This document shows positions 1-55,369 of a stretch of DNA of 55,369 bases, one piece after another. The position numbers and the translations under genes are program-made. The DNA lies in the NCBI GenBank assembly GCA_919902985.1, contig CAKKSC010000028.1:1-55369 (forward strand), read 5' to 3'. Below the pieces are notes generated by a model. That model did no database searches. It had not been told where the DNA came from and saw only the letters and a list, made by a program, of their open reading frames with translations. Each line of letters opens with the position of its first letter. The stretch's first letter is position 1. Source of the DNA: Desulfuromonadales bacterium. Lineage in GTDB: Bacteria; Desulfobacterota; JAENJC01.

Positions 1-34
1 AACTTTTATTCAACAAAAAAACTTATGCAATTCC

Positions 35-223
35 CTAACCGGACAAGGCTGGGTTTATAAGACAACGCCTAACGCCTTCTTCTATCTGTTCAAACAACTG
101 AGGAAAAGAAACAATGAGCCTCACAGATTGATCAAACTCGTCAAGGAATTCATATCCAAGGCCGACAGCCTGCTCCTCATACCATAAAAAGGCCTCATCA
201 AGCTCCGTTTGTGGATATCTTCA
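35..223 (-). pseudogene. ParE/RelE-type toxin remnant
   Basis: Reading the minus strand gives about 61 residues that look like the middle of a ParE/RelE toxin: TELDEAFLWYEEQAVGLG, then FLDEFDQSVRLIV and EEGVRRCLIN. The usual N-terminal start (M-x-V-x-F/Y-H-P) is absent because the frame opens after a stop, and the C-terminal third is replaced by PALSG and a stop at 35-37. Intact family members have about 95 residues. It lies directly behind a frameshifted antitoxin remnant, as expected for a decayed toxin-antitoxin operon. The family assignment comes from pattern recognition only. Confidence 0.6.
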
Positions 224-362
224 TTATCTTTTATACTTGGACATTACTTCTTCATAGGGAACCGACTTAATTTCCCCTCTTTTATAGGCGTCCCAACGCG
301 CTGATGCCTCCCTCGCCCATAACCTTTTCAATTTCATGCACCAATTCTACTGGCGTTGCCAT
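224..362 (-). pseudogene. addiction-module antitoxin, frameshifted
   Basis: An ATG at 360-362 opens a frame (MATPVELVHEIEKVM) that then hits a stop. Shifting the frame by one base near codon 16 restores the typical C-terminus of the short Unstab_antitox-type antitoxins, RWDAYKRGEIKSVPYEEVM followed by SKYKR and a stop at 224-226. A single indel therefore broke a gene of about 45 codons. It sits immediately upstream of the toxin remnant at 35-223 on the same strand, so the operon order antitoxin-toxin is preserved although neither gene is functional. Confidence 0.6.
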
Positions 363-388
363 TGTCGCTATCTCCTCTGTTTAGTCTT

Positions 389-452
389 GTAGGGTGCGTT
401 CTACGCGCCAACAGGTTGTTGCAGTTAAATGGTGCGTGGGACGCACCCTACG
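389..452. repeat. paired inverted repeat (GGTGCG hairpin family)
   Basis: Right arm 431-452 is a 22-mer containing the hairpin GGTGCGT-GGG-ACGCACC. Left arm 389-409 is a diverged inverse copy (TAGGGTGCGTTCTACGCGCC). The exact 22-mer recurs at 13479-13500. The pair lies between the two toxin-antitoxin loci and looks like a small MITE or REP-type element. Confidence 0.6.
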
Positions 453-977
453 TCACAATAAAGAATATTCCTTTTTAACCTTTTGAATAATCTCATCTAA
501 TAACGCCGGTCTCAAGAAAAGCGTTGTTTTATTCGGAATCTGACTGAGCAGCCCGACAACCTCATGCGGAGTTTTCATCTTGTTACGAATCGCCCTCAAA
601 ATAATGCCGATGGTTCCATGCACCCTACATCCAAGCTCTTCCCCTGCAAGACGTGCCGCCGCATCGTCTGTAAGAAAAAATACACCGGGCATTTCCTGCG
701 CAACTGATAATGATTCCAGCTCTCCTTGATCAAGTGAAAACGCTTTGGAAAGGACTGACAGGCGCGGTCCCTGGGAGGGGATTAGATCAACGAGTTTAAT
801 TTCAAATCCGGCACTTTTTAATGCCGTTGGCCTGTGTTTAATTATTTCCGACTGAACGGTCTTTGAAATCACCAGTGGATGAAAATCGGATAAGAGGTCT
901 AAAGTTCCCAACTCATCAAGGTGGATAACTGGGCCTGCATCACAAACCGCAGCATTATACCCTTTAATCTTTTCCAT
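453..977 (-). CDS. DUF3368-type PIN-domain toxin
   Basis: This 174-residue protein has the layout of DUF3368 PIN-like ribonucleases, usually the toxin of a toxin-antitoxin pair. Acidic positions fit the PIN metal site: Asp13 in VCDAGPVIHL, Glu86 in DQGELESL, and Asp104/Asp105 in FLTDDAAARLAG. The motif GCRVHGTIGIILRA after the last acidic cluster is typical of this group. The start ATG overlaps the last 14 bases of the upstream antitoxin, which implies translational coupling. All key residues seem present, so the pair may be active, unlike the decayed pair just downstream. RNA cleavage is inferred from the family. Confidence 0.75.
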   Translation of the reverse strand: MEKIKGYNAAVCDAGPVIHLDELGTLDLLSDFHPLVISKTVQSEIIKHRPTALKSAGFEIKLVDLIPSQGPRLSVLSKAFSLDQGELESLSVAQEMPGVFFLTDDAAARLAGEELGCRVHGTIGIILRAIRNKMKTPHEVVGLLSQIPNKTTLFLRPALLDEIIQKVKKEYSLL

Positions 978-1158
978 GCAGGCCCCATTCTACATCTTCA
1001 CGGATATACTGCTCCATCAGTTCAACTTTATGGGTATCCAGAAAACGTCGAAGGGCCTCTAAAATCAGATCGTCTTCGTTTCGAAACCAGCCGCTCTCCA
1101 CAAGCGATTTCACCTCTCCATACATCCGGTCCGGTACTTCCGCGCATATCGCCTTCAT
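964..1158 (-). CDS. ribbon-helix-helix-like antitoxin
   Basis: This 64-residue protein starts MKAICAEVPDRMYGEV and continues GWFRNEDDLILEALRRFL, a short strand followed by two helices as in CopG/RHH antitoxins that bind their own operator and neutralise a PIN toxin. A strong ribosome-binding site (GGAGGTGAGCAG) precedes the ATG. It overlaps the PIN toxin gene by 14 bases in the order antitoxin then toxin. Antitoxin function is inferred from size, fold pattern and this arrangement. Confidence 0.7.
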   Translation of the reverse strand: MKAICAEVPDRMYGEVKSLVESGWFRNEDDLILEALRRFLDTHKVELMEQYIREDVEWGLHGKD

Positions 1159-1248
1159 CTGCTCACCTCCAGCAATTCAAAAAGTCCAACTTCGCAAAGA
1201 ATATCAAACAGGATAAAGGGAGTCAATCAAACAAGTGCAGTATTTGAC

Positions 1249-1686
1249 CTATTCCTCCCACTCAAACGCCTCATAAATCCCCTCATCCCTTCTCCTCTGC
1301 GCCGTCTTGCTCTTGTAACTCCCCTTCCTGACCTTCACACCCTTGCGGCTCAAAATCTTTTCAATATAGTCAAGGTGCGGGCACGGCGGGTAATGGGCGC
1401 TGTCAGCGACCATGCAGGATGATAGATGTATAACGATCTCGTCCTTCTCTATATTTGCCTTCTTCTTTGCCCTCTTGATAAGGTTTTCGGTGACCCTGCC
1501 AATCCTTCTACCGGGGCATCCGCCGCAGTTGAAGGGAACGACCATTATATTCTCATCCTTTGAATAGCCGGTAAATGCGTCTATCCGCTCTTGAAAGGAG
1601 TTAACGCAGGCGAACCCGCTGCATCGCTCCTTTGCAAAATCGCACTGGATGATGCCTATTAGTTTAACCGTCTTATTATTTTCCAT
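1249..1686 (-). CDS. CGGC-domain metal-binding protein
   Basis: A 145-residue protein of the CGGC family, small predicted metal-binding proteins of unknown role. The signature CGGC is at residues 54-57 (PFNCGGCPGR). Further cysteines occur in QCDFAKERCSGFACV near the N-terminus and in SSCMVADSAHYPPCPH. The frame stays open to a GTG at 1713, but the ATG at 1686 has an AGAGG site six bases upstream, so 1686 is preferred; the GTG lies within an inverted repeat (GGGCAGCC, six-base loop). The gene follows dnaE by about 40 bases on the same strand and may be co-transcribed. No substrate can be inferred. Confidence 0.75.
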   Translation of the reverse strand: MENNKTVKLIGIIQCDFAKERCSGFACVNSFQERIDAFTGYSKDENIMVVPFNCGGCPGRRIGRVTENLIKRAKKKANIEKDEIVIHLSSCMVADSAHYPPCPHLDYIEKILSRKGVKVRKGSYKSKTAQRRRDEGIYEAFEWEE

Positions 1687-1725
1687 TAAAACCTCTATTA
1701 TTCGGGCAGCCACATAGGGCTGCCC

Positions 1726-4700
1726 CTACTCCACAACCATCGCCTTATACCCAAACAGTTTCTCCACCCCTTCTTCAAGGGCAGGAGTTGCCGAAACAGC
1801 ATCCTGCAGGGCGATCACTGTCTCACCTTCGTTTGGTATATAAATATGCAGGAATGACGGACAGTTACCGGTACAATCTTCAAGTAGTTCCTTAAGCTTT
1901 GACAACTGCTCTTTTGTCAGACCGAGGGAACTGAGTTTGAAGTGCACGGCCCTAACTGTTTTCTCCTTTGCCAGTGTAAGGGAAATTATCTCCGAGGCAA
2001 CTATCTTTGCCCCCTTCTTCGGGGCCTTGTTCCCGTTCCCTTCATCCTCGCCGTTTTCATCCTTCCCATCCTCTCCGACGTCAAGGTTCCCTTTTACAAG
2101 TATCGGTTCGTCTCCAAAGAAGAGGTGGGAGGCCTTTTTAAAAATCTCCGGCAAGACAATGACCTCCACAAACCCGTCAAGGTCTTCAAGGGTGATAAAC
2201 GCCATCCTGTCTCCCTTTTTGGTATTTATCTCCTTTGATGCAGCGACGATCCCTGCTACCCTGACCTCCGACCTGTCAGCCATCTCGGAAAGGGTCACTG
2301 TTGATGCATTGGCAAGTTTCTTTATGTCATCACTGAATCTTGCCAGGGGATGACCGGTTATAAAGAAACCGAGGGCCTCCTTCTCGTTGGCAAGGAGGAT
2401 ATTTTCAGGCCATTCAGGGACATCAGGGAGGTTAAAGTCGGTCGTACTCTTCAATGTCGCACCGCTGAACAGCCCCATCTGCCCGGCATTTTTGTCCTTC
2501 CGCAGAGACTGCCCGACCTCCATCGCCCTGTCGAGCCCCTCCATCATCCGGGCCCTGGCTGCGCCTATAGAATCAAAGGCCCCGCATTTAATAAGACCTT
2601 CCATGACCTTCCTGTTGACCTTTCTCAGGTCAACCCTCTCGCAGAAATCAATGAAGGATGCAAAATCCCCTCCCTTCTCCCTCTCTTCTATCACAATGTC
2701 AACGGCGGAAGTTCCAACTCCCTTAACAGCAGCAAGGCCGAACCTTATCTTTCCGTCTATGACGGAAAAATTACTCTGGCTTTCGTTTACATCCGGTGGA
2801 AGGACCGTAATATTATGATCGCGGCATTCGCCAATGTACTTTATTATTTTATCAGTGTTGCTGACCTCGCAGGTCAGGAGGGCAGCAGTGAACTCCACCG
2901 GATAATGGGCCTTCAGATAGGCAGTGTTATAGGCTATCAGTGCATATGCGGCGCTGTGGGACTTGTTGAAACCATATTCAGCGAACTTGGCCATAAGGTC
3001 AAATATCTTCTCTGCCTTTTTGGGATTGACCTTCTTTTGCCTTGCACCCTCCAGGAACCTCTCCTTCTGCTTCGCCATCTCGTCTGCCTTCTTCTTGCCC
3101 ATGGCGCGCCTCAGGATATCGGCTTCACCAAGGGAGTATCCAGCCACAGCCTGGCTTATCTGCATTACCTGTTCCTGGTAGACCATAACGCCGTAAGTGT
3201 CCTTGAGGATCGGTTCAAGGTCAGGGGCCTCATACTTTATTTCTACCCTTCCATGCTTACGGTCTATAAATTCAGGGATCATATTCATAGGCCCAGGCCT
3301 GTAAAGTGCGATAAGGGCTATTATGTCCTCAAATGTAGAAGGCTTGAGCCTTTTCAGGAGGTCTTTCATTCCAGAACTCTCAAGCTGGAATACCCCGGTT
3401 GTGTCCCCTGAAGAGAGGAGCCTGTAGGTGGCCTCATCGTTTAAGGGGAGCTTGGTCATGTCAATCGTCTCACTCCTTACATCCTTTATCAGTTTGAGTG
3501 CATCCTCTATTAGGGTCAGGGTCTGAAGCCCAAGGAAGTCGAACTTTATGAGCCCCAGCTTTTCTATATACTTCATGTCGTACTGGGTAGTTACCTCTTC
3601 GTCCGCGACGTACAGAGGGGTATATTCGACAAGAGGCCTGTTTGCTATGACAACGCCGGCTGCGTGCTTGGATGCATGCCTTGTCAGACCTTCCAGTGCC
3701 TGGGCGATATCCAGGAGATCCTTTACCTGAGGAGATGACTTGTAAAGCTCGTTGAGCCTTGGCTCCTGCTTCAGGGCGTCTTTTATGGTTATGCCGAGGG
3801 TGTTGGGAACAAGCTTTGCTATCCTGTCCACCTCGCCGTAAGGGATATCCATCCCCCTTCCCACATCCCTTATTGCAGCCTTTGCCTTCATGGTACCGAA
3901 GGTTATTATCTGGGAGACATTTTCCCTTCCATACTTCTCCCTGACGTATCTAATAACGTCGTCCCTCCCGTCTATGCAGAAGTCGACGTCTATATCAGGC
4001 ATGGATACCCTCTCAGGGTTCAGGAACCTCTCAAAGAGCAGATTGTAAGGTAGAGGGTCAAGGTCCGTGATCCTCATGGCATAAGCCACAAGGCTTCCGG
4101 CAGCAGAGCCCCTACCAGGTCCGACAGGGATTCCCCTCTCCTTTGCATGGTTGATGAAGTCCGCGACAATAAGGAGATAACCAGGAAACTTCATCTTCTT
4201 TATCATCTCTATCTCGAATTCAAGCCTCTTCCGGTAAACCTCCTTCTGATCATCGGACAGGTTCATGACTGAAAACCTGCCCTCCAGTCCCTTTCTGGCC
4301 TGCTCCTCAAAATACCTGTCCATATCGGTATACCCTACAGGGAGGTGATAATGAGGAAGGTGGTACTTCCCGAACTCCATCTTCAGGTTGCATCTCTCCG
4401 CGATCTCTATGGTGTTCTTTATCGCATCAGGGCAGTAATCGAACGCCTTTATCATCTCCTCCGGCGACTTGACATAGAACTGGTCGGTGGTAAACGCCAT
4501 CCTGTCAGGGTCCTTCATGGTCTTTCCTGTCTGTATGCAGAGAAGAACCTCGTGGGCCTTGGCATCCTCTCTCTTGAGATAATGGCTGTCGTTGGTTGCG
4601 ACCAGCGGGATGTCAAGCTTAGTTGCCATTTCCATAAGCCCTTTATTGGCAATTGTCTGCTCCTTTATCCCGTTCTCCTGTATCTCAAGGAAGAAGCGCC

Positions 4701-5223
4701 TGTCAGGGAATATGGACTTGTACTCCTCTGCGACCTGGTAAGCCTTTTCCCTATTCCCCCTGGTCAGGAGATAAGGGACTTCGCCCTTCAGACAGGCAGA
4801 AAGGGCTATCAGCCCTTCGCTGTGCTGCCTCAGAAGCTCCTTGTCTATCCTTGGCTTCCTGTAAAACCCTTCGATATACCCAATGGACACAAGCTTCATC
4901 AGGTTTTTGTATCCGGTCTCGTTCTTGACAAGAAGTATGAGATGATAAGCAGTGGCCTCCTCGGACTCACCCTTTATCCCGCTCTTCTCGAGCCTGCTCC
5001 CTGGCGCGACATAGACCTCGCAACCTATGATAGGCTTTATCCCGTGCTTTACGGCAGACTCATAGAATTCCATGGCCCCGAACATGTTCCCGTGGTCCGT
5101 GATGGCGATAGCAGGCATCTTGAACTCCCTGGCCTTTTCCATCAGGTCGTTGATGCGGTTTGCACCATCAAGGAGTGAGTACTGGGTATGTAGATGCAGG
5201 TGTACGAAATCGGAGTGATGCAT
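1726..5223 (-). CDS. dnaE: DNA polymerase III alpha subunit
   Basis: The replicative polymerase catalytic subunit, 1165 residues, close to the usual DnaE length. The N-terminal PHP domain starts with VHLHLHTQYSLLDG at residues 7-20 and ITDHGNM, so its metal-ligand histidines are kept. The polymerase core has GPGRGSAAGSLVAY and the catalytic PDIDVDFCIDGRDD around residues 390-415. The helix-hairpin-helix and OB-fold (VRVAGIVAASKEINTKKG, then FVEVIVLPE) follow toward the C-terminus. An acidic, Asn/Gly-rich linker (EDGKDENGEDEGNGNK) of low complexity separates the OB-fold from the last domain. No clear Shine-Dalgarno site precedes the ATG. Confidence 0.97.
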   Translation of the reverse strand: MHHSDFVHLHLHTQYSLLDGANRINDLMEKAREFKMPAIAITDHGNMFGAMEFYESAVKHGIKPIIGCEVYVAPGSRLEKSGIKGESEEATAYHLILLVKNETGYKNLMKLVSIGYIEGFYRKPRIDKELLRQHSEGLIALSACLKGEVPYLLTRGNREKAYQVAEEYKSIFPDRRFFLEIQENGIKEQTIANKGLMEMATKLDIPLVATNDSHYLKREDAKAHEVLLCIQTGKTMKDPDRMAFTTDQFYVKSPEEMIKAFDYCPDAIKNTIEIAERCNLKMEFGKYHLPHYHLPVGYTDMDRYFEEQARKGLEGRFSVMNLSDDQKEVYRKRLEFEIEMIKKMKFPGYLLIVADFINHAKERGIPVGPGRGSAAGSLVAYAMRITDLDPLPYNLLFERFLNPERVSMPDIDVDFCIDGRDDVIRYVREKYGRENVSQIITFGTMKAKAAIRDVGRGMDIPYGEVDRIAKLVPNTLGITIKDALKQEPRLNELYKSSPQVKDLLDIAQALEGLTRHASKHAAGVVIANRPLVEYTPLYVADEEVTTQYDMKYIEKLGLIKFDFLGLQTLTLIEDALKLIKDVRSETIDMTKLPLNDEATYRLLSSGDTTGVFQLESSGMKDLLKRLKPSTFEDIIALIALYRPGPMNMIPEFIDRKHGRVEIKYEAPDLEPILKDTYGVMVYQEQVMQISQAVAGYSLGEADILRRAMGKKKADEMAKQKERFLEGARQKKVNPKKAEKIFDLMAKFAEYGFNKSHSAAYALIAYNTAYLKAHYPVEFTAALLTCEVSNTDKIIKYIGECRDHNITVLPPDVNESQSNFSVIDGKIRFGLAAVKGVGTSAVDIVIEEREKGGDFASFIDFCERVDLRKVNRKVMEGLIKCGAFDSIGAARARMMEGLDRAMEVGQSLRKDKNAGQMGLFSGATLKSTTDFNLPDVPEWPENILLANEKEALGFFITGHPLARFSDDIKKLANASTVTLSEMADRSEVRVAGIVAASKEINTKKGDRMAFITLEDLDGFVEVIVLPEIFKKASHLFFGDEPILVKGNLDVGEDGKDENGEDEGNGNKAPKKGAKIVASEIISLTLAKEKTVRAVHFKLSSLGLTKEQLSKLKELLEDCTGNCPSFLHIYIPNEGETVIALQDAVSATPALEEGVEKLFGYKAMVVE

Positions 5224-5452
5224 AGAGGATAGATATTAGCACAATGGGGTGCGGATTTGAAGGAACTTATTCAGGAACGATTCAAGCGAGTTCTGAGGTC
5301 GCATTGCTTAAGTACGCTGAATTGAGTATAATTTGAGTTTTTAGCTTTGTTCAGAATGACCATTTACAAGTGTGATGGACTTTTTCTGCAACCCACACCC
5401 CAATATTATCGATTCTTTCGTATTTTAGGGTACAGTTGAAATCTTAGGGTAC

Positions 5453-5808
5453 AGTAGTCCGCAATGCCGATATATCTTGAGTAAGAAGTGCTTAACGTCT
5501 CAGTAGCCCTAAGCCATACGCTTTAGCCGCTATTTATCCCTTCCGATATTGCAGTTGTTATCTTACAAACAAAGTAGTTCAGTATATAATGCCTCTTCCT
5601 GAAGAACTTGTAACCCAATTCCACAAACGATGGGATATCTGACTTTATCGCATTCCCTCACTGTTTTCCCATGTCCAGCATGATTCCAGATCACTTTCCG
5701 CTGCCAGCTCTTCCAGCATCCCTTTATCCATCCTGCACACAACCTCATCACCCAATTATGCACTACACTTGCTAATTTGAAGTTTGGTATGTCCAGTAGT
5801 TCTGTGAT
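5453..5808 (-). pseudogene. ISL3-like transposase remnant
   Basis: Minus-strand pieces in different frames read like a decayed ISL3-family transposase. TITELLDIPNFKLASVV near 5760-5808 resembles the N-terminus. GYKFFRKRHYILNYFVC and KITTAISEGIN near 5530-5625 resemble the end of the core. LKRMA-stop-GY-stop-DVKHFLLKIYRHC near 5455-5527 matches the typical final motif with two nonsense codons. The centre is missing. Just beyond the C-terminus, TTAGGGTACAGT occurs twice (about 5425-5456). The rest of the 792-base gap between dnaE and tlyA (5224-5452 and 5809-6015) shows no recognisable gene; TCCGGTAT and ATACCGGA form a spaced inverted pair near 5845-5880. Confidence 0.6.
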
Positions 5809-6015
5809 AGTATTTAGCTGCGTCGGATCTTACCTCCGTATTTTCCGGTATGTTCTGTTGTCAGTAAAACTATACCGGACACGGCTGAAATTCGATGCAC
5901 TTATTTTAAGTATTGCTATTGCTGAATCCTTAAACACCCACATAACCTATTTCAACTTTTTTAAGAAAGAATCCAATATATACATACCTTGAGAAGTAAG
6001 ATGGAATACTATTAG

Positions 6016-6792
6016 ATGACGAGACTTACAAAGGACGGAAGCAAATTGCAAAAACTATCCAAGGAACGTCTCGACAAACTGTTGGTAGATAAAGGGATTG
6101 TCCAGAGCCGTGAGAGGGCGAGGGCCCTTATAATGGCAGGGAAGGTCATGGTCAAGGGGAAGAAGGTGGATAAGGCAGGCGAGATGGTTCTGGCCGATGC
6201 CGATATCGTTCTTGCAGGAGAAGACATCCCGTATGTGAGCAGGGGAGGGCTCAAGCTCGAAAAGGCCCTGGATGAATTCAGGATAGATGTTGTGGGGAAG
6301 GTTGCCATGGACGTGGGGGCATCCACGGGCGGGTTTACAGACTGTCTTCTTCAAAGGGGTGCAAAAAAGGTGTATGCTGTGGATGTGGGGTACGGCCAGC
6401 TTGATATAAAGTTAAGAAACGATCCCCGTGTGATTAATATAGAGAGACAAAACATCCGCTACCTCGAAAGGAAAGAAAATTCTGAAGATATTGATTTCGT
6501 AACCATTGATTCATCTTTCATATCGCTTGTTAAGATAATCCCAAAAGTATTGGAATTTATTGGTAAGTATGGCATACTGATTGCCCTTATAAAGCCCCAG
6601 TTTGAGGTGGGGAAGGGCGAAGTAGGGAAGGGTGGAGTGGTTCGGGACGAAGCCAAACAGAAGGCAGTAGTGGAGAAGATAAAAGGGTTCTGTACTGACA
6701 TAGGTCTGTCTGTTATGGGAGTAGTTGAGTCGCCTATACTGGGGCCGAAAGGAAACAGGGAGTTCTTGATTTACGCAATAAAAGGCAGCTGA
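6016..6792 (+). CDS. tlyA: TlyA-family rRNA 2'-O-methyltransferase
   Basis: A 258-residue protein with the TlyA architecture: an S4 RNA-binding domain (RLDKLLVDKGIVQSRERAR, about residues 19-75) joined to an FtsJ-like SAM methyltransferase. The SAM site is MDVGASTGGFTDCLLQRG, followed by VYAVDVGYGQLD. LIKPQFEVGKGEVGKGGVVR is the family hallmark near the end. Members methylate cytidine 2'-OH groups in 16S and 23S rRNA, and some annotations call them hemolysin A. The ribosome-binding site before the ATG is weak. In many bacteria tlyA neighbours dxs; here dxs lies about 7 kb away. The HD-GYP gene converges on it with only 24 bases between. Confidence 0.9.
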   Translation: MTRLTKDGSKLQKLSKERLDKLLVDKGIVQSRERARALIMAGKVMVKGKKVDKAGEMVLADADIVLAGEDIPYVSRGGLKLEKALDEFRIDVVGKVAMDVGASTGGFTDCLLQRGAKKVYAVDVGYGQLDIKLRNDPRVINIERQNIRYLERKENSEDIDFVTIDSSFISLVKIIPKVLEFIGKYGILIALIKPQFEVGKGEVGKGGVVRDEAKQKAVVEKIKGFCTDIGLSVMGVVESPILGPKGNREFLIYAIKGS

Positions 6793-6816
6793 GGGAAGGT
6801 TTTTCTTATTTTTCCT

Positions 6817-8280
6817 TTATCCCTTCGTGCCGATGGCCCCTTTTTCATAGGCCTTGAGGAAAGCCGTCACAGCCTTTGGATCAAACTGCATCCCCGCAAG
6901 ATTCTTCAGCTCCAAAATAGCTGTCTCCCATGGCATTCCTTTGCGATAAGGGCGATCTGTGACCATGGCGTCAAAGGCGTCGGCCACGGCAATGATCCGG
7001 TCGCCGATCGGGATATTCTCCCCCTTCAGGCCAAATGGATAACCATTACCGTCGAAATGTTCGTGGTGATAGAGAATAGCTGTCTGCACAGGGGAGGAAA
7101 AGTCGGACGATGAGGAGATGATCTCCTTTCCTTTCTCTGGATGGCTTCTCATTTCCTTCCCCTCGCTGTCATCAAGCGCCCCAGGTTTAAGTAGGATATC
7201 GTCAGGTATGCCGATCTTGCCGATGTCGTGGAGGATCGCCCCCATCTCTATCTGATGAATAAGCCTTGGTTCTATCCCCATCTCCTCTGCCATGGCCTTT
7301 GCGTATCTGGACACCCGTTCTACATGGCCGGCGGTATATGGGTCCCTCATCTCCACAGCAGCGGCGAGGGTTTTTACCATCGACTGGTAGCTGTCTATTA
7401 TATGGTTGGTCATGGCGTTGTAGGTCTTTGACAGCCCCTCCAGTTCATCCCCTGTCTCCAAAGCAGCCCGGGCAGAGTAGTCGCCTGCCATCAGGCGAGA
7501 GGCCACCTGATGCAGGTGTGAGACAGGGGCCAGGACCACCGTGCGGAGGAGTATATAAAGTGAGATGCTTACAATCCCAAGGATAGCTGCGCCGGCTATA
7601 CTGAGAAGTATCCTGCTTCGCATGAGCTGGGCTTCGGTCAGGGCCATGGGGATCGTAACGCTCAGTCCTCCGCGTATCTCTCCTTCCCTGTATCCCTGCT
7701 TCGCGTGGCAGGGGAGGCAGGAACGCTCAACTCTCAGGGGTATGGTACGCTGATAGAACCTCTTCCCTCCCTCATCTATGACGGTGGAAGTACCATCCCT
7801 GGTTGCCTCGAAACCATTCTGTTCAAACTCCCTGAGGGACTTCTCTTCAGAGGGGGAGGGGGTATTGTTCGGGTTGAGCGGCTTCAGGCTTGACATGTGA
7901 AAACTATAGAGCCCCTGTTTGTCGGCATATTCCGAGAGGATCCGGGTCACATATGCCGGGTTATGAAAGACATACTCGTTACCTTTGTCGTCTGTCACTG
8001 TAGTACCGGGGAGATAGGGGTTCTCTTTCACGCCGGGGCCCTTCTTAAGGTAGACCCCGTTATGGTCAGAGATCCAGGCCCTGGTTATCAGCACCTGCTG
8101 AAGGAGCGCGCGGCTCTGCTGATCTACCTGGTCGATGATGGCCCGCTCCGACTGCCAGAATATAAAGATGAAGAGGAGGGTAACGGTCATGGTTACGACG
8201 CTGCCGACGGTCAGCAGGAACTTCCTCCCCAGGCCACTTTTGAATGGCAAGGCATTCCCTTTTTTCTCCTTCCCGGTCAT
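6817..8280 (-). CDS. membrane HD-GYP phosphodiesterase with DUF3365 haem-type sensor
   Basis: Numbered from the ATG at 8292, TM1 spans residues 25-46 and TM2 226-250, bracketing a periplasmic DUF3365 (Tll0287-like) sensor. This contains CLPCH at 192-196, a CxxCH motif fit for covalent haem c. A HAMP linker (248-302) leads to an HD-GYP domain (305-480) with HDIGKIGIP at 355 onward and HHEHFDGNGYPFGLKGE, both intact for c-di-GMP hydrolysis. The ATG at 8280 is preferred because GGAGA lies six bases upstream, while the one at 8292 lacks a site. The protein probably couples periplasmic redox or gas state to c-di-GMP degradation; haem binding is inferred from the motif. Confidence 0.88.
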   Translation of the reverse strand: MTGKEKKGNALPFKSGLGRKFLLTVGSVVTMTVTLLFIFIFWQSERAIIDQVDQQSRALLQQVLITRAWISDHNGVYLKKGPGVKENPYLPGTTVTDDKGNEYVFHNPAYVTRILSEYADKQGLYSFHMSSLKPLNPNNTPSPSEEKSLREFEQNGFEATRDGTSTVIDEGGKRFYQRTIPLRVERSCLPCHAKQGYREGEIRGGLSVTIPMALTEAQLMRSRILLSIAGAAILGIVSISLYILLRTVVLAPVSHLHQVASRLMAGDYSARAALETGDELEGLSKTYNAMTNHIIDSYQSMVKTLAAAVEMRDPYTAGHVERVSRYAKAMAEEMGIEPRLIHQIEMGAILHDIGKIGIPDDILLKPGALDDSEGKEMRSHPEKGKEIISSSSDFSSPVQTAILYHHEHFDGNGYPFGLKGENIPIGDRIIAVADAFDAMVTDRPYRKGMPWETAILELKNLAGMQFDPKAVTAFLKAYEKGAIGTKG

Positions 8281-8404
8281 TGACGTCTCCATATGATAAA
8301 ATATATCAGGAAATACAGAAACAGCAAGGAATCATGTCAAAACTTGCAGGACTGAACAATGCCATTCAGGGATGCTGTTTGCGTCCCCTTTTCCTTTTCA
8401 TACA

Positions 8405-10027
8405 TCAGGACTTTTTAAGTATCTTTTTAAAAAACCGTTTTAGTATCCCCTCCTTTTCTTTAGTTTCATTTGTGACAGTTTCACTGCTTTCTGCGGCTGG
8501 CTGAGGCTTTGCTGAGTCGGGTGCGGCATGAGCGGCCCATTCCCTCTTTCGCTCATTCGGACTGTGGCTGCCGGGCCGGGGCCTTTCTCCCCGATGGTGA
8601 TCGGGCCTTGACCTCTTTTGAGCAGGGTTTTCTGCCTTCAACTCAGCGCCGGCCTCTTTTCCCCCGGCAGGGAAGGGGTGCCTTTCATGGCGCCTCGGCT
8701 GGCTGGAGGGTTTAGCGCCCTGCTTCTCCTGCTTAGGGTGTGCCGCCCTCTCTTTTGGCCTCTCTTTTGAGCCATCCCTTGAAAAGGTTTTTCCGCGCTT
8801 TTCGGGGCCACCAGGTTTCCCGGCCTTTCTTTCGAAGCCCTTTTCCCTTTCTCCTCTTCCATAGGTATACGCCGGGGCTGTGTCTTTTACCATCTCCGAG
8901 GTTTCTATCCATTCATTCTCTATCTTCCGCTCTATGTATTTTTCTATCTCAGGGAGGTTAAGGACGTGGTCCTCGCACGCAAGGCTGTATGCCTTGCCGC
9001 TTTTCCCAGCCCTTGCCGTCCTCCCGATGCGGTGGACGTAATTAGCAGCGTCCTCTGGCAGGTCGTAGTTGACGACGTGAGTTATACCGTCTATGTGCAG
9101 TCCTCTGGCGGCCACGTCGGTTGCAACCAGCATTTTGATATTCCCGGACTTCATCCCCTCAATGATCTTATGACGGCGTTCCTGGCTCACGTCCCCGGTC
9201 AGAACCTTTGCAGGGAAGCCGTTGGCTGCAAGCTTCCATCCGAGCATCTCGGCCGTCCTTTTCATGTTCGTGAATATGATACTGCGCTCCACCTCTCCCC
9301 TTTTAAGAAGCGTCATCAGCATAGGAAGCTTCTCCTCGTTGGAGACGTAAATCACCTTCTGGTCTATGGTGTTTACGGTCACCTGATCGGGCTCTATCTC
9401 GATCATCGCAGGGTCGGGCTTCATGTAGCGGGAGGCAAGGCTCCTGACGTTATCATCTATGGTTGCGGAAAAGAGCAGCGTCTGCCTCGGCTTATTCTTC
9501 GGCAGGTGGCCAGCTATGTACATTATGTCCGGGGCAAACCCCATGTCGAACATCCGGTCAGCCTCATCGATGACGAATATCTCCATGTTGTCGAGGGAAA
9601 GGGTCCTTGACTTGTAAAGGTCTATCATCCGTCCTGGAGTGGCCACCACAAGGTCTACGCCGCTTTTAAAGGCTTTTATCTGCTTGTCGTACTCCACTCC
9701 GCCGTATACGGCCACCGACCTGAACGGGAAGTGCTTGCACAGCTTTTCGCAGTCATCGATGACCTGCGTGGCAAGCTCCCGTGTCGGCACCATCACAAGC
9801 GCCCTTGCTTTCCCAGAATTGCCCGGTTTGGCTGCCGAAAGCCTGCTGAATATCGTGAGAAGAAAGACGGCGGTCTTCCCTGACCCTGTCTGGGATTGGG
9901 CTATCACATCCTTTCCGGCGAGGCACTCAGGGAGGGATTGCTCCTGTATCGGGGTGCATTGCTCAAAACCGGCATCTTGTATCCCCTTTAATATCTCCGG
10001 GTTAAGGTCCAAGCTCTCAAATTTCAT
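8405..10027 (-). CDS. DEAD-box ATP-dependent RNA helicase, RhlE-like
   Basis: A 540-residue DEAD-box helicase that unwinds RNA, probably in ribosome assembly or RNA turnover. The motifs occur in order: Q motif CTPIQEQSLP, motif I SQTGSGKTAVF, PTRELATQ, DEADRMFDMGF, SAT, FTNMKRTAEML and HRIGRTARAGKSG. After about residue 375 comes a 160-residue tail rich in Arg, Lys, Pro and Gly (PERKRE-like stretches) that probably binds RNA. The shorter catalytic core and basic tail suggest RhlE rather than CshA or DeaD, but the subtype is not certain. It is monocistronic by layout, 111 bases upstream of the HD-GYP gene on the same strand. Confidence 0.92.
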   Translation of the reverse strand: MKFESLDLNPEILKGIQDAGFEQCTPIQEQSLPECLAGKDVIAQSQTGSGKTAVFLLTIFSRLSAAKPGNSGKARALVMVPTRELATQVIDDCEKLCKHFPFRSVAVYGGVEYDKQIKAFKSGVDLVVATPGRMIDLYKSRTLSLDNMEIFVIDEADRMFDMGFAPDIMYIAGHLPKNKPRQTLLFSATIDDNVRSLASRYMKPDPAMIEIEPDQVTVNTIDQKVIYVSNEEKLPMLMTLLKRGEVERSIIFTNMKRTAEMLGWKLAANGFPAKVLTGDVSQERRHKIIEGMKSGNIKMLVATDVAARGLHIDGITHVVNYDLPEDAANYVHRIGRTARAGKSGKAYSLACEDHVLNLPEIEKYIERKIENEWIETSEMVKDTAPAYTYGRGEREKGFERKAGKPGGPEKRGKTFSRDGSKERPKERAAHPKQEKQGAKPSSQPRRHERHPFPAGGKEAGAELKAENPAQKRSRPDHHRGERPRPGSHSPNERKREWAAHAAPDSAKPQPAAESSETVTNETKEKEGILKRFFKKILKKS

Positions 10028-10206
10028 ATTATCCTCTCAAAAAGGTATGGTTAGCGTGTGGAGAGCTGGTTGCTTTGTCTTTTCGCAGCTTTTACAGTCA
10101 TAATCCTTTTCATTATTGTTTATGCTGGCAATCTTGTCAAGGAAAAGGCATTGAATTGTATCAATGCTCCTTGCCTTTATCCCCCTTATCTGGTAATTGT
10201 TAATCT

Positions 10207-10302
10207 ATGACTGTAGATGAACTTGTGACAAGATTAGGTGTCAGAGGAGATGAAGTTGAAGTGAGATTTAATACCAATTCGCCTTCAAATGATAAGACAT
10301 GA
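10207..10302 (+). pseudogene. MoaD/ThiS-like remnant cut by a repeat
   Basis: A 31-codon frame reads MTVDELVTRLGVRGDEVEV, which matches the helix and following strand in the middle of MoaD/ThiS-like sulfur-carrier proteins. An in-frame stop lies just upstream and the first strand is missing. At 10271 the sequence runs into a copy of the ATACCAA repeat and stops, so the Gly-Gly C-terminus is missing. It is best read as a gene fragment destroyed by the repeat. The family match is from pattern only. Confidence 0.4.
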
Positions 10303-10389
10303 AGGCTCAGGTATAATACCCTCCGGGTATAAATGCCAAGTAAGCTTTCTATGATTACGATTATTTAATGTTTGAAAGCAACTTGGTAT
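10271..10389. repeat. MITE, ATACCAA family, copy 1
   Basis: The left end ATACCAATTCG and right end CAACTTGGTAT are imperfect inverted ends about 119 bases apart, with an internal TACCCTCCGGGTATAAA palindrome. The same ends flank 21117-21221 in the opposite orientation. It interrupts the MoaD-like remnant. The rest of the gap 10028-10394 contains only a small hairpin, GCATTGA/TCAATGC, near 10130-10150. Confidence 0.6.
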
Positions 10390-10394
10390 AAAAA

Positions 10395-10616
10395 CTATTC
10401 GCGTGGCAACAACCCTCTTTCGTTGCGTTCCGGGATTGGCAGATAGTTTTCTTCCAGGTGCAGGATAAGGCGATTTTCCAAATAAGGCGCCCACCCGTCC
10501 GAATTGGTTTTCCAACAAGACAGGCAGACAGTAATTTGATAGCGGGGAATATGATATCCGTTGTATATATGTGGTCCGAACTGAAACTGATTGCCGCAGA
10601 TAGGACACAGGATCAT
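10395..10616 (-). CDS. small zinc-ribbon-like hypothetical protein
   Basis: A 73-residue protein with two CxxC pairs, CPICG at residues 4-8 and CLSC near residue 31, separated by FQFGPHIYNGYHIPRYQI. The rest, WAPYLENRLILHLEENYLP and IPERNERG, looks conserved rather than random, and I recall similar small proteins scattered in other genomes. The knuckles suggest a zinc-binding fold; no function is known to me. Its end abuts the ATACCAA repeat at 10271-10389. It stands alone, divergent from the CNB gene at 10849. Confidence 0.55.
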   Translation of the reverse strand: MILCPICGNQFQFGPHIYNGYHIPRYQITVCLSCWKTNSDGWAPYLENRLILHLEENYLPIPERNERGLLPRE

Positions 10617-10723
10617 TACTTGGCTTTCTGACAGTTTTTTTGTCTCCTGTCGGTGTTTTTGTTCTGCAACTGTATTTGCAGGTAATATAAATGAAATAAC
10701 GGAAGATGTCTAATATCTAATCG

Positions 10724-10753
10724 TTGACTGAGCGATGTTATTGTATGTATATT
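10724..10753 (+). promoter_or_regulatory. predicted sigma-70 promoter for the CNB gene
   Basis: TTGACT (10724-10729) and TATATT (10748-10753) are separated by 18 bases, about 95 bases upstream of the CNB start codon. No other element is evident in 10617-10848. Confidence 0.45.
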
Positions 10754-10848
10754 GTCCTAAGTAATCTGAAGTTTGAGATAGTGGCATCCCTGAAATACGG
10801 TTGATACGACTATTTTTTCATTATAACAATGGAGAGGTGTCCGGGCCT

Positions 10849-11292
10849 ATGAGAGACTTGAATGCGCTTTTAAATAATCAATTGCTTTTTGGTCTTAGCG
10901 AAACACAGCTTCAGATGTTGGCAGATGTGGCCGAAGAAAAGGGATATAGCACAGGAGAGACCATCTTCCGTGAAGGAGAAATGGGCAACTCCCTCGTAAT
11001 CATAGTTTCAGGAAAAGCAGACCTCATTAAAAAGAAAAAAGACGGGAGCGAGGTTATACTTGCTTCCTGCTCAAAGGGGGCATTCTTCGGCGAGATGACC
11101 CTGATAAACGTAGAGCCTCGATCTGCAACCATCAGGGCTACTGAGGATACCGAGGTGATCTTCCTTATGAACACCGCCCTTGGCGATATATTCCAGACGG
11201 AGAGGGAGCTTTTTATAGTCCTCTTGATAAACATGACGAGGATTCTTTCAAAAAGGCTGCGACAGACGAACAACAGGCTGATGGAGACATAA
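10849..11292 (+). CDS. cyclic nucleotide-binding domain protein
   Basis: A 147-residue single CNB (CAP-ED) domain without a DNA-binding helix-turn-helix. The phosphate-binding cassette is visible as GAFFGEMTLINVEPRSATIRA, with the Glu and Arg that hold cyclic nucleotide phosphate and ribose. The beta-roll is GETIFREGEMGNSLVIIVSG. The frame is open from a TTG at 10801, but GGAGAGG at 10831-10837 favours the ATG at 10849 (MRDLNALLNN). It precedes the GGDEF cyclase by about 90 bases on the same strand. The class III cyclase at 35599 is a possible cAMP source, but this link is inference. Confidence 0.85.
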   Translation: MRDLNALLNNQLLFGLSETQLQMLADVAEEKGYSTGETIFREGEMGNSLVIIVSGKADLIKKKKDGSEVILASCSKGAFFGEMTLINVEPRSATIRATEDTEVIFLMNTALGDIFQTERELFIVLLINMTRILSKRLRQTNNRLMET

Positions 11293-11384
11293 ATATATAA
11301 GGTTAGCCTATATAATAAATAAATAAGGCGAGACCCCCGATAAATTCTGGCAAATTTGCTGCTTCTATGATAGCATTGTAAAAA

Positions 11385-13436
11385 ATGACCCAACGATATG
11401 CCAAATCAGTAATGACCGTGCTCTTCCTGTTGTTTGTTGTCCCCTTAACAGTACTGCTATTCCTTGAGATCAAAGAGGTAAACAGGCGGATCGACTTTAC
11501 TCAAAAAGAACGGATGGGAGCAGAGGTCAACAGGTCCTTAAGAAGATTGATGGAGCATCTCCTGCATCACAGGGGGATGATGGTGCCATATCTTACAGGC
11601 GACACCTCTTTCAAAACTGATATTGAGAATGAACATTCCTTAATAGCAACAGAGATTGAGGCCATTGACTCATTGAGTAAGAGATATGGCACTTCATTAA
11701 AAATAGAGGACAGATGGGAAGATTTTAAGAAGGAATGGCAGAAATTAGAATTTACAGAGAACACCCTGGCAATAGAAGAGAGCTCTGACACCCACACAAA
11801 GATAATTGACAATACCATAGAGTTAATTTCCTACATTGGCGAGACATCCAATCTGATCCTCGACCCCCATATAACAACTTACTACCTGATGGATTCTATA
11901 ACGGTCCACCTCCCCAGACTGATAGATAGTCTCGGCCAATCAAGGATACTTGGCGTGATGGCAGCGATCAGCCACAAGATTACACCGAATAGTAAAAGGC
12001 AGCTCACAGTCCTGACTGGATCGATAATATACTCAATGGCCGAAACCGAGGTTAGGGTTAAAAAGGCCGTCTTAAGCGATCCGGGTATTATATTTCCATT
12101 GGAGGGCGCTATTAATGAACTTGATGCTAAAGTAAATAGTTTCCTTGGAAAAATCGATAACAAGATCATTGATGCGCCGAAAATAAAAATTAAAGAAGGC
12201 GCCTATTATAGGGATGCTACAGAGGCGCTAAACGCAGCTTTTAAGGTATATGACGCGGTATACCCCTCTTTGGACAATCTCTTGCAGGAGCGCATATCCG
12301 GATATCAGGCCGAAAAAAATATCTTACTTGCCATCTCTTTGTGTATATCTGCCATATTTCTTTATCTATTCACCGCATTTGCAAGAAGTACGGTCAGTCT
12401 CGGTGCTGTTAGAGACCATCTGAGATACCAGGTTGAATTTGAAAAACTCGTTGCTTCCATCTCAACCAGGTTTCTCAATACTTCGAACGGCAATTCAGTG
12501 AGTGTTATGAGCGAGGCATTGCAAAAGATCGGTGAATTTGTTCATGTTGATACGTGTTATGTATCCCTCTTCTCAAGCGACGGTCTCAAGATAGACATGC
12601 TCTACGAATGGTGCTCTGAAGGGATCGAGCCTCAAAAAGACGTTTACAGACAACTACCCGCTGACAAGCTCCCGTGGGCAACAAGAAAGCTTAAGAATTT
12701 CGAAAACCTCAATGTAACGAGTGTGGAAGATCTTCCTCCTGATGCATGGGCAGAAAAAGCACTATTGCAGGCCACCGGTGTAAATTCCATGCTTATCATT
12801 CCTCTGGGATACCACGGGACCGCCATCGGATTTCTGGGATTTAATTCAATCAGGGTTGAAAGAAAGTGGACGGAACAAGAGATATCACTTCTTAAGATTG
12901 TTGGAGAGTTTTTTGTAAGTATCTTTGAGCGCGAACAGGCAGAAGCAGCCCTTGAACGCTTGTCCGTGACAGACCATTTGACCCAGATATTCAACAGGCT
13001 GAAATTCGAAAATGTCCTCCATGCAGAAATCCAGAGGGCCAGGAGGCATAATAGGATCTTCTCGCTCATAATGTTCGATATCGATCATTTCAAAAAGATA
13101 AACGACTCCTTTGGCCACGAGGCGGGAGACAATGTACTCAGGAAGCTGGCCCAAATTATCTCAGTACATATCAGAGCAGTTGATATGTTCGCCAGATGGG
13201 GAGGTGAGGAGTTTGTCATACTGGTTGTAGAGACCCATGTTGAAGACGCAAAGAGCTTTGCTGAAAAGCTCAGAAAGGATATAGAATCGACCAGTTTTTC
13301 CTCCGGGAGCCTCACATGCAGCTTCGGGGTCACGGAATACTGTAAAGCTGATGACAACTCGACCATCCTAAAAAGGGCGGATGAAGCACTTTATGAAGCA
13401 AAGAGGAATGGAAGAAACCTGGTTTGTGTTCAGTAA
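11385..13436 (+). CDS. membrane diguanylate cyclase (helical sensor-GAF-GGDEF)
   Basis: A 683-residue signalling enzyme. TM1 is at about residues 11-29. A large helical periplasmic sensor with ILDPHITTYYLMDS resembles those of some chemoreceptors. TM2 (NILLAISLCISAIFLYLFTA) follows near 313-333. A GAF domain spans about 350-515. The GGDEF domain has RWGGEEFVIL with GGEEF at 606-610, the active form, and an inhibitory I-site RAVD at 597-600. It should make c-di-GMP from two GTP with product inhibition. The two HD-GYP enzymes in this window would oppose it. The ligand is unknown. Confidence 0.92.
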   Translation: MTQRYAKSVMTVLFLLFVVPLTVLLFLEIKEVNRRIDFTQKERMGAEVNRSLRRLMEHLLHHRGMMVPYLTGDTSFKTDIENEHSLIATEIEAIDSLSKRYGTSLKIEDRWEDFKKEWQKLEFTENTLAIEESSDTHTKIIDNTIELISYIGETSNLILDPHITTYYLMDSITVHLPRLIDSLGQSRILGVMAAISHKITPNSKRQLTVLTGSIIYSMAETEVRVKKAVLSDPGIIFPLEGAINELDAKVNSFLGKIDNKIIDAPKIKIKEGAYYRDATEALNAAFKVYDAVYPSLDNLLQERISGYQAEKNILLAISLCISAIFLYLFTAFARSTVSLGAVRDHLRYQVEFEKLVASISTRFLNTSNGNSVSVMSEALQKIGEFVHVDTCYVSLFSSDGLKIDMLYEWCSEGIEPQKDVYRQLPADKLPWATRKLKNFENLNVTSVEDLPPDAWAEKALLQATGVNSMLIIPLGYHGTAIGFLGFNSIRVERKWTEQEISLLKIVGEFFVSIFEREQAEAALERLSVTDHLTQIFNRLKFENVLHAEIQRARRHNRIFSLIMFDIDHFKKINDSFGHEAGDNVLRKLAQIISVHIRAVDMFARWGGEEFVILVVETHVEDAKSFAEKLRKDIESTSFSSGSLTCSFGVTEYCKADDNSTILKRADEALYEAKRNGRNLVCVQ

Positions 13437-13478
13437 ACGATAACCGAGGGGGAAATTTAATTCATCATAGCTGTTAAT

Positions 13479-13500
13479 GGTGCGTGGGACGCACCCTACG
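13479..13500. repeat. GGTGCG hairpin repeat, second copy
   Basis: This 22-mer is identical to 431-452. It lies between the convergent GGDEF and dxs genes. Flanking AACGATAA (from about 13436) and TTATCGTT (about 13508) form an outer eight-base stem, so the whole unit could fold and act as a bidirectional transcription barrier, although no T-run follows. Confidence 0.55.
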
Positions 13501-13523
13501 AACTGCATTATCGTTCACTATAA

Positions 13524-15437
13524 TTATCGCAAGAGGAGTTCTCTGACCGCCTTAACTATTCCTTCTTTGTCAATACCATACCTCTTTCTTAAGGTATCCT
13601 GTCCGCCGTGTTCCACGAATTTATCGGGTATTCCAAGCCTCTTCACTTTTATCCCGGTAACACCATTTTCCTCAAGCATCTCAAGTACCGCGCTCCCGAA
13701 TCCTCCTTGAAGCACATTCTCTTCCACCGTAAGAAGCTTTCCGCTCTTATGGACCTCACTTAGTATAAGTTCGGCATCCAGTGGTTTGACAAACCTGGCA
13801 TTTATGACCGAGGCGTTTATCCCGTCCTTCTCAAGCTCATCGGCAGCCGATAAAGCAGGATAGACAGTCGAACCTATTGCAACTATGCAGATATCCTTGC
13901 CATCCTTCAGGGTCTCCCCCCTACCCTTCTCCAATTCTTTTGTAACCTCAACCTTATCCTTAATCTTAAGGTCAGGGACAGATCCCCTCGGATACCTTAT
14001 GGACACAGATCCTCCCCACGAAAATGCGCACTTAAGCATCTCAGACAACTCGCCCCCATCCTTCGGAGCCATGACAATCATATTGGGAATATGTCTCAGG
14101 TAAGAAAAGTCGAACAGGCCATGATGGGTAGGGCCGTCTGCACCAACTATCCCGCTCCTGTCAAGGGCAATGAGCACAGGAAGCTTCTGTAGACATACGT
14201 CATGAAGTATCTGGTCATAGGCCCTTTGCATGAAGGTCGAATATACCACTACAACAGGTTTATAACCTTCACAGGCAAGTCCTGCCGCAAATGTCAGGGC
14301 GTGCTGCTCTGCGATCCCCACATCAAAGAACCTTTCAGGAAACTCCTTCTCGAACCTGTCAAGTCCCGTACCTTGAGGCATGGCTGCTGTTATTGCCAGA
14401 ATGTCGTTATCCTTCCTGGCCAGTTCTGATAATCTGTCACCGAATATGTCTGTATAGGAACGTTTCTCGCCAAGCTTGGCCGCCTTTCCTGTAGCAATAT
14501 CGAAGGAGCCGACCCCGTGAAACTCGTCAGGCTTTTCCTCCGCAGGTTTATAACCCTTCCCCTTCTTTGTCACCAGGTGAAGCAGGATGGGGCCGTTTAA
14601 GATTTTTATGTTGTTAAGGGTATCCATGAGGAAATCAAGGTCATGGCCGTCTATAGGCCCGAAGTATTTGAATCCGAGCTCCTCAAATAGCATCCCCGGA
14701 ACTATCAGGTTTTTAAATGACTCCTCGGCCCTCCTTGCCAGATCAGCCATGGAACCGCCTATTTTAGGGATGTGTTTTAGAAAAGACTCCGTCTCCTTCC
14801 GGAACTTGTTGTAGAAGTACCCGGTCATTATCCTGTTCAGATAGGATGAAAGCCCTCCGACATTCTGGGAAATGGACATCTCGTTGTCATTTAAGATGAC
14901 TATGAGGTCTGTATCCAGGTGGCCGGCATGGTTCAAACCTTCGAAGGCCAGCCCTGCTGTCATGGAGCCATCGCCGATCACAGCGATTACCTTGTTTTTC
15001 CCTCCACGTAAATCCCTTGCCTTTGCCATCCCAAGGGCCGCAGATATGGATGTGCTGGAATGCCCTACATCAAAGGAGTCATACTCGCTTTCCTCCCTTT
15101 TGGGGAAGCCGCTTATTCCGCCTTCCTGTCTCAGGGTATGGAAGGAGTCCCTCCTCCCTGTAAGAAGCTTGTGGGCATACGCCTGATGTCCCACATCCCA
15201 TATGATCTTGTCTGATGGGGTATCGAAGATATAATGGAGGGCAACGGTCAATTCGACGACGCCGAGGGATGAGGCCAGATGTCCGCCTGTCTTTGAGACA
15301 GTTGAAATTATAGTCTCTCTGAGTTCGGACGCAAGTTGACTTAAATCTTCCGGCCTCAGCCTTTTCAGGTCTTTAGGAGAGTTTATATTCTGAAGAAAGG
15401 ATTCTTGACTCCTGACTCCTGACTCCTGGCTTTTCAA
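13524..15437 (-). CDS. dxs: 1-deoxy-D-xylulose-5-phosphate synthase
   Basis: The first enzyme of the MEP isoprenoid pathway; it condenses pyruvate and glyceraldehyde 3-phosphate using thiamine diphosphate. Length is 637 residues, normal for the family. Visible motifs are [19 protein letters not shown], the thiamine site [18 protein letters not shown] with NDNEMSIS, and transketolase-like [13 protein letters not shown]. The C-terminal domain includes [10 protein letters not shown]-like residues. The start is odd: a TTG overlaps the ftsY stop (TTTTGA), and the first 14 codons are built from tandem GGAGTCA repeats, so the original start may have been replaced. No other start codon lies near the conserved N-terminus. 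It is probably co-transcribed with ftsY. Confidence 0.95.
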
Positions 15438-16357
15438 AAGAGGGCCTCCACAAACTCCGACGGTTCAAAGTGCCGCAGATCTTCAACTCCCTCGCCGATC
15501 CCTATGAACTTCACGGGTATCTTAAGTTCGTCAACTATGCTTACCACAACGCCGCCCTTGGCTGTGCCGTCCAGTTTTGTAAGGACTATACCTGTTATCT
15601 CCACGGCTTCCTTGAAGAGCCTTGCCTGGGAAACGGCGTTCTGCCCTGTAGTGGCATCCAGAACCAGTAATATTTCATGGGGCGCACCAGACACCTCTCT
15701 CTCCACCACCCTCCTGGTCTTTTTTAGCTCCTCCATTAAATTTGTCTTTGTATGGAGCCTTCCTGCGGTATCTGCTATGAGTATATCGGTTCCTCTGCTC
15801 TTTGCAGCCTTAATGGCGTCGAATAACACTGCAGAGGGGTCTGAGCCTTCCTTGTGTTTTATTATGCCGCACCCTGCCCGCTCCCCCCAGACTTCAAGCT
15901 GCTCAATGGCTGCAGCCCGAAAAGTGTCTCCGGCGCACAAAAGGACCGACTTCCCTTCCGCATTGTATTTTGAAGCAAGCTTTCCTATGGTAGTCGTCTT
16001 TCCTACGCCGTTCACACCAACAACCATAATGACAAAAGGCTTTCCCCTACCCGTATCTATCGCATTACCGGTACTTTTAAGTATTGTCAGTATCTCTTCC
16101 TTCAGGTAGGCCTTTACAAGTCCTGCATCATCCGATTCCCCGCGTCTTAACCTCTCCCGGACCTTTTCTATAAGCCTGTAAGACGTCTGGACGCCAAGGT
16201 CCGAGGTCACCAGTATCTCTTCCAGTTCGTCATAGAGGTCCTCGTCAATCCTCTTCCTTCCTAGAACGACCTGGTCTATCTTGTCAGTCAGCCCCCTGCG
16301 GGTCTTTGAAAGCCCCTCCTTCAGACGCTGGAATAAACCCTTTTTTTCTTCAGCCAT
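15434..16357 (-). CDS. ftsY: signal recognition particle receptor FtsY
   Basis: The SRP receptor GTPase that docks ribosome-SRP complexes at the membrane for co-translational insertion. Its 307 residues cover the N and G domains only; the long acidic A domain of E. coli FtsY is missing, as in many bacteria. Motifs seen are the P-loop [31 protein letters not shown] and [10 protein letters not shown], plus the C-terminal [18 protein letters not shown]-type end. It overlaps the start of dxs by four bases, pointing to coupled translation. It is divergent from glmU. Confidence 0.96.
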
Positions 16358-16433
16358 AAAACACCTTTCCCTTACATGATGTTCGGCAATAATACTTTAT
16401 TCATGCAGGGAATTCAAGCCTATTCCCACCCCC

Positions 16434-16462
16434 TTGAATTACTCGAAGGTCTGTGAGATAAT
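16434..16462 (+). promoter_or_regulatory. predicted sigma-70 promoter for glmU
   Basis: TTGAAT (16434-16439) and GATAAT (16457-16462) with a 17-base spacer lie about 30 bases upstream of the glmU start. Confidence 0.5.
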
Positions 16463-16493
16463 CCTTTGCAATTAAATTATGGAGGTACGCAGG

Positions 16494-17873
16494 TTGAAAA
16501 CGGCTGTCATAATCCTTGCAGCAGGCAAGGGGACCAGGATGAAATCAGAAAAGGCAAAGGTGCTGCACGAGATTGGAGGGAAACCCATCCTTTATTATGT
16601 TTTGGATGCCTCAAGAAGATTAGAGGCAGATAAAACAATTGTTGTAGTTGGGCACCAGTCAGATACAGTTAAAGAGGTTTTTTCCGGTAAAGGCCTTGTC
16701 TTTGTGGAACAGAAAGAACAGCTCGGCACAGGTCATGCCGTTATGCAGGCTGAGAAGGCCCTTAAGGGGTTTAAGGGAAACATACTCATCCTCTCAGGAG
16801 ATGTCCCCCTTATTACACTTGAGACACTGAAAGGGTTGATGGACCATCACAGCAAAGAGAAGGCAACCCTCACTGTACTGACAGCTGAACCTGAAAACCC
16901 TTATGGCTACGGCAGGATCATAAAGGACGCCGGAGGGAACATCAAAAAGATAGTTGAAGAAAAGGATGCATCGGCTGTAGAACGGAAGGTAAGAGAGATA
17001 AACACAGGGATTTACTGTGTGGCCTCAGAGTTTATGTTTAAAGCCCTGAAGGGTATAAAACCCAAAAATGCTCAGAAAGAATACTATCTCACGGATATAG
17101 TCAGGATAGCTGTAAAAAACAAGAAGAAGGCAGCAACTTACAAAACTGCCGATTTTAAAGAGGCAATGGGGATAAACTCACGGTTAGAGCTTGCGGAGGC
17201 CGAGCTCATACAGAGGACAAGGACTCTGGGTGAGCTGATGAAAAACGGTGTCACAATCATAGACCCAGCATGCACCTATATCTCCCCCTCAGTCAGGATA
17301 TCAGCGGATACCATCGTCTTCCCAGGCTCCATGATAAGCGGACAAACAGCTATAGGCAAGGGAACGATAATAGGACCGGGATGCGTAATATCCGATGCAA
17401 AGATTGGAGATGATGTAAATATAAAGGCCTACTCAGTAATAGATAAAAGCGAGATCGAAGATGGAGCATTTATTGGCCCTATGGCCCATGTGAGGCCTGA
17501 ATCGGTGATTAAGAAGGGAGCCCATATAGGGAACTTTGTCGAGGTCAAGAAATCAAAAATAGGCATAGGCTCCAAGGCCAACCACCTATCATATATCGGG
17601 GATGCCACTATCGGGAAAGGAGTTAATATTGGCGCAGGGACCATAACATGCAACTACGACGGCGTAAAAAAACATCAGACCATGATTGAGGATAATGTCT
17701 TTGTAGGAAGCGACACCCAGCTTGTGGCGCCGGTCAGGATAGGAAAAGGTTCTCTTATCGGAGCAGGAACCACTGTTACTGAGGATGTCCCGGAAGGCTC
17801 GCTGGTCTTGAGCAGGGTCAGACAGCTAACAAAGGAAGGATTGGCAAAAAAATATCTGAGACGAAAGGGCTAA
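16494..17873 (+). CDS. glmU: bifunctional GlmU (GlcN-1-P acetyltransferase / GlcNAc-1-P uridylyltransferase)
   Basis: Makes UDP-GlcNAc for peptidoglycan and lipid A. The N-terminal uridylyltransferase begins AVIILAAGKGTRMKSEKAK and contains GDVPLI. The C-terminal left-handed beta-helix shows hexapeptide repeats from about residue 250 to the end, with the acetyltransferase features AHIGNFVEVKKSKIG, NHLSYIGDA and GAGTITCNYDG. An ATG at 16479 is in frame, but GGAGGT (16480-16485) lies inside that extension and is correctly spaced for the TTG at 16494, so I prefer the TTG. Length is then 459 residues. It stands alone between ftsY and the HD-GYP gene. Confidence 0.95.
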   Translation: MKTAVIILAAGKGTRMKSEKAKVLHEIGGKPILYYVLDASRRLEADKTIVVVGHQSDTVKEVFSGKGLVFVEQKEQLGTGHAVMQAEKALKGFKGNILILSGDVPLITLETLKGLMDHHSKEKATLTVLTAEPENPYGYGRIIKDAGGNIKKIVEEKDASAVERKVREINTGIYCVASEFMFKALKGIKPKNAQKEYYLTDIVRIAVKNKKKAATYKTADFKEAMGINSRLELAEAELIQRTRTLGELMKNGVTIIDPACTYISPSVRISADTIVFPGSMISGQTAIGKGTIIGPGCVISDAKIGDDVNIKAYSVIDKSEIEDGAFIGPMAHVRPESVIKKGAHIGNFVEVKKSKIGIGSKANHLSYIGDATIGKGVNIGAGTITCNYDGVKKHQTMIEDNVFVGSDTQLVAPVRIGKGSLIGAGTTVTEDVPEGSLVLSRVRQLTKEGLAKKYLRRKG

Positions 17874-17920
17874 GAAGTTAGACAGCAATCCATGATTGCA
17901 CTTTTCGAACCACATCCATC

Positions 17921-17980
17921 TTAATATATCTCAAGGACCAGATCGCTGTCGTCAACAATAAGTATCTTTTGCCTTGTCAT
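17921..17980 (-). pseudogene. response regulator, N-terminal stub
   Basis: An ATG overlapping the stop of the receiver/HD-GYP gene by four bases opens MTRQKILIVDDSDLVLEIY and then a stop. This is the first strand and acidic pair of a CheY-type receiver, cut after 19 codons. The overlap shows it was once the next gene of that operon. Nothing recognisable follows before the glmU end. Confidence 0.6.
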
Positions 17981-19059
17981 GAAAGGTCCTCTTCTATGCA
18001 AGCCTTCGTGTCCCTGTGTTCCTCAAAAATCTCCGCAAACTGACTATGGTGCTCCTTGAAGGCATCAAGTACCATAGGGTCGAAATGGGAAGGTGCTGAT
18101 CTTCCGCCAACTTCGAGCAGTATTCTCATGGTTGTCTTATGGTCAAGGGAAGGCTTATATGGTCTCGCGCTGCGAAGGGCGTCGTACCTGTCTATAATCA
18201 GCATGATTCTCCCCTCAAGAGGGATCTCCTCTCCCTTAAGGCCGTAGGGATAACCTGTTCCATCCCAGTTCTCGTGATGATAAAGCGCAAACCTCTTGGC
18301 AGATTTCAGGTACTCGGAGCTGGAACCGCAGAGGACGCTTCCCCCCATGGTGGTGTGCTGCTTCATTATCTCAGACTGCTCATGGGTAAGTTCTCCGGGG
18401 TTTTGAAGTATGTCATCAGGTATGCCTATCTTTCCTATGTCATGCATGGGACTGGCATGGAATATTATATCGCTCTCCTTCTCAGACAGTCCAAGAAGTC
18501 TCGCAAGAAGGGATGTATAATGACTTGTCCTTTTTATGTGAGATGCGGTACCCAGATCCTTATGTTCAGCCATCAGGGTGAGTCTGTATATAGTGTCAGT
18601 AAATGAGTTTCGGAGTTCCAGGGTCCTCTGCTGAACGATCTTTTCAAGCTTTTCATTGTAGTTTTTAAGGTGGTCATGATATTCCTTGAGTTTAATTACA
18701 TTTCTCAGCCTTATGGTGAGTTCAATCATATCCACAGGCTTATTGAGAAAATCAATGGCGCCTGCCTCAAGGCCTTTATGCCTGGACTCTCTGTCTGTCA
18801 GAGCTGTCAGGATGACTACAGGGATAAGCCTTGTTGCATCAGCCTCCTTAAGCTTCTTGCAGATCGCAAAACCGTCCATTCCCGGCATAATCACATCAAG
18901 GAGGATCACATCAGGACTCGAATCGTGAGCGGCCCTGAGGCCCTCTTCTCCATTAAATGCAGTTAATACCTCATACCCTGAAGAGGCAAGACTATCCGCC
19001 ACAATAGTAACATTTAGACGTTCATCGTCAACAATAAGCACTCTGCCCTTTGTAAGCAT
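17977..19059 (-). CDS. response regulator with HD-GYP output (RpfG-like)
   Basis: A cytoplasmic two-domain regulator. The receiver has RVLIVDDERLN and, numbered from the GTG at 19089, phospho-acceptor Asp65 in VILLDVIMPGMDG. A coiled-coil linker (KEYHDHLKNYNEKLEKIVQQ) leads to an HD-GYP domain with HDIGKIGIP and HHENWDGTGYPYGLKGEEIP. It should hydrolyse c-di-GMP when phosphorylated. The frame opens at a GTG (19089) and an ATG (19071), but only the ATG at 19059 has a suitable AAGGA site, giving MLTKGRVLIVDDE. No histidine kinase is encoded nearby. Confidence 0.9.
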   Translation of the reverse strand: MLTKGRVLIVDDERLNVTIVADSLASSGYEVLTAFNGEEGLRAAHDSSPDVILLDVIMPGMDGFAICKKLKEADATRLIPVVILTALTDRESRHKGLEAGAIDFLNKPVDMIELTIRLRNVIKLKEYHDHLKNYNEKLEKIVQQRTLELRNSFTDTIYRLTLMAEHKDLGTASHIKRTSHYTSLLARLLGLSEKESDIIFHASPMHDIGKIGIPDDILQNPGELTHEQSEIMKQHTTMGGSVLCGSSSEYLKSAKRFALYHHENWDGTGYPYGLKGEEIPLEGRIMLIIDRYDALRSARPYKPSLDHKTTMRILLEVGGRSAPSHFDPMVLDAFKEHHSQFAEIFEEHRDTKACIEEDLS

Positions 19060-19109
19060 GGGTTCCTTCATATCGGAAGTTTGATACACATTGATTTACG
19101 TTACAGAAT

Positions 19110-19263
19110 GAGCCTCTTGCAAAACTATCTTTTGTGCTTCGACAGGCTCAGCACGAACGGGGAAAAGTCAACGATTTTAACCCTGCCACCGTTCACCCTG
19201 AGTCCTGGCCTGATCTATGCGAAGGCTTGTCGAAGGGTAATTTCGGACTTTTGCAAGAGGCTC
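19110..19263. repeat. nested MITE with 15-bp perfect terminal inverted repeats
   Basis: The ends GAGCCTCTTGCAAAA (19110-19124) and TTTTGCAAGAGGCTC (19249-19263) are exact inverted repeats. Inside lies a second repeat family, GCTTCGACAGGCTCAGCACG through CTTGTCGAAGGG, related to 38062-38112. It looks like one repeat landing in another. It occupies most of the gap between manC and the HD-GYP gene. Confidence 0.7.
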
Positions 19264-19312
19264 AGAATAACTCAACTTTTTTCAATAACTTTTTGGCATC
19301 TAAATATTGCCT

Positions 19313-20470
19313 TTATAGATACTGTTCCTTCCCCTCTTTTTCCAGCATTTCAACCACCTTCTTTACATCCTGCGCCCTTGACTTATCGCAAATGAGGAGG
19401 GCGTCCTCTGTTTCCACTACAATCAGGTTGCTTACACCGATAGTTGCAACAAGCTTCTTCGGAGAATATATTATGCAATCCTTAGTGTCAATTGATATAT
19501 GCTCCGCATGGGCAACGACACCCTGCTCGTCCCTCGGAAGGAGGTCGTCTATGGCAGTCCAGCTCCCGACATCGTTCCAACCGAAGGTTGAAGGAATAAC
19601 AAGGACGTTGTCGGCCTTCTCCATTACCCCGTAATCTATGGAGACAGAAGGAAGTTCCCCATAAACATCATTCAGCGCCCTCTCCTGCTCCTCTCTTCCA
19701 AGGGCCGGTTCCAGCCTCAGAAGGCCTAAATAGAGGTCAGGCATATGCCTTTCAATGGCCTTGAGTATGGTAGATACTTTGAAGACAAACATACCGGCGT
19801 TCCAGAGGTACTCGCCGCTCTTTACATACTGTTCAGCCGTTGCCCTGTCGGGCTTTTCTACAAATCGTTCGACATGGTATGCCTCAAACCTTGTCTGGGA
19901 CAGCCCCGATTCTACACCCCCTTTTGTCCCCCCCTTATTAAGGGGGGGACAAAAGGGGGAGGGCCGTAAATCTGGGACAGTCCCCTCTCTGACCACCGAC
20001 CCCTTCTTTATATACCCATATCCCGTCTCCGGCCTGTCAGGGGTCATTCCAAGGGTTATTATATAATCCCCGCTCTTTGCAACTTCGCAGGCATTTCTCA
20101 AGGTCTCAAGAAATATGTCTTTATCAAGGATAACATGATCGGCAGGAAGGACAGCCATCACACTTTCAGGGTCCCTTTTCTTAAGCCTCATTGCCGCAAG
20201 CCCGATGCAGGGCGCCGTGTTCCTGCCAACAGGCTCAGCTATAATGTTTTCAGACGGCACATCCTGGATATGACCGATAAGCTCCTCGACATGCTCTATG
20301 CCAGTGACGACATAGACATTTTCAGGGTCAACAAAAGGAAGCAGCCTGTCCACTGTCTGCCTTATCATGGACTCGGAACCGACTATATCAAGGAGCTGCT
20401 TTGGCCTCTTCTTCCTGCTCCTGGGCCAGAATCTGGCACCCTGCCCGCCTGCCATTATTACTGCGTACAT
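19313..20470 (-). CDS. manC: mannose-1-phosphate guanylyltransferase
   Basis: Transfers GMP from GTP to mannose 1-phosphate, giving GDP-mannose for surface polysaccharides. The 385 residues show the nucleotidyltransferase signature IMAGGQGARFWPRSRK and PKQLL, the motifs AEPVGRNTAPCIGLAA and LPADHVI, FVEKPDRATAEQYV, and FGWNDVGSWTA. There is no C-terminal isomerase domain. About residues 162-191 (GTVPDLR through VESGLSQ) are encoded by a 90-base palindromic repeat inserted in frame before HVERFVEKP. It lies on a loop between conserved blocks, so the enzyme may still work. Confidence 0.92.
   Translation of the reverse strand: MYAVIMAGGQGARFWPRSRKKRPKQLLDIVGSESMIRQTVDRLLPFVDPENVYVVTGIEHVEELIGHIQDVPSENIIAEPVGRNTAPCIGLAAMRLKKRDPESVMAVLPADHVILDKDIFLETLRNACEVAKSGDYIITLGMTPDRPETGYGYIKKGSVVREGTVPDLRPSPFCPPLNKGGTKGGVESGLSQTRFEAYHVERFVEKPDRATAEQYVKSGEYLWNAGMFVFKVSTILKAIERHMPDLYLGLLRLEPALGREEQERALNDVYGELPSVSIDYGVMEKADNVLVIPSTFGWNDVGSWTAIDDLLPRDEQGVVAHAEHISIDTKDCIIYSPKKLVATIGVSNLIVVETEDALLICDKSRAQDVKKVVEMLEKEGKEQYL
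19896..19985. repeat. in-frame palindromic element, GGGGACTGTCCC family, manC copy
   Basis: 90 bases bounded by TGGGACAGCCCC-GATTCTAC and GTAAATCTGGGACAGTCCCC-type ends. It carries a nested perfect 20-bp inverted repeat (19917-19936 against 19940-19959, CCCCCTTTTGTCCCCCCCTT) with a three-base loop. Related 60-base copies lie at 22671-22730 and 50750-50809. The length is a multiple of three and the manC frame stays open. Confidence 0.8.
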
Positions 20471-20494
20471 ATATCTCCTGCCAATCAGACCAGC

Positions 20495-20569
20495 TTACCT
20501 CAAGTCCACTGTAAAGGGCTTCTGAATATAATCGGCTGCCCCGCTCATCGGCATTTCAATGGAGGTCGT
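20495..20569 (-). pseudogene. response regulator, C-terminal scrap
   Basis: The minus strand reads IEMPMSGAADYIQKPFT followed by VDLR and a stop. GAADYIQKPFT is the last helix and conserved Lys-Pro of a receiver domain. The frame is closed upstream by a stop, and no first half is present. The rest of 20471-20727 holds nothing else I can identify. Confidence 0.45.
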
Positions 20570-20727
20570 TCAACTATAAGGGGTTTATTCATAATTATCT
20601 CTTGGGCTTTTTATAGGATTATTCATCATTGGTCAACTGAGCAGATGGATTATGGAACGGCGATTCGTATTCCAATGCAGGTGCATCTCTATTCTCTTTA
20701 TCTTTTATCTATTCATGAAGTTTTTCA

Positions 20728-21102
20728 TCATATCTTCAGCAACTGCGTGGCTGTTGCCAAAAGGCTTGTAGCCTGTATCGGTTTGGTAATATAAGAGTTG
20801 GCGCCGAGTGCCAATGCCCTGTCCCTGTCCTCCTGTCCGCCTTCTGTGGTTATTACAACTATAGGGATATCCTTGTTTGCCGGGTCGTTTTTTACAAGGC
20901 TGACGAGCTTCAGGCCATCCATAATCGGCATGTTAATATCAGTGAAGATAATATCGAATTTGCCGGCTGATATCTTCTTTAGCCCGTCGACACCATCGCT
21001 TGCCTCAACTATTTCAACATCCTTCAGCCTCTTCAGGGTGAAGGTTATCAGTTGTCTCATGGTGGGAGAGTCTTCTACCACCAATATTCTAAAGCGAGCC
21101 AT
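20728..21102 (-). CDS. single-domain CheY-like response regulator
   Basis: A 124-residue stand-alone receiver. Asp11 in VVEDSPT and phospho-acceptor Asp55 in FTDINMPIMDG are present, as are TTEGG and the conserved Lys in SYITKPIQ. A strong GGGGGGAAT site precedes the ATG. There is no output domain, so it would act by binding a partner, as CheY does at a flagellar motor or within a phosphorelay. No chemotaxis genes are seen nearby. A MITE separates it from the GAF gene. Confidence 0.9.
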   Translation of the reverse strand: MARFRILVVEDSPTMRQLITFTLKRLKDVEIVEASDGVDGLKKISAGKFDIIFTDINMPIMDGLKLVSLVKNDPANKDIPIVVITTEGGQEDRDRALALGANSYITKPIQATSLLATATQLLKI

Positions 21103-21116
21103 ATTCCCCCCTGTTT

Positions 21117-21221
21117 ATACCAAGTTGTTTTCAAAGATATAATTATTGCCATCTTGGTATTTATACCCGGATGGGTATTTGCACTGCATTCAAATGTTTT
21201 TATTTGAATGCGAATTGGTAT
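21117..21221. repeat. MITE, ATACCAA family, copy 2
   Basis: ATACCAAGTTG at the left and CGAATTGGTAT at the right, with TTGGTATTTATACCCGG and TTCAAATG/ATTTGAATG palindromes inside. It is the inverse of copy 1. Its right end directly meets the GAF gene stop codon (21221-21223). Confidence 0.65.
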
Positions 21222-22099
21222 TACTTCGTCAGTAGGTCAATAAACCCTTGGATAGTAGAAAGCTTCCTCTCTGATTCAGAATAAAGCTTGGAGCTGAATA
21301 CTGCTGTCGCCGTATGCCCGGCAAGCAATGTAAACAGTTCGTAATCCAGATTGGTAAACTTATCCTTCTGCTGTAAGAGACTGTATATGACTATTACACC
21401 TATGACCCTTTCCTTTATCGTCATCGGGATACAAACTATCGGGTCCGTAGGGTCTATTGTCCCCTTGTGTGACAGGTCTTCCTTGAAGTAGCTCTCGCCG
21501 GTCTTGGCGACATTGCCAATTACACCCGTCCCAAGAAATATTGGAGGAACGTCCTCCTTTTCAATCCCTTCCGAAGCGACTGCATTGAGTTGATGGGTCT
21601 TCTCGTCAAGCATCATTACAGCAAACTGCTCCGCGCCGATAAGGTTTATTATTATCTCTAATATTATCCTGAGGACTTCTTTAAAGTCGAGTGTGGAGTG
21701 GAGCTGATAGCTTGCAATATAAAGGTTCGCAAGGTTGTTGTTTTCATTTTCAATCTCAAGGTATCTGTTGGCAAAGTCCTTGTTTTCATCTTCTACCCGC
21801 TTAAACCTCTCAAGTATCTGTTTCTTTTCGGTCTCAAGTGATTCCAGCCTGTTTTGAAGCTTCGAAAGCTCATCGCCTGAAACCCCTTCAAGAGATGCCT
21901 TCCTCAGAGAAAAATTCTCCTCCTCTGCCTGGACAAGCCTGTAGCGGAGCCTTTCATTTTCCTTAAGAAGCTCCTGGGTGAATTCAGCTCCCTTTTTAAT
22001 TATCTGAAGAACCTCATCACCACTCTTTAAAGGAGGTCCCTTCTCCTCGCCGGAATGTATCTGCCCACCTTCAGTCTCATCTTTTCCATGCCCGCTCAT
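21221..22099 (-). CDS. coiled-coil GAF-domain protein
   Basis: A 292-residue soluble protein. After a short acidic start there is a long coiled coil (KSGDEVLQIIKKGAEF to NNLANLYIASYQL) rich in Glu and Lys, then a GAF domain (LDFKEVLRIILEIIINLIG through YELFTLLAGHTATAVF) that could bind a small ligand. No enzymatic domain follows. The ATG at 22099 has AGGAGGG eight bases upstream. An open extension to 22258 is made mostly of MITE-like DNA and is not likely to be translated. With the neighbouring CheY it may form a signalling pair; this is inference. Confidence 0.85.
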   Translation of the reverse strand: MSGHGKDETEGGQIHSGEEKGPPLKSGDEVLQIIKKGAEFTQELLKENERLRYRLVQAEEENFSLRKASLEGVSGDELSKLQNRLESLETEKKQILERFKRVEDENKDFANRYLEIENENNNLANLYIASYQLHSTLDFKEVLRIILEIIINLIGAEQFAVMMLDEKTHQLNAVASEGIEKEDVPPIFLGTGVIGNVAKTGESYFKEDLSHKGTIDPTDPIVCIPMTIKERVIGVIVIYSLLQQKDKFTNLDYELFTLLAGHTATAVFSSKLYSESERKLSTIQGFIDLLTK

Positions 22100-22140
22100 T
22101 GGTATACCCTCCTGACAACCCGCTTTATTGCTTTCTCTAT

Positions 22141-22199
22141 TTATACCCGGATAGGTATTATACAGGGCATTCAAAATCTTTATTTGAATGCGAATTATT
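22141..22199. repeat. partial MITE, ATACCAA family, copy 3
   Basis: Contains TTATACCCGGATAGGTATTA, then TTCAAA..ATTTGAATGCGAATTA. These are the internal palindrome and right part of the element at 21117-21221, but the outer TTGGTAT end is missing. It lies directly upstream of the GAF gene. Confidence 0.55.
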
Positions 22200-22277
22200 A
22201 TTAATACCCTATTTGCAAAATACTGGGTAAATTTACCACATGAAAGAAACTGTATCAAGAAATTTTATTTGAGACCC

Positions 22278-23108
22278 CTATTTCAGGTTCAGAAACTTAT
22301 GTACCTGTGGAATTACCCTTACATCCAAGAGCTTGCGGGTTACAATCTCCTGTAATCTAAGAAGACTCCCGGCATCCATATCAATAGGTGTCCGGGGCTG
22401 AATGATAAAGGGGATATTGACATCAACAGAATAAACAAGCTCAGCAGCCAACATTAGCTCATCCTCGGCGACCATACTGTCCACTACGACCTTGACAAAC
22501 ACCTCACTCTTGGATGCCATTTTAAGAAAGTCCCTGTGAAGGTTCCAGAAAGGCTTCACGCCGGAAACCGAAGGGAGCTTGATATCCATGCCTATTATGT
22601 CTATGAGATCGATAACCTCAGAAAGATGGGCAGGAAGGAGGCCGTTGGTCTCAAGATATATCTTTAGCTTGGGGACTGTCCCAGATTTACGGACGGAGTG
22701 CAGCGAAGTCGTAGAATCGGGACTGTCCCCGTTTTTGAACTCAGTAAGCCACTTCTTCAGGAAATCAGACTGTTCCAGCGGCTCACCTCCTGTAAGAGAT
22801 ATGGAGTGATGCAGGTTTTGATGTGTCTGATAGGAGTTGATGATCTCTGTGAGTTTTTCAGGTGAAACAGGATTCGGTAGGGGCGTATTGCCATACGCCC
22901 CTACGATATTGCACTCTGAACTTCGAACCCTGCTCTCCGGTGTGTCGCAGTAATTGCAGGTAAGGGAGCAGCCGGAGAACCTCACAAATATCTGTCTTAA
23001 CCCTACAAGCAGCCCCTCACCCTGGATGGATGAAAAAACCTCTGAGAGGTAGGCCTTTCTGACCCCTGACCCTTTATGCCCTTGAGGGTACTGACCCCTG
23101 CTTTTCAG
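22278..23108 (-). CDS. queE: 7-carboxy-7-deazaguanine synthase (radical SAM)
   Basis: A radical SAM enzyme of the queuosine pathway that turns carboxytetrahydropterin into 7-carboxy-7-deazaguanine. The cluster motif is [18 protein letters not shown] with the CxxxCxxC cysteines. Upstream and in frame lies [16 protein letters not shown] and VGLRQIFV, the conserved QueE N-terminus, so the protein begins well before the GTG at 22985. No ATG or GTG remains there: the segment preceding codon 23057 is GGGGTCAG repeat DNA. The first possible start is a CTG at 23108 overlapping the trpB stop. Two further repeats are absorbed in frame (22671-22730, 22877-22904). Confidence 0.85.
22671..22730. repeat. 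in-frame palindromic element, GGGGACTGTCCC family, queE copy
   Basis: Exactly 60 bases from GGGGACTGTCCC to GGGACTGTCCCC, with GATTTACGG and GTAGAATC next to the ends. In queE it is read on the minus strand and encodes a stretch containing [20 protein letters not shown]. The copy at 50750-50809 is read in the other orientation. Confidence 0.85.
22877..22904. repeat. GTAGGGGCGTA hairpin repeat inside queE
   Basis: A perfect 11-bp inverted repeat, GTAGGGGCGTA-TTGCCA-TACGCCCCTAC, with a six-base loop. It encodes [10 protein letters not shown] in queE without breaking the frame. A related hairpin is in the giant CHAT gene near 53665. Confidence 0.75.
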
Positions 23109-24289
23109 AGCTCCACCCCTTTTATCTTTGCCACATGCATCACGTCCTTGTCGCCCCGGCCCGAAAGGTTAACAATTATCACCTGGTTTTTCTTCATCTT
23201 CGGGGCTGCCTTAACTGCATAAGCCACTGCATGAGCGCTCTCAAGGGCAGGGATGATACCTTCCTCCTTAGAAAGGAGCTCAAAGGCCTTCAAGGCCTCA
23301 TCATCCGTGGCGTACGTATAATCTATCCTTCCCTGGTCCCTGAGATACGCATGCTCAGGCCCGACGCTGGCATAATCCAACCCGGCGGAGACCGAATGGG
23401 TCTCAAGCACCTGGCCGTTTTCGTCCTGAAGGAGGTAGCTCTTCGTCCCCTGGAGAACACCAAGAGAGCCACCTGCAAACCTTGCAGCATGTCTGCCGCT
23501 CTTTATACCCTCCCCTCCTGCCTCAACTCCAGTCATCTTGACTCCCTTATCCTTCATGAAGGGATAGAACAGCCCCATGGCATTACTCCCTCCGCCAACA
23601 CAGGCGATCAGCAGGTCAGGGAGCTTCCCCTCAAGCTCCATTATCTGCTTTCTTGCCTCTTTCCCTATCACGGACTGGAAGTCCCTGACCATAACAGGAT
23701 AAGGATGAGGTCCGAAGACCGTGCCCATAATATAGTGGGTCGTTCTTACATTTGTAGTCCAGTCTCTCAAGGCCTCACTTATGGCGTCCTTAAGTGTCCT
23801 TGTCCCTATATCTACCCTGTTCACCTTCGCGCCCAGGAGCTTCATCCTGAATACATTGAGAGATTGCCTCTTTACATCCTCGGCCCCCATATATATCTCA
23901 CACTCAAGGCCGAACATGGCGGCCCCTGTGGCTGTTGCGACACCGTGTTGTCCTGCCCCTGTCTCAGCTATTATCCTCTTCTTTCCAAGCTTTCTGGCAA
24001 GGAGTACCTGGCCGACAACGTTGTTTATCTTGTGTGCCCCTGTATGACAGAGATCTTCGCGTTTAAGATAAATCCTGGCCCCTCCAAGCCTCTTTGTAAG
24101 CCTCTCTGCATGATAAAGAGGAGTGGCCCTTCCGACAAACTCCCGCAGGTAGTAAGCCAGTTCCTTTCTGAACTCCTTATCCTTCTTAAACCTCTCATAC
24201 ACCTTTGTAAGCTCAATGAGAGCAGGCATCAGGGTCTCAGGGACGTATCTCCCGCCGTAGATTCCAAAATGTCCCTTTTTATCAGGCAT
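23105..24289 (-). CDS. trpB: tryptophan synthase beta chain
   Basis: Condenses indole and serine to tryptophan with pyridoxal phosphate. The ATG at 24289 ([13 protein letters not shown]) has GGAGGGG five bases upstream and is preferred over the ATG at 24301; length is 394 residues. Motifs are [13 protein letters not shown], the Schiff-base Lys87 in [25 protein letters not shown], the phosphate-binding [12 protein letters not shown] and the C-terminal [10 protein letters not shown]. No trpA or other trp gene is in the window. The queE frame begins at the trpB stop, suggesting one transcript. Confidence 0.96.
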
Positions 24290-24377
24290 GTTCCCCTCCA
24301 TGGTTCACTTAGTTTATCCATAGTATAGATTTTTCATACAAAAAAAGCAGTATAAATCTGACTTGCCAGGTCGCACT

Positions 24378-26303
24378 TCATCTCTCCAATTGATTGTTAA
24401 CTATCATCTCATAGGTAACCTGATCTATGGCCAGCAACTTCTTTTCCAGCCGCTGCAGATAATCATCGCTGTCCTCTCCATAAAAAGAGCGTGCCTCCAG
24501 ACGATTTCCAAGAGAATGATAGAGATACCCGCGAGCGGTGATAATGCCGACCGAGTTTTTATCGCACACGTAAGCGAATTCATCATCCTTTTGGAATAAC
24601 GAAACTCCGAGGGTTGCAAAACGCTCCTTTATACCGAGCAGGTCAAGGACAGTCGGCGCCAGGTCTGCCTGGGAACCTATAGTTGAAACCGTTTTATGTT
24701 TAAAGAGCTTAGGGGAATAGATAACCAGCGGGGTATGATAGCGCTCCGGATTTTGAAATGAACGGTAGGCATCGAAGTTGTGATCTGCTGTGAAAATAAA
24801 TATCGTATCGTCAAACCACGGGGCCGCAGCCGCTGCCTTCATGAACTGTCCCAGGCTCCAGTCAGAATAGTGGAGTGTGTTCAAAAATCCGTTCTCCGTG
24901 TTTTCTCCATGAGGGTATTTTTCAAGCCCATTTCCCGGCCGTATGTATGGTGTATGAGTGGTGCCGGTAAACAGGAACGCGAAAAACGGCTTCTTTGCTG
25001 CATCCAGTTTTGATTTAAGGAACATCATCGATTCGTAATCCCATCCAAATACGGACTTTTGCCCTGAATAGTCGAGCAGCATAGGCATATCTTCCATTCC
25101 ATAATAGTATTCAAATCCGGTCGCCCTGGCAATGGCGTCTACCCTGAAAGACCGGCGCCTGGAACTCTGGGTAAAGATGGTTTCGTAACCGTTGTCCCTG
25201 AGTATATTGCCGATCTTCGGGAAATTGCCGGCCTCAAGGCCAAAACCGAGATTGGGAAGACCGATAAGAGGCGGCAACCCGGTAAGAGATGCCTGTATCC
25301 CTTCGATACTGCGCTGTCCTACGGCATAAAAATTTGTAAACTGGAGGCCGTTGTTCGCCAGGCGGTCAAAGTTAGGTGTAACCCCAAAATTGTTATTGCC
25401 AAAGCTGTCTATGTAAAACGGGCTCCAGCTCTCCATAAGCATGAGGACTACGTTATGGCGACTGTGTGCCCCATCCCCACCCCAACCCTCCCCTTGAAAG
25501 GGAGGGAGAGAAGTTGCTTCCTCTCCCTCAGGGAGAGGATTAAGGTGAGGGTGGGGTTCTTTCCCATCGTTAACCGGCGTCCTCGCTATCCGCTGCGCCT
25601 CTTCGAAAGAGGTGTAAAAGTGATGGTTGACGGTATTCTTTGCAGCCCTGGCATGGTGGTAAAGGGTAAACACCCCGTTGAGCACCAGGTTGCTCTGGGC
25701 CGTACTGCCGGACTCGAACGCATCGATGATGTTTATGGGCTTATCTGAAAATGTCCCCCTTATACCTAAGACCATGAACCCTGCAAAGAGAAGGAATTTT
25801 ATTGGCATGAGGCGGCTTTCCCTGGTATCCCTTTCCAGAATAAATCTCCACAACAAAAAGAGCGCTGCCGCAAAGAGCAGGAAAAGCGCCAGATGAGGCT
25901 TATAGCTGCCTAAAGCAAACTCAAAAATAAAACCAGCATCGTTCCCTATCACAAGTAGCTCACTCGTCATGTGACGCTTTACATCGCCAAAATAGATTAC
26001 ATCCCCTGCAAGAAGAAGGGTCAGAAGGATGAGGATGACATACATCCCCCATCCCCATATCCTCTGCCAGATACTGGCATTAGCAAAGCGAAGGGGGAGG
26101 TTAAAGAAAAACAGCATGACTAAAAATGCTGTCAGCAGGATTGACAAATCAAAGCGGACCCCGTCAATAACTGAAAAAGCCAGCTTTCCGCCGGAGATGG
26201 TTGAAAATGTACCTCTATATGTAAAATATAGCGCTGCCCGCGCCATCGAAAACACCGACAGCCCGACACCTATAAATAAAAAGCTCTTTCTCCATCTGGT
26301 CAC
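24378..26303 (-). CDS. membrane sulfatase-fold phosphotransferase (LTA-synthase family)
   Basis: A 641-residue inner-membrane enzyme with about five transmembrane helices in the first 190 residues and a large periplasmic alkaline-phosphatase-fold domain. The metal-site and nucleophile motifs are VVLMLMESWSPFYIDSFG and GQRSIEGIQASLTGLPPL, with a later FTADHNFDA. Gram-negative relatives transfer phosphoglycerol or phosphoethanolamine to envelope glycans or lipids; the substrate here is unknown. It closes the envelope operon, overlapping the lipid kinase gene by four bases. About residues 248-276 are a repeat insert (LNPLPEGEE, PPFQGEGWGGDG) just before the catalytic domain. Confidence 0.85.
   Translation of the reverse strand: MTRWRKSFLFIGVGLSVFSMARAALYFTYRGTFSTISGGKLAFSVIDGVRFDLSILLTAFLVMLFFFNLPLRFANASIWQRIWGWGMYVILILLTLLLAGDVIYFGDVKRHMTSELLVIGNDAGFIFEFALGSYKPHLALFLLFAAALFLLWRFILERDTRESRLMPIKFLLFAGFMVLGIRGTFSDKPINIIDAFESGSTAQSNLVLNGVFTLYHHARAAKNTVNHHFYTSFEEAQRIARTPVNDGKEPHPHLNPLPEGEEATSLPPFQGEGWGGDGAHSRHNVVLMLMESWSPFYIDSFGNNNFGVTPNFDRLANNGLQFTNFYAVGQRSIEGIQASLTGLPPLIGLPNLGFGLEAGNFPKIGNILRDNGYETIFTQSSRRRSFRVDAIARATGFEYYYGMEDMPMLLDYSGQKSVFGWDYESMMFLKSKLDAAKKPFFAFLFTGTTHTPYIRPGNGLEKYPHGENTENGFLNTLHYSDWSLGQFMKAAAAAPWFDDTIFIFTADHNFDAYRSFQNPERYHTPLVIYSPKLFKHKTVSTIGSQADLAPTVLDLLGIKERFATLGVSLFQKDDEFAYVCDKNSVGIITARGYLYHSLGNRLEARSFYGEDSDDYLQRLEKKLLAIDQVTYEMIVNNQLER
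25474..25558. repeat. in-frame palindromic element, CCCCACCC family
   Basis: About 85 bases ending in CCATCCCCACCCC and GAGGGTGGGG, with inner CCCTCCCCTTGAAAGGGAGGG and CCTCTCCCTCAGGGAGAGG hairpins. It encodes HPHLNPLPEGEEATSLPPF and QGEGWGGDG in the sulfatase-fold protein. A related copy is at 47052-47128. Confidence 0.75.
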
Positions 26304-27187
26304 GGTTTTGGTGTTCCTTTTTCCGGAAGGATGACCATGAGGCCATCCTTTACGATTGTGAATACCGCCGGCAACGACCCCACTATGTCTCCATCCGCCT
26401 GAATATAACCCTTTCCCAGAGATGTCACCTTAAGTCCCCTGGCAGTCCGATATTGAACATCGGGATAAGTTAGATGTCTCTTTCGCAACACTCCCCAGGT
26501 ATATCTGAGTATGTCTATAGGCCTTTTGCCCTCGAATATGCATATGTCCAGGTCCCCACGCTCAAGGTCTGCAAATGGAGTAATGGACATCCTGCCTCCG
26601 TAATACTTCCCGTTTCCCACCACAGCCCCGTATCCTTCAAGCTTTTCACCGTTATCAAGCTCGATCTGTAAATGCAGACCTGAGTAACTGAATATGTTGC
26701 CGATGCCTGAGATTATATAGGACAGACGGCCTGAGAGACGTTTGAGCCTCAGATCAAGGCCATAGACCACATGTGCATCAAAACCTATGCCGGCCATAAG
26801 CAGGAAGTAATGGTCGTTAACCTTGCCAATGGAGACCCTTTTGGGAGTTCCATTTAGTACGACTTCGCAGGCCTTCATAGGATCCATCGGTATCCCGGTT
26901 TCGAGAGCAAAGACGTTGACCGTCCCCAGAGGGACAACACCGAGAGGGGTTGAAGACCCTGCAAGACCGTTTACAACCTCGTTGATAGTCCCGTCTCCAC
27001 CCATGGCGACAACGAGATCAAATCCGGCATCAGCAGCCCCTTTGGCGGCAAGAACAGCGTCTCCCTTCTTCTCGGTAAGGTATTGTTCGACAAAGGCCCC
27101 TTTGCGTTCAAGATACTCTTGGACCCGCTCAATCGTCTTCTTTTTTCCACTTCCGGCAGCAGGATTGGCAATAAGCTTGATACGCAT
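26300..27187 (-). CDS. diacylglycerol kinase-family lipid kinase
   Basis: A 295-residue YegS/BmrU-type lipid kinase. The nucleotide-binding motif GGDGTINEVVNGL is at residues 63-75, followed by PLGVVPLGTVNVFA. The C-terminal domain ends YIQADGDIVGSLPAVFTIV, with the catalytic-loop DGD. Members phosphorylate diacylglycerol, sphingosine-like lipids or phosphatidylglycerol. A diacylglycerol kinase could recycle the lipid by-product released when a phosphoglycerol-type transferase (the next gene) uses phosphatidylglycerol; that link is inference from neighbourhood. It sits two bases after a GT9 gene in the operon. Confidence 0.88.
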   Translation of the reverse strand: MRIKLIANPAAGSGKKKTIERVQEYLERKGAFVEQYLTEKKGDAVLAAKGAADAGFDLVVAMGGDGTINEVVNGLAGSSTPLGVVPLGTVNVFALETGIPMDPMKACEVVLNGTPKRVSIGKVNDHYFLLMAGIGFDAHVVYGLDLRLKRLSGRLSYIISGIGNIFSYSGLHLQIELDNGEKLEGYGAVVGNGKYYGGRMSITPFADLERGDLDICIFEGKRPIDILRYTWGVLRKRHLTYPDVQYRTARGLKVTSLGKGYIQADGDIVGSLPAVFTIVKDGLMVILPEKGTPKP

Positions 27188-27189
27188 AT

Positions 27190-28293
27190 TTAAGGTCTTA
27201 CCATCCCCTTAACTCTTTCAAAAACACTATCAGCAGTGATTTTCTTCATACATTCAAAATGTCCCTTTGGGCAACGATCACTACCATGGAGGGTACAGGG
27301 GCGGCATTTCAGTTCACTTTCAACTACAACACTCTTTCCAAGAGGGGAAAAACCAAATCCCCGGACTGTAGGGCCGAAGATAGCTACTACCGGGGTACCA
27401 ACTGCCGTCGCCATGTGCATAGGGCCGGAATCGTTTGTGACAAAGACACTACACCTCTTTATGAGGGCAGCGGTCTCCCTTAGTCCAGTCTTTCCAGCGA
27501 CAGAAAAGGCATCTATACCTATACCACCGGATACCCTCTCACTAAGTTCAACCTCGTCAGGTCCGCCAAAGATCAGGACCTTTGCACCTAGTTCTGCTAC
27601 AGCCATCTTGCCTAATTCAATAAAACCATCTTCCAGCCACCTTTTGGTCTGCCATCTGGCGCCAGGATTAAGACCTACGATGGTTGAGCCTTCAGATACA
27701 GAATGCTGAGCAATAAACGACGCGGCTCCCTTTTCTTCCTCAAGGGAAAGATAAATAGTTGGAACTGCCTCAGATTTTAAAAATCTCCCATCACCCCTCT
27801 TTTCAAAAAAGGGGGATAAAGTCTCCCCCTTTGGAAAAGGAGGATTATGGGGGATTTTGAATGAATCCCTTACCCCAGGCGGGGGCAATGCAGATAAGTA
27901 GGCATCAAGAGTATGTTTCGTATTCGGTCTGAAACCATGAAGTAGCAGCCTCCTCCTGAGAGTCTGCTTATCATAACGAAGGATCTTTGAACCTGGAATC
28001 AAGGCAGAAATGACCCTGCTCCTCAGATTGCCGTGAAGGTCTATGACATGTGTGTAACCTTCTTTCCTGAGTTCCCCTGCTATTTCAAGCAACCCCTTTA
28101 GCCCCATGTGCCTGCTGCCGTCAAAAGGTATTATCCTTCTTAAGTTCGGGTTCCCTAAAAGAAGTTCATGATACTCTTTTTTTACGAGAAAATCCAGATT
28201 AGCATTGGGATGACTCAGTTTTAGAGCAGCTATAACAGACGTAGTCAATACCACATCACCGATGGAACCAAGGCGTATTATAAGGATCTTCAA
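27190..28293 (-). CDS. GT9 LPS heptosyltransferase (WaaF-like)
   Basis: A 367-residue GT9 enzyme that adds an ADP-activated heptose to the LPS inner core. It starts MKILIIRLGSIGDVVLTTSV and carries VGLNPGARWQTKRWLEDGF and the sugar-nucleotide motif VTNDSGPMHMATAVGTPVVAIFGPT split over FVTNDSGPMHMATAVG. The C-terminal CRPCTLHGSDRCPKGHFEC cysteine cluster is shared with the gene at 29416. Residues about 145-172 (HNPPFPKGE, SPFFEKRGDG) are encoded by an inserted repeat at 27778-27859. It overlaps the next GT9 gene upstream by four bases. Confidence 0.9.
   Translation of the reverse strand: MKILIIRLGSIGDVVLTTSVIAALKLSHPNANLDFLVKKEYHELLLGNPNLRRIIPFDGSRHMGLKGLLEIAGELRKEGYTHVIDLHGNLRSRVISALIPGSKILRYDKQTLRRRLLLHGFRPNTKHTLDAYLSALPPPGVRDSFKIPHNPPFPKGETLSPFFEKRGDGRFLKSEAVPTIYLSLEEEKGAASFIAQHSVSEGSTIVGLNPGARWQTKRWLEDGFIELGKMAVAELGAKVLIFGGPDEVELSERVSGGIGIDAFSVAGKTGLRETAALIKRCSVFVTNDSGPMHMATAVGTPVVAIFGPTVRGFGFSPLGKSVVVESELKCRPCTLHGSDRCPKGHFECMKKITADSVFERVKGMVRP
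27778..27859. repeat. in-frame palindromic element, AATCYCCCAT family
   Basis: About 82 bases with ends AAAAATCTCCCATCACC and ATTATGGGGGATTTTG (imperfect inverted pair), and inner CCCCTCTTTTCAAAAAAGGGG and CTCCCCCTTTGGAAAAGGAG hairpins. It lies inside the GT9 gene without shifting its frame. Confidence 0.7.
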
Positions 28294-29330
28294 TATTTAT
28301 CCACCATCTCATTCACAGCCTGAAGAACGGATTCAGTCGTTATCCTCTCCATACAGTCATAATAGACACACCTCTCTCTAATACACCTGTCGCACTGGGG
28401 CACGTCCGGCATAAGGACACGTTGCTTGTTCCCTATCGGTCCCCACCTCACCGGGGTACATGCTCTGACAGGGGAAAAGATAGAAACGGTTGGGATCTTC
28501 TGGGCTGCCGCCATGTGCATAGGCCCAGTGCTCGAACTGACAAAGACACTCAGCTTCTTAAGAAGGGCCGCAAAATTGAGGATGTTGTCGGAGAGGTAGA
28601 CAGATGGTTTGTTCCGCATAGTATCCTTGACTGCTGACAGCAGCTCTTTCTCCTTTACGCTGCCTGTCAGCAAAACAGTGTAACCGTAATCAGATATAAG
28701 CTTATCCGCCAGTTCGGCGTATCTCTCCGGTCTCCAGTTCCCTGCCGATCCTCCGCTCCCGGGATGGATACCTATCAGTCTATGTCCTTCCGATGCCTTT
28801 GAAAGCCCCTGAGCGACTATATGTCGGTTCGCTGCCTCTTCTGATTCACTGTCAGTCCACAGCCCGACTCTCCTGACTGTCCGCTCCACTCCCAGAGTCT
28901 TTAAGAGGTCCAGGTTGTAATCTGTTTCATGCTTGAGTGACCGGGAGCGTTTCTGCAAGACCCTCCTGTTATAAAATATCTGGGCTATCTTGGTTGCAGG
29001 GGCGATCCTTTCAGGTATCCCTGCTATGTAGACCAGCAGCCCCAACCTGAAATTGGAAAACAGGGTCATGACAACGTCAAACCGTTTTTCCCTGAGGGTT
29101 CTTGCCAGATTTAAAAGAGCTTTAACCCCCTTGTGAAGACCATCACCATCATAGACAATCACCTCATCAACAAAGGGGTTGTTCTTCAACAGCTCCTTTG
29201 TATACGGGCTGACCATAGCGGCAAGATGAGAGTCTGGATAGGTCTTTTTTATTGATTCAAAGACAGGGGTTGAGGCAATCAGGTCGCCTATGCGGTCAAT
29301 TCTTATAACAAGTATCTTCATTTGACTCAT
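28290..29330 (-). CDS. GT9 heptosyltransferase
   Basis: A 346-residue GT9 protein beginning MKILVIRIDRIGDLIASTPV after a short MSQ lead. It has IGIHPGSGGSAGNWRPERYAE for the donor phosphate region and VSSSTGPMHMAAAQKIPTVS. Its C-terminus (VPQCDRCIRERCVYYDCMER) differs from the two WaaF-like neighbours, suggesting a different acceptor, perhaps a further heptose. It overlaps the following gene by four bases. The 85-base space to the gene upstream holds a repeat. Confidence 0.88.
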   Translation of the reverse strand: MSQMKILVIRIDRIGDLIASTPVFESIKKTYPDSHLAAMVSPYTKELLKNNPFVDEVIVYDGDGLHKGVKALLNLARTLREKRFDVVMTLFSNFRLGLLVYIAGIPERIAPATKIAQIFYNRRVLQKRSRSLKHETDYNLDLLKTLGVERTVRRVGLWTDSESEEAANRHIVAQGLSKASEGHRLIGIHPGSGGSAGNWRPERYAELADKLISDYGYTVLLTGSVKEKELLSAVKDTMRNKPSVYLSDNILNFAALLKKLSVFVSSSTGPMHMAAAQKIPTVSIFSPVRACTPVRWGPIGNKQRVLMPDVPQCDRCIRERCVYYDCMERITTESVLQAVNEMVDKY

Positions 29331-29340
29331 AATACCTATT

Positions 29341-29412
29341 CACCGCTGAGACGCCGAGGCGCAGAGGAATACTTTAAATCCCATTTCTCAGCGTCTCCGC
29401 TCCTCTGCGGTA
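29341..29412. repeat. CTCTGCGGT-type dispersed repeat
   Basis: CACCGCTGAGACGCCGAGG, CGCAGAGG and the partner TCAGCGTCTCCGC, TCCTCTGCGGT form an imperfect inverted unit filling the gap between two GT9 genes. The motif is a common dispersed repeat in bacterial genomes; other copies were not found in this window. Confidence 0.55.
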
Positions 29413-29415
29413 AAT

Positions 29416-30459
29416 TTAGTTTTTATTTTGCATCAGTTTCTTGACACCCTTCATCACATCATCCACCGTTATTTCCCTCATACACCTGAAGTGCCCTTCA
29501 GGGCATTTATCAGGGCCATGATGATGGCAGGGACGACAATGAAGCTCTTTTTCCACGATTACAATGTCCTTCCCGTATGGGTAATAACCAAATGACCTTA
29601 CAGTTGGCCCGAATATGGAAACGGCCGGGACCATCCTGGCTGAGGCTATATGGCCGGGGGCGCTGTCGTTTCCTATAAGCAAACTGCAACGGTCTATGAC
29701 CGCTATAAGCTCGCGGAGAGTTGTCTTCCCTATCAGGTCAACCGGCCTTTGGCCGGTAAGTGATATTATCTTATCCCCTGCATCTCTTTCAGCTGGGGAG
29801 CCTAAGAGGAACACCCTGGCGTCGTACCTCTCAATTAGCCTGTCTATAAGGGCCGCATAACCTTCGGGAATCCACCTCTTTGTCCCCCACACTGAACCGG
29901 GGGCAATCCCTATCACCGTATCGCTCGGGGATATACCGGCCTCGTCGAATATCTTCTTTGTCCTCACCCATGTCTCTGAGGATATCTCAAGATACGGCAT
30001 CTTATCCAATCTGCCGCTCTCTATCCCCAGTGGATCAAGGAGAGAAAGGACCCTTTCAACCTCATGGAGGTCGGTATCTCTAAAGACCTTACTGGTATAA
30101 ACAACTGACAGAGCGGCGTCCGAATAGCCTATCCTCTCACCAGCCCCGCTTCCATACACCATCAGCGCCGTTCTGAAGGAGCGGTGAGGAGAGAGACAAA
30201 GATCAAATCCCTCTTTTCTCAGCCTCCGGATAAGGCCGAAGAATCTTAATTCTCCGCTGTCTTTCCCCTTCTTATCGTAGGAAATGAGGGAATCGATCTC
30301 TTTTAAATCTTGTAGCAGTTCACACCCTTGCGGCGTTGTGACCACCGTTAATAAGCTTTCAGGGAAACTCTTTTTCAGGCCTTTAAACAAAGGGGTAGTG
30401 AGGACTATATCGCCAGGGAAGGCTGTCTGGACAACCAGGATGTTTTTGAATTCATCCAT
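29416..30459 (-). CDS. waaF: lipopolysaccharide heptosyltransferase II
   Basis: A GT9 enzyme of 347 residues with the WaaF pattern: ILVVQTAFPGDIVLTTPLF, IGIAPGSVWGTKRWIPEGYA, LIGNDSAPGHIASA and SIFGPTVRSFGYYPYG. The cysteine-rich C-terminus is CRPCHHHGPDKCPEGHFRC. It would add the second L-glycero-D-manno-heptose to the inner core. The ATG at 30459 overlaps the stop of the GT2 gene by eight bases and gives the normal N-terminus MDEFKNILVV; an in-frame start at 30498 lies inside GT2. Confidence 0.92.
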   Translation of the reverse strand: MDEFKNILVVQTAFPGDIVLTTPLFKGLKKSFPESLLTVVTTPQGCELLQDLKEIDSLISYDKKGKDSGELRFFGLIRRLRKEGFDLCLSPHRSFRTALMVYGSGAGERIGYSDAALSVVYTSKVFRDTDLHEVERVLSLLDPLGIESGRLDKMPYLEISSETWVRTKKIFDEAGISPSDTVIGIAPGSVWGTKRWIPEGYAALIDRLIERYDARVFLLGSPAERDAGDKIISLTGQRPVDLIGKTTLRELIAVIDRCSLLIGNDSAPGHIASARMVPAVSIFGPTVRSFGYYPYGKDIVIVEKELHCRPCHHHGPDKCPEGHFRCMREITVDDVMKGVKKLMQNKN

Positions 30460-31210
30460 CTCTTTTCTGTCTTCGGGACAGCTCCCATAGCTTCGCATAC
30501 TTCATAAAGACGTGATAACCGGCGGTTATCGCAATTATGATCCCCGGCAACCCGTCCCTGAAACCCTGTTTCAGGATATAACTCTTAATAAACATAAAGA
30601 CAGGCCTGAAAATCATGTCACGGAACCTGAATCTCTTCCCTGATTTGATATACTCTTTAGATGCTATCGTAGTAAAACTGTTCATTGTATTGATATGGTG
30701 CGCTATATCCTTGAAGGAATAATGTATAAGATCTCCTTTCAGATATTTTACTTCCCCACTTACAATCACTGTGTCATGGGGATCTATCCCCCCCCACCGC
30801 CCTTTGTCCCTTCTGAAGAGCCTGATCTTGCGGTCAGGATACCACCCTGAGTGGTTTATCCACCTGTCGAGATAGAATACATGACGGGGCACAGAATAGG
30901 CGTCTGCCTTTGGCCCTTTCAGCACATCTTTAATCTCAGCTGCAAGTTCAGGAGTGACCCTTTCATCGGCATCTATGGAGAGTATCCACTGATGACTTGA
31001 CTTATCTATAGCGAGGTTCTTCTGGGCAATATGACCAGGCCACTGATTATAGAACACCTTGTCCGTATACTCTTTGCAGATATCAACGGTCCTGTCGGTG
31101 CTCCCTGAATCTACAACAACGATCTCATCGGCCCATTTCACGCTTTCAAGGGCGTCCCGGATATTTTGTTCTTCATTCAGAGTTATTATTGTGACGGAGA
31201 GTTTTTGCAT
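30452..31210 (-). CDS. GT2 LPS core glycosyltransferase (WaaE/KdtX-like)
   Basis: A 252-residue family 2 glycosyltransferase with an inverting GT-A fold: LSVTIITLNEEQNIRDALES, the donor motif VVVDSGSTDRTVDIC, the metal motif LSIDADERV and the acceptor region HSGWYPDRKIRLFRR. The close fit to WaaE/KdtX/LgtF proteins suggests addition of glucose to the first inner-core heptose. The hydrophobic C-terminal segment (GFRDGLPGIIIAITAGYHVF) would hold it at the membrane. The ATG at 31210 is used; a TTG three codons upstream is also possible. Confidence 0.9.
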   Translation of the reverse strand: MQKLSVTIITLNEEQNIRDALESVKWADEIVVVDSGSTDRTVDICKEYTDKVFYNQWPGHIAQKNLAIDKSSHQWILSIDADERVTPELAAEIKDVLKGPKADAYSVPRHVFYLDRWINHSGWYPDRKIRLFRRDKGRWGGIDPHDTVIVSGEVKYLKGDLIHYSFKDIAHHINTMNSFTTIASKEYIKSGKRFRFRDMIFRPVFMFIKSYILKQGFRDGLPGIIIAITAGYHVFMKYAKLWELSRRQKRDG

Positions 31211-31285
31211 AATTTTCAAAAGACATTAGATTATAGATGTTAGTGTTAGAAGTAAATCTAACATCTAACATCTGACATCTGATAC

Positions 31286-31453
31286 TCAGATCTTCTCCGC
31301 CTCATCTGTCAGCATTACCGGGATGTCATCCTTTATCGGATATTTGAGCTTGCAGGCATCACATATCAAAGCATCCCTGTTCTCCGTCAGCCTTACATTT
31401 CCCTTGCATTTCGGACATGCAAGGATATCGAGAAGTTCTTTGTCAATCGCCAT
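31286..31453 (-). CDS. Trm112-family zinc-ribbon protein
   Basis: A 55-residue protein, MAIDKELLDILACPKCKG then CDACKLKYPI, with two CxxC knuckles and the ending IPVMLTDEAEKI. It matches bacterial Trm112-like (YcaR-type) proteins, which often sit next to lpxK. In eukaryotes and archaea Trm112 activates methyltransferases; the bacterial role is less clear. A perfect GGAGGTAAGAT site precedes the ATG. Between it and GT2 (31220-31285) lies only a tandem ACATCT repeat. Confidence 0.9.
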   Translation of the reverse strand: MAIDKELLDILACPKCKGNVRLTENRDALICDACKLKYPIKDDIPVMLTDEAEKI

Positions 31454-31499
31454 ATCTTACCTCCTTAAAAAATTGTTAGTAGCAGGTTGCCTATCATTA

Positions 31500-32297
31500 T
31501 TACTGACCACTGACTGCCGGCCCCTGACTACTGTTTCTATATTCCACCAGATCAGCGAAAACGGAACCTATCTTTATCTTGCTCTTCATCCTTACAGGCA
31601 TCTTCCGGCTGTCATCTGTAAGCCAGACATAGACCTCACCCTTCCTCTGGAATATCCCTTCAAACTTGAGGAGCGGCTTCACCAATACAGTATCAAACTC
31701 CCCTGCGGGAGTGCTGATTTTTTCATTACCAAGTACCTGAACCTCCAACTGCCATAGCTTTTTATCTTCAAAAACATCGATGATAACGGGTTCCCCGATT
31801 ACAAGCTTCCTTGTCCTGAGATAATACAATGACGAAAGGGCATCCTGAAGAAAAAGTGGGATCGGATATATGGAGGTTTCTTTATCTACCTTATAAGTAG
31901 CAACCCCCTTGGTATAGTCAAAAGATATCTCTTTGTCCTGCCTGTAGCTTCCCTCTTCCTGGTGCACCTTAAATCCGGCTGAAGAAAGGTTATCGGCATA
32001 CACAAACGAATCAACCCTGTCCCTTACCTTGTGAAATTTATCTACAAACGAATTTGAGTTGGTAACTGCGCTGATCTGATGCAACTTCCTGCCATTAAGC
32101 TCGGCGCCTTCCGAAACTTCTATAACTGCGGTTCCTCCCTTCAGGTTGAACCAGGAAATCTCAAATACAAGTCTTTCAGCTTTCCAGGGAACATCAGTCT
32201 GATCTGCGGTTGGCCCTGCCGTTGTATATGAAGTTAAGGTTAAGATAAGAACAAAGGTTAAAGCCGAAACAAAGGAAGCTCTTGACTTCATCTTCAT
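31500..32297 (-). CDS. exported DUF3108 protein
   Basis: A 265-residue protein with a signal peptide (MKMKSRASFVSALTFVLILT, cleaved near TTAGPTA). The DUF3108 core starts WKAERLVFEISWFNLKGGTA and includes VIDVFEDKKLWQLEVQVLG, FDTVLVKPLLKFEG and VWLTDDSRKMPVRM. The domain forms a beta-barrel-like fold of unknown function, often beside LPS genes. The ATG at 32297 overlaps the gmhB stop (ATGA). The last ten residues (SSQGPAVSGQ) are encoded by a CAGTGG/GGGGCC-type repeat that also continues past the stop, so the true C-terminus may have been replaced. Confidence 0.85.
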   Translation of the reverse strand: MKMKSRASFVSALTFVLILTLTSYTTAGPTADQTDVPWKAERLVFEISWFNLKGGTAVIEVSEGAELNGRKLHQISAVTNSNSFVDKFHKVRDRVDSFVYADNLSSAGFKVHQEEGSYRQDKEISFDYTKGVATYKVDKETSIYPIPLFLQDALSSLYYLRTRKLVIGEPVIIDVFEDKKLWQLEVQVLGNEKISTPAGEFDTVLVKPLLKFEGIFQRKGEVYVWLTDDSRKMPVRMKSKIKIGSVFADLVEYRNSSQGPAVSGQ

Positions 32298-32893
32298 CCT
32301 GCCTCTTTCTGACTCAGTATCCATTTCACTGCGTCATACAGGTCATCGGCAATATGGTCGGGCCATACCTTACGCTGGCTGCTCAGGGATTTCAGCTCTT
32401 CCCTTCCGTATCCAGTCATGACCAATATCCCCATGGCCCCGGTGTTATGAGCCAATTCGATATCAATTATCTTGTCACCAACTACATAAGAGCCTTTAAC
32501 ATCAATCCTAAAGTCTTTTGCTGCGGCTTCTATCATACCTGTCCCTGGTTTGCGACAGCCACAATCAAGCAGATACTCCGGCAGTCCAACCTCCGGGTGG
32601 TGCGGGCAGTAATAAATTTTGTCAATGTGGGCGCCTTCAGCCTTCAGCAATAACTTCATCCTCTTGTGGACATCTTTCAGAACAGGTTCCGTAAAATATC
32701 CTCTTGCCACACCCGACTGATTTGTAACAACCACTGCCAGAAGGCCGCTCTCATTTATAAGCCTTACCGCCTCTGCAGCTCTCGGAATTAGCCTGAGCAT
32801 ATCAGCGTTGTCGAGGTAATCCACTTCTTCACTAACAGTCCCGTCCCTGTCAAGAAAAACCGCTGTCCTTCTTTTCACCATCTTTAGAGTCAT
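32294..32893 (-). CDS. gmhB: D-glycero-beta-D-manno-heptose-1,7-bisphosphate 7-phosphatase
   Basis: A HAD-family phosphatase of ADP-heptose synthesis, 199 residues. The catalytic DRDGT is at residues 15-19 (VFLDRDGTVSEEVDYL), then VVVTNQSGVARGYF. The zinc site typical of GmhB is C96-x-H98 with C111-x-C113, plus the acidic VVGDKIIDIELA motif. It supplies heptose precursors for the three GT9 enzymes of the same operon. gmhA and hldE are not in the window. It begins two bases after lpxK. Confidence 0.93.
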   Translation of the reverse strand: MTLKMVKRRTAVFLDRDGTVSEEVDYLDNADMLRLIPRAAEAVRLINESGLLAVVVTNQSGVARGYFTEPVLKDVHKRMKLLLKAEGAHIDKIYYCPHHPEVGLPEYLLDCGCRKPGTGMIEAAAKDFRIDVKGSYVVGDKIIDIELAHNTGAMGILVMTGYGREELKSLSSQRKVWPDHIADDLYDAVKWILSQKEAG

Positions 32894-32895
32894 CT

Positions 32896-34029
32896 CTAAC
32901 CCTGAATCCCGGCAAGGATGGCATTTATAAACCTTTCTTCATTTCCATTCATATTCAGGCCTATCTCTAAGTAATATATCGGCATACCCATCTTATCCTT
33001 AAACCGCTCAATTTTCACTGCGTCTTTTTCTGTTGTTAATATAAATTCCGCGCCTGCTGCCCTTGCCTTTTTTTCGACTCCTTCCATGTCTTTCGCCGTA
33101 TAACTGTAATGGTCAGGAAAAGAGATCTCAGAGACCAAAGTGCAATCCAAAGATGACAGGAGGGTAATAAATGATGACGGGTTTGCAATTGCCGAAAGAG
33201 CTGTCACCCTATGCCCCGAAATGGCATCTAAACCTGTTTTTGCGCCATCCCTGAGCGAAACAAGCCGTTCAGGCCTGTAACTGCTTTTGAATACGGCAGC
33301 TTCGGGCTGCTTATCCGTGATACTGTCAGCTATCCGGCCAGTATCGGAAGAGGCCTTTGTTATCAAAAAGATATCGGCCCTCTTCATACCGGTCAAAGGC
33401 TCCCTCAGAGGCCCTCTCGGGAGGAGATGGGCATTCCCAAAACCCTTCTCTCCATCAACTAAGAGTATGTCAAAGTCTCTCTTTAATCTTACGTGCTGAA
33501 AACCATCATCTAAAATAATGACATCCAGAGGTAACCTTTCCAGGGCGTATCTGCCGGCCTCATACCGATCTGCGCCAACAAATACTGGGACGTTCTTGAG
33601 CCTCCTTGCCAGCATGTAGGGCTCATCCCCTGCCTCCTCCGGCCCAAGGAGGAGTTGATGACCGTCAGATACTACACCTATACCCTTACCTTTTCTTTTG
33701 TACCCCCTGCTTAGTATCGCTGCCTTAACTCCACGCTCATTCAGTCTGCGTGCAATGAATTCACCCGTTGGCGTCTTTCCTGTCCCGCCAACGGTTATAT
33801 TCCCAACAGATACAACCTTGCAGCCAATCTCTCTTGCCTTGAATAAGCCTGACGAATAGAGAGCCAGTCTGATCCTTATTGCAGCCCCGTAAAGAATTGA
33901 GAGGAGATACAAAGGATAAAAAAGTATCCGGCAAAAAAAACCGGCATCCCGTCTATATGCAATGTAATCAAAAAGTCTTTCCAATCGGTCTTTTATAGCA
34001 TACTTCACAACCTTAGTCAAAACAGTCAA
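32896..34029 (-). CDS. lpxK: tetraacyldisaccharide 4'-kinase
   Basis: Phosphorylates the 4' position of the lipid A precursor at the inner membrane. The P-loop [18 protein letters not shown] is at residues 74-91 and the lipid-facing N-terminal helix is [21 protein letters not shown]. Further motifs are [32 protein letters not shown] and TTEKDAVKI. The start TTG at 34029 overlaps the stop of the REP transposase. The original start and promoter may therefore have been replaced, leaving the whole envelope operon dependent on transcription from within or beyond that element. Confidence 0.93.
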
Positions 34030-34742
34030 CTTCTTAAAAGGGGACAGATTTGTTTTCTATCTTCTTTTGGCCTTCCCTGCTTTCTGAATTCCACGCGACG
34101 CCCGATCTTTTTAGCAACTTCTTCAACAAATCGATTACTTCCCGTCAATTGACCACGTTGTATTGCCTGCCGTATTATGCCTTCTTCCATCTCCGAAATC
34201 GGACTTTTTACGAATTCCTTATATCTCTCTTGTCGTTCTTTGACTGTTCTGCCCAAACGCATATAACCGGGGTCAAAATCCAGCCAGGTTGAAGATAAAC
34301 CGATCTTGTCTTTATAGCTGGACCATTTGTACTTTTCCGGATCATCCACCATGCCCGCCCTGACAGGGTTCAGTTCCACATAGCGACAGCAGGCCAACAG
34401 GTACTCATCTCTATCGACAGGACTTGACTTGTAGCGCCCCTCCCATAATGTTCCTCTTCTTCCCTCTATTTTATTTACATATCGAGTTTGTCGCCCGAAA
34501 ATACGCTTCATCAGCAATGCCAAATTCTCAACATCTTTACCAGGGTCGATTATTAGATGGATATGGTTTGTCATGAGGCAATAGGCATATACCTTACAAC
34601 ATAGCTCCTTCTTCCACCCCTTCAGATTGTCGAGATAGTAATGATAATCATCATCAGTGGCAAAAACTGCCTGCCTGTTATGGCCCCGCTGGATTATATG
34701 GTGGGGATAGTTTGGTAGTACGACCCTTGATGTTCTTGGCAT
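34026..34742 (-). CDS. REP-associated tyrosine transposase (RAYT)
   Basis: A 238-residue Y1 transposase of the IS200-like/RAYT group. The start is MPRTSRVVLPNYPHHIIQRG. The HUH metal motif is TNHIHLIIDPG with H60 and H62. The likely catalytic Tyr104 is in LWEGRYKSSPVD, followed by CRYVELNPVRAGMV. It should cut and join single-stranded DNA at flanking hairpins. Its last codons (KQICPLLRS) are encoded by the element end AAACAAATCTGTCCCC. No disabling mutation is seen, so it may be active. It sits at the head of the lpxK operon. Confidence 0.9.
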   Translation of the reverse strand: MPRTSRVVLPNYPHHIIQRGHNRQAVFATDDDYHYYLDNLKGWKKELCCKVYAYCLMTNHIHLIIDPGKDVENLALLMKRIFGRQTRYVNKIEGRRGTLWEGRYKSSPVDRDEYLLACCRYVELNPVRAGMVDDPEKYKWSSYKDKIGLSSTWLDFDPGYMRLGRTVKERQERYKEFVKSPISEMEEGIIRQAIQRGQLTGSNRFVEEVAKKIGRRVEFRKQGRPKEDRKQICPLLRS

Positions 34743-34799
34743 GAAACAATCTTACTAAACCTAATCAACCGATGTCAATAAATAAATCTGTCCCCTTTT
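34036..34799. mobile_element. RAYT element with AAAAGGGGACAGATTT ends
   Basis: AAAAGGGGACAGATTTGTTT at 34036 and its inverse AAATAAATCTGTCCCCTTTT ending at 34799 match over 16 bases and enclose the transposase. Solitary ends of the same type lie at about 34841-34860 and 37880-37899. Both ends carry the same motif inverted, as expected for a RAYT-mobilised unit. Confidence 0.75.
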
Positions 34800-34862
34800 C
34801 TTGCCCTTTTCTTTACTAAACCTAATCAACCGATGTCAATAAATAAATCTGTCCCCTTTTCT
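34752..34862. repeat. 61-base tandem direct repeat at the RAYT right end
   Basis: TTACTAAACCTAATCAACC through AATCTGTCCCCTTTTCTT occurs twice, 61 bases apart. The second copy lacks a transposase and ends just before the FecR promoter. Confidence 0.85.
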
Positions 34863-34867
34863 TTTAC

Positions 34868-34897
34868 TTGACACCCATTCTTTGTAAGGCTTATACT
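34868..34897 (+). promoter_or_regulatory. strong sigma-70 promoter, near-leaderless
   Basis: TTGACA (34868-34873), an 18-base spacer and TATACT (34892-34897). The predicted transcript start is only about six bases before the ATG at 34910, with no ribosome-binding site. Confidence 0.65.
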
Positions 34898-34909
34898 CCA
34901 TTCCAACGT

Positions 34910-35584
34910 ATGAGAAAATATATCATTTCTTTTATTTTTATCACTTTCACTGTATCCCTGTTCTTTATAAAGGATTGTAGTTGGGCGGAAGACAGGATAG
35001 GCAAGCTTATCAGTATACGGGATGGGAAATTAGAACATTTGATTGACGGGGCATGGAAAGAGGTCAAGAAAGGGAGCGCTATCCCATTCGGCGCCAGAGT
35101 GAGGACCGATAAAACAGCTCTGGCTGTTGTCGAAATGCCCAATGTCGGTCGTCTGGTAATAGGCCCGGATTCTGAAATTGAGTTAGGAAAAGAGAGCAAG
35201 GACATCAAAGGGAATCTGGCGCGAGGCGCAGTATGGCTGAACTCCAGGCTGCCAAAAGATGGGAAGGTCTCGATAAGCACTTCCCTCGCAACAGCCGGCG
35301 TCCGGGGGACCAAGTTTACCGTCTGCTATGACGGAAAGGCCTTTTGTGCCTGTACCTGCATTGGTGAGGTAGAGGTTGTGCTGAGCAGCGGGAAGACAAT
35401 AAGGATACCGGCCGGTGAATTTTATTGGTTTAAAGGCGGCGAGCCGCTACCTGAAAAGACCAAACCTGCCAAGCCTGAGCTGGAAAAACAAAGCGCCGGT
35501 TTTGAATTCTGTTTTACCTGTCATGTGGCCGGCGGGAAAGGTGAACTAATACGAGACTGGGAGAAATCTATTCCTTTGCAATAG
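34910..35584 (+). CDS. exported FecR-domain protein with a CxxCH motif
   Basis: A 224-residue protein. A signal peptide or anchor (MRKYIISFIFITFTVSLFF) precedes a FecR-like domain: IGKLISIRDGKLEHL, VRTDKTALAVVEMP, NVGRLVIGPDSEIEL and ATAGVRGTKFTVCYDG. FecR domains are often exported and pass signals or bind polysaccharide. The C-terminus has CFTCH at residues 201-205, a possible haem c site, and CACTC near 150. It overlaps the likely true N-terminus of the CHASE2 cyclase, so the two are probably one operon in which FecR acts as a sensor partner; this pairing is inference. Confidence 0.8.
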   Translation: MRKYIISFIFITFTVSLFFIKDCSWAEDRIGKLISIRDGKLEHLIDGAWKEVKKGSAIPFGARVRTDKTALAVVEMPNVGRLVIGPDSEIELGKESKDIKGNLARGAVWLNSRLPKDGKVSISTSLATAGVRGTKFTVCYDGKAFCACTCIGEVEVVLSSGKTIRIPAGEFYWFKGGEPLPEKTKPAKPELEKQSAGFEFCFTCHVAGGKGELIRDWEKSIPLQ

Positions 35585-35598
35585 TTGTTGTTGTATTT

Positions 35599-37866
35599 TT
35601 GCTTGCCGCTTTTGACCCTGGTGGTAATCTATCCACCTTTGAAAATAAGACCATAGACACCCGCTACCGCTTTTATGCAAGACCTACATCCCGCACAAAC
35701 GATATTCTAATTCTCGATATTTCTGAAGAATCCATAAAAAGGCTCGAGCCGATTTACGGGCGCTGGCCATGGCCCAGGTCTGTGCATGGTGAAGTGGCAG
35801 AATATCTCCATGCCGATGGCGCTAAGGCAATCGGTTTTGATATTATTTTTTCTGAACATTCCGTCAGGCAAGAATTTGATTCAAGACTTATTTCAGAATT
35901 AAGCTCTTTTGTCCGGAATGCGGACATCCCTGAAGTAAGGGCTGAACTGCTGCGCCGGTTCGACTCATTAAAGATGGAAACCAGCGACACCGATTTTGTC
36001 TCTGCGGTGAAGCAGGCGGGCAATGTATTTCAATCCTCGGTATTGTATGCAGATGAAAACGACCTCCTCCTTAAGCAAGGGACATATGCAGATGATAATA
36101 CCGCATCGCATATTCAGGCGCTCCTTTCAAAATCTGCGATCCCAATTTCCTGGAACAATCATGCAAATGTATATTTCAATGCAACCGTTCCTTTTTCAGA
36201 TCTGGCGGCTGCGTCCCGAGGAATAGGCCACATAAACTTTTTCCCTGACAGAGATGGGGTTGGCAGAAGATACTATCCATTCCTATTCTTTAAAGACAAG
36301 GACAAAGCCTTCTCCTCCCTGCCGCTGCTGATTGCAGCACATGTAAAGGGTATCACTCTGGACTCAGTAAAAGTTGAAAAAGGAAAGCTGCTTATCGGAG
36401 ATGTTGTTCCGCCCATCCTTCCCGATACCAGCCTCTTCATATATTATCAGGGAGGTAAAATCACGCAGGACAAAACGGGCAAGGAAATCTACCGGTCGTT
36501 TTATCAATATATTCCTTATGACTATGTGTTGGCCTCCAAAGACCTTATTGAAACAGGCCAGGAACCCGTGCTTCCGAAAGGAATGTTCAAGGACAAAGTT
36601 GTTCTGATATCAGCTTCCGCATCAGGACTTTCTGACCTAAGGTCAACGCCATTCAGCCCTGTGACCCCCGGAATTGAGATACACGCCAATGCCATAGACA
36701 ATATCCTGTCGAACAAGTTCTTGCAGCCTTTGAACGGCTTTTATGAAAGGGTATACATCTTTTTTCTCGGTGCAGTCATTGCAGTAATCTGCCATCTTGC
36801 AGGACCCTACCGGGGATTTGCCGCCATGCTATTGTCCGTGGCCGCAGTCACTGGCATCCACTGGAAGCTTTTTGAAAAGGGGTTCATACTTCCCATTGTA
36901 AGCCCTCTGTTCGTCATAACAGCCACATATCTCGGAATACTCCTGCTGAAGTATATCTCTGAATACAGGGAAAGGAGCTACCTGCAAACAGCCTTCGGTC
37001 ATTATGTGGCCCCCGCGGTTCTTGAAGATATCATCAGGTCCCCGGAAAAACTCAAATTGGGGGGTGAGCGAAAATATATGACGGTGCTGTTTTCTGATGT
37101 GGAAGGGTTTACTTCTCTTTCCGAAGAGCTTTCACCGGAAGAGATCAGCGTCATTCTTAACGAATACCTCTCTTCGATGATCCAGTGCATCATGAAAACA
37201 AAGGGAACGCTGGACAAGTTTATCGGGGATGCGGTCATGGCGATCTGGAACGCGCCGGAGGAACAACAAGACCACGCATACCTGGCTTGCGATACTGCCC
37301 TCTTGATGATGAAGGAATTAGGCCGTCTCAGGAAAAAGTGGGAGGAAGAGAAAAGACCACTCCTTAATGTGCGAATAGGGATAAATACAGGCGAAATGGT
37401 TGTAGGTAATATGGGGTCAAGGGAGATATTCGATTACACGGTGCTTGGCGCGGAGGTCAACACAGCAGCGCGTCTGGAACCGCTGAACAAGGACTTCGGC
37501 ACGCGAATAATTGTATCAGAAAACACACGCGTGAAGGCTGAAGAAGCTCATCCTGGACGTTTTGTATTTCGTCGCCTCGCAAGAGTTGTCCTGAAAGGGA
37601 GAAGCAAGCCTTTGGCAGTATATGAATTAATAGGGCTCCGGGATGAAGTTGATGGGAAGACGCTTGAAATGATAGAAAAGTTTGAAAACGCCCTGGATTT
37701 ATTTATGGACGCCATGTTTGCAGGCGCAAAGAAATATTTTCAGGAATCACTTAAAATAACCCCTGAAGACGGGCCTTCGGAAGCTTATATAGCCCTGTGC
37801 AATGAGTATGAGAAGAACCCTCCGCTACAAGAAAGCAGCGGGATTTACTTTCAGAAGTCGAAATAA
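35599..37866 (+). CDS. CHASE2-domain class III adenylate/guanylate cyclase
   Basis: A 755-residue membrane cyclase. The extracytoplasmic CHASE2 sensor (about 10-370) contains DILILDISEESIKRLEP and FDIIFSEHS. Three transmembrane helices follow (about 385-460). The cyclase domain has metal Asp500 in FSDVEGFTSL, Lys540 and Asp544 in GTLDKFIGDAVM, and NTAARLE with Asn621 and Arg625; the set fits ATP use. TTG at 35599 is the listed start, but the open frame upstream encodes FAIVVVVFLLAAF, which would complete the first TM helix. No standard start exists there, so the real start is unsure. It should make cAMP in response to an external cue. Confidence 0.9.
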   Translation: MLAAFDPGGNLSTFENKTIDTRYRFYARPTSRTNDILILDISEESIKRLEPIYGRWPWPRSVHGEVAEYLHADGAKAIGFDIIFSEHSVRQEFDSRLISELSSFVRNADIPEVRAELLRRFDSLKMETSDTDFVSAVKQAGNVFQSSVLYADENDLLLKQGTYADDNTASHIQALLSKSAIPISWNNHANVYFNATVPFSDLAAASRGIGHINFFPDRDGVGRRYYPFLFFKDKDKAFSSLPLLIAAHVKGITLDSVKVEKGKLLIGDVVPPILPDTSLFIYYQGGKITQDKTGKEIYRSFYQYIPYDYVLASKDLIETGQEPVLPKGMFKDKVVLISASASGLSDLRSTPFSPVTPGIEIHANAIDNILSNKFLQPLNGFYERVYIFFLGAVIAVICHLAGPYRGFAAMLLSVAAVTGIHWKLFEKGFILPIVSPLFVITATYLGILLLKYISEYRERSYLQTAFGHYVAPAVLEDIIRSPEKLKLGGERKYMTVLFSDVEGFTSLSEELSPEEISVILNEYLSSMIQCIMKTKGTLDKFIGDAVMAIWNAPEEQQDHAYLACDTALLMMKELGRLRKKWEEEKRPLLNVRIGINTGEMVVGNMGSREIFDYTVLGAEVNTAARLEPLNKDFGTRIIVSENTRVKAEEAHPGRFVFRRLARVVLKGRSKPLAVYELIGLRDEVDGKTLEMIEKFENALDLFMDAMFAGAKKYFQESLKITPEDGPSEAYIALCNEYEKNPPLQESSGIYFQKSK

Positions 37867-37879
37867 ACTTGGTTCAGAG

Positions 37880-37899
37880 AAAAGGGGACAGATTTATTT
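37880..37899. repeat. solitary RAYT end
   Basis: AAAAGGGGACAGATTTATTT matches the terminal repeat of the element at 34036-34799. No transposase is attached. It lies just after the cyclase stop. 37900-38061 contains no recognisable gene. Confidence 0.7.
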
Positions 37900-38061
37900 C
37901 ACTGTCTCCTCAATCTAAATAAATTCAAGCTATAGAAGTTTTGATGCGGAACTAACGTAGGCCCTGTATTTCTTAACTGATAACGTTCACGACATAGTTC
38001 ACAAACTCCATGGTGAAATCTAAAATTCTGGCAATCAGGGATCATATAAACTCGTTCCCGC

Positions 38062-38112
38062 ACCCTTCGACAGGCTAAGGGCGAACGCCGTTCATGCTGA
38101 ACTTGTCGAAGC
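38062..38112. repeat. CTTCGACAGG dispersed repeat
   Basis: CCCTTCGACAGGCTAAGGGC and GAACGCCGTTCATGCTGAAC, then TTGTCGAAGC, form an inverted unit. The same family is nested at 19135-19240. It sits between the cyclase and argJ ends. Confidence 0.65.
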
Positions 38113-38123
38113 ATATGGAGCCT

Positions 38124-39332
38124 TCAACTCCTGTAAGACGCGTTGATCTTCACATATTCATAGGTGAGGTCAGATGCCCAGACTGTGGCCTCGGCCTTTC
38201 CAAGGTTCAGATCTACCGTGACCCTGACCTCCGCCCCTTTCATTTCCTCCCTTGCACGTGTCTCCCAGTCCCCTCCAACACAGAGGCCTTTTTTTACTAC
38301 CTGAACGTCGTTAAAATATATATCCATCTTTTCCGGCACAACCTTGACCCCGGAGTATCCCACAGCAGCGGCAATCCTGCCCCAGTTAGGGTCCATGCCG
38401 AAAAAGGCTGTTTTTACAAGGTTTGACCTCCCTATGGCATTGGCTGCCTTTTTTGCACTCCCTTTACTGGCCGCTCCCTTGACATTGATCTCTATGACCT
38501 TTGTAGCCCCCTCGCCGTCCCGAACAATCATCTTTGCCAGTTCGAGTGTCACGAGATTAAGTGCAGACTGGAAATCCTCCATATCCTTTGACCTTGCAGT
38601 CAGCGGGCTGTTTCCTGCTGCACCGTTGGCAAGGACAAGGACTGTATCATTGGTGGATGTGTCCCCGTCAACGGTAATGCTGTTAAATGAAAGATCAACG
38701 GCCTTTCTCAAGGCCTTATCCAGAAGAGAGGGTGAGACGGCACAGTCTGTCGCTATATAGCAGAGCATTGTGGCCATATTGGGATGAATCATCCCTGCAC
38801 CCTTGGCTATGCCAAGAAGAGTCACTTCCTTGCTGCCAATCTCCACCTTTACTCCCGCCATTTTAGAGAATGCATCCGTTGTCATTATTGCATCTTCAGC
38901 ATCTTTCCATGCGTCCGGCTTAAGACCTTGTATAAGCTCAGGGATAGAAGAGGTTATCCTGTCTACCGGAAGAGGCTCTCCAATGACCCCTGTAGATGAA
39001 ACATACACCGTATCCTCTTTTATCTTAAGGGCCTTTGCGATCCCCTTTGCCATCTCCTTTGCCTTCTTGAGGCCGTCATCCCCGGTACAGGCGTTGGCGT
39101 TGCCGCTGTTTACTATGACCGCCCTCCCCTTCCCTGACTTGATTCTTTCCATATCAAGAATGACAGGAGCGGCCTTTACTGCATTCTTTGTAAATACGGC
39201 AGCGGCCGATGCGGGAACCTCGGAGTATATAAGGGCCAGGTCTTTTGCGCCGGCCTTCTTCTTTATCCCGCACCTTACCGCAGAGACAAGAAAACCAGTA
39301 ACCTTATACTCTTTTTCTTTAAGGATCTTCAT
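38124..39332 (-). CDS. argJ: bifunctional ArgJ (glutamate/ornithine acetyltransferase)
   Basis: Moves the acetyl group from N-acetylornithine to glutamate, and in bifunctional forms also acetylates glutamate from acetyl-CoA, in arginine synthesis. The 402-residue precursor self-cleaves before Thr188 in HPNMATMLCYI, giving alpha and beta chains. Other motifs are VNSGNANACTG, STGVIGEPLP and DPNWGRIAAAVGYSG. The ATG at 39332 has GGAGGTGCA directly upstream. It shares the window with argS, but there is no arg operon. The last codons lie about 10 bases from a dispersed repeat. Confidence 0.96.
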   Translation of the reverse strand: MKILKEKEYKVTGFLVSAVRCGIKKKAGAKDLALIYSEVPASAAAVFTKNAVKAAPVILDMERIKSGKGRAVIVNSGNANACTGDDGLKKAKEMAKGIAKALKIKEDTVYVSSTGVIGEPLPVDRITSSIPELIQGLKPDAWKDAEDAIMTTDAFSKMAGVKVEIGSKEVTLLGIAKGAGMIHPNMATMLCYIATDCAVSPSLLDKALRKAVDLSFNSITVDGDTSTNDTVLVLANGAAGNSPLTARSKDMEDFQSALNLVTLELAKMIVRDGEGATKVIEINVKGAASKGSAKKAANAIGRSNLVKTAFFGMDPNWGRIAAAVGYSGVKVVPEKMDIYFNDVQVVKKGLCVGGDWETRAREEMKGAEVRVTVDLNLGKAEATVWASDLTYEYVKINASYRS

Positions 39333-39515
39333 TGCACCTCCATGATTTAAAGGCATTATTATGCGCTACATTGTATTTTAAGGACAGCAAATGTCAAGAA
39401 GAGAGTAAGGAGGATGAAGGAGTTCGTGGAGTTTAGGAAAAATCGGTCGCTTCCCCTGGGTTCTTAATTCTATGGAATATCGCAGGCGAACGCAAAGGCT
39501 CTCTGGGAATCGAAT

Positions 39516-40043
39516 TTATCGGCTATACGGTGAAGCGACTTGTTCAGTCTTTCTTGCTATTTCCTTAAGTCGCTTTTCTGTGAACTTCCACGACTCAGGG
39601 ATGACATCAGTTGTGCCTGCTGCATACCCCCTAGCGCTCCATACGTGCTTTTCGTACAGGATTGTATCTCCTCGGCCTGCCGCCGCTTTCTTTAGCCAGT
39701 CGGCTATTTCCTGCGGAGTGGCAAGATAGATTCTCGGAAGGGTCTCGATCGAGGTTTCTTTGAACTGAACAAGGCAGAAGATAGTTTTGTTGCTGTGTCT
39801 GGAAAGCCACTTGTCCACCGCACCATGATAGTCGGCGTTCTTTATGAATGATTGCGTGAGTCCCCATCCGCCATCCTGGCTGCCTTTGACGGAGACCTTT
39901 AGAACCCTGTTGCCATCGACTGCAACCAAATCGTACTCGGGCTGGTTAGCACCGTACTGAACGGAGACATCCCAGCCGCATCGTGCAAATTATGCCGCCG
40001 CAAAAGCTTCAGCGGCCGTTGCGACCTGCCATGATGTCTTCAT
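39516..40043 (-). pseudogene. nuclease-like protein with one nonsense codon
   Basis: From an ATG at 40043 the frame reads MKTSWQVATAAEAFAAA, then TAA (39990-39992), then FARCGWDVSVQYGANQPEYD, with no other defect to 39516. The whole is 175 codons plus stop. EYDLVAV followed by LKVSVKGSQDGGWGL fits the D...(x)K pattern of a PD-(D/E)XK nuclease fold, and it ends KRLKEIARKTEQ. A single CAA- or CAG-to-TAA change would explain it. I know of similar hypothetical proteins but not their function. An in-frame start downstream (39929) would yield 137 residues lacking the first helix. Confidence 0.6.
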
Positions 40044-40286
40044 TTTTTCATTATCCCTTGGACTGAACAGTGTTTGTTCTTGGCACCAGCAGAATTTACA
40101 TATCTGCGTATCACACAACTTTATGCAGCTTTTTGAATATATCTACAAACTAATTATTCAAAACTTACTATATCTTTTATAATTGTCAAGTATGTTTGTA
40201 TTGAATTTTCTGTTGATATTTTTCTATGCAGTATAATACGCATTTTAGGAAAATATAGGGTTCCCCCTATTAATGCGCACGGTTTC

Positions 40287-40314
40287 TTGACAACAGCCTC
40301 TCTTGCATTAAACT
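40287..40314 (+). promoter_or_regulatory. predicted promoter for the OsmC gene
   Basis: TTGACA (40287-40292), 16 bases, TAAACT (40309-40314), about 45 bases before the start codon. The 315-base gap 40044-40358 contains nothing else recognisable apart from AT-rich DNA. Confidence 0.45.
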
Positions 40315-40358
40315 TATGATATTCTCTCGAAGACAATAACAAATGTGGAGGTACTATA

Positions 40359-40778
40359 ATGTCTGAAAGGATCATCCTTCATAAAAACAACAAATTCGAA
40401 GTGTCAGTATGGGCGCAAGATGAGGAATCAGGCGAGATGGCGCAAGTGAGCGTCTCTCATGCCTTGAATGCTTACGGGTTGCTGCTGGCAGGTTTGGGTT
40501 CCTGCACTACAGACATCCTTCTGGTTTATGCCATGAACCATGGCCTTGACCTGGCAGAGGTCCAGGTAGAGCTGGATTATGAAAGGGATTATAAAAAGGA
40601 CTGCGAGAACTGCGAGAAGGTCAAAGAATACAGAGAATACATAACTATGGAGCTTCGCTTCCTCGGCAATCTCACCGCTGAGGAGAAGCAAAAGCTCTTT
40701 CAGATATCCCGCCTATGCCCCATCCACAAGATGCTGAAGAGCGGCGTAGAGGTGCGCTCTGAGATGAAAAAGGAATAG
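40359..40778 (+). CDS. OsmC/Ohr-family peroxide-related protein
   Basis: A 139-residue OsmC-fold protein. The two redox cysteines are Cys49 in LAGLGSCTTDIL and Cys120 in RLCPIHKML, as in thiol peroxidases of this family, although the YhfA-like branch is not well characterised. An additional pair Cys82-x-x-Cys85 (KKDCENCEK) is unusual and could bind metal or form a disulfide. GGAGGTACTATA gives a strong ribosome-binding site. It is monocistronic, upstream of the nitrilase-argS operon with 169 bases between. Confidence 0.9.
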   Translation: MSERIILHKNNKFEVSVWAQDEESGEMAQVSVSHALNAYGLLLAGLGSCTTDILLVYAMNHGLDLAEVQVELDYERDYKKDCENCEKVKEYREYITMELRFLGNLTAEEKQKLFQISRLCPIHKMLKSGVEVRSEMKKE

Positions 40779-40947
40779 TGCAAGTCACCACTCCCTTCCT
40801 GACTCTCCCCATATTAAGAAATCTCCGGTTTGTTTTTCTAAAACAAGGGAAGTACTCCTCATTTTTCCTTTCATATTATGGGGGTTGCGGAAAACCCTTT
40901 GGTATGATAGTTTAGCCACTTCTAAAAAGCCACTATTGGAGACGGTT

Positions 40948-41772
40948 ATGCTCAAGATCGCTGGTATCCAGATGGATGCCTCGCCGGATAAAAACAAAAA
41001 TATTGAAACCGCCGTAAGGATGATCGGGGTAGCGGCGAAAAAGGGGGCAAAGATCATCTGTCTCCAGGAACTATTCAATACCCATTGGTTCCCTTTCGAG
41101 ATAAATAACGCACATATGGAGATGGCTGAGGATATAAACGGCAAGACCATACTGGCCATTAGAAAGGCTGCAAAAGATTCCGGCATAGCAGTTATCGCTC
41201 CGTTCTTTGAGAGGAACGCTGATACCTTTTACAACTCTGCTGCAGCAATCGGCTCGGACGGAGAGCTGATTGGGGTTTACAGGAAGGTGCATATCCCCCA
41301 TATACCGCTTTATGAGGAAAGGCATTACTTTACTCCCGGAAACCTTGGATTCCCTGTATTTGATATCGGCATGGCAAAAATAGGTGTCCAGCTTGGATGG
41401 GACAACCTCTTCCCTGAAGGAGCGCGGATACTGGCGCTTAAAGGGGCACGGATAATATTATCGCCAACTGCTGCAGCTTCTGCATCATCACGGCCAGTCT
41501 GGGAAAAGTCTATATCAGCCAATGCCATAGCAAACGGGATATATATATTCAGGGTAAACAGGGTAGGTAAAGAGGAAAAGCAGGAGTTCTACGGCGGAAG
41601 CTTTTGTGTTAACCCGGAAGGGGACATGGTTGGAAGCCCAAGCGGAGGCCAGGAAGGGGTCATACTCTGTTCGGTAGACCTTAAGATGGTTGACAGGGTG
41701 CGGAAGGAATGGGGCTTCTTGAAGGACAGAAGGCCGGAGATGTATGAAGAAATTACAAAGGCGAAGGGGTAA
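40948..41772 (+). CDS. nitrilase-superfamily protein lacking the catalytic cysteine
   Basis: A 274-residue carbon-nitrogen hydrolase fold close to N-carbamoylputrescine amidases: Glu41 in CLQELFNTHW and Lys113 in YRKVHIPHIPLYEE match the catalytic Glu-Lys. The nucleophile position, normally Cys in GVQICWD, is Gly150 (GVQLGWDNLFPEG; codon GGA). The ATG at 40948 has GGAG seven bases before it and is preferred over an in-frame start at 40885. It heads an operon with the small Cys protein and argS. Normal length and clean conservation elsewhere argue against a dying gene; a pseudoenzyme or altered chemistry are possible. Confidence 0.85.
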   Translation: MLKIAGIQMDASPDKNKNIETAVRMIGVAAKKGAKIICLQELFNTHWFPFEINNAHMEMAEDINGKTILAIRKAAKDSGIAVIAPFFERNADTFYNSAAAIGSDGELIGVYRKVHIPHIPLYEERHYFTPGNLGFPVFDIGMAKIGVQLGWDNLFPEGARILALKGARIILSPTAAASASSRPVWEKSISANAIANGIYIFRVNRVGKEEKQEFYGGSFCVNPEGDMVGSPSGGQEGVILCSVDLKMVDRVRKEWGFLKDRRPEMYEEITKAKG

Positions 41773-41775
41773 TTG

Positions 41776-41940
41776 ATGACATTAGATTACGCAAAATTAT
41801 GCGGGATATGCGCATGGCGAGGTACCTGCCAGAAGAAGTTTTCACTATCTCAAGACGCCCTCCATTGCCCGGACTACAGCAAGGACGTCACAATAAAAGA
41901 AAGACCAGAAAAAGAGGCAGAGGTAAAGGAAAAGAAATGA
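41776..41940 (+). CDS. small cysteine-rich protein upstream of argS
   Basis: A 54-residue protein: YAKLCGICAWRGTCQKKFS then LHCPDYSKDVTIKERP and a Glu/Lys tail. The four cysteines (9, 12, 18, 31) form a possible iron-sulfur or zinc site. It starts three bases after the nitrilase stop with AAGGGG upstream and overlaps the argS start (ATGA), so it is clearly part of the operon. Similar short proteins beside argS occur in related genomes to my memory, but I cannot name a function. Confidence 0.7.
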   Translation: MTLDYAKLCGICAWRGTCQKKFSLSQDALHCPDYSKDVTIKERPEKEAEVKEKK

Positions 41941-43574
41941 AGGAAATCCTAATAGAGATAATCAGGAACGCCATTACTGAGGCAAAAACAGCAGGAGAGA
42001 TAGAGACAAAGGAACTACCTCCCCTCTACCTGGAGGCTCCCAAAAAACCTGAACATGGAGACTTTGCAGTCAACATAGCGATGAAGATGGCCCAAACAGA
42101 GGGGAAGCCTCCGAGAAAGATAGCTGAAACCATCATAAAGAGGATTACCGGGCATCCCATAATAGATAAGGCGGAGATTGCGGGCCCAGGTTTTATCAAC
42201 TTCTTTATGAGCAACGAATACTGGCTAAAGACCCTTTCAGAGATAGAGACCCTTGGCGAAAATTATGGTAAATGCAGCATAGGTAAGGGCCAGAAGATCC
42301 TTCTCGAATATGTTAGCGCAAACCCTACAGGTCCCCTTCATATAGGGCACGGACGCGGAGCCGCCCTTGGAGATTCTCTTTCAAGGATATTAAGGGCTGC
42401 TGGATACGATGTAGCAACCGAGTTTTATATCAATGATGCAGGCTCCCAGGTTCAGAACCTGGCCCTGTCCGTTCTTCTCAGGTGTCGGGAGATAAAAGGC
42501 GAAGAGGTGGAGTGGTCAGAAAACCTTTACAAGGGTGAATATGTAAATGATCTTGCCCAGGAGTTTCTGGAAAAGGGCGGGAAGATCATAGTTGAACAGG
42601 CAGGCCCATATGCCCTTAATGAAATCCTCGGCTGGCTTAGAAGAGATCTCGAAGGGTTCAATGTGACCTTCGACAAGTGGTTCAGCGAGAAATCACTCTA
42701 TGATAGCGACAAGGTGCAGAAAGCCATAGACTGGCTCAAGCAAAAGGCACTCATGTATGATAAGGATGGCGCCCTCTGGTTCAGGTCTACCGACTTTGGA
42801 GACGACAAGGACAGGGTGGTTATAAGGGAAAACGGCGAACCTACTTACTTCGCCTCAGACATAGCATATCACCACGACAAGTTCCAGAGAGGCTTTAACA
42901 CACTCATAAACATCTGGGGTGCAGACCACCACGGATATATCCCAAGAATGAAGGCCGTTGTCCAGGCCCTGGGGCATGACAAGGAGTCACTGAAAGTCCT
43001 TCTCGTGCAGATGGTGTCCCTTTTGAGGAACGGACAGCCTGTTATCATGTCAAAGAGGTCCGGGGAATTCATTACCCTTAAAGAGGTGATGGATGAGGTC
43101 GGTGCAGACGCCGCGAAGTATACATTCCTTACCCGCAGGCCTGACAGCCAGATGGATTTTGATCTGGAAATAGTCAAGAGCCAGTCGTCCGAGAATCCGG
43201 TTTATTATATGCAGTATGCATACGCCAGGGCCTGCAACATAGAGAGATTTGCGGAGGAGAAAAATCTGACTATCCTCCCTGCATCAAAAGTGAATCTTGG
43301 ACTTTTAAAGCTTCCTGAAGAGATCAGGATAATAAAGGCGCTTACGGCTTATCCGGAGGTAGTGGAAGGGGCCGCCCTATCCTTTGAACCCCATAGGCTA
43401 ACGGCTTACCTTCAGGAACTGGCCGGTCATTTCCACAGCTATTACAGGGGAAACAGGGTTGTAACCGATGATATCCCATTGTCTCAGGCAAGGATGGTAA
43501 TGATCAAAGGCCTGAAGACTGTAATTGGAAACGCCCTTGGGCTTGTCGGAGTATCTGCGCCAAAATCGATGTGA
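41937..43574 (+). CDS. argS: arginyl-tRNA synthetase
   Basis: A class I synthetase of 545 residues that charges tRNA-Arg. The N-terminal additional domain (KKPEHGDFAVNIAMKMA) binds the tRNA D-loop. HIGH is at 135-138 in SANPTGPLHIGHGRG, and the KMSKS counterpart is IMSKRSGEFITL around 371. ArgS features such as YVNDLAQEF, EPTYFASDIAYH and the anticodon-binding C-terminus YMQYAYARACNIE are clear. The ATG at 41937 lies behind AAAGGAAAAGAA; an upstream extension to 41799 is the small Cys gene in another frame. It precedes the SPOR gene by seven bases. Confidence 0.97.
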   Translation: MKEILIEIIRNAITEAKTAGEIETKELPPLYLEAPKKPEHGDFAVNIAMKMAQTEGKPPRKIAETIIKRITGHPIIDKAEIAGPGFINFFMSNEYWLKTLSEIETLGENYGKCSIGKGQKILLEYVSANPTGPLHIGHGRGAALGDSLSRILRAAGYDVATEFYINDAGSQVQNLALSVLLRCREIKGEEVEWSENLYKGEYVNDLAQEFLEKGGKIIVEQAGPYALNEILGWLRRDLEGFNVTFDKWFSEKSLYDSDKVQKAIDWLKQKALMYDKDGALWFRSTDFGDDKDRVVIRENGEPTYFASDIAYHHDKFQRGFNTLINIWGADHHGYIPRMKAVVQALGHDKESLKVLLVQMVSLLRNGQPVIMSKRSGEFITLKEVMDEVGADAAKYTFLTRRPDSQMDFDLEIVKSQSSENPVYYMQYAYARACNIERFAEEKNLTILPASKVNLGLLKLPEEIRIIKALTAYPEVVEGAALSFEPHRLTAYLQELAGHFHSYYRGNRVVTDDIPLSQARMVMIKGLKTVIGNALGLVGVSAPKSM

Positions 43575-43581
43575 GGAAATG

Positions 43582-44181
43582 ATGGCGGACAGAAGAATGG
43601 AATTTTCTCTCAGCACATTGCAGGCGCTGCTCCTCCTGACCGGAGGAGCCACAACCCTATTGCTGATATTTATCTTCGGAGTCATGGTCGGAAAAGGTGA
43701 TATCGTGGGTTTAAAGCTCTTTGACAGAGAGGTCAGGAGCGATGTGGTAAAGATGAAGATCGAGTCCGCTCCGCTGGATCAACCCTCTGATATAACAATC
43801 TACCATCAAGAGGAAGCGGCAATCATGAACAATCCCACGTCAAAACCGATCATGACTTTTTATGACACCCTCGCAAAACCTGGAAAAAATGGAAAGGAAC
43901 CTGCACATAGCGATTATAAAATCGAAACCAAAATTGATAAATCATCCATAAAGGTATATGCTGTCCAAGTAGGGGCAATGAAAGACAGTTCATTGGCAGA
44001 TGCGATGGTATTAAAGCTTAAAAAAAATGGTTACTCTGCCTATATTGCTTCATCAGAATCGTCAGGAACGACTTGGCACAAAGTCAGGCTGGGGACATTT
44101 TCAAGCAAGGAAGATGCCCGCAAAGAGGCAGCAAAAATAGAGAAAAATGAGGGGATAGCAGCAACTGTAGTTGAAAAATAA
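43582..44181 (+). CDS. membrane-anchored SPOR-domain protein
   Basis: A 199-residue single-pass protein. After a short cytoplasmic start there is one TM helix (LQALLLLTGGATTLLLIFIF) near residues 10-35, a low-complexity periplasmic linker, and a C-terminal SPOR domain: YAVQVGAMKDSSLADAMVLK, then WHKVRLGTFSSKEDARKEA. SPOR domains bind denuded glycan strands at division septa, so a cell-division or cell-wall role is likely. GAGGAA after the argS stop favours the ATG at 43582. The gene is in the argS operon. Confidence 0.9.
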   Translation: MADRRMEFSLSTLQALLLLTGGATTLLLIFIFGVMVGKGDIVGLKLFDREVRSDVVKMKIESAPLDQPSDITIYHQEEAAIMNNPTSKPIMTFYDTLAKPGKNGKEPAHSDYKIETKIDKSSIKVYAVQVGAMKDSSLADAMVLKLKKNGYSAYIASSESSGTTWHKVRLGTFSSKEDARKEAAKIEKNEGIAATVVEK

Positions 44182-44197
44182 GGGGGGGGATAAAAAC

Positions 44198-45124
44198 ATG
44201 CCAAAGGTATTAGTAACAGGAGGGGCTGGATTCATAGCCTCTCACATAGCTGACAGATATCTATCGGAGGGTTATGAGGTTATAATTGTTGATGACCTAT
44301 CTTCAGGCAAGGCTGAGAATCTTAATCCAAAGGCCAGGTTTTACAAAATAGACATCAGGGACAAAGGGCTCTCGGCAGTCTTTGAAAAGGAGAGGCCTGA
44401 TATAGTAAACCATCACGCAGCCCAGATGGATGTGAGACGCTCAGTATCAGACCCTGTCTTTGATGCGGACGTTAATATACTCGGGATGCTGAACCTGTTG
44501 CAGAATTCAGCAAATCACGGCGTCAAAAAGTTTGTATTTGCATCCTCAGGTGGAGCCGTTTACGGAGAGCAGGATACATTTCCTGCCTCTGAGACTCACC
44601 AGACAAACCCTCTAAGCCCCTACGGGATATCAAAGCTTGCAGGGGAGAAATACCTCTTTTATTTCAAAGAGGTTCACGGCCTTGATTACACGGCGTTGAG
44701 ATATGCAAACATCTATGGACCACGACAGAACCCCCATGGAGAGGCAGGGGTTATAGCCATATTTACCACAAAGCTGTTGAAGGGGGAACAGCCGGTTATA
44801 AACGGTGATGGTAGGCAGACAAGGGACTACGTATACGTCAAGGATGTTGTTGAGGCCAACTGGCAGGCCACAGTCAGAAACTATTGCGGCCCTGTAAATA
44901 TCGGCACCGTAAGGGAGACCGATGTAAACAGGCTTTTTTCAGAGCTTGTAAAACTGACAGGGTCAAAGGCGCAAGAGGTTCATGCCCCAGCTAAGGCAGG
45001 GGAGCAGATGAGGAGCGTCATAGACAACAGGAAGGCAGGAGAGGTCCTTGGCTGGAGACCAACTATATCCCTCGAAGAAGGATTAAGTGAGACCGTTAAA
45101 TTCTTCAAAGGAGATATCGCATAA
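44198..45124 (+). CDS. NAD-dependent sugar-nucleotide epimerase (GalE/SDR family)
   Basis: A 308-residue extended SDR: VLVTGGAGFIASHIADRY for NAD, VDDLSSGKAENL, the catalytic FASSGGAVYGE and Tyr142-x-x-x-Lys146 in SPYGISKLAGEKY, and LRYANIYGPRQNPHGEAG. It probably converts UDP-glucose to UDP-galactose or a uronic or N-acetyl equivalent. The C-terminal domain ends LGWRPTISLEEGLSETV. A poly-G site (GGGGGGG) precedes the ATG at 44198. It follows the SPOR gene by 16 bases. Confidence 0.9.
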   Translation: MPKVLVTGGAGFIASHIADRYLSEGYEVIIVDDLSSGKAENLNPKARFYKIDIRDKGLSAVFEKERPDIVNHHAAQMDVRRSVSDPVFDADVNILGMLNLLQNSANHGVKKFVFASSGGAVYGEQDTFPASETHQTNPLSPYGISKLAGEKYLFYFKEVHGLDYTALRYANIYGPRQNPHGEAGVIAIFTTKLLKGEQPVINGDGRQTRDYVYVKDVVEANWQATVRNYCGPVNIGTVRETDVNRLFSELVKLTGSKAQEVHAPAKAGEQMRSVIDNRKAGEVLGWRPTISLEEGLSETVKFFKGDIA

Positions 45125-45226
45125 GCGGCAGAAGTATTTTGTCTGAGTGCTCGAATTCAAGGTCTTTCTAAGGCTGACGAGGAAGATGGTTTTCTGATGA
45201 GTTAAATGTTATAGTTTTAATCTAAA

Positions 45227-46141
45227 ATGATAACGGACTCAACAACCAAGCGTTTCCGGCAGGTTTACATAGAGATTACCAATAAGTGCAATCTTAGCTG
45301 CTCTTTCTGCCCGAGGACCCGACGCCCTCCGGCCGACATGGATGCGGCTTTATTCGCCAGGATTGTGGAGGAGGTAAAACCACTGACTGACAAGGTCTAT
45401 CTCCATGTCATGGGCGAGCCGCTTATGCACCCTGACTTTACGCATTTTATCCAGATATCTGCTGATAACGCAATGCCGCTTGCTATCACGACCAACGGCA
45501 GCATGATCCACCCCGAATCAGCCAAAAGCCTGCTGAACCCCATAGTTTGCAGAATAAATTTCTCCCTGGACTCTCTACAGCCAAATGAACTGGATAGCAA
45601 GAGAAATGACAAGCTCGGACAGATTCTCAGATTTACTCAGCTGGCCTTTAAGCAGAGGGCCGATCTCTATATCAACTACCGGCTCTGGAACCTGGCCTCT
45701 CATGCTGACGGTCTGGATTCAGACAGCAACCGGAAGATTTGCAGAAGGATTGAAGATGCATTCGGGATAGCCATCCCTTCCCACGGGCACTCCTCCGGGA
45801 GAAAAAGCAGGCATCTGCTCAACCGCCTCTATCTTCACCTGGACACCAGATTTACCTGGCCGGGAGAAGGTGAATCACAACTCCAAAATACCAGCGGATT
45901 CTGCCATGCCCTAAGCAGCCATTTCGCAATCCTTGTTGACGGGACAGTAGTCCCATGCTGCCTGGACCACAATGGGGTCACCGCCCTTGGCAACTGCCGG
46001 GAGCAATCACTGAGCTCGATTCTCGAAACACCCCGCGCCTCAGCCATGCTCAAAGGCTTCGAAGAAAGAATGCTCATTGAACCTCTATGCCGTCGATGTA
46101 CCTTTATCTCCCGTTTCGCCGCACGCGCCAGAAAGAAATGA
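45227..46141 (+). CDS. radical SAM/SPASM-like protein
   Basis: A 304-residue radical SAM enzyme: CNLSCSFC (C21, C25, C28) for the 4Fe-4S-SAM cluster, then VYLHVMGEPLMHPDF and AITTNGS. The C-terminus has cysteines spaced as in SPASM/twitch domains: GFCHALSSHFAIL, VPCCLDHNGVTALGNC and LCRRC. Such proteins modify peptides or sugars or install other modifications; there is no obvious precursor peptide unless the small membrane protein at 46225 or the giant is the target. Transcription appears independent of the epimerase gene (102-base gap). Confidence 0.85.
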   Translation: MITDSTTKRFRQVYIEITNKCNLSCSFCPRTRRPPADMDAALFARIVEEVKPLTDKVYLHVMGEPLMHPDFTHFIQISADNAMPLAITTNGSMIHPESAKSLLNPIVCRINFSLDSLQPNELDSKRNDKLGQILRFTQLAFKQRADLYINYRLWNLASHADGLDSDSNRKICRRIEDAFGIAIPSHGHSSGRKSRHLLNRLYLHLDTRFTWPGEGESQLQNTSGFCHALSSHFAILVDGTVVPCCLDHNGVTALGNCREQSLSSILETPRASAMLKGFEERMLIEPLCRRCTFISRFAARARKK

Positions 46142-46189
46142 CTGATGACCCAATACAGCTTTAAATATAGTACGCTATACAGTGAATCA

Positions 46190-46218
46190 TTGACAGAAGC
46201 CTGAATTGTTGGTAAAAA
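46190..46218 (+). promoter_or_regulatory. predicted promoter, leaderless
   Basis: TTGACA (46190-46195), a 17-base spacer and TAAAAA (46213-46218). The expected start is about 46225, the A of the ATG of the small membrane gene. Confidence 0.45.
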
Positions 46219-46224
46219 GTATCT

Positions 46225-46500
46225 ATGCCGGACAACTCTCATATAATTATCATATCGCTTATATTCCTCTTCCTGGCTCTAATCAACATACCATTCGGCA
46301 TGGTCCGCTCCACTGTGCCCCGTTTCTCAAGAAAATGGGGGAGATGCATCTATATACCGATTCTTTTAAGTATACTTATGAGAAAGCTTGCAATGGTAGG
46401 TTATACATTCATACCGGTATTCCTTGTTGCAACGGTAACCGGACAGGTACTGGGAAGCAGGATAAAGAGCAATCAATGTATAAAGACAGAACAGGAATAA
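46225..46500 (+). CDS. small two-helix membrane protein
   Basis: A 91-residue protein with two membrane helices, IIIISLIFLFLALINIPFG and YIPILLSILMRKL/YTFIPVFLVATVTGQVLG, joined by a basic loop MVRSTVPRFSRKWGR. The pattern (NIPFG then RxxFSxKW) recalls a conserved family of small bacterial membrane proteins of unknown function. It overlaps the giant gene start (46476) by 25 bases, so the two may be coupled. The overlapping frame extending the giant ORF upstream (46206-46475) is regarded as a shadow of this gene. Confidence 0.65.
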   Translation: MPDNSHIIIISLIFLFLALINIPFGMVRSTVPRFSRKWGRCIYIPILLSILMRKLAMVGYTFIPVFLVATVTGQVLGSRIKSNQCIKTEQE

Positions 46501-49500
46501 CCACTCTCCTGGCCCTCTTCTCCCTTTTATTCGTTTCAGCAGCCTTTCCTTCCACATCCTTAGCAGCAACTACAACACTGAACACTCCCTTAAAACTTTC
46601 CACCCACACCGCTGACGACTTTCAACCCGCCGTTTCTCCAGACGGGAAGATGGTGGCCTATGTATCCAACAGAAGCGGGAACAACGACATCTGGCTCGTT
46701 CCCATAAACGGCGGCCCTGCAAGCCAGATGACATTCCATACCGCATCCGATTCAGCTCCGGCATGGAGCAGGGACGGGAAAAGGCTTGCCTTTGCCTCTC
46801 TCAGGGAGGACTCAAAAGGTGATATATGGGTGCTGGATCTGGAAGGGAATATAGAGTCAAGGATAACAGACTCCAGGGGCGCTGAATCATATCCATCGTG
46901 GTTTCCAGATGGGAAAAGGATTGCATTTTCAAGAGGTGAAGGGATCTGGAGCATCGATCTGCCGACCCATAAAGAAGAACGCCTGTTTAACGGCTTCTAT
47001 CCTTCTGTCTCACCCGACGGGAAATATATAGCTTTCATATCGTTAGACGATTCCCCCTCACCTCAATCCTCTCCCGCCAGGGGAGAGGAGGCAGAAAAAG
47101 AGTCCCTACCCTCCTCTGGAGGGAAGGGCAGTATATATCTTTACAAAACAGCCGACAATAAGATAACAAGACTCACCTCCGGCGAATTCTCAGACGCCTT
47201 CCCATCCTGGTCACCCGATGGAAGGGAGATTTATTTCTCAAGGTTTGCCGAGGATACAAACAACGACGGCCTGATTGACATAAAAGACAATCCCTCAATC
47301 TGGAAGATTGAATTTAGTGCAGAATCAGACAACTCAAAACTCAAAACTCAGAACTCAAAATTTGCCGTTCAACTCACCTCCGGCTCTTCATACGAACTCT
47401 TCCCGTCCGCAACAGATAACAGCGTCATATACGCCGCAAGCAAGGGGAAGGATATGGATATATACAGGGTTCAGAGAAATGGGGAGATACCAAAACTAAA
47501 AACGGCCAGGGAACAGCTTGACCTCGCATATCGGCAGAGAGACGCCCTGCACAGGCTCCTGGCGTTCAGGAAGGTCTACCTTTCCGGCTTTCCCAAGGAC
47601 GATGGGCTGTTTTCAGAGGCCAGATACCAGGTGGCCCTTACATATATGGAATTGGGTCACAAAAAGGATGCGAAGAGGGAGCTTGAATCCGTCATCTCGT
47701 CTTTCCCTGAAGAGAGAAGATATTCATCTCTCGCCAGGGTCGAACTCGCAAAAATTAAAGCCGCAGATGCAGTATCCGCAGGTGACAAAGACAGGGCATT
47801 GAAAGAAGTAAAAACCCTCAAGGGGATCATAGACGAATACAAGGACCAGGCATATTCTCAGGCCATGGCTCAGTTGGAGATAGGCAATATATATATATCA
47901 CTGAAGGACGATGTCCAGGCGCTGAAGGAGTATGAAAAGGTCCGTGCGCTTTACTCCTCTAAAGCCGCAGCAGTAGCTCAGGCAAGACTCAGAATGGCTG
48001 ATATATATATTTCCTACGGCGACGAACTGAGGATTATAGACACCTATCTGTCTATTATTAAAGATTACCCGGAGTCCTTAGAGTGGTGCCTGACAGGGTC
48101 CCAGAGGGTCCTTTCGCTTATAGAAAGGATCGAGGATGAAAGAGAACGCGTCGCAAGCTACAGGGAGATTATTTCAAAATATAAAGGGCTCCCGTACCTC
48201 CCTGCCCTTGCTCAGTACAAGGTCGGGGAGTTCTACCATGTCAGGGGCAGATATGAGGAGGCCGTTTCAGAGTACAAGCGGGTCCTGGATGATTTCCCTT
48301 CAGAGACATCCATTGCGGATGAGGCATCTATCGCTATGGCAGAGGTTTGGTTATCAAAGGGATCTCACGGCAACGCCCTCTCCATCTATGAAGGATTGAT
48401 GAAAAAGGGGGTTCTCCGCGCCGGGAGGTTATTCATAAATACGTCGCTTGAAAAGGGGAGGATGGAGCTTCTCGGAAAGGAACCGGCCCAGGCGATAAAA
48501 AGCTATAAGTCTGTAATAGACCTTGACTACAGCGATATCAGGGCGCACAGAGGTTTGATAGAGGCTTATGCAGCTAAAGGCGAGCCTCAAAGAGCTGTAG
48601 CCATATATACGGAAGAGGTAAAGAAGTTTGGTGACAGCGACACAGCCCACTATGCCCTTGGCCTTGCCTATACCTACCTTAACCCTCCTTCTCTAAATTC
48701 GGCGGAGTCGGAAATAAAAACGGCACTGTCTCAGAATTACTCCCTACCCTTTGCCCACCAGACCCTTGGCTGGATATATGAAATCAAGGACAAGACGGAA
48801 AACAGCAGTACCATGGGACTGGCTGTGGACGAATATCTGGCGGCCCTTGCCCTCTTTCCACCGGAGCAGAAAAAGGAGGCATCCGACCTCCTGTTGAATA
48901 TCGGAAACGGTTACTCCGCCCTCGGAAACCATGAAAAGGGATATGAATTCTACAAGAAGAGGGTGGAAACCGGAGTTGGATTTGATGACCGGATGAGGGA
49001 AGCGCTCTTTTACGAAAACCTGGGGAATGCGGCCTCCAGGACAGGTAAATATACGGAGGCGGTTCCTTACTACCTGAAGTGCCTCGGTTATGCCAAAAAG
49101 GTCAGGGACAGGAAATGGGAGTTGAAGATAACCGAGGAGATGGCACTGCTGTATCAGGAGGCCAAAGACTATGCGAAGGCAGCCGAATATTTTTCTCAGG
49201 CGCTGAAGATAGCTGAAGAGGCAAATATGGCAGAATCAAGGGCTGTCATATTGAGAAATATAGCATACAACCTCTATCACGCGGGAAAGATAGAGGAGGG
49301 GATCAGATACTTCAACAAAAGCCTGGATGCCCTTAACGTAAAAGAGGATATCTCATCATCTTCCGGCGGCCTCCTGACCATCAAAAAGGCCCTGGCCCTG
49401 GGGAAGGAAGGCTCCGAGGCATTCATGGGTTTTGAAAAGTCGGGGGAGGAAAAGCTTATTCACTCCTATCTCGGAAGCGCCTACTCAGAAACAGGGGAAT

Positions 49501-52500
49501 ACGAATCTGCATTGAACGAACTTCTAAAGAAGCTGGAGGGAATACCGGAAGGGAGAGATACAGAAAGAGGCATTGTACTTAACAACATTGGGTTCCTCTA
49601 CTATCAGATGGGGGATGCGGGAAATGCCTATCGTTACTTCAACAATTCTCTGGAAGTGTCGGGGAAGGCAAAAAACTTCACAGGCGAGATGGTGAACATC
49701 ATAAATATCGGCCTGCTGGCAACACAGAGCGAATGCGGAGTGGAGAATGCGGAATGCGGAATTGAAGAAACGATAAAGCTTCAGGAGAGAGGGATAAGCC
49801 TTATAGATTCGGAAAAAAGGGGAAAAGAGTACCTGCCTTACCTGAAGAACAATCTGGGGCTGCTGCATCTAAAAGCAGGGGGCAGTGGCCAGTGGCCGGG
49901 GGTCAGTAAACAATCCAGAGAGTTGGAATCTTTAGTGAAAAACTCTTTAAATCTCATCAGCCAGGACAGAGACCATCTGGAAAAGGCCACAGCAGAGTTC
50001 TCGGAAGGGCTGAATGCACTTGGAAGGGATAAAGACCTCTGGCTTGAGGCAGTCCTGGAGCTTAACCTCGCCAGATCCCTCTATCATCACGGCAATGATA
50101 AGGATGCATCAGTCCATCTCAATTCGTCTATGGAAATTGCGAATAAAGGCCCCTTTAATGACCTGAAATGGCGTTGCCTGTCGCTGCTGGCTGATATAGA
50201 CTGGAAGAACAAGGGGAAACACCTTGAGGATGCTGTGGCTGTTCTGGAAGGAACATCTCGCCCCCCCGTTAAGGATGCCGAAACCCTTTACAAGGAACTG
50301 ATTTACCTCCTCTTTTCAAACGGCAAGATAGACGATGCCTTTACTTACGCTGAACGGATGGCTGGGAGCAGGACCAAGCACGAGGCATCAATGGCAAGGT
50401 TCTCCCTGCCAAAAGAGGAAGCACCTCTCTCAGCAAGGGATGTTCAATGGTTTCTGGACGAGAAGACGGCCCTCGTCAGGTATCTGCTTACGGATAGAGG
50501 CCTACTGATCTGGTTGATTGATGCCGATAATATCCAGGGTAAGGTCGTAAACGTTTCAGAGAAAGAGTTGAGGGAAGGGGTAGATGACCTGTTGTCATCC
50601 CTGGACAAGAAAGATATTAATGATCACCTCTCACCACTTGTCATCAGGCCCATTGCCCCTCTACTGGCCAACAAAAAAAGGGTTTATATCATGCCGGATG
50701 AAATCCTCTTTTCTGTCCCTTTTGCTGTGCTGAAGATTGATAATAAAAAGGGGACTGTCCCGGATTTACGGACGCAGCGAAGCGAAGTCGTAGAATCGGG
50801 ACTGTCCCCTTTTCTTATAGATACCTTCGAGCTCTCTTACCTGCCAAGCGCATACATACTCAATGCTGCATACGAGAAGAGGAACCTCAACAAGGTAAAT
50901 ATACTCATATCCCAGGGAAAGGATTATCCTGATAGTTATGTTGAGGGTATAGGCTCCAGTACGCCGATATTCGCGGCGCTGAAGAGCGACAGGACAAAGT
51001 TCCTCGATATGGCATCCAACTATGGGATGATTCATATAACAGACTCCCTTTCTATCAACAAAACAGCCCCATTCAGGTCATCGCTTGATTTCAGGAACGG
51101 CAAGCTCTTCCTTTCAGAGCTGATCCCATTGAAGATGAATCCGAACCTGGTGGTGATTACAGCTGTCAGCGGTCAGCCTTCAGCGATCAGCCTTTCTGAC
51201 GCCATGCAACCATTGCTATTTGCAGGCGCCCCTTCCGTCCTTGTAAAGACAACTCCAACCGACAAGGATACAGAGGAGCTCTTCATGAAGGAGTTCTATG
51301 GTGCATTCAGGAAGGAATCTGCTTCAGGGGCGCTTTCAAGGGCACAGACGGCGCTAAAGGCAAAGGGGATGAGCCCCGGCATTTGGGCAGGTTATGCGCT
51401 ATACGGCTACACAGGGATGAACCAGGAAGAGGAAAGGAAGTATGCATCCCGGAAGGTGGCTGATATCATGGACGCAGCCATTGAGGCCTATTCCAAGGAG
51501 AACTGGAGGATGGCCATCAGGAGATTTGAAGAAGGTCTCCTGTTCCTCAGGACCATAGGGGCAAAGGAAGACCTGGGGAACATTTACCAGGCACTGGCAA
51601 AGGCCTGCGCAAACTCAGGGGAGTATGCGAAAGGGGCTTCTTACCAGGATCAATTCATAAAGGCCGGTTCAGGGAAGCTCTCCAAACCAGAGCTTGCTGA
51701 AGGGTACAGGAGTCTGGGAGTTCTTTATTCCAGAGCCGGTGAAGACAAAAAGGCAGAGGAGGGCTTGATAGAGGCCCTGAAGATATGGAGGGAAGAAGGA
51801 AACAAAAAGAGCCTGTCCGAAGGATACCGCACCGTTGCCCTCTTGCAGGAAAAAGGCGGAAGTTATAGCGCATCTATTGAATCATTTAACACAGCCCTTA
51901 GCATTGACAGGGAGATAGGAAACAGAGAATCGGCAGGGCAGGACCTCTGGGAGACAGGAAGAATATACTACCTTCGCCTGAGCAGTCTTGACGAAGCAAT
52001 GAAGTTTTATAAAGAGGCCCTCTCCGTATTCAAGGGGCTTGGAAACAGTGAAAAGACCGCCAGGGTCCTTCTGGACACAGGCCTTGTCTATGAGCAGGGA
52101 GGGGAATACGACTCCGCAAAGACCAATTACCTCGAGGGGATCAAGATCGCGGAAGAGATAAATGACAGGGTTGCATATTCAAGAGGAACGCTTTATCTCG
52201 CAAACGTTGCCTGGCATATGGGCGACTATCAGGAGGTGTTTAAATACCAGAGGACAGCCCTGGAGGTCGCCATAGAGCTAAAGGACAGGAAGCAGGAGGC
52301 CATGGCCCAAAACCTGGCTGGGCTTACTTATATGAATCTTGGCATGCTGGAAAAGGCGCTGGAGGCCTTATCAAAATCTCTCTTTATTTCAATAGATACA
52401 GGCGACAAACTCGATGCAGCCGCTGCATACAACAACATAGGGATTGTCCAGAGAGAACTGGGGAACCTTGATAAATCCGTAGAAAGCTTCAAGAACGCCC

Positions 52501-54275
52501 TGGCCATTGACACGGAGCTGAAGACAAAATGGGGAATGGCCTATGACATGAGGAACCTGGGGATAAGCTATGAAAGGATGGGGAGGGTAGATGATGCTTT
52601 GTTGAACCTCCGGTCATCCCTGTCCCTGTCGCGGGAAATAGGCGAACGGAACAATGAGGCCATGACCCTTTACTCCCTCGGTACGCTCTACATGAAGACA
52701 GGGAAAGAGGAGGAGGCATCAAGGACCCTGAAAGAGGCCTACCACATAGGTAAGGAACTGAACGTCCCGGAGGTCACCTGGCGTTCCCTCAAGGCCCAGG
52801 CATCCCTCTATGCCAAGACTGGTAAACCTGCCGATGCCTACAAGGAGCTTAAGGAGGCCATCAACCTCGTTGAAAAGATGAGGGGTAGGATCAAGGTAGA
52901 TGAGTACAAGACCGGCTTCCTTGAGAACAAGTCCGACCTTTACGAAGAGATGGTTATTCTCCTCCTCGGGATGGGTAGAAGTGAGGAGGCCTTTAACTAC
53001 TCCGAGAGGGGGCGGTCAAGGAACTTCATAGACATGCTTGGAAACCAGAAGTTGAATCTAAAGTCCGCTGGTAACCAGAACCTCCTGTCTAAGGAAAGGG
53101 CCCTGAGGGGAAGGATCGATAGCCTTGAAGAGAGGGCCAGAGGAAATAGCTCGCTTCTGGAAGAGCTTATAAGGGCCAGGAAGGATTATGAGGGGCTGCT
53201 GATAGAGATAAAGGAGGAATCACCTGAGCTGGCATCCTTTGTGACGGTCGAACCCCCTACCCTTCCTGATATACAGAAGACCATCCCGAATGATACTGCC
53301 CTTCTTGAATACATGGTCACAAAGGACGGTATCGTTATATGGACAATAGACCGTGAAACGATAGAGTCATCAATAGTGCCTATGACAAGGGAACTCCTCA
53401 AAGAAAAGGTTGTCAGATACAGGGAGATGATGGAACAGGTCACGCCTCTGGAAAAGGAATCGGTTGAACTTTACAACCTCCTGATAAGACCTGTAGAACG
53501 GCTTATCTCAGGGACCAAATACATCGGGATAATACCTCATGACGTGCTGCACTATCTATCATTCTCATCCCTGTTTGACGGCAAACAGTATCTCATGGAG
53601 GCCCATCCCATCTTCTACTCTCCAAGCGCAAGCGTGATGAAGATGATCTCTGATCGCCGTGTAAGGGCGTATAGCGATACGCCCCTGCAAAAACTGCTCG
53701 TCATAGGGAACCCTGATCTGGGCGACAGCGCCCTTGACCTTCCATTTGCAGAAAGGGAGGCTGGGAGCATAGGCCGGGAGTTTGAAGGGTCTGAGATCCT
53801 TGTGAGAAAAGAGGCCACAGAGACCAGGGTCAGGGAGGATATAGGAAGGTTTGAAGGTGTACACTTTGCGTCACATGGTATATATGACAGCTCAACCCCT
53901 CTGTTCTCAAGCCTCAAGCTGACCAGGGACTTTGCAAATGACGGGAACCTGACCGCCAATGAGGTTTTTTCCCTTAACCTGAGGGCCTCCATAGTCATGA
54001 TGAGCGCCTGCCAGACGGGGCTTGGTAAACTCACCACAGGTGATGAGATCATAGGACTCAACCGGGCCTTTATCTATGCTGGAGCTCCGTCCATCATTTC
54101 TACCTTATGGCGCGTGAATGATGCTGCCTCAGCCATGCTTGTAAAGCGATTTTACAGGTACTCCAAAAACAGCGACCTTGCCGAATCGATCCGCCTTGCC
54201 CAGATGGCCGTCAAAGAATACTACCCGCACCCGGCATACTGGGCAGGGTTCGGGTTGACGGGGGATTACAGGTAA
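46476..54275 (+). CDS. giant exported PD40-TPR-CHAT-TPR-CHAT protein
   Basis: 2599 residues from the ATG at 46476. A signal peptide (GITTLLALFSLLFVSAAFP) leads to PD40/TolB-type propeller repeats (about 48-340; VSPDGKMVAYVSNRSG, WSPDGREIYFS). TPRs fill about 376-1310. The first CHAT-like domain (about 1315-1652) is degenerate: His becomes Ser1524 (HITDSL) and Cys becomes Val1564 (ITAVSGQ). More TPRs (about 1662-2185) lead to a second CHAT domain with His2467 (VHFASHG) and Cys2512 (MMSACQTG), both intact. The C-terminus YWAGFGLTGDY is typical. CHAT domains are caspase-like proteases. The protein would act in the periplasm or on the surface; target unknown. Several repeats are built into it. 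Confidence 0.88.
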   Translation: MYKDRTGITTLLALFSLLFVSAAFPSTSLAATTTLNTPLKLSTHTADDFQPAVSPDGKMVAYVSNRSGNNDIWLVPINGGPASQMTFHTASDSAPAWSRDGKRLAFASLREDSKGDIWVLDLEGNIESRITDSRGAESYPSWFPDGKRIAFSRGEGIWSIDLPTHKEERLFNGFYPSVSPDGKYIAFISLDDSPSPQSSPARGEEAEKESLPSSGGKGSIYLYKTADNKITRLTSGEFSDAFPSWSPDGREIYFSRFAEDTNNDGLIDIKDNPSIWKIEFSAESDNSKLKTQNSKFAVQLTSGSSYELFPSATDNSVIYAASKGKDMDIYRVQRNGEIPKLKTAREQLDLAYRQRDALHRLLAFRKVYLSGFPKDDGLFSEARYQVALTYMELGHKKDAKRELESVISSFPEERRYSSLARVELAKIKAADAVSAGDKDRALKEVKTLKGIIDEYKDQAYSQAMAQLEIGNIYISLKDDVQALKEYEKVRALYSSKAAAVAQARLRMADIYISYGDELRIIDTYLSIIKDYPESLEWCLTGSQRVLSLIERIEDERERVASYREIISKYKGLPYLPALAQYKVGEFYHVRGRYEEAVSEYKRVLDDFPSETSIADEASIAMAEVWLSKGSHGNALSIYEGLMKKGVLRAGRLFINTSLEKGRMELLGKEPAQAIKSYKSVIDLDYSDIRAHRGLIEAYAAKGEPQRAVAIYTEEVKKFGDSDTAHYALGLAYTYLNPPSLNSAESEIKTALSQNYSLPFAHQTLGWIYEIKDKTENSSTMGLAVDEYLAALALFPPEQKKEASDLLLNIGNGYSALGNHEKGYEFYKKRVETGVGFDDRMREALFYENLGNAASRTGKYTEAVPYYLKCLGYAKKVRDRKWELKITEEMALLYQEAKDYAKAAEYFSQALKIAEEANMAESRAVILRNIAYNLYHAGKIEEGIRYFNKSLDALNVKEDISSSSGGLLTIKKALALGKEGSEAFMGFEKSGEEKLIHSYLGSAYSETGEYESALNELLKKLEGIPEGRDTERGIVLNNIGFLYYQMGDAGNAYRYFNNSLEVSGKAKNFTGEMVNIINIGLLATQSECGVENAECGIEETIKLQERGISLIDSEKRGKEYLPYLKNNLGLLHLKAGGSGQWPGVSKQSRELESLVKNSLNLISQDRDHLEKATAEFSEGLNALGRDKDLWLEAVLELNLARSLYHHGNDKDASVHLNSSMEIANKGPFNDLKWRCLSLLADIDWKNKGKHLEDAVAVLEGTSRPPVKDAETLYKELIYLLFSNGKIDDAFTYAERMAGSRTKHEASMARFSLPKEEAPLSARDVQWFLDEKTALVRYLLTDRGLLIWLIDADNIQGKVVNVSEKELREGVDDLLSSLDKKDINDHLSPLVIRPIAPLLANKKRVYIMPDEILFSVPFAVLKIDNKKGTVPDLRTQRSEVVESGLSPFLIDTFELSYLPSAYILNAAYEKRNLNKVNILISQGKDYPDSYVEGIGSSTPIFAALKSDRTKFLDMASNYGMIHITDSLSINKTAPFRSSLDFRNGKLFLSELIPLKMNPNLVVITAVSGQPSAISLSDAMQPLLFAGAPSVLVKTTPTDKDTEELFMKEFYGAFRKESASGALSRAQTALKAKGMSPGIWAGYALYGYTGMNQEEERKYASRKVADIMDAAIEAYSKENWRMAIRRFEEGLLFLRTIGAKEDLGNIYQALAKACANSGEYAKGASYQDQFIKAGSGKLSKPELAEGYRSLGVLYSRAGEDKKAEEGLIEALKIWREEGNKKSLSEGYRTVALLQEKGGSYSASIESFNTALSIDREIGNRESAGQDLWETGRIYYLRLSSLDEAMKFYKEALSVFKGLGNSEKTARVLLDTGLVYEQGGEYDSAKTNYLEGIKIAEEINDRVAYSRGTLYLANVAWHMGDYQEVFKYQRTALEVAIELKDRKQEAMAQNLAGLTYMNLGMLEKALEALSKSLFISIDTGDKLDAAAAYNNIGIVQRELGNLDKSVESFKNALAIDTELKTKWGMAYDMRNLGISYERMGRVDDALLNLRSSLSLSREIGERNNEAMTLYSLGTLYMKTGKEEEASRTLKEAYHIGKELNVPEVTWRSLKAQASLYAKTGKPADAYKELKEAINLVEKMRGRIKVDEYKTGFLENKSDLYEEMVILLLGMGRSEEAFNYSERGRSRNFIDMLGNQKLNLKSAGNQNLLSKERALRGRIDSLEERARGNSSLLEELIRARKDYEGLLIEIKEESPELASFVTVEPPTLPDIQKTIPNDTALLEYMVTKDGIVIWTIDRETIESSIVPMTRELLKEKVVRYREMMEQVTPLEKESVELYNLLIRPVERLISGTKYIGIIPHDVLHYLSFSSLFDGKQYLMEAHPIFYSPSASVMKMISDRRVRAYSDTPLQKLLVIGNPDLGDSALDLPFAEREAGSIGREFEGSEILVRKEATETRVREDIGRFEGVHFASHGIYDSSTPLFSSLKLTRDFANDGNLTANEVFSLNLRASIVMMSACQTGLGKLTTGDEIIGLNRAFIYAGAPSIISTLWRVNDAASAMLVKRFYRYSKNSDLAESIRLAQMAVKEYYPHPAYWAGFGLTGDYR
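47052..47128. repeat. CCCTCACC-family element in the PD40 region
   Basis: CCCCCTCACCTCAATCCTC, TCCCGCCAGGGGAGAGG and CCCTACCCTCCTCTGGAGGG encode PSPQSSPARGEEAEKESL, then PSSGGKG. It is related to 25474-25558. The propeller frame continues unbroken on both sides. Confidence 0.65.
50750..50809. repeat. in-frame palindromic element, GGGGACTGTCCC family, CHAT-1 copy
   Basis: Exactly 60 bases, GGGGACTGTCCC to GGGACTGTCCCC, encoding [20 protein letters not shown] within the first CHAT-like domain (residues about 1425-1445). It is the opposite reading of the queE copy. Confidence 0.85.
53665..53684. repeat. GGGCGTAT hairpin repeat
   Basis: A perfect eight-base inverted repeat, GGGCGTAT-AGCG-ATACGCCC, encoding RAYSDTPL in the linker of the second CHAT domain. 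It is of the same type as 22877-22904 ([10 protein letters not shown]). Confidence 0.65.
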
Positions 54276-54428
54276 ATTGCAGCCTAAATTCTGCAATGGG
54301 ACACAGTCCCAATTTTCTTATAATTTCCTTAAGTCTGATCCCTTTCCCTCTTCTTTAAACAATTTGATTTTTATAATACGCTCAATCTGATATAATACCC
54401 TTAAATAAAATGGAAAAAGGAGGACGGC

Positions 54429-54680
54429 ATGGGCACGGCTATAAAAGAGCGTAAGGAAGACCTAATCAGGGTTAAACAATATATAACCGATACCAAGGGT
54501 CATAAGGTGGCTGCGGTCATCGGCATTGAGGAACTTATCCGGCTTAAAGCAATGGCAAACATTATCCCCGCCTCAGAAGCCTGGCTTTACAAAAACAGAG
54601 AAGCGCTTGAGAGCGTGAACAGAGGGCTTAAAGACGCAGCCAAAGGCAGGGTATCTAAGCTCAACATTGATGAACTGTAG
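54429..54680 (+). CDS. Phd/YefM-like antitoxin
   Basis: An 83-residue protein: ITDTKGHKVAAVIGIEELIR and LKAMA resemble the DNA-binding half of Phd/YefM antitoxins. The C-terminal part, ALESVNRGLKDAAKGRVS, would wrap the toxin. AAAGGAGGACGGC precedes the ATG, and a TATAAT (54391-54396) lies upstream. The next gene follows after nine bases. The rest of the gap 54276-54428 holds only GGGACACAGTCCC. It is assigned from context and pattern. Confidence 0.7.
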   Translation: MGTAIKERKEDLIRVKQYITDTKGHKVAAVIGIEELIRLKAMANIIPASEAWLYKNREALESVNRGLKDAAKGRVSKLNIDEL

Positions 54681-54688
54681 GAGACTCA

Positions 54689-54982
54689 TTGTTTGATATC
54701 TATCTCACTGATGAAGCCCAAGTGCAGTTAAACAGACTCAAGACAGACAAAGGACTTTCTAAAAGGTACAAGGCAGTCAAAAAGACCCTCCTCTATCTTT
54801 CTACAAACCCAAGACACCCCGGTCTGCAAACGCATGAGTACATATCCCTTAAAGGTCCGAAAGGAGAGAAAGTCTTTGAGGCTTATGCTGAACAATCCAC
54901 ACCGGCAGCTTACCGAATCTTTTGGTACTACGGTACCAGCCCAAACCAAATCGCTGTTATCGCAATAACGCCGCATCCATAG
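54689..54982 (+). CDS. RelE/ParE-superfamily toxin
   Basis: A 97-residue protein with the RelE fold pattern: FDIYLTDEAQVQLNRLKTDK, HEYISLKGPKGEKVFEAYA and AYRIFWYYG, ending with VIAITPHP. Such toxins cut mRNA at the ribosome or poison gyrase. It starts at TTG (54689) behind GGAG in the antitoxin stop region and is the second gene of the operon. The usual catalytic Arg/Lys/Tyr set is only partly clear, so activity is not certain. Confidence 0.75.
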   Translation: MFDIYLTDEAQVQLNRLKTDKGLSKRYKAVKKTLLYLSTNPRHPGLQTHEYISLKGPKGEKVFEAYAEQSTPAAYRIFWYYGTSPNQIAVIAITPHP

Positions 54983-55163
54983 AAAGAATCCCTTCGTTTA
55001 TCGACTAAATCGAAATGCGGGAAGTGTCCCTGTATTTTCCCAATAGAACGACCTGGTAGCGGTGCGTGTTGATGTGGTTTCGCACCGACTCGGTAAGCTG
55101 ATTAATTTCGGTTATCAATCCTTGATTTGACATTGAGGAGCGTCGCGAATTTGGTGACTATGG

Positions 55164-55231
55164 GGCATAACGCTTCGCTTCAGCAGCGGCGGCGCATTAG
55201 CGCCGACGTCGGCTGGAAGCGATTGTTCGAC
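55164..55231. other. integron attC-like recombination site
   Basis: GGCATAACGCTTCGCTTCAG and the partner GGCTGGAAGCGATTGTTCGA pair as in attC. TCGCTTC matches GAAGCGA over seven bases, then AGC/GCT with one extra C on one strand (an extrahelical base), and outer AAC/GTT arms. The middle GGCGC-ATTA-GCGCC is the variable stem-loop. The outer core sequences are not perfect RYYYAAC/GTTRRRY. A frame starting ATG at 55235 (GYFPRIADAIAPAA) is open to the window end, as a new cassette might be. 54983-55163 shows no gene. Confidence 0.5.
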
Positions 55232-55369
55232 GACATGGGTTACTTTCCTCGAATTGCCGACGCAATTGCCCCAGCCGCATACTTCGTAAAATCCTCGTCG
55301 TCCTTGAAAGTGGCGTTTCGGTACTGTCAAGCGTTTTGTGTGAATTCTCTGAGTACTGGCAAATTGGGC

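Follow-up and report, generated by a model that had tools for sequence, protein, structure and literature searches.

In this study, we analyzed a stretch of 55,369 nucleotides (hereafter the window) from a groundwater bacterium and found that short repeats of unrelated families lie in frame inside its genes, that one and the same protein linker carries unlike repeats in congeneric genomes, and that a hairpin is nested within a copy of another repeat. These patterns are probably best accounted for by the blind insertion of several unrelated repeat families combined with purifying selection, which explains most of what was observed. The window corresponds to contig C28 in a genome of 2.13 Mb and 88 contigs (G000, about 95% complete), and two genomes of the same genus, G001 and G002, were found at 86-95% protein identity. 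All genomes compared are fragmented assemblies in which some contigs end inside repeats, genes were called with a custom codon-usage script rather than a standard gene caller, and repeat counts in G000 refer to the whole genome.

Repeat families in the window and the genome

The earlier note on this DNA had placed repeats at five sites inside genes and had assigned each to a different family. All five sites do hold a dispersed repeat within an open frame, but together they represent three families (A, B, and C). Family A is typified by a palindromic repeat at 25474..25558 (minus strand), which encodes aa 249-277 of a 641-aa sulfatase-fold protein (24378..26303, minus strand); it has 34 genome matches at E ≤ 0.001, of which 31 were used once three opposite-strand duplicates had been set aside. 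Family B, a long hairpin with nine genome matches, is typified by the copy at 27778..27859 (minus strand), corresponding to aa 144-174 of a glycosyltransferase family 9 (GT9) protein (27190..28293, minus strand). Family C is a GTAG-type REP hairpin of 27-29 nt with ends GTAGGGGC and a 12-bp stem, present as 20 exact-end copies in 2.13 Mb with 0 control matches. Its copy at 22877..22904 (minus strand) has a perfect 12-bp stem and encodes the peptide VGAYGNTPL at aa 28-37 of a queE-like radical SAM protein that contains two repeats (22278..22985, minus strand). The two remaining sites, for which separate families were considered and rejected, lie in a giant PD40/TPR/CHAT protein (46206..54275, plus strand) with at least six repeat-derived segments. 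The repeat at 47052..47128 (plus strand), in the PD40 region and absent from G001 and G002, is a diverged member of family A (nhmmer E 1e-5). The hairpin at 53661..53688 (plus strand), in the second CHAT domain, is of the C type with two changes, since it matches the queE repeat type at all but 2 of the fixed bases (0 matches with ≤3 substitutions in 50 shuffles); positions 53665-53684 cover the hairpin core only.

A fourth family, D, which is absent from the earlier note, is 60 bp long with ends GGGGACTG / GGGGACTGTCCC and has 29 genome matches, and three of its copies lie in frame inside genes of the window. One of them encodes aa 84-106 of the queE-like protein (22671..22734, minus strand), and another lies in the giant protein (50743..50815, plus strand), where the G002 contig stops within its own copy. 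The third lies in frame in a manC-like gene (19313-20470) and is split by a nested hairpin (copy 19894..19994, minus strand), a perfect palindrome with 21-bp arms (19917..19959) on both sides of which the frame is kept. Across families, match lengths range from 20 to 102 nt, and 7/7 stretches that were folded proved more stable than their shuffles (z -2.7 to -6.4).

Heptamers form a further class. Three runs in the giant gene, near 47340, 49730, and 49885, had been described as repeat-coded; they are repeats, and the correction is that they consist of the heptamer units AACTCAA, AATGCGG, and AGTGGCC, the last two read by eye, as a strict period scan caught the AACTCAA run only. The AACTCAA array (47331..47350, plus strand; peptide NSKLKTQNSK) is missing from G001 and replaced by another heptamer in G002, the AATGCGG repeat (49730..49764, plus strand; peptide ECGVENAECG) is common to G002, and at the place of the AGTGGCC repeat (49883..49906, plus strand; peptide GSGQWPG) G002 differs. 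Among periods 5-10, period 7 was the commonest in the sampled stretches (9 versus 0 to 3).

Host genes and position within proteins

Domain maps place several inserts between functional parts of their hosts. The sulfatase insert (aa 249-277) stops shortly before the Sulfatase domain (aa 284-558), the GT9 insert (aa 144-174) separates two stretches that match 3tov (aa 3-144 and 189-324), and the insert in cobyric acid synthase (CobQ; aa 245-254) lies upstream of the amidotransferase part, which starts near aa 291. Linkers and loops thus appear to be the places where protein structure tolerates inserts, a reading drawn from domain maps rather than from structures. The queE-like protein had 0 PDB matches at E 1e-5.

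The hosts are recognizable members of known families. Among 18 insert-bearing G000 proteins scanned, 12 scored above a curated NCBIfam cut-off and the other six had weaker matches. In ten of the 12 the family match spans the insert, namely in leucyl-tRNA synthetase (LeuS), CobQ, MurE, HisH, MnmG, QueA, CobJ/CbiH, protoporphyrinogen oxidase, GcvPB, and a radical SAM protein; Tgt also scored above the cut-off. LeuS and MurE are presumably essential. An artefact, in which misassembly or gene calling fuses intergenic repeats into frames, might be suspected from the fragmented assemblies, from contigs that end in repeats, and from the two G002 sulfatase contig ends, which differ by two heptamers. 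However, family matches run across the inserts, and the same insert recurs at the same site in independent assemblies (both G000 and G002 have family D in MnmG, QueA, and Tgt), so that we consider an artefact extremely improbable.

Some genes and regions were repeatedly occupied. A cobalamin region (L168, C9:48500-66500, with CobQ, CobJ/CbiH, and CbiE/CbiT families) is exceptionally rich in repeats, with seven D matches and two C copies in about 15 kb. Queuosine genes are repeated hosts as well, including queA, tgt, and queE (L040, L058, and window 22278-22985) in addition to queC in another MAG (L330). Furthermore, a 1214-aa methyltransferase-like protein (L169:1884-5528) contains two in-frame copies of family A (aa 247-274 and 837-864); its PglX-type matches are weak and under the cut-off.

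Random insertion, reading frame, and selection

The earlier note had suggested that so many families inside genes point either to insertion being only weakly selected against or to a process biased towards in-frame events. We screened 89 repeat copies in G000 for spanning frames with coding-like flanks, counted a copy as intragenic when it was interior to a gene, and hand-picked 24 by a long spanning frame and codon score (24/89; D 11/29, C 6/20, A 5/31, B 2/9). D copies at gene ends (C9:56535, C9:63749, and C66:8924) and C copies in weak frames (C21:89631 and C85:8089) are not among the 24. The expected in-gene fraction was computed for full-length copies from a coding density of 0.865, the proportion of stop-free frames as measured, and a net length uniform modulo three, under the assumption that every open in-frame insertion survives. 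Against this expectation, full-length copies were found in genes in 9/27 cases for D (expected 0.53), 6/20 for C (0.57), 4/11 for A (0.46), and 1/6 for B (0.42). The probabilities of finding as many or more in genes were 0.99, 0.997, 0.82, and 0.96, respectively; no family exceeded the null, and the fractions of D and C fell under it (P 0.03 and 0.01). The share of copies in genes (24/89) therefore does not surpass what random insertion and the subsequent loss of broken genes would yield, an outcome that the earlier note had itself named as refuting its interpretation. Weak selection against insertion holds only narrowly, as a tolerance of inserts in loops and in the linkers between domains.

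Net lengths were compared among orthologous regions of the three congeners, by counting differences of 12 nt or more in aligned length and calling a difference genic when both genes were called. A multiple of three was found in 37/44 genic differences, a figure that is partly circular because gene calls require open frames, versus 28/72 intergenic ones (intergenic p 0.32); by unique site the counts were 29/35 and 22/62. Of the two, it is the intergenic count that is informative, and no preference is seen there. The 7/44 genic exceptions were, in order, trpB of G002 (215, counted twice), L094/L266 (104), L253/L300 (50), the G002 sulfatase contig end (29), L168:14662 near a gene start (40), and L168:1099 (23), and the first four rows did not look repeat-made by eye. 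The trpB of G002 (L247 9705) is without 215 bp found in the window (23502-23731) and in G001, which represents either an assembly error or a broken gene.

Could the insertion process itself favour in-frame events, by lengths of three or codon-phased targets? Genic events are almost always in frame, the core of D measures about 60 bp, and the frames of D and C are skewed, all of which speak for such a process. Yet the lengths of the elements do not fit it. An element length that is a multiple of three was rejected on the lengths of the families, since each of the six C copies inside genes measures 28 or 29 nt. For D insertions with an empty relative, net lengths were 51, 57, and 69 when the insertion was genic and 60 and 63 when it was not, so that the junctions of D vary. 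Given that the genic fraction does not exceed the null, that lengths depart from three, and that intergenic differences show no modulo-three enrichment, insertion that favours the frame is unnecessary, and we regard it as very improbable; a selection sieve is enough for the modulo-three pattern. Under blind insertion with purifying selection, unrelated short families (C REP hairpins, D, the long hairpins A and B, and heptamers grown by slippage) would repeatedly enter the genomes of the genus without respect to reading frame, and inserts that break a gene or a fold would then be purged. Because selection would remove these, the surviving genic inserts would be in frame, open, and located in linkers or loops.

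Different repeats at the same joint in sister species

That many families behave alike inside genes, as the earlier note had stated, was borne out and can be extended, for different families were found at one linker in sister species. The sulfatase linker carries family A in G000, a heptamer array (CATCCCT) in G002, and another heptamer in G001. The GT9 linker carries family B in G000 and G002 and a short C-type hairpin, in frame, in G001. At queE site 2, G000 and G002 have family D and G001 has a B-like hairpin, and at queE site 1 each of the three species has a different GTAG-like hairpin, with heptamers added in G002. CobQ contains one C hairpin in G000, two in G001, and heptamers, a hairpin, and D in G002. 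The giant gene of G002 carries D, heptamers, and a double GTAG hairpin where G000 is empty, and in CHAT-2 G001 has a 28-nt C hairpin that resembles that of G000 in site, length, and frame and is unlike it in its interior. In total, about 23/29 in-frame genic sites were repeat-made and about 10 differed in type between species; repeat types were classed by hand, and these cross-species counts do not represent a random sample because many G001 and G002 contigs, as well as stretch L168, were selected for carrying D copies. The G002 sulfatase linker lies on two contig ends (L247 12270-12634 and L248 240-520) whose heptamer arrays differ by two units, and this 14-bp difference shifts the frame, possibly as a slippage switch or as an effect of assembly.

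Two histories might give this pattern. In the first, every shared linker took up a single repeat in the ancestor; divergence, or overwriting by ectopic gene conversion from other copies, would then have changed it. Such a history agrees with the GTAG-like hairpins of queE site 1 and CobQ, present in all three species with differing interiors, and with the CHAT-2 hairpins of G000 and G001, of the same length with different interiors; the same two options are posed for RPE-4/6/7 in PMC3767692. In contrast, the changes from A to heptamer (sulfatase), from B to C (GT9), and from D to a B-like hairpin (queE site 2) need insertion or replacement, and relatives have empty sites, as for the giant-gene D found in G002 only. 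We take an ancestral repeat with later divergence to be possible, although on the whole doubtful. Under repeated blind insertion and purifying selection, a linker with one insert would tolerate later inserts, swaps, and slippage, and each species may therefore come to have its own repeats at a shared joint, since a filled linker would tolerate further change.

Family D beyond the genus and reading-frame skew

The exact D pattern was found in 33 genome-contig stretches, which come from MAG records of Nitrospirae and of some Deltaproteobacteria; G002 itself is among them (JACQYJ01, 100% match). Outside G002, 14/24 D copies lay in frames that were 200 aa or longer and had a coding score. With a looser cut, 16/24 copies outside the genus gave a frame, of which L313 was dropped as its start codon lies after the insert, and 15 were scanned. 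All 15 matched a named family (for example PurL, chorismate synthase, QueC, RimO, CobB, and YedF), and the match crosses the D insert in ten. Family D is thus often intragenic outside the genus too, because 15/24 exact copies lie in genes with family matches.

Frames were used unevenly, as judged from copies counted individually without correction for descent. Outside the genus, 10/15 D copies in genes share a single frame out of the four that are open, which reads x followed by 16 protein letters not shown here (p 0.0008 versus 1/4), and pooling over clear cases only gave 12/22 (p 0.003). For family C, 8/8 intragenic copies counted in G000 use VGAxxxTPL, one of two frames (p 0.008), or 12/14 when sister species with their two exceptions are included. 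The D frame is not exclusive, for the copies within G000 use at least three. The skew goes beyond a simple sieve and could come from milder selection against some peptides or from a phase preference; the skews of D and C are worth further test.

A related explanation is that the encoded peptides were retained as useful, or selected as harmless. The preferred frames of D and C, together with family A peptides rich in P, G, and E, are in favor of it, but D uses several frames in G000, the host proteins are unrelated, and one peptide is swapped for another at the same joint in sister species, which makes peptide retention quite improbable. A broader proposal would treat linkers as shared landing pads that, after a first repeat has opened them, continue to exchange unrelated repeats, with favoured D and C frames that encode tolerated peptides and with D adapted to intragenic rather than extragenic life across Nitrospirota-like MAGs; we consider this proposal unlikely.

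Candidate mover

Families A-D appear to be mobile, and their mover is perhaps a Y1/HUH transposase. Seven Y1_Tnp (PF01797) genes were found in G000, whose Y1 transposase genes have inverted repeats that start with GGGGACAG. In the window, a Y1_Tnp (PF01797) gene at 34026-34742 lies between inverted repeats that start with GGGGACAGATTTATT, similar to the TIRYT elements described in PMC3733652. None of the seven G000 genes and two further genes in relative or outside contigs was flanked by D or C. Likewise, GTAGGGGC/GCCCCTAC was absent from all seven PF01797 loci with flanks of up to 1.5 kb, giving no RAYT link for C. As to a MITE-type target-site duplication for A, B, and D, empty sites were few and net lengths varied.

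Comparison with known systems

Among the closest known parallels are the Rickettsia palindromic elements (RPEs). Several RPE families lie in frame in unrelated housekeeping genes that remain unbroken (PMC10969869; PMC3767692; PMC3733652), and different RPE groups occupy one ortholog site, for which a hotspot and a common origin were posed (PMC3767692). For RPE-4/6/7, PMC3767692 puts forward both an ancestral repeat with divergence or gene conversion and independent insertions, and it names queA (tRNA ribosyltransferase-isomerase) as an RPE host. In PMC3733652 (Di Nocera and others 2013), GTAG REPs of 20-40 bp inside ORFs are proposed to sit neutrally in linkers or loops, different REPs are described at about one recB site in two Xanthomonas species, and transposases with GGGGWSAS inverted repeats (TIRtrons/TIRYT) are reported. 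MITEs inside Coxiella ORFs are also described in PMC5896051.

First, G000 repeats resemble RPEs in lying in frame in ORFs of unrelated function (24/89), in the presence of differing families at one site, and in queA being a target in G000 too. They differ from RPEs (Rickettsia/Wolbachia, about 100-150 bp) in that the host is not a member of the Rickettsiales, in the size of the elements (28-102 nt), and in that heptamer arrays share sites with palindromes. As to the conserved peptide frame of RPEs, the frames of D and C are skewed here, and that of D is not exclusive. Second, family C is like GTAG REPs in being a palindrome of 20-40 bp with the tag at its end, in a stem within 5-13 bp, and in its many dispersed copies; unlike GTAG REPs, families A, B, and D are without the tag, and no RAYT flanked by C was found. 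Third, the D ends GGGGACAG on one strand fit GGGGWSAS, the TIRYT motif given in PMC3733652, whereas no transposase gene flanked by D sequence was found among seven own genes and two in relative or outside contigs.

A text search on the D ends gave only primer-like or title-unrelated matches. In the partial library searched, no literature was found on intragenic REPs in Nitrospirae, and neither this lineage, nor the D sequence, nor heptamer arrays that share linkers with palindromes were encountered. Short tandem heptamer repeats are known in cyanobacteria under the name STRR. The arrays described here are like STRR-type repeats in their seven-base tandem units and unlike them in lying inside genes, at the linkers of palindromes.

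These genomes offer a free-living counterpart of the RPE case in Rickettsia, in which three congeners have different repeats at one protein joint. Because the three differ at the same joint, the tempo and mechanism of repeat-made change in protein length become testable. They also hold a warning, as intragenic palindromes in such genomes require no in-frame insertion machinery. The case is of a known kind, that of Rickettsia and REP-rich bacteria, extended by mixed repeat classes that turn over at the same joints.

Follow-up and report, generated by a model that had tools for sequence, protein, structure and literature searches.

Palindromic elements that are kept in frame within protein-coding genes are best known from Rickettsia; otherwise, occasional intragenic REPs are found. 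In the case of Rickettsia, such in-frame elements can naturally be explained by genome reduction together with weak selection. The Rickettsia palindromic elements (RPEs) are 100–150 bp long, different element groups are found at one gene in related species, for which insertion hot spots have been proposed, and queA is one of the Rickettsia genes that host them (PMC3767692). Another described system is that of the TIRYT transposases, which are flanked by GGGGWSAS repeats; these can also be found as dispersed dimers (Di Nocera et al. 2013, PMC3733652).

The window (the whole stretch of 55,369 nucleotides that was analysed) contains in-frame palindromic copies of this kind, which are presented with their hosts in Table 1. 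The preliminary description had reported 60-base palindromic copies in three unrelated genes; all three were confirmed at its positions, with lengths of 60, 60 and 90 bases, all multiples of three, and with host frames that are open through all of them. As it had also stated, the element is read on one strand in queE and on the other in CHAT, the CHAT copy having the element's sense. The palindrome which it had described within the manC copy is present, with its extent and its assignment to a second repeat family refined as in Table 1; the right end of the manC copy has decayed, and the nested repeat type is also fused to other copies of the element (L053, L107, L117, L177, L211). The hosts were identified by Pfam and PDB matches (CHAT, ManC nucleotidyltransferase, radical SAM/QueE). 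Concerning single-strand folding, the two 60-bp copies reach −15.5 and −17.7 kcal/mol (z about −4.2 and −4.7) and the 90-bp manC copy −37 kcal/mol (z −9.3); none of the shuffled versions of the three copies folds as well as the real sequence. Rfam gave no match anywhere in the window.

Table 1. Features of the window that are related to the palindromic element
Feature	Position	Strand	Remarks
60-bp element in giant TPR/CHAT gene	50750..50809	+	in frame; encodes 21 residues
60-bp element in queE	22671..22730	+	in frame, read on opposite strand; encodes 20 residues
90-bp composite element in manC	19896..19985	-	in frame; encodes EGTVPDLRPSPFCPPLNKGGTKGGVESGLSQ
Nested 43-bp palindrome, 20-bp arms, second repeat family CCCCCTTTTGTCCCCCCCTTA..	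19917..19959	.	inside manC copy
Host ORF, TPR and CHAT protein, 2689 aa	46206..54275	+	several further in-frame repeat insertions
Host ORF, QueE (7-carboxy-7-deazaguanine synthase)	22281..23060	-	Pfam/PDB matches
Host ORF, ManC (mannose-1-phosphate guanylyltransferase)	19313..20470	-	Pfam/PDB matches
Y1 (IS200-like) transposase, GGGGACAGATTT terminal inverted repeats	34026..34742	-	related end motif, not element's own ends
Site of additional 60-bp CHAT element of G002	48678..48692	+	15 bp here vs 66 bp in G002, net 17 codons

We put at roughly 0.75 the probability that the element is a non-autonomous, hairpin-forming mobile repeat, copies of which would persist in genes where the host frame stays open and the site is a turn, linker or tail. 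Like the palindromic elements of Rickettsia and Wolbachia, it is found in frame in unrelated conserved genes as well as between genes; unrelated repeats occupy one gene site in relatives, and queA is a host in both systems. The differences concern the unit, which is 49–96 bp here (mostly 59–60) vs 100–150 bp, and the hosts, which among the matches listed are records labelled Nitrospirota, Deltaproteobacteria and other phyla, plus phages, but Rickettsia and Wolbachia for the RPEs. The likeness to RPEs drawn in the preliminary description holds for the way the element works (in frame, in several frames, within proteins), but membership would not follow from it, given the shorter unit, the other hosts and the TIRYT-like ends. 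Since length and host range differ and the likeness rests on behaviour, we call the element RPE-like and do not file it as an RPE.

The unit is GGGGACTGTCCC-(A)GATTTACGGAC-loop-GTCGTAGAATC-GGGACTGTCCCC, in which GGGGACTGTCCC is followed by a second arm GATTTACGG(A/G)C, a variable loop, the partner arm G(T/C)CGTAGAATC and then GGGACTGTCCCC. It is an inverted-repeat structure without a gene of its own, sharply defined, with nearly invariant 24-bp ends and with identical copies that are dispersed. The length is usually 59 or 60 bp (the two main size classes; mode 60, range 49–96 bp); further forms are shorter (49–54 bp) or longer (to 96 bp) and have loops that contain other palindromes, as in the manC copy. 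Based on 43 copies, 98.2% of the pair cells of the long stem are standard pairs. Compensated cells number 12, vs 2.5 in shuffles, and nearly all are found at one A-T/G-C/C-G pair adjoining the loop; most other stem pairs are invariant, so what the outer arms show is conserved sequence, not covariation. In the 154 copies whose ends are intact, position −1 is A in 81% and position +1 is G in 72%; no consistent target duplication of 2–8 bp is seen.

The family is found well beyond the window, where the preliminary description had suggested looking for it. GGGGACTGTCCC with one mismatch has 7 matches in the window vs 0.36 expected; in the 2.13-Mb genome its 11-bp core is found 55 times, vs 7 times for a reversed-pattern control. 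This genome (G000) contains 29 elements (about 30), of which 11 lie in frame in ORFs that extend 60 codons or more to either side of the element; for the same-genus genome G002 the corresponding numbers are 55 and 23. Together with 6 copies from a second congener (G001) and 100 from other genomes, the collection comprises 190 distinct copies. Copies were taken as genic when an ORF passes uninterrupted across the element and has 60 codons or more on both sides of it: this applies to 62 of the 190, and 128 lie outside long ORFs. Some genic copies are orthologues of one insertion, so 62 is not the number of independent events, and a few of the 62 may be antisense or unannotated ORFs (e.g. L308:7242, L320, L343, L136). 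A plasmid collection contained no match to the element, and the sole paper retrieved by a literature search as containing GGGGACTGTCCC deals with sheep.

Most of the hosts checked are core enzymes according to family models. The hosts include queE, queA, tgt, mnmG, cobJ, selA, cobQ, cbiE/T, hemH, cobB, mqnC, manC, CHAT, nadB, purL, prmC, lnt, a class I tRNA synthetase, a phosphomannomutase and a protoporphyrinogen-oxidase-like gene. Even with the insert, many hosts still pass the NCBIfam equivalog cut-offs (MqnC, NadB, PurL, CobB, HemH). The queuosine genes queE, queA and tgt, plus mnmG, all of them tRNA-modification genes, carry elements (L054:3131-5583, window 22281-23060, L057:1923-3923), and queA of another genome (L115) has an insert at a different position, Rickettsia queA also having an RPE; this clustering may be a coincidence.

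Concerning the frames, three open ones cover nearly all genic 60-bp copies: among 29 genic 60-mers, one 16-residue reading is used about 17 times, a 15-residue reading 8 times and GDCPxF..RRIGTVP 3 times. As the frames are open through the element, the copies are apparently translated as about 20 extra amino acids in the host enzymes; under the proposed mechanism, persisting copies would add about 17–33 residues, in whichever open frame they land, and would be near-neutral for the host. The claim that the repeat is tolerated in several frames and survives inside proteins is thus upheld by the genome-wide copies, the three open frames and the empty or differently filled alleles described below. 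The recurrent 16-residue reading, an MqnC insert at one site in four genomes and the many copies at operon gene junctions could also be read as signs of functional protein modules or regulatory RNA hairpins under positive selection. This we consider very improbable, as the hosts are unrelated, three or more frames are used, loops are freely swapped for other palindromes and the G001 orthologues do without the element.

The preliminary description had also expected lengths divisible by three to be enriched in genes, but there is no significant enrichment (39/62 genic vs 67/128 other copies, Fisher p=0.21). The commonest length is 60 everywhere, genic or not, and in-frame copies of 50, 52, 53, 59, 61 and 64 bp exist, so the junction bases also adjust the frame. 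A bias of the 60-mer to stop-free sequence was considered and rejected, the mean being only 3.45 open frames vs 3.12 for shuffled letters. In a manual, informal reading of the non-genic list, copies are mostly found at operon gene junctions, with one likely frame-broken gene (L180); the scarcity of such genes agrees with a loss of disruptive insertions, the in-frame set being selected by its own definition. The strong hairpin might instead be cut from the mRNA or skipped in translation, giving a protein without the insert. Bypass of this kind would tolerate many breaks, whereas genic copies keep the frame open and only L180 looked frame-broken; since the in-frame set is selected by definition, it is the manual non-genic reading that speaks against this explanation, which we hold to be extremely improbable.

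Based on alignments to PDB entries and on domain boundaries, the inserts are placed in turns or linkers. The ManC insert falls in a loop of T. maritima 2x5s, between residues 162 and 163, and displaces no residue; when QueA is aligned to B. subtilis 1yy3, its insert appears as a gap of 21 residues. A domain junction is the site of the insert in the CbiE/CbiT fusion, in CobQ and in the phage terminase; in the terminase, the end of the insert and the edge of the domain share a few residues. ManC and QueE were also modelled with AlphaFold, but the alignments of three sequences lacked depth and the models (mean pLDDT 32.8 and 41.5, respectively) were too poor for use.

Comparison with orthologues, a check that the preliminary description had proposed, showed that the same-genus genomes hold empty or differently occupied alleles. 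The queE copy is common to G000 and G002, and G001 has a CCCCCCTTAGATAAGGGGG palindrome at that site. In manC, a related composite is present in G002, and the G001 site contains GGGGTCAG-type tandem repeats. The queA, tgt and mnmG copies are common to G000 and G002 and absent from G001. Concerning the CHAT gene, G002 has an insertion start (IENKKGTVPD) identical to that of the window copy, at which point its contig stops; a second CHAT copy is found in G002 only and is absent from both G000 and G001, which on the aligned alleles is a gain between congeners. In the protoporphyrinogen oxidase gene, the G002 copy is inserted within a copy of the G000 type. More distant genomes also share hosts: four of them have the element at one site of MqnC (60, 72, 60 and 90 bp), and two have it in NadB. 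The preliminary description had named two outcomes that would speak against it, the same segments in close orthologues as ancestral sequence, and copies that are unrelated and confined to the window; neither was found.

The same sites in G000, G001 and G002 are often filled by unrelated repeats, and with occupancy differing across relatives they act like permissive hot spots. Divergence, or a different repeat at the site, blurs the junctions of the empty alleles, all of which are too imprecise to fix the exact product of insertion. Untidy junctions, unrelated repeats at the same sites and the lack of a cognate transposase in 67 Y1 loci (see below) would suit a spread through recombination or through errors of replication (gene conversion, or template switching at hairpins), with no dedicated transposase and with hot spots that swap any repeats. 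We regard such a spread as unlikely, since the element has sharp limits, 24-bp ends that hardly vary, a preference for A and G at its flanks and dispersed identical copies, and is found across phyla and in phages.

If the element is a mobile repeat, it would be a dimer of a GGGGAC-ended terminal repeat or of a REP-like unit, and it would insert mostly between A and G, without target duplication, into both intergenic DNA and genes. One element end, taken on its own strand from the outside in, is GGGGACAG, an exact match to GGGGWSAS; the other end, GGGGACTG, matches at 7/8 positions. Terminal repeats of the GGGGAC or GGGGTC type are found in 43 of 67 Y1 loci (15 genomes), the window Y1 gene included. 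No Y1 transposase gene flanked by the element is found in the 67 loci (G000 and 14 further genomes), and the sole element match among them lies ~1.2 kb from a Y1 domain having different terminal repeats. Because none of the 67 loci carries the element at its ends, we infer only at even odds that a TIRYT-type Y1/HUH tyrosine transposase mobilises it in trans. Among the solo half-sites, no left half and right half were seen apart with a gene between them. The window Y1 gene and the Y1 loci L031-L037 and L229-L288 each have their own GGGGAC or GGGGTC terminal repeat, and upstream of the window Y1 gene there is a tandem duplication of GGGGACAGATTTATTTATTGACATCGGTTGATTAGG.

The GGGGWSAS end and the dimer organisation are shared with the TIRYT terminal repeats, and GGGGAC/GGGGTC-ended Y1 transposons are common in the host genomes; however, the element flanks no Y1 gene in the 67 loci and is often found inside genes. 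With the REP/REPIN sequences of RAYTs it shares paired inverted hairpin units, a variable spacer and a GTAG adjoining one hairpin, and its copies within ORFs resemble the intragenic REPs of O. terrae and Thauera. GTAG REPs have an unpaired GTAG tag at the foot of every stem. In the element, GTAG is present in the right half only, the other half having GTAA; the GTAG lies 4 nt from a 5-bp stem and is largely paired with TAC in the long hairpin. REPtrons (a RAYT gene flanked by the same REP) are not seen among the 67 Y1 loci sampled. REPs are mostly extragenic and so is the element, with 128/190 copies outside long ORFs, though 62 are inside. Like MITEs, it is short and non-autonomous, with inverted repeats and no gene of its own, but it lacks a target-site duplication.

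Among the matches listed, the core is found in records of Nitrospirota, Deltaproteobacteria, Poribacteria, Omnitrophota, Desantisbacteria, Abyssobacteria and others, with phylum labels that come from metagenome assemblies, whose bins can carry a wrong label; Rickettsiales do not occur among the named matches listed. As the nameable genomes with copies are metagenome assemblies, an assembly or binning artefact was weighed; its probability is negligible, given that the element recurs in independent assemblies, at orthologous positions and in viral contigs. Ten stretches with the core are found in viral contigs, often within genes of Mu-like phages and in frame there (portal, terminase, Mu-type transposase, MuF protein). 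These copies make it plausible that Mu-like phages carry the element between distant bacteria. In the viral contigs (L349-L358), two in-frame copies share one 2002-codon ORF with a MuF C-terminal domain. A broader reading, of which we are doubtful, is that of a phylum-crossing family of coding palindromes, borne by Mu-like phages and mobilised by some enzyme, which would add or exchange segments of about 20 residues in core enzymes outside Rickettsiales and whose loop would accept other palindromes.

A larger repeat surrounds the element in the Poribacteria record; it turned out to be a distinct, MITE-like repeat, inside which the element has been captured. In this repeat of ~133 bp, with CTAGTGTAGTGTCTC..GAGACACTACACTAG ends, the two are dispersed together (L118, L129, L139, L161, L162, L171, L174).

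Here, the in-frame outcome is found in uncultured bacteria of several phylum labels, in many conserved enzymes and in phage genes. With relatives whose sites are empty or filled differently, it becomes possible to test how frequently functional proteins gain new segments from mobile DNA, in which of their loops these are tolerated and by what means the element moves. For annotation, apparent lineage-specific inserts in metagenomic proteins, e.g. PPLNKGGTKGG or the 16-residue reading, are probably repeat-derived.

Other repeats are also present in the window hosts. In queE, GGGGTCAG repeats fill the start region (22985-23110), and the protein's conserved N-terminus has no in-frame ATG, GTG or TTG ahead of it; G001 and G002 have an element of the palindromic family exactly at this place. 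Looking at the CHAT gene, the other in-frame repeat insertions include SPSPQSSPARGEEAEKESLP and KTQNSKF, both found in this genome only, and also SECGVENAECGIEE; the CHAT gene of G002 contains HPSSRIPHPSSLIL and GAGLAPAQGQPQGLPLQ insertions at other sites.
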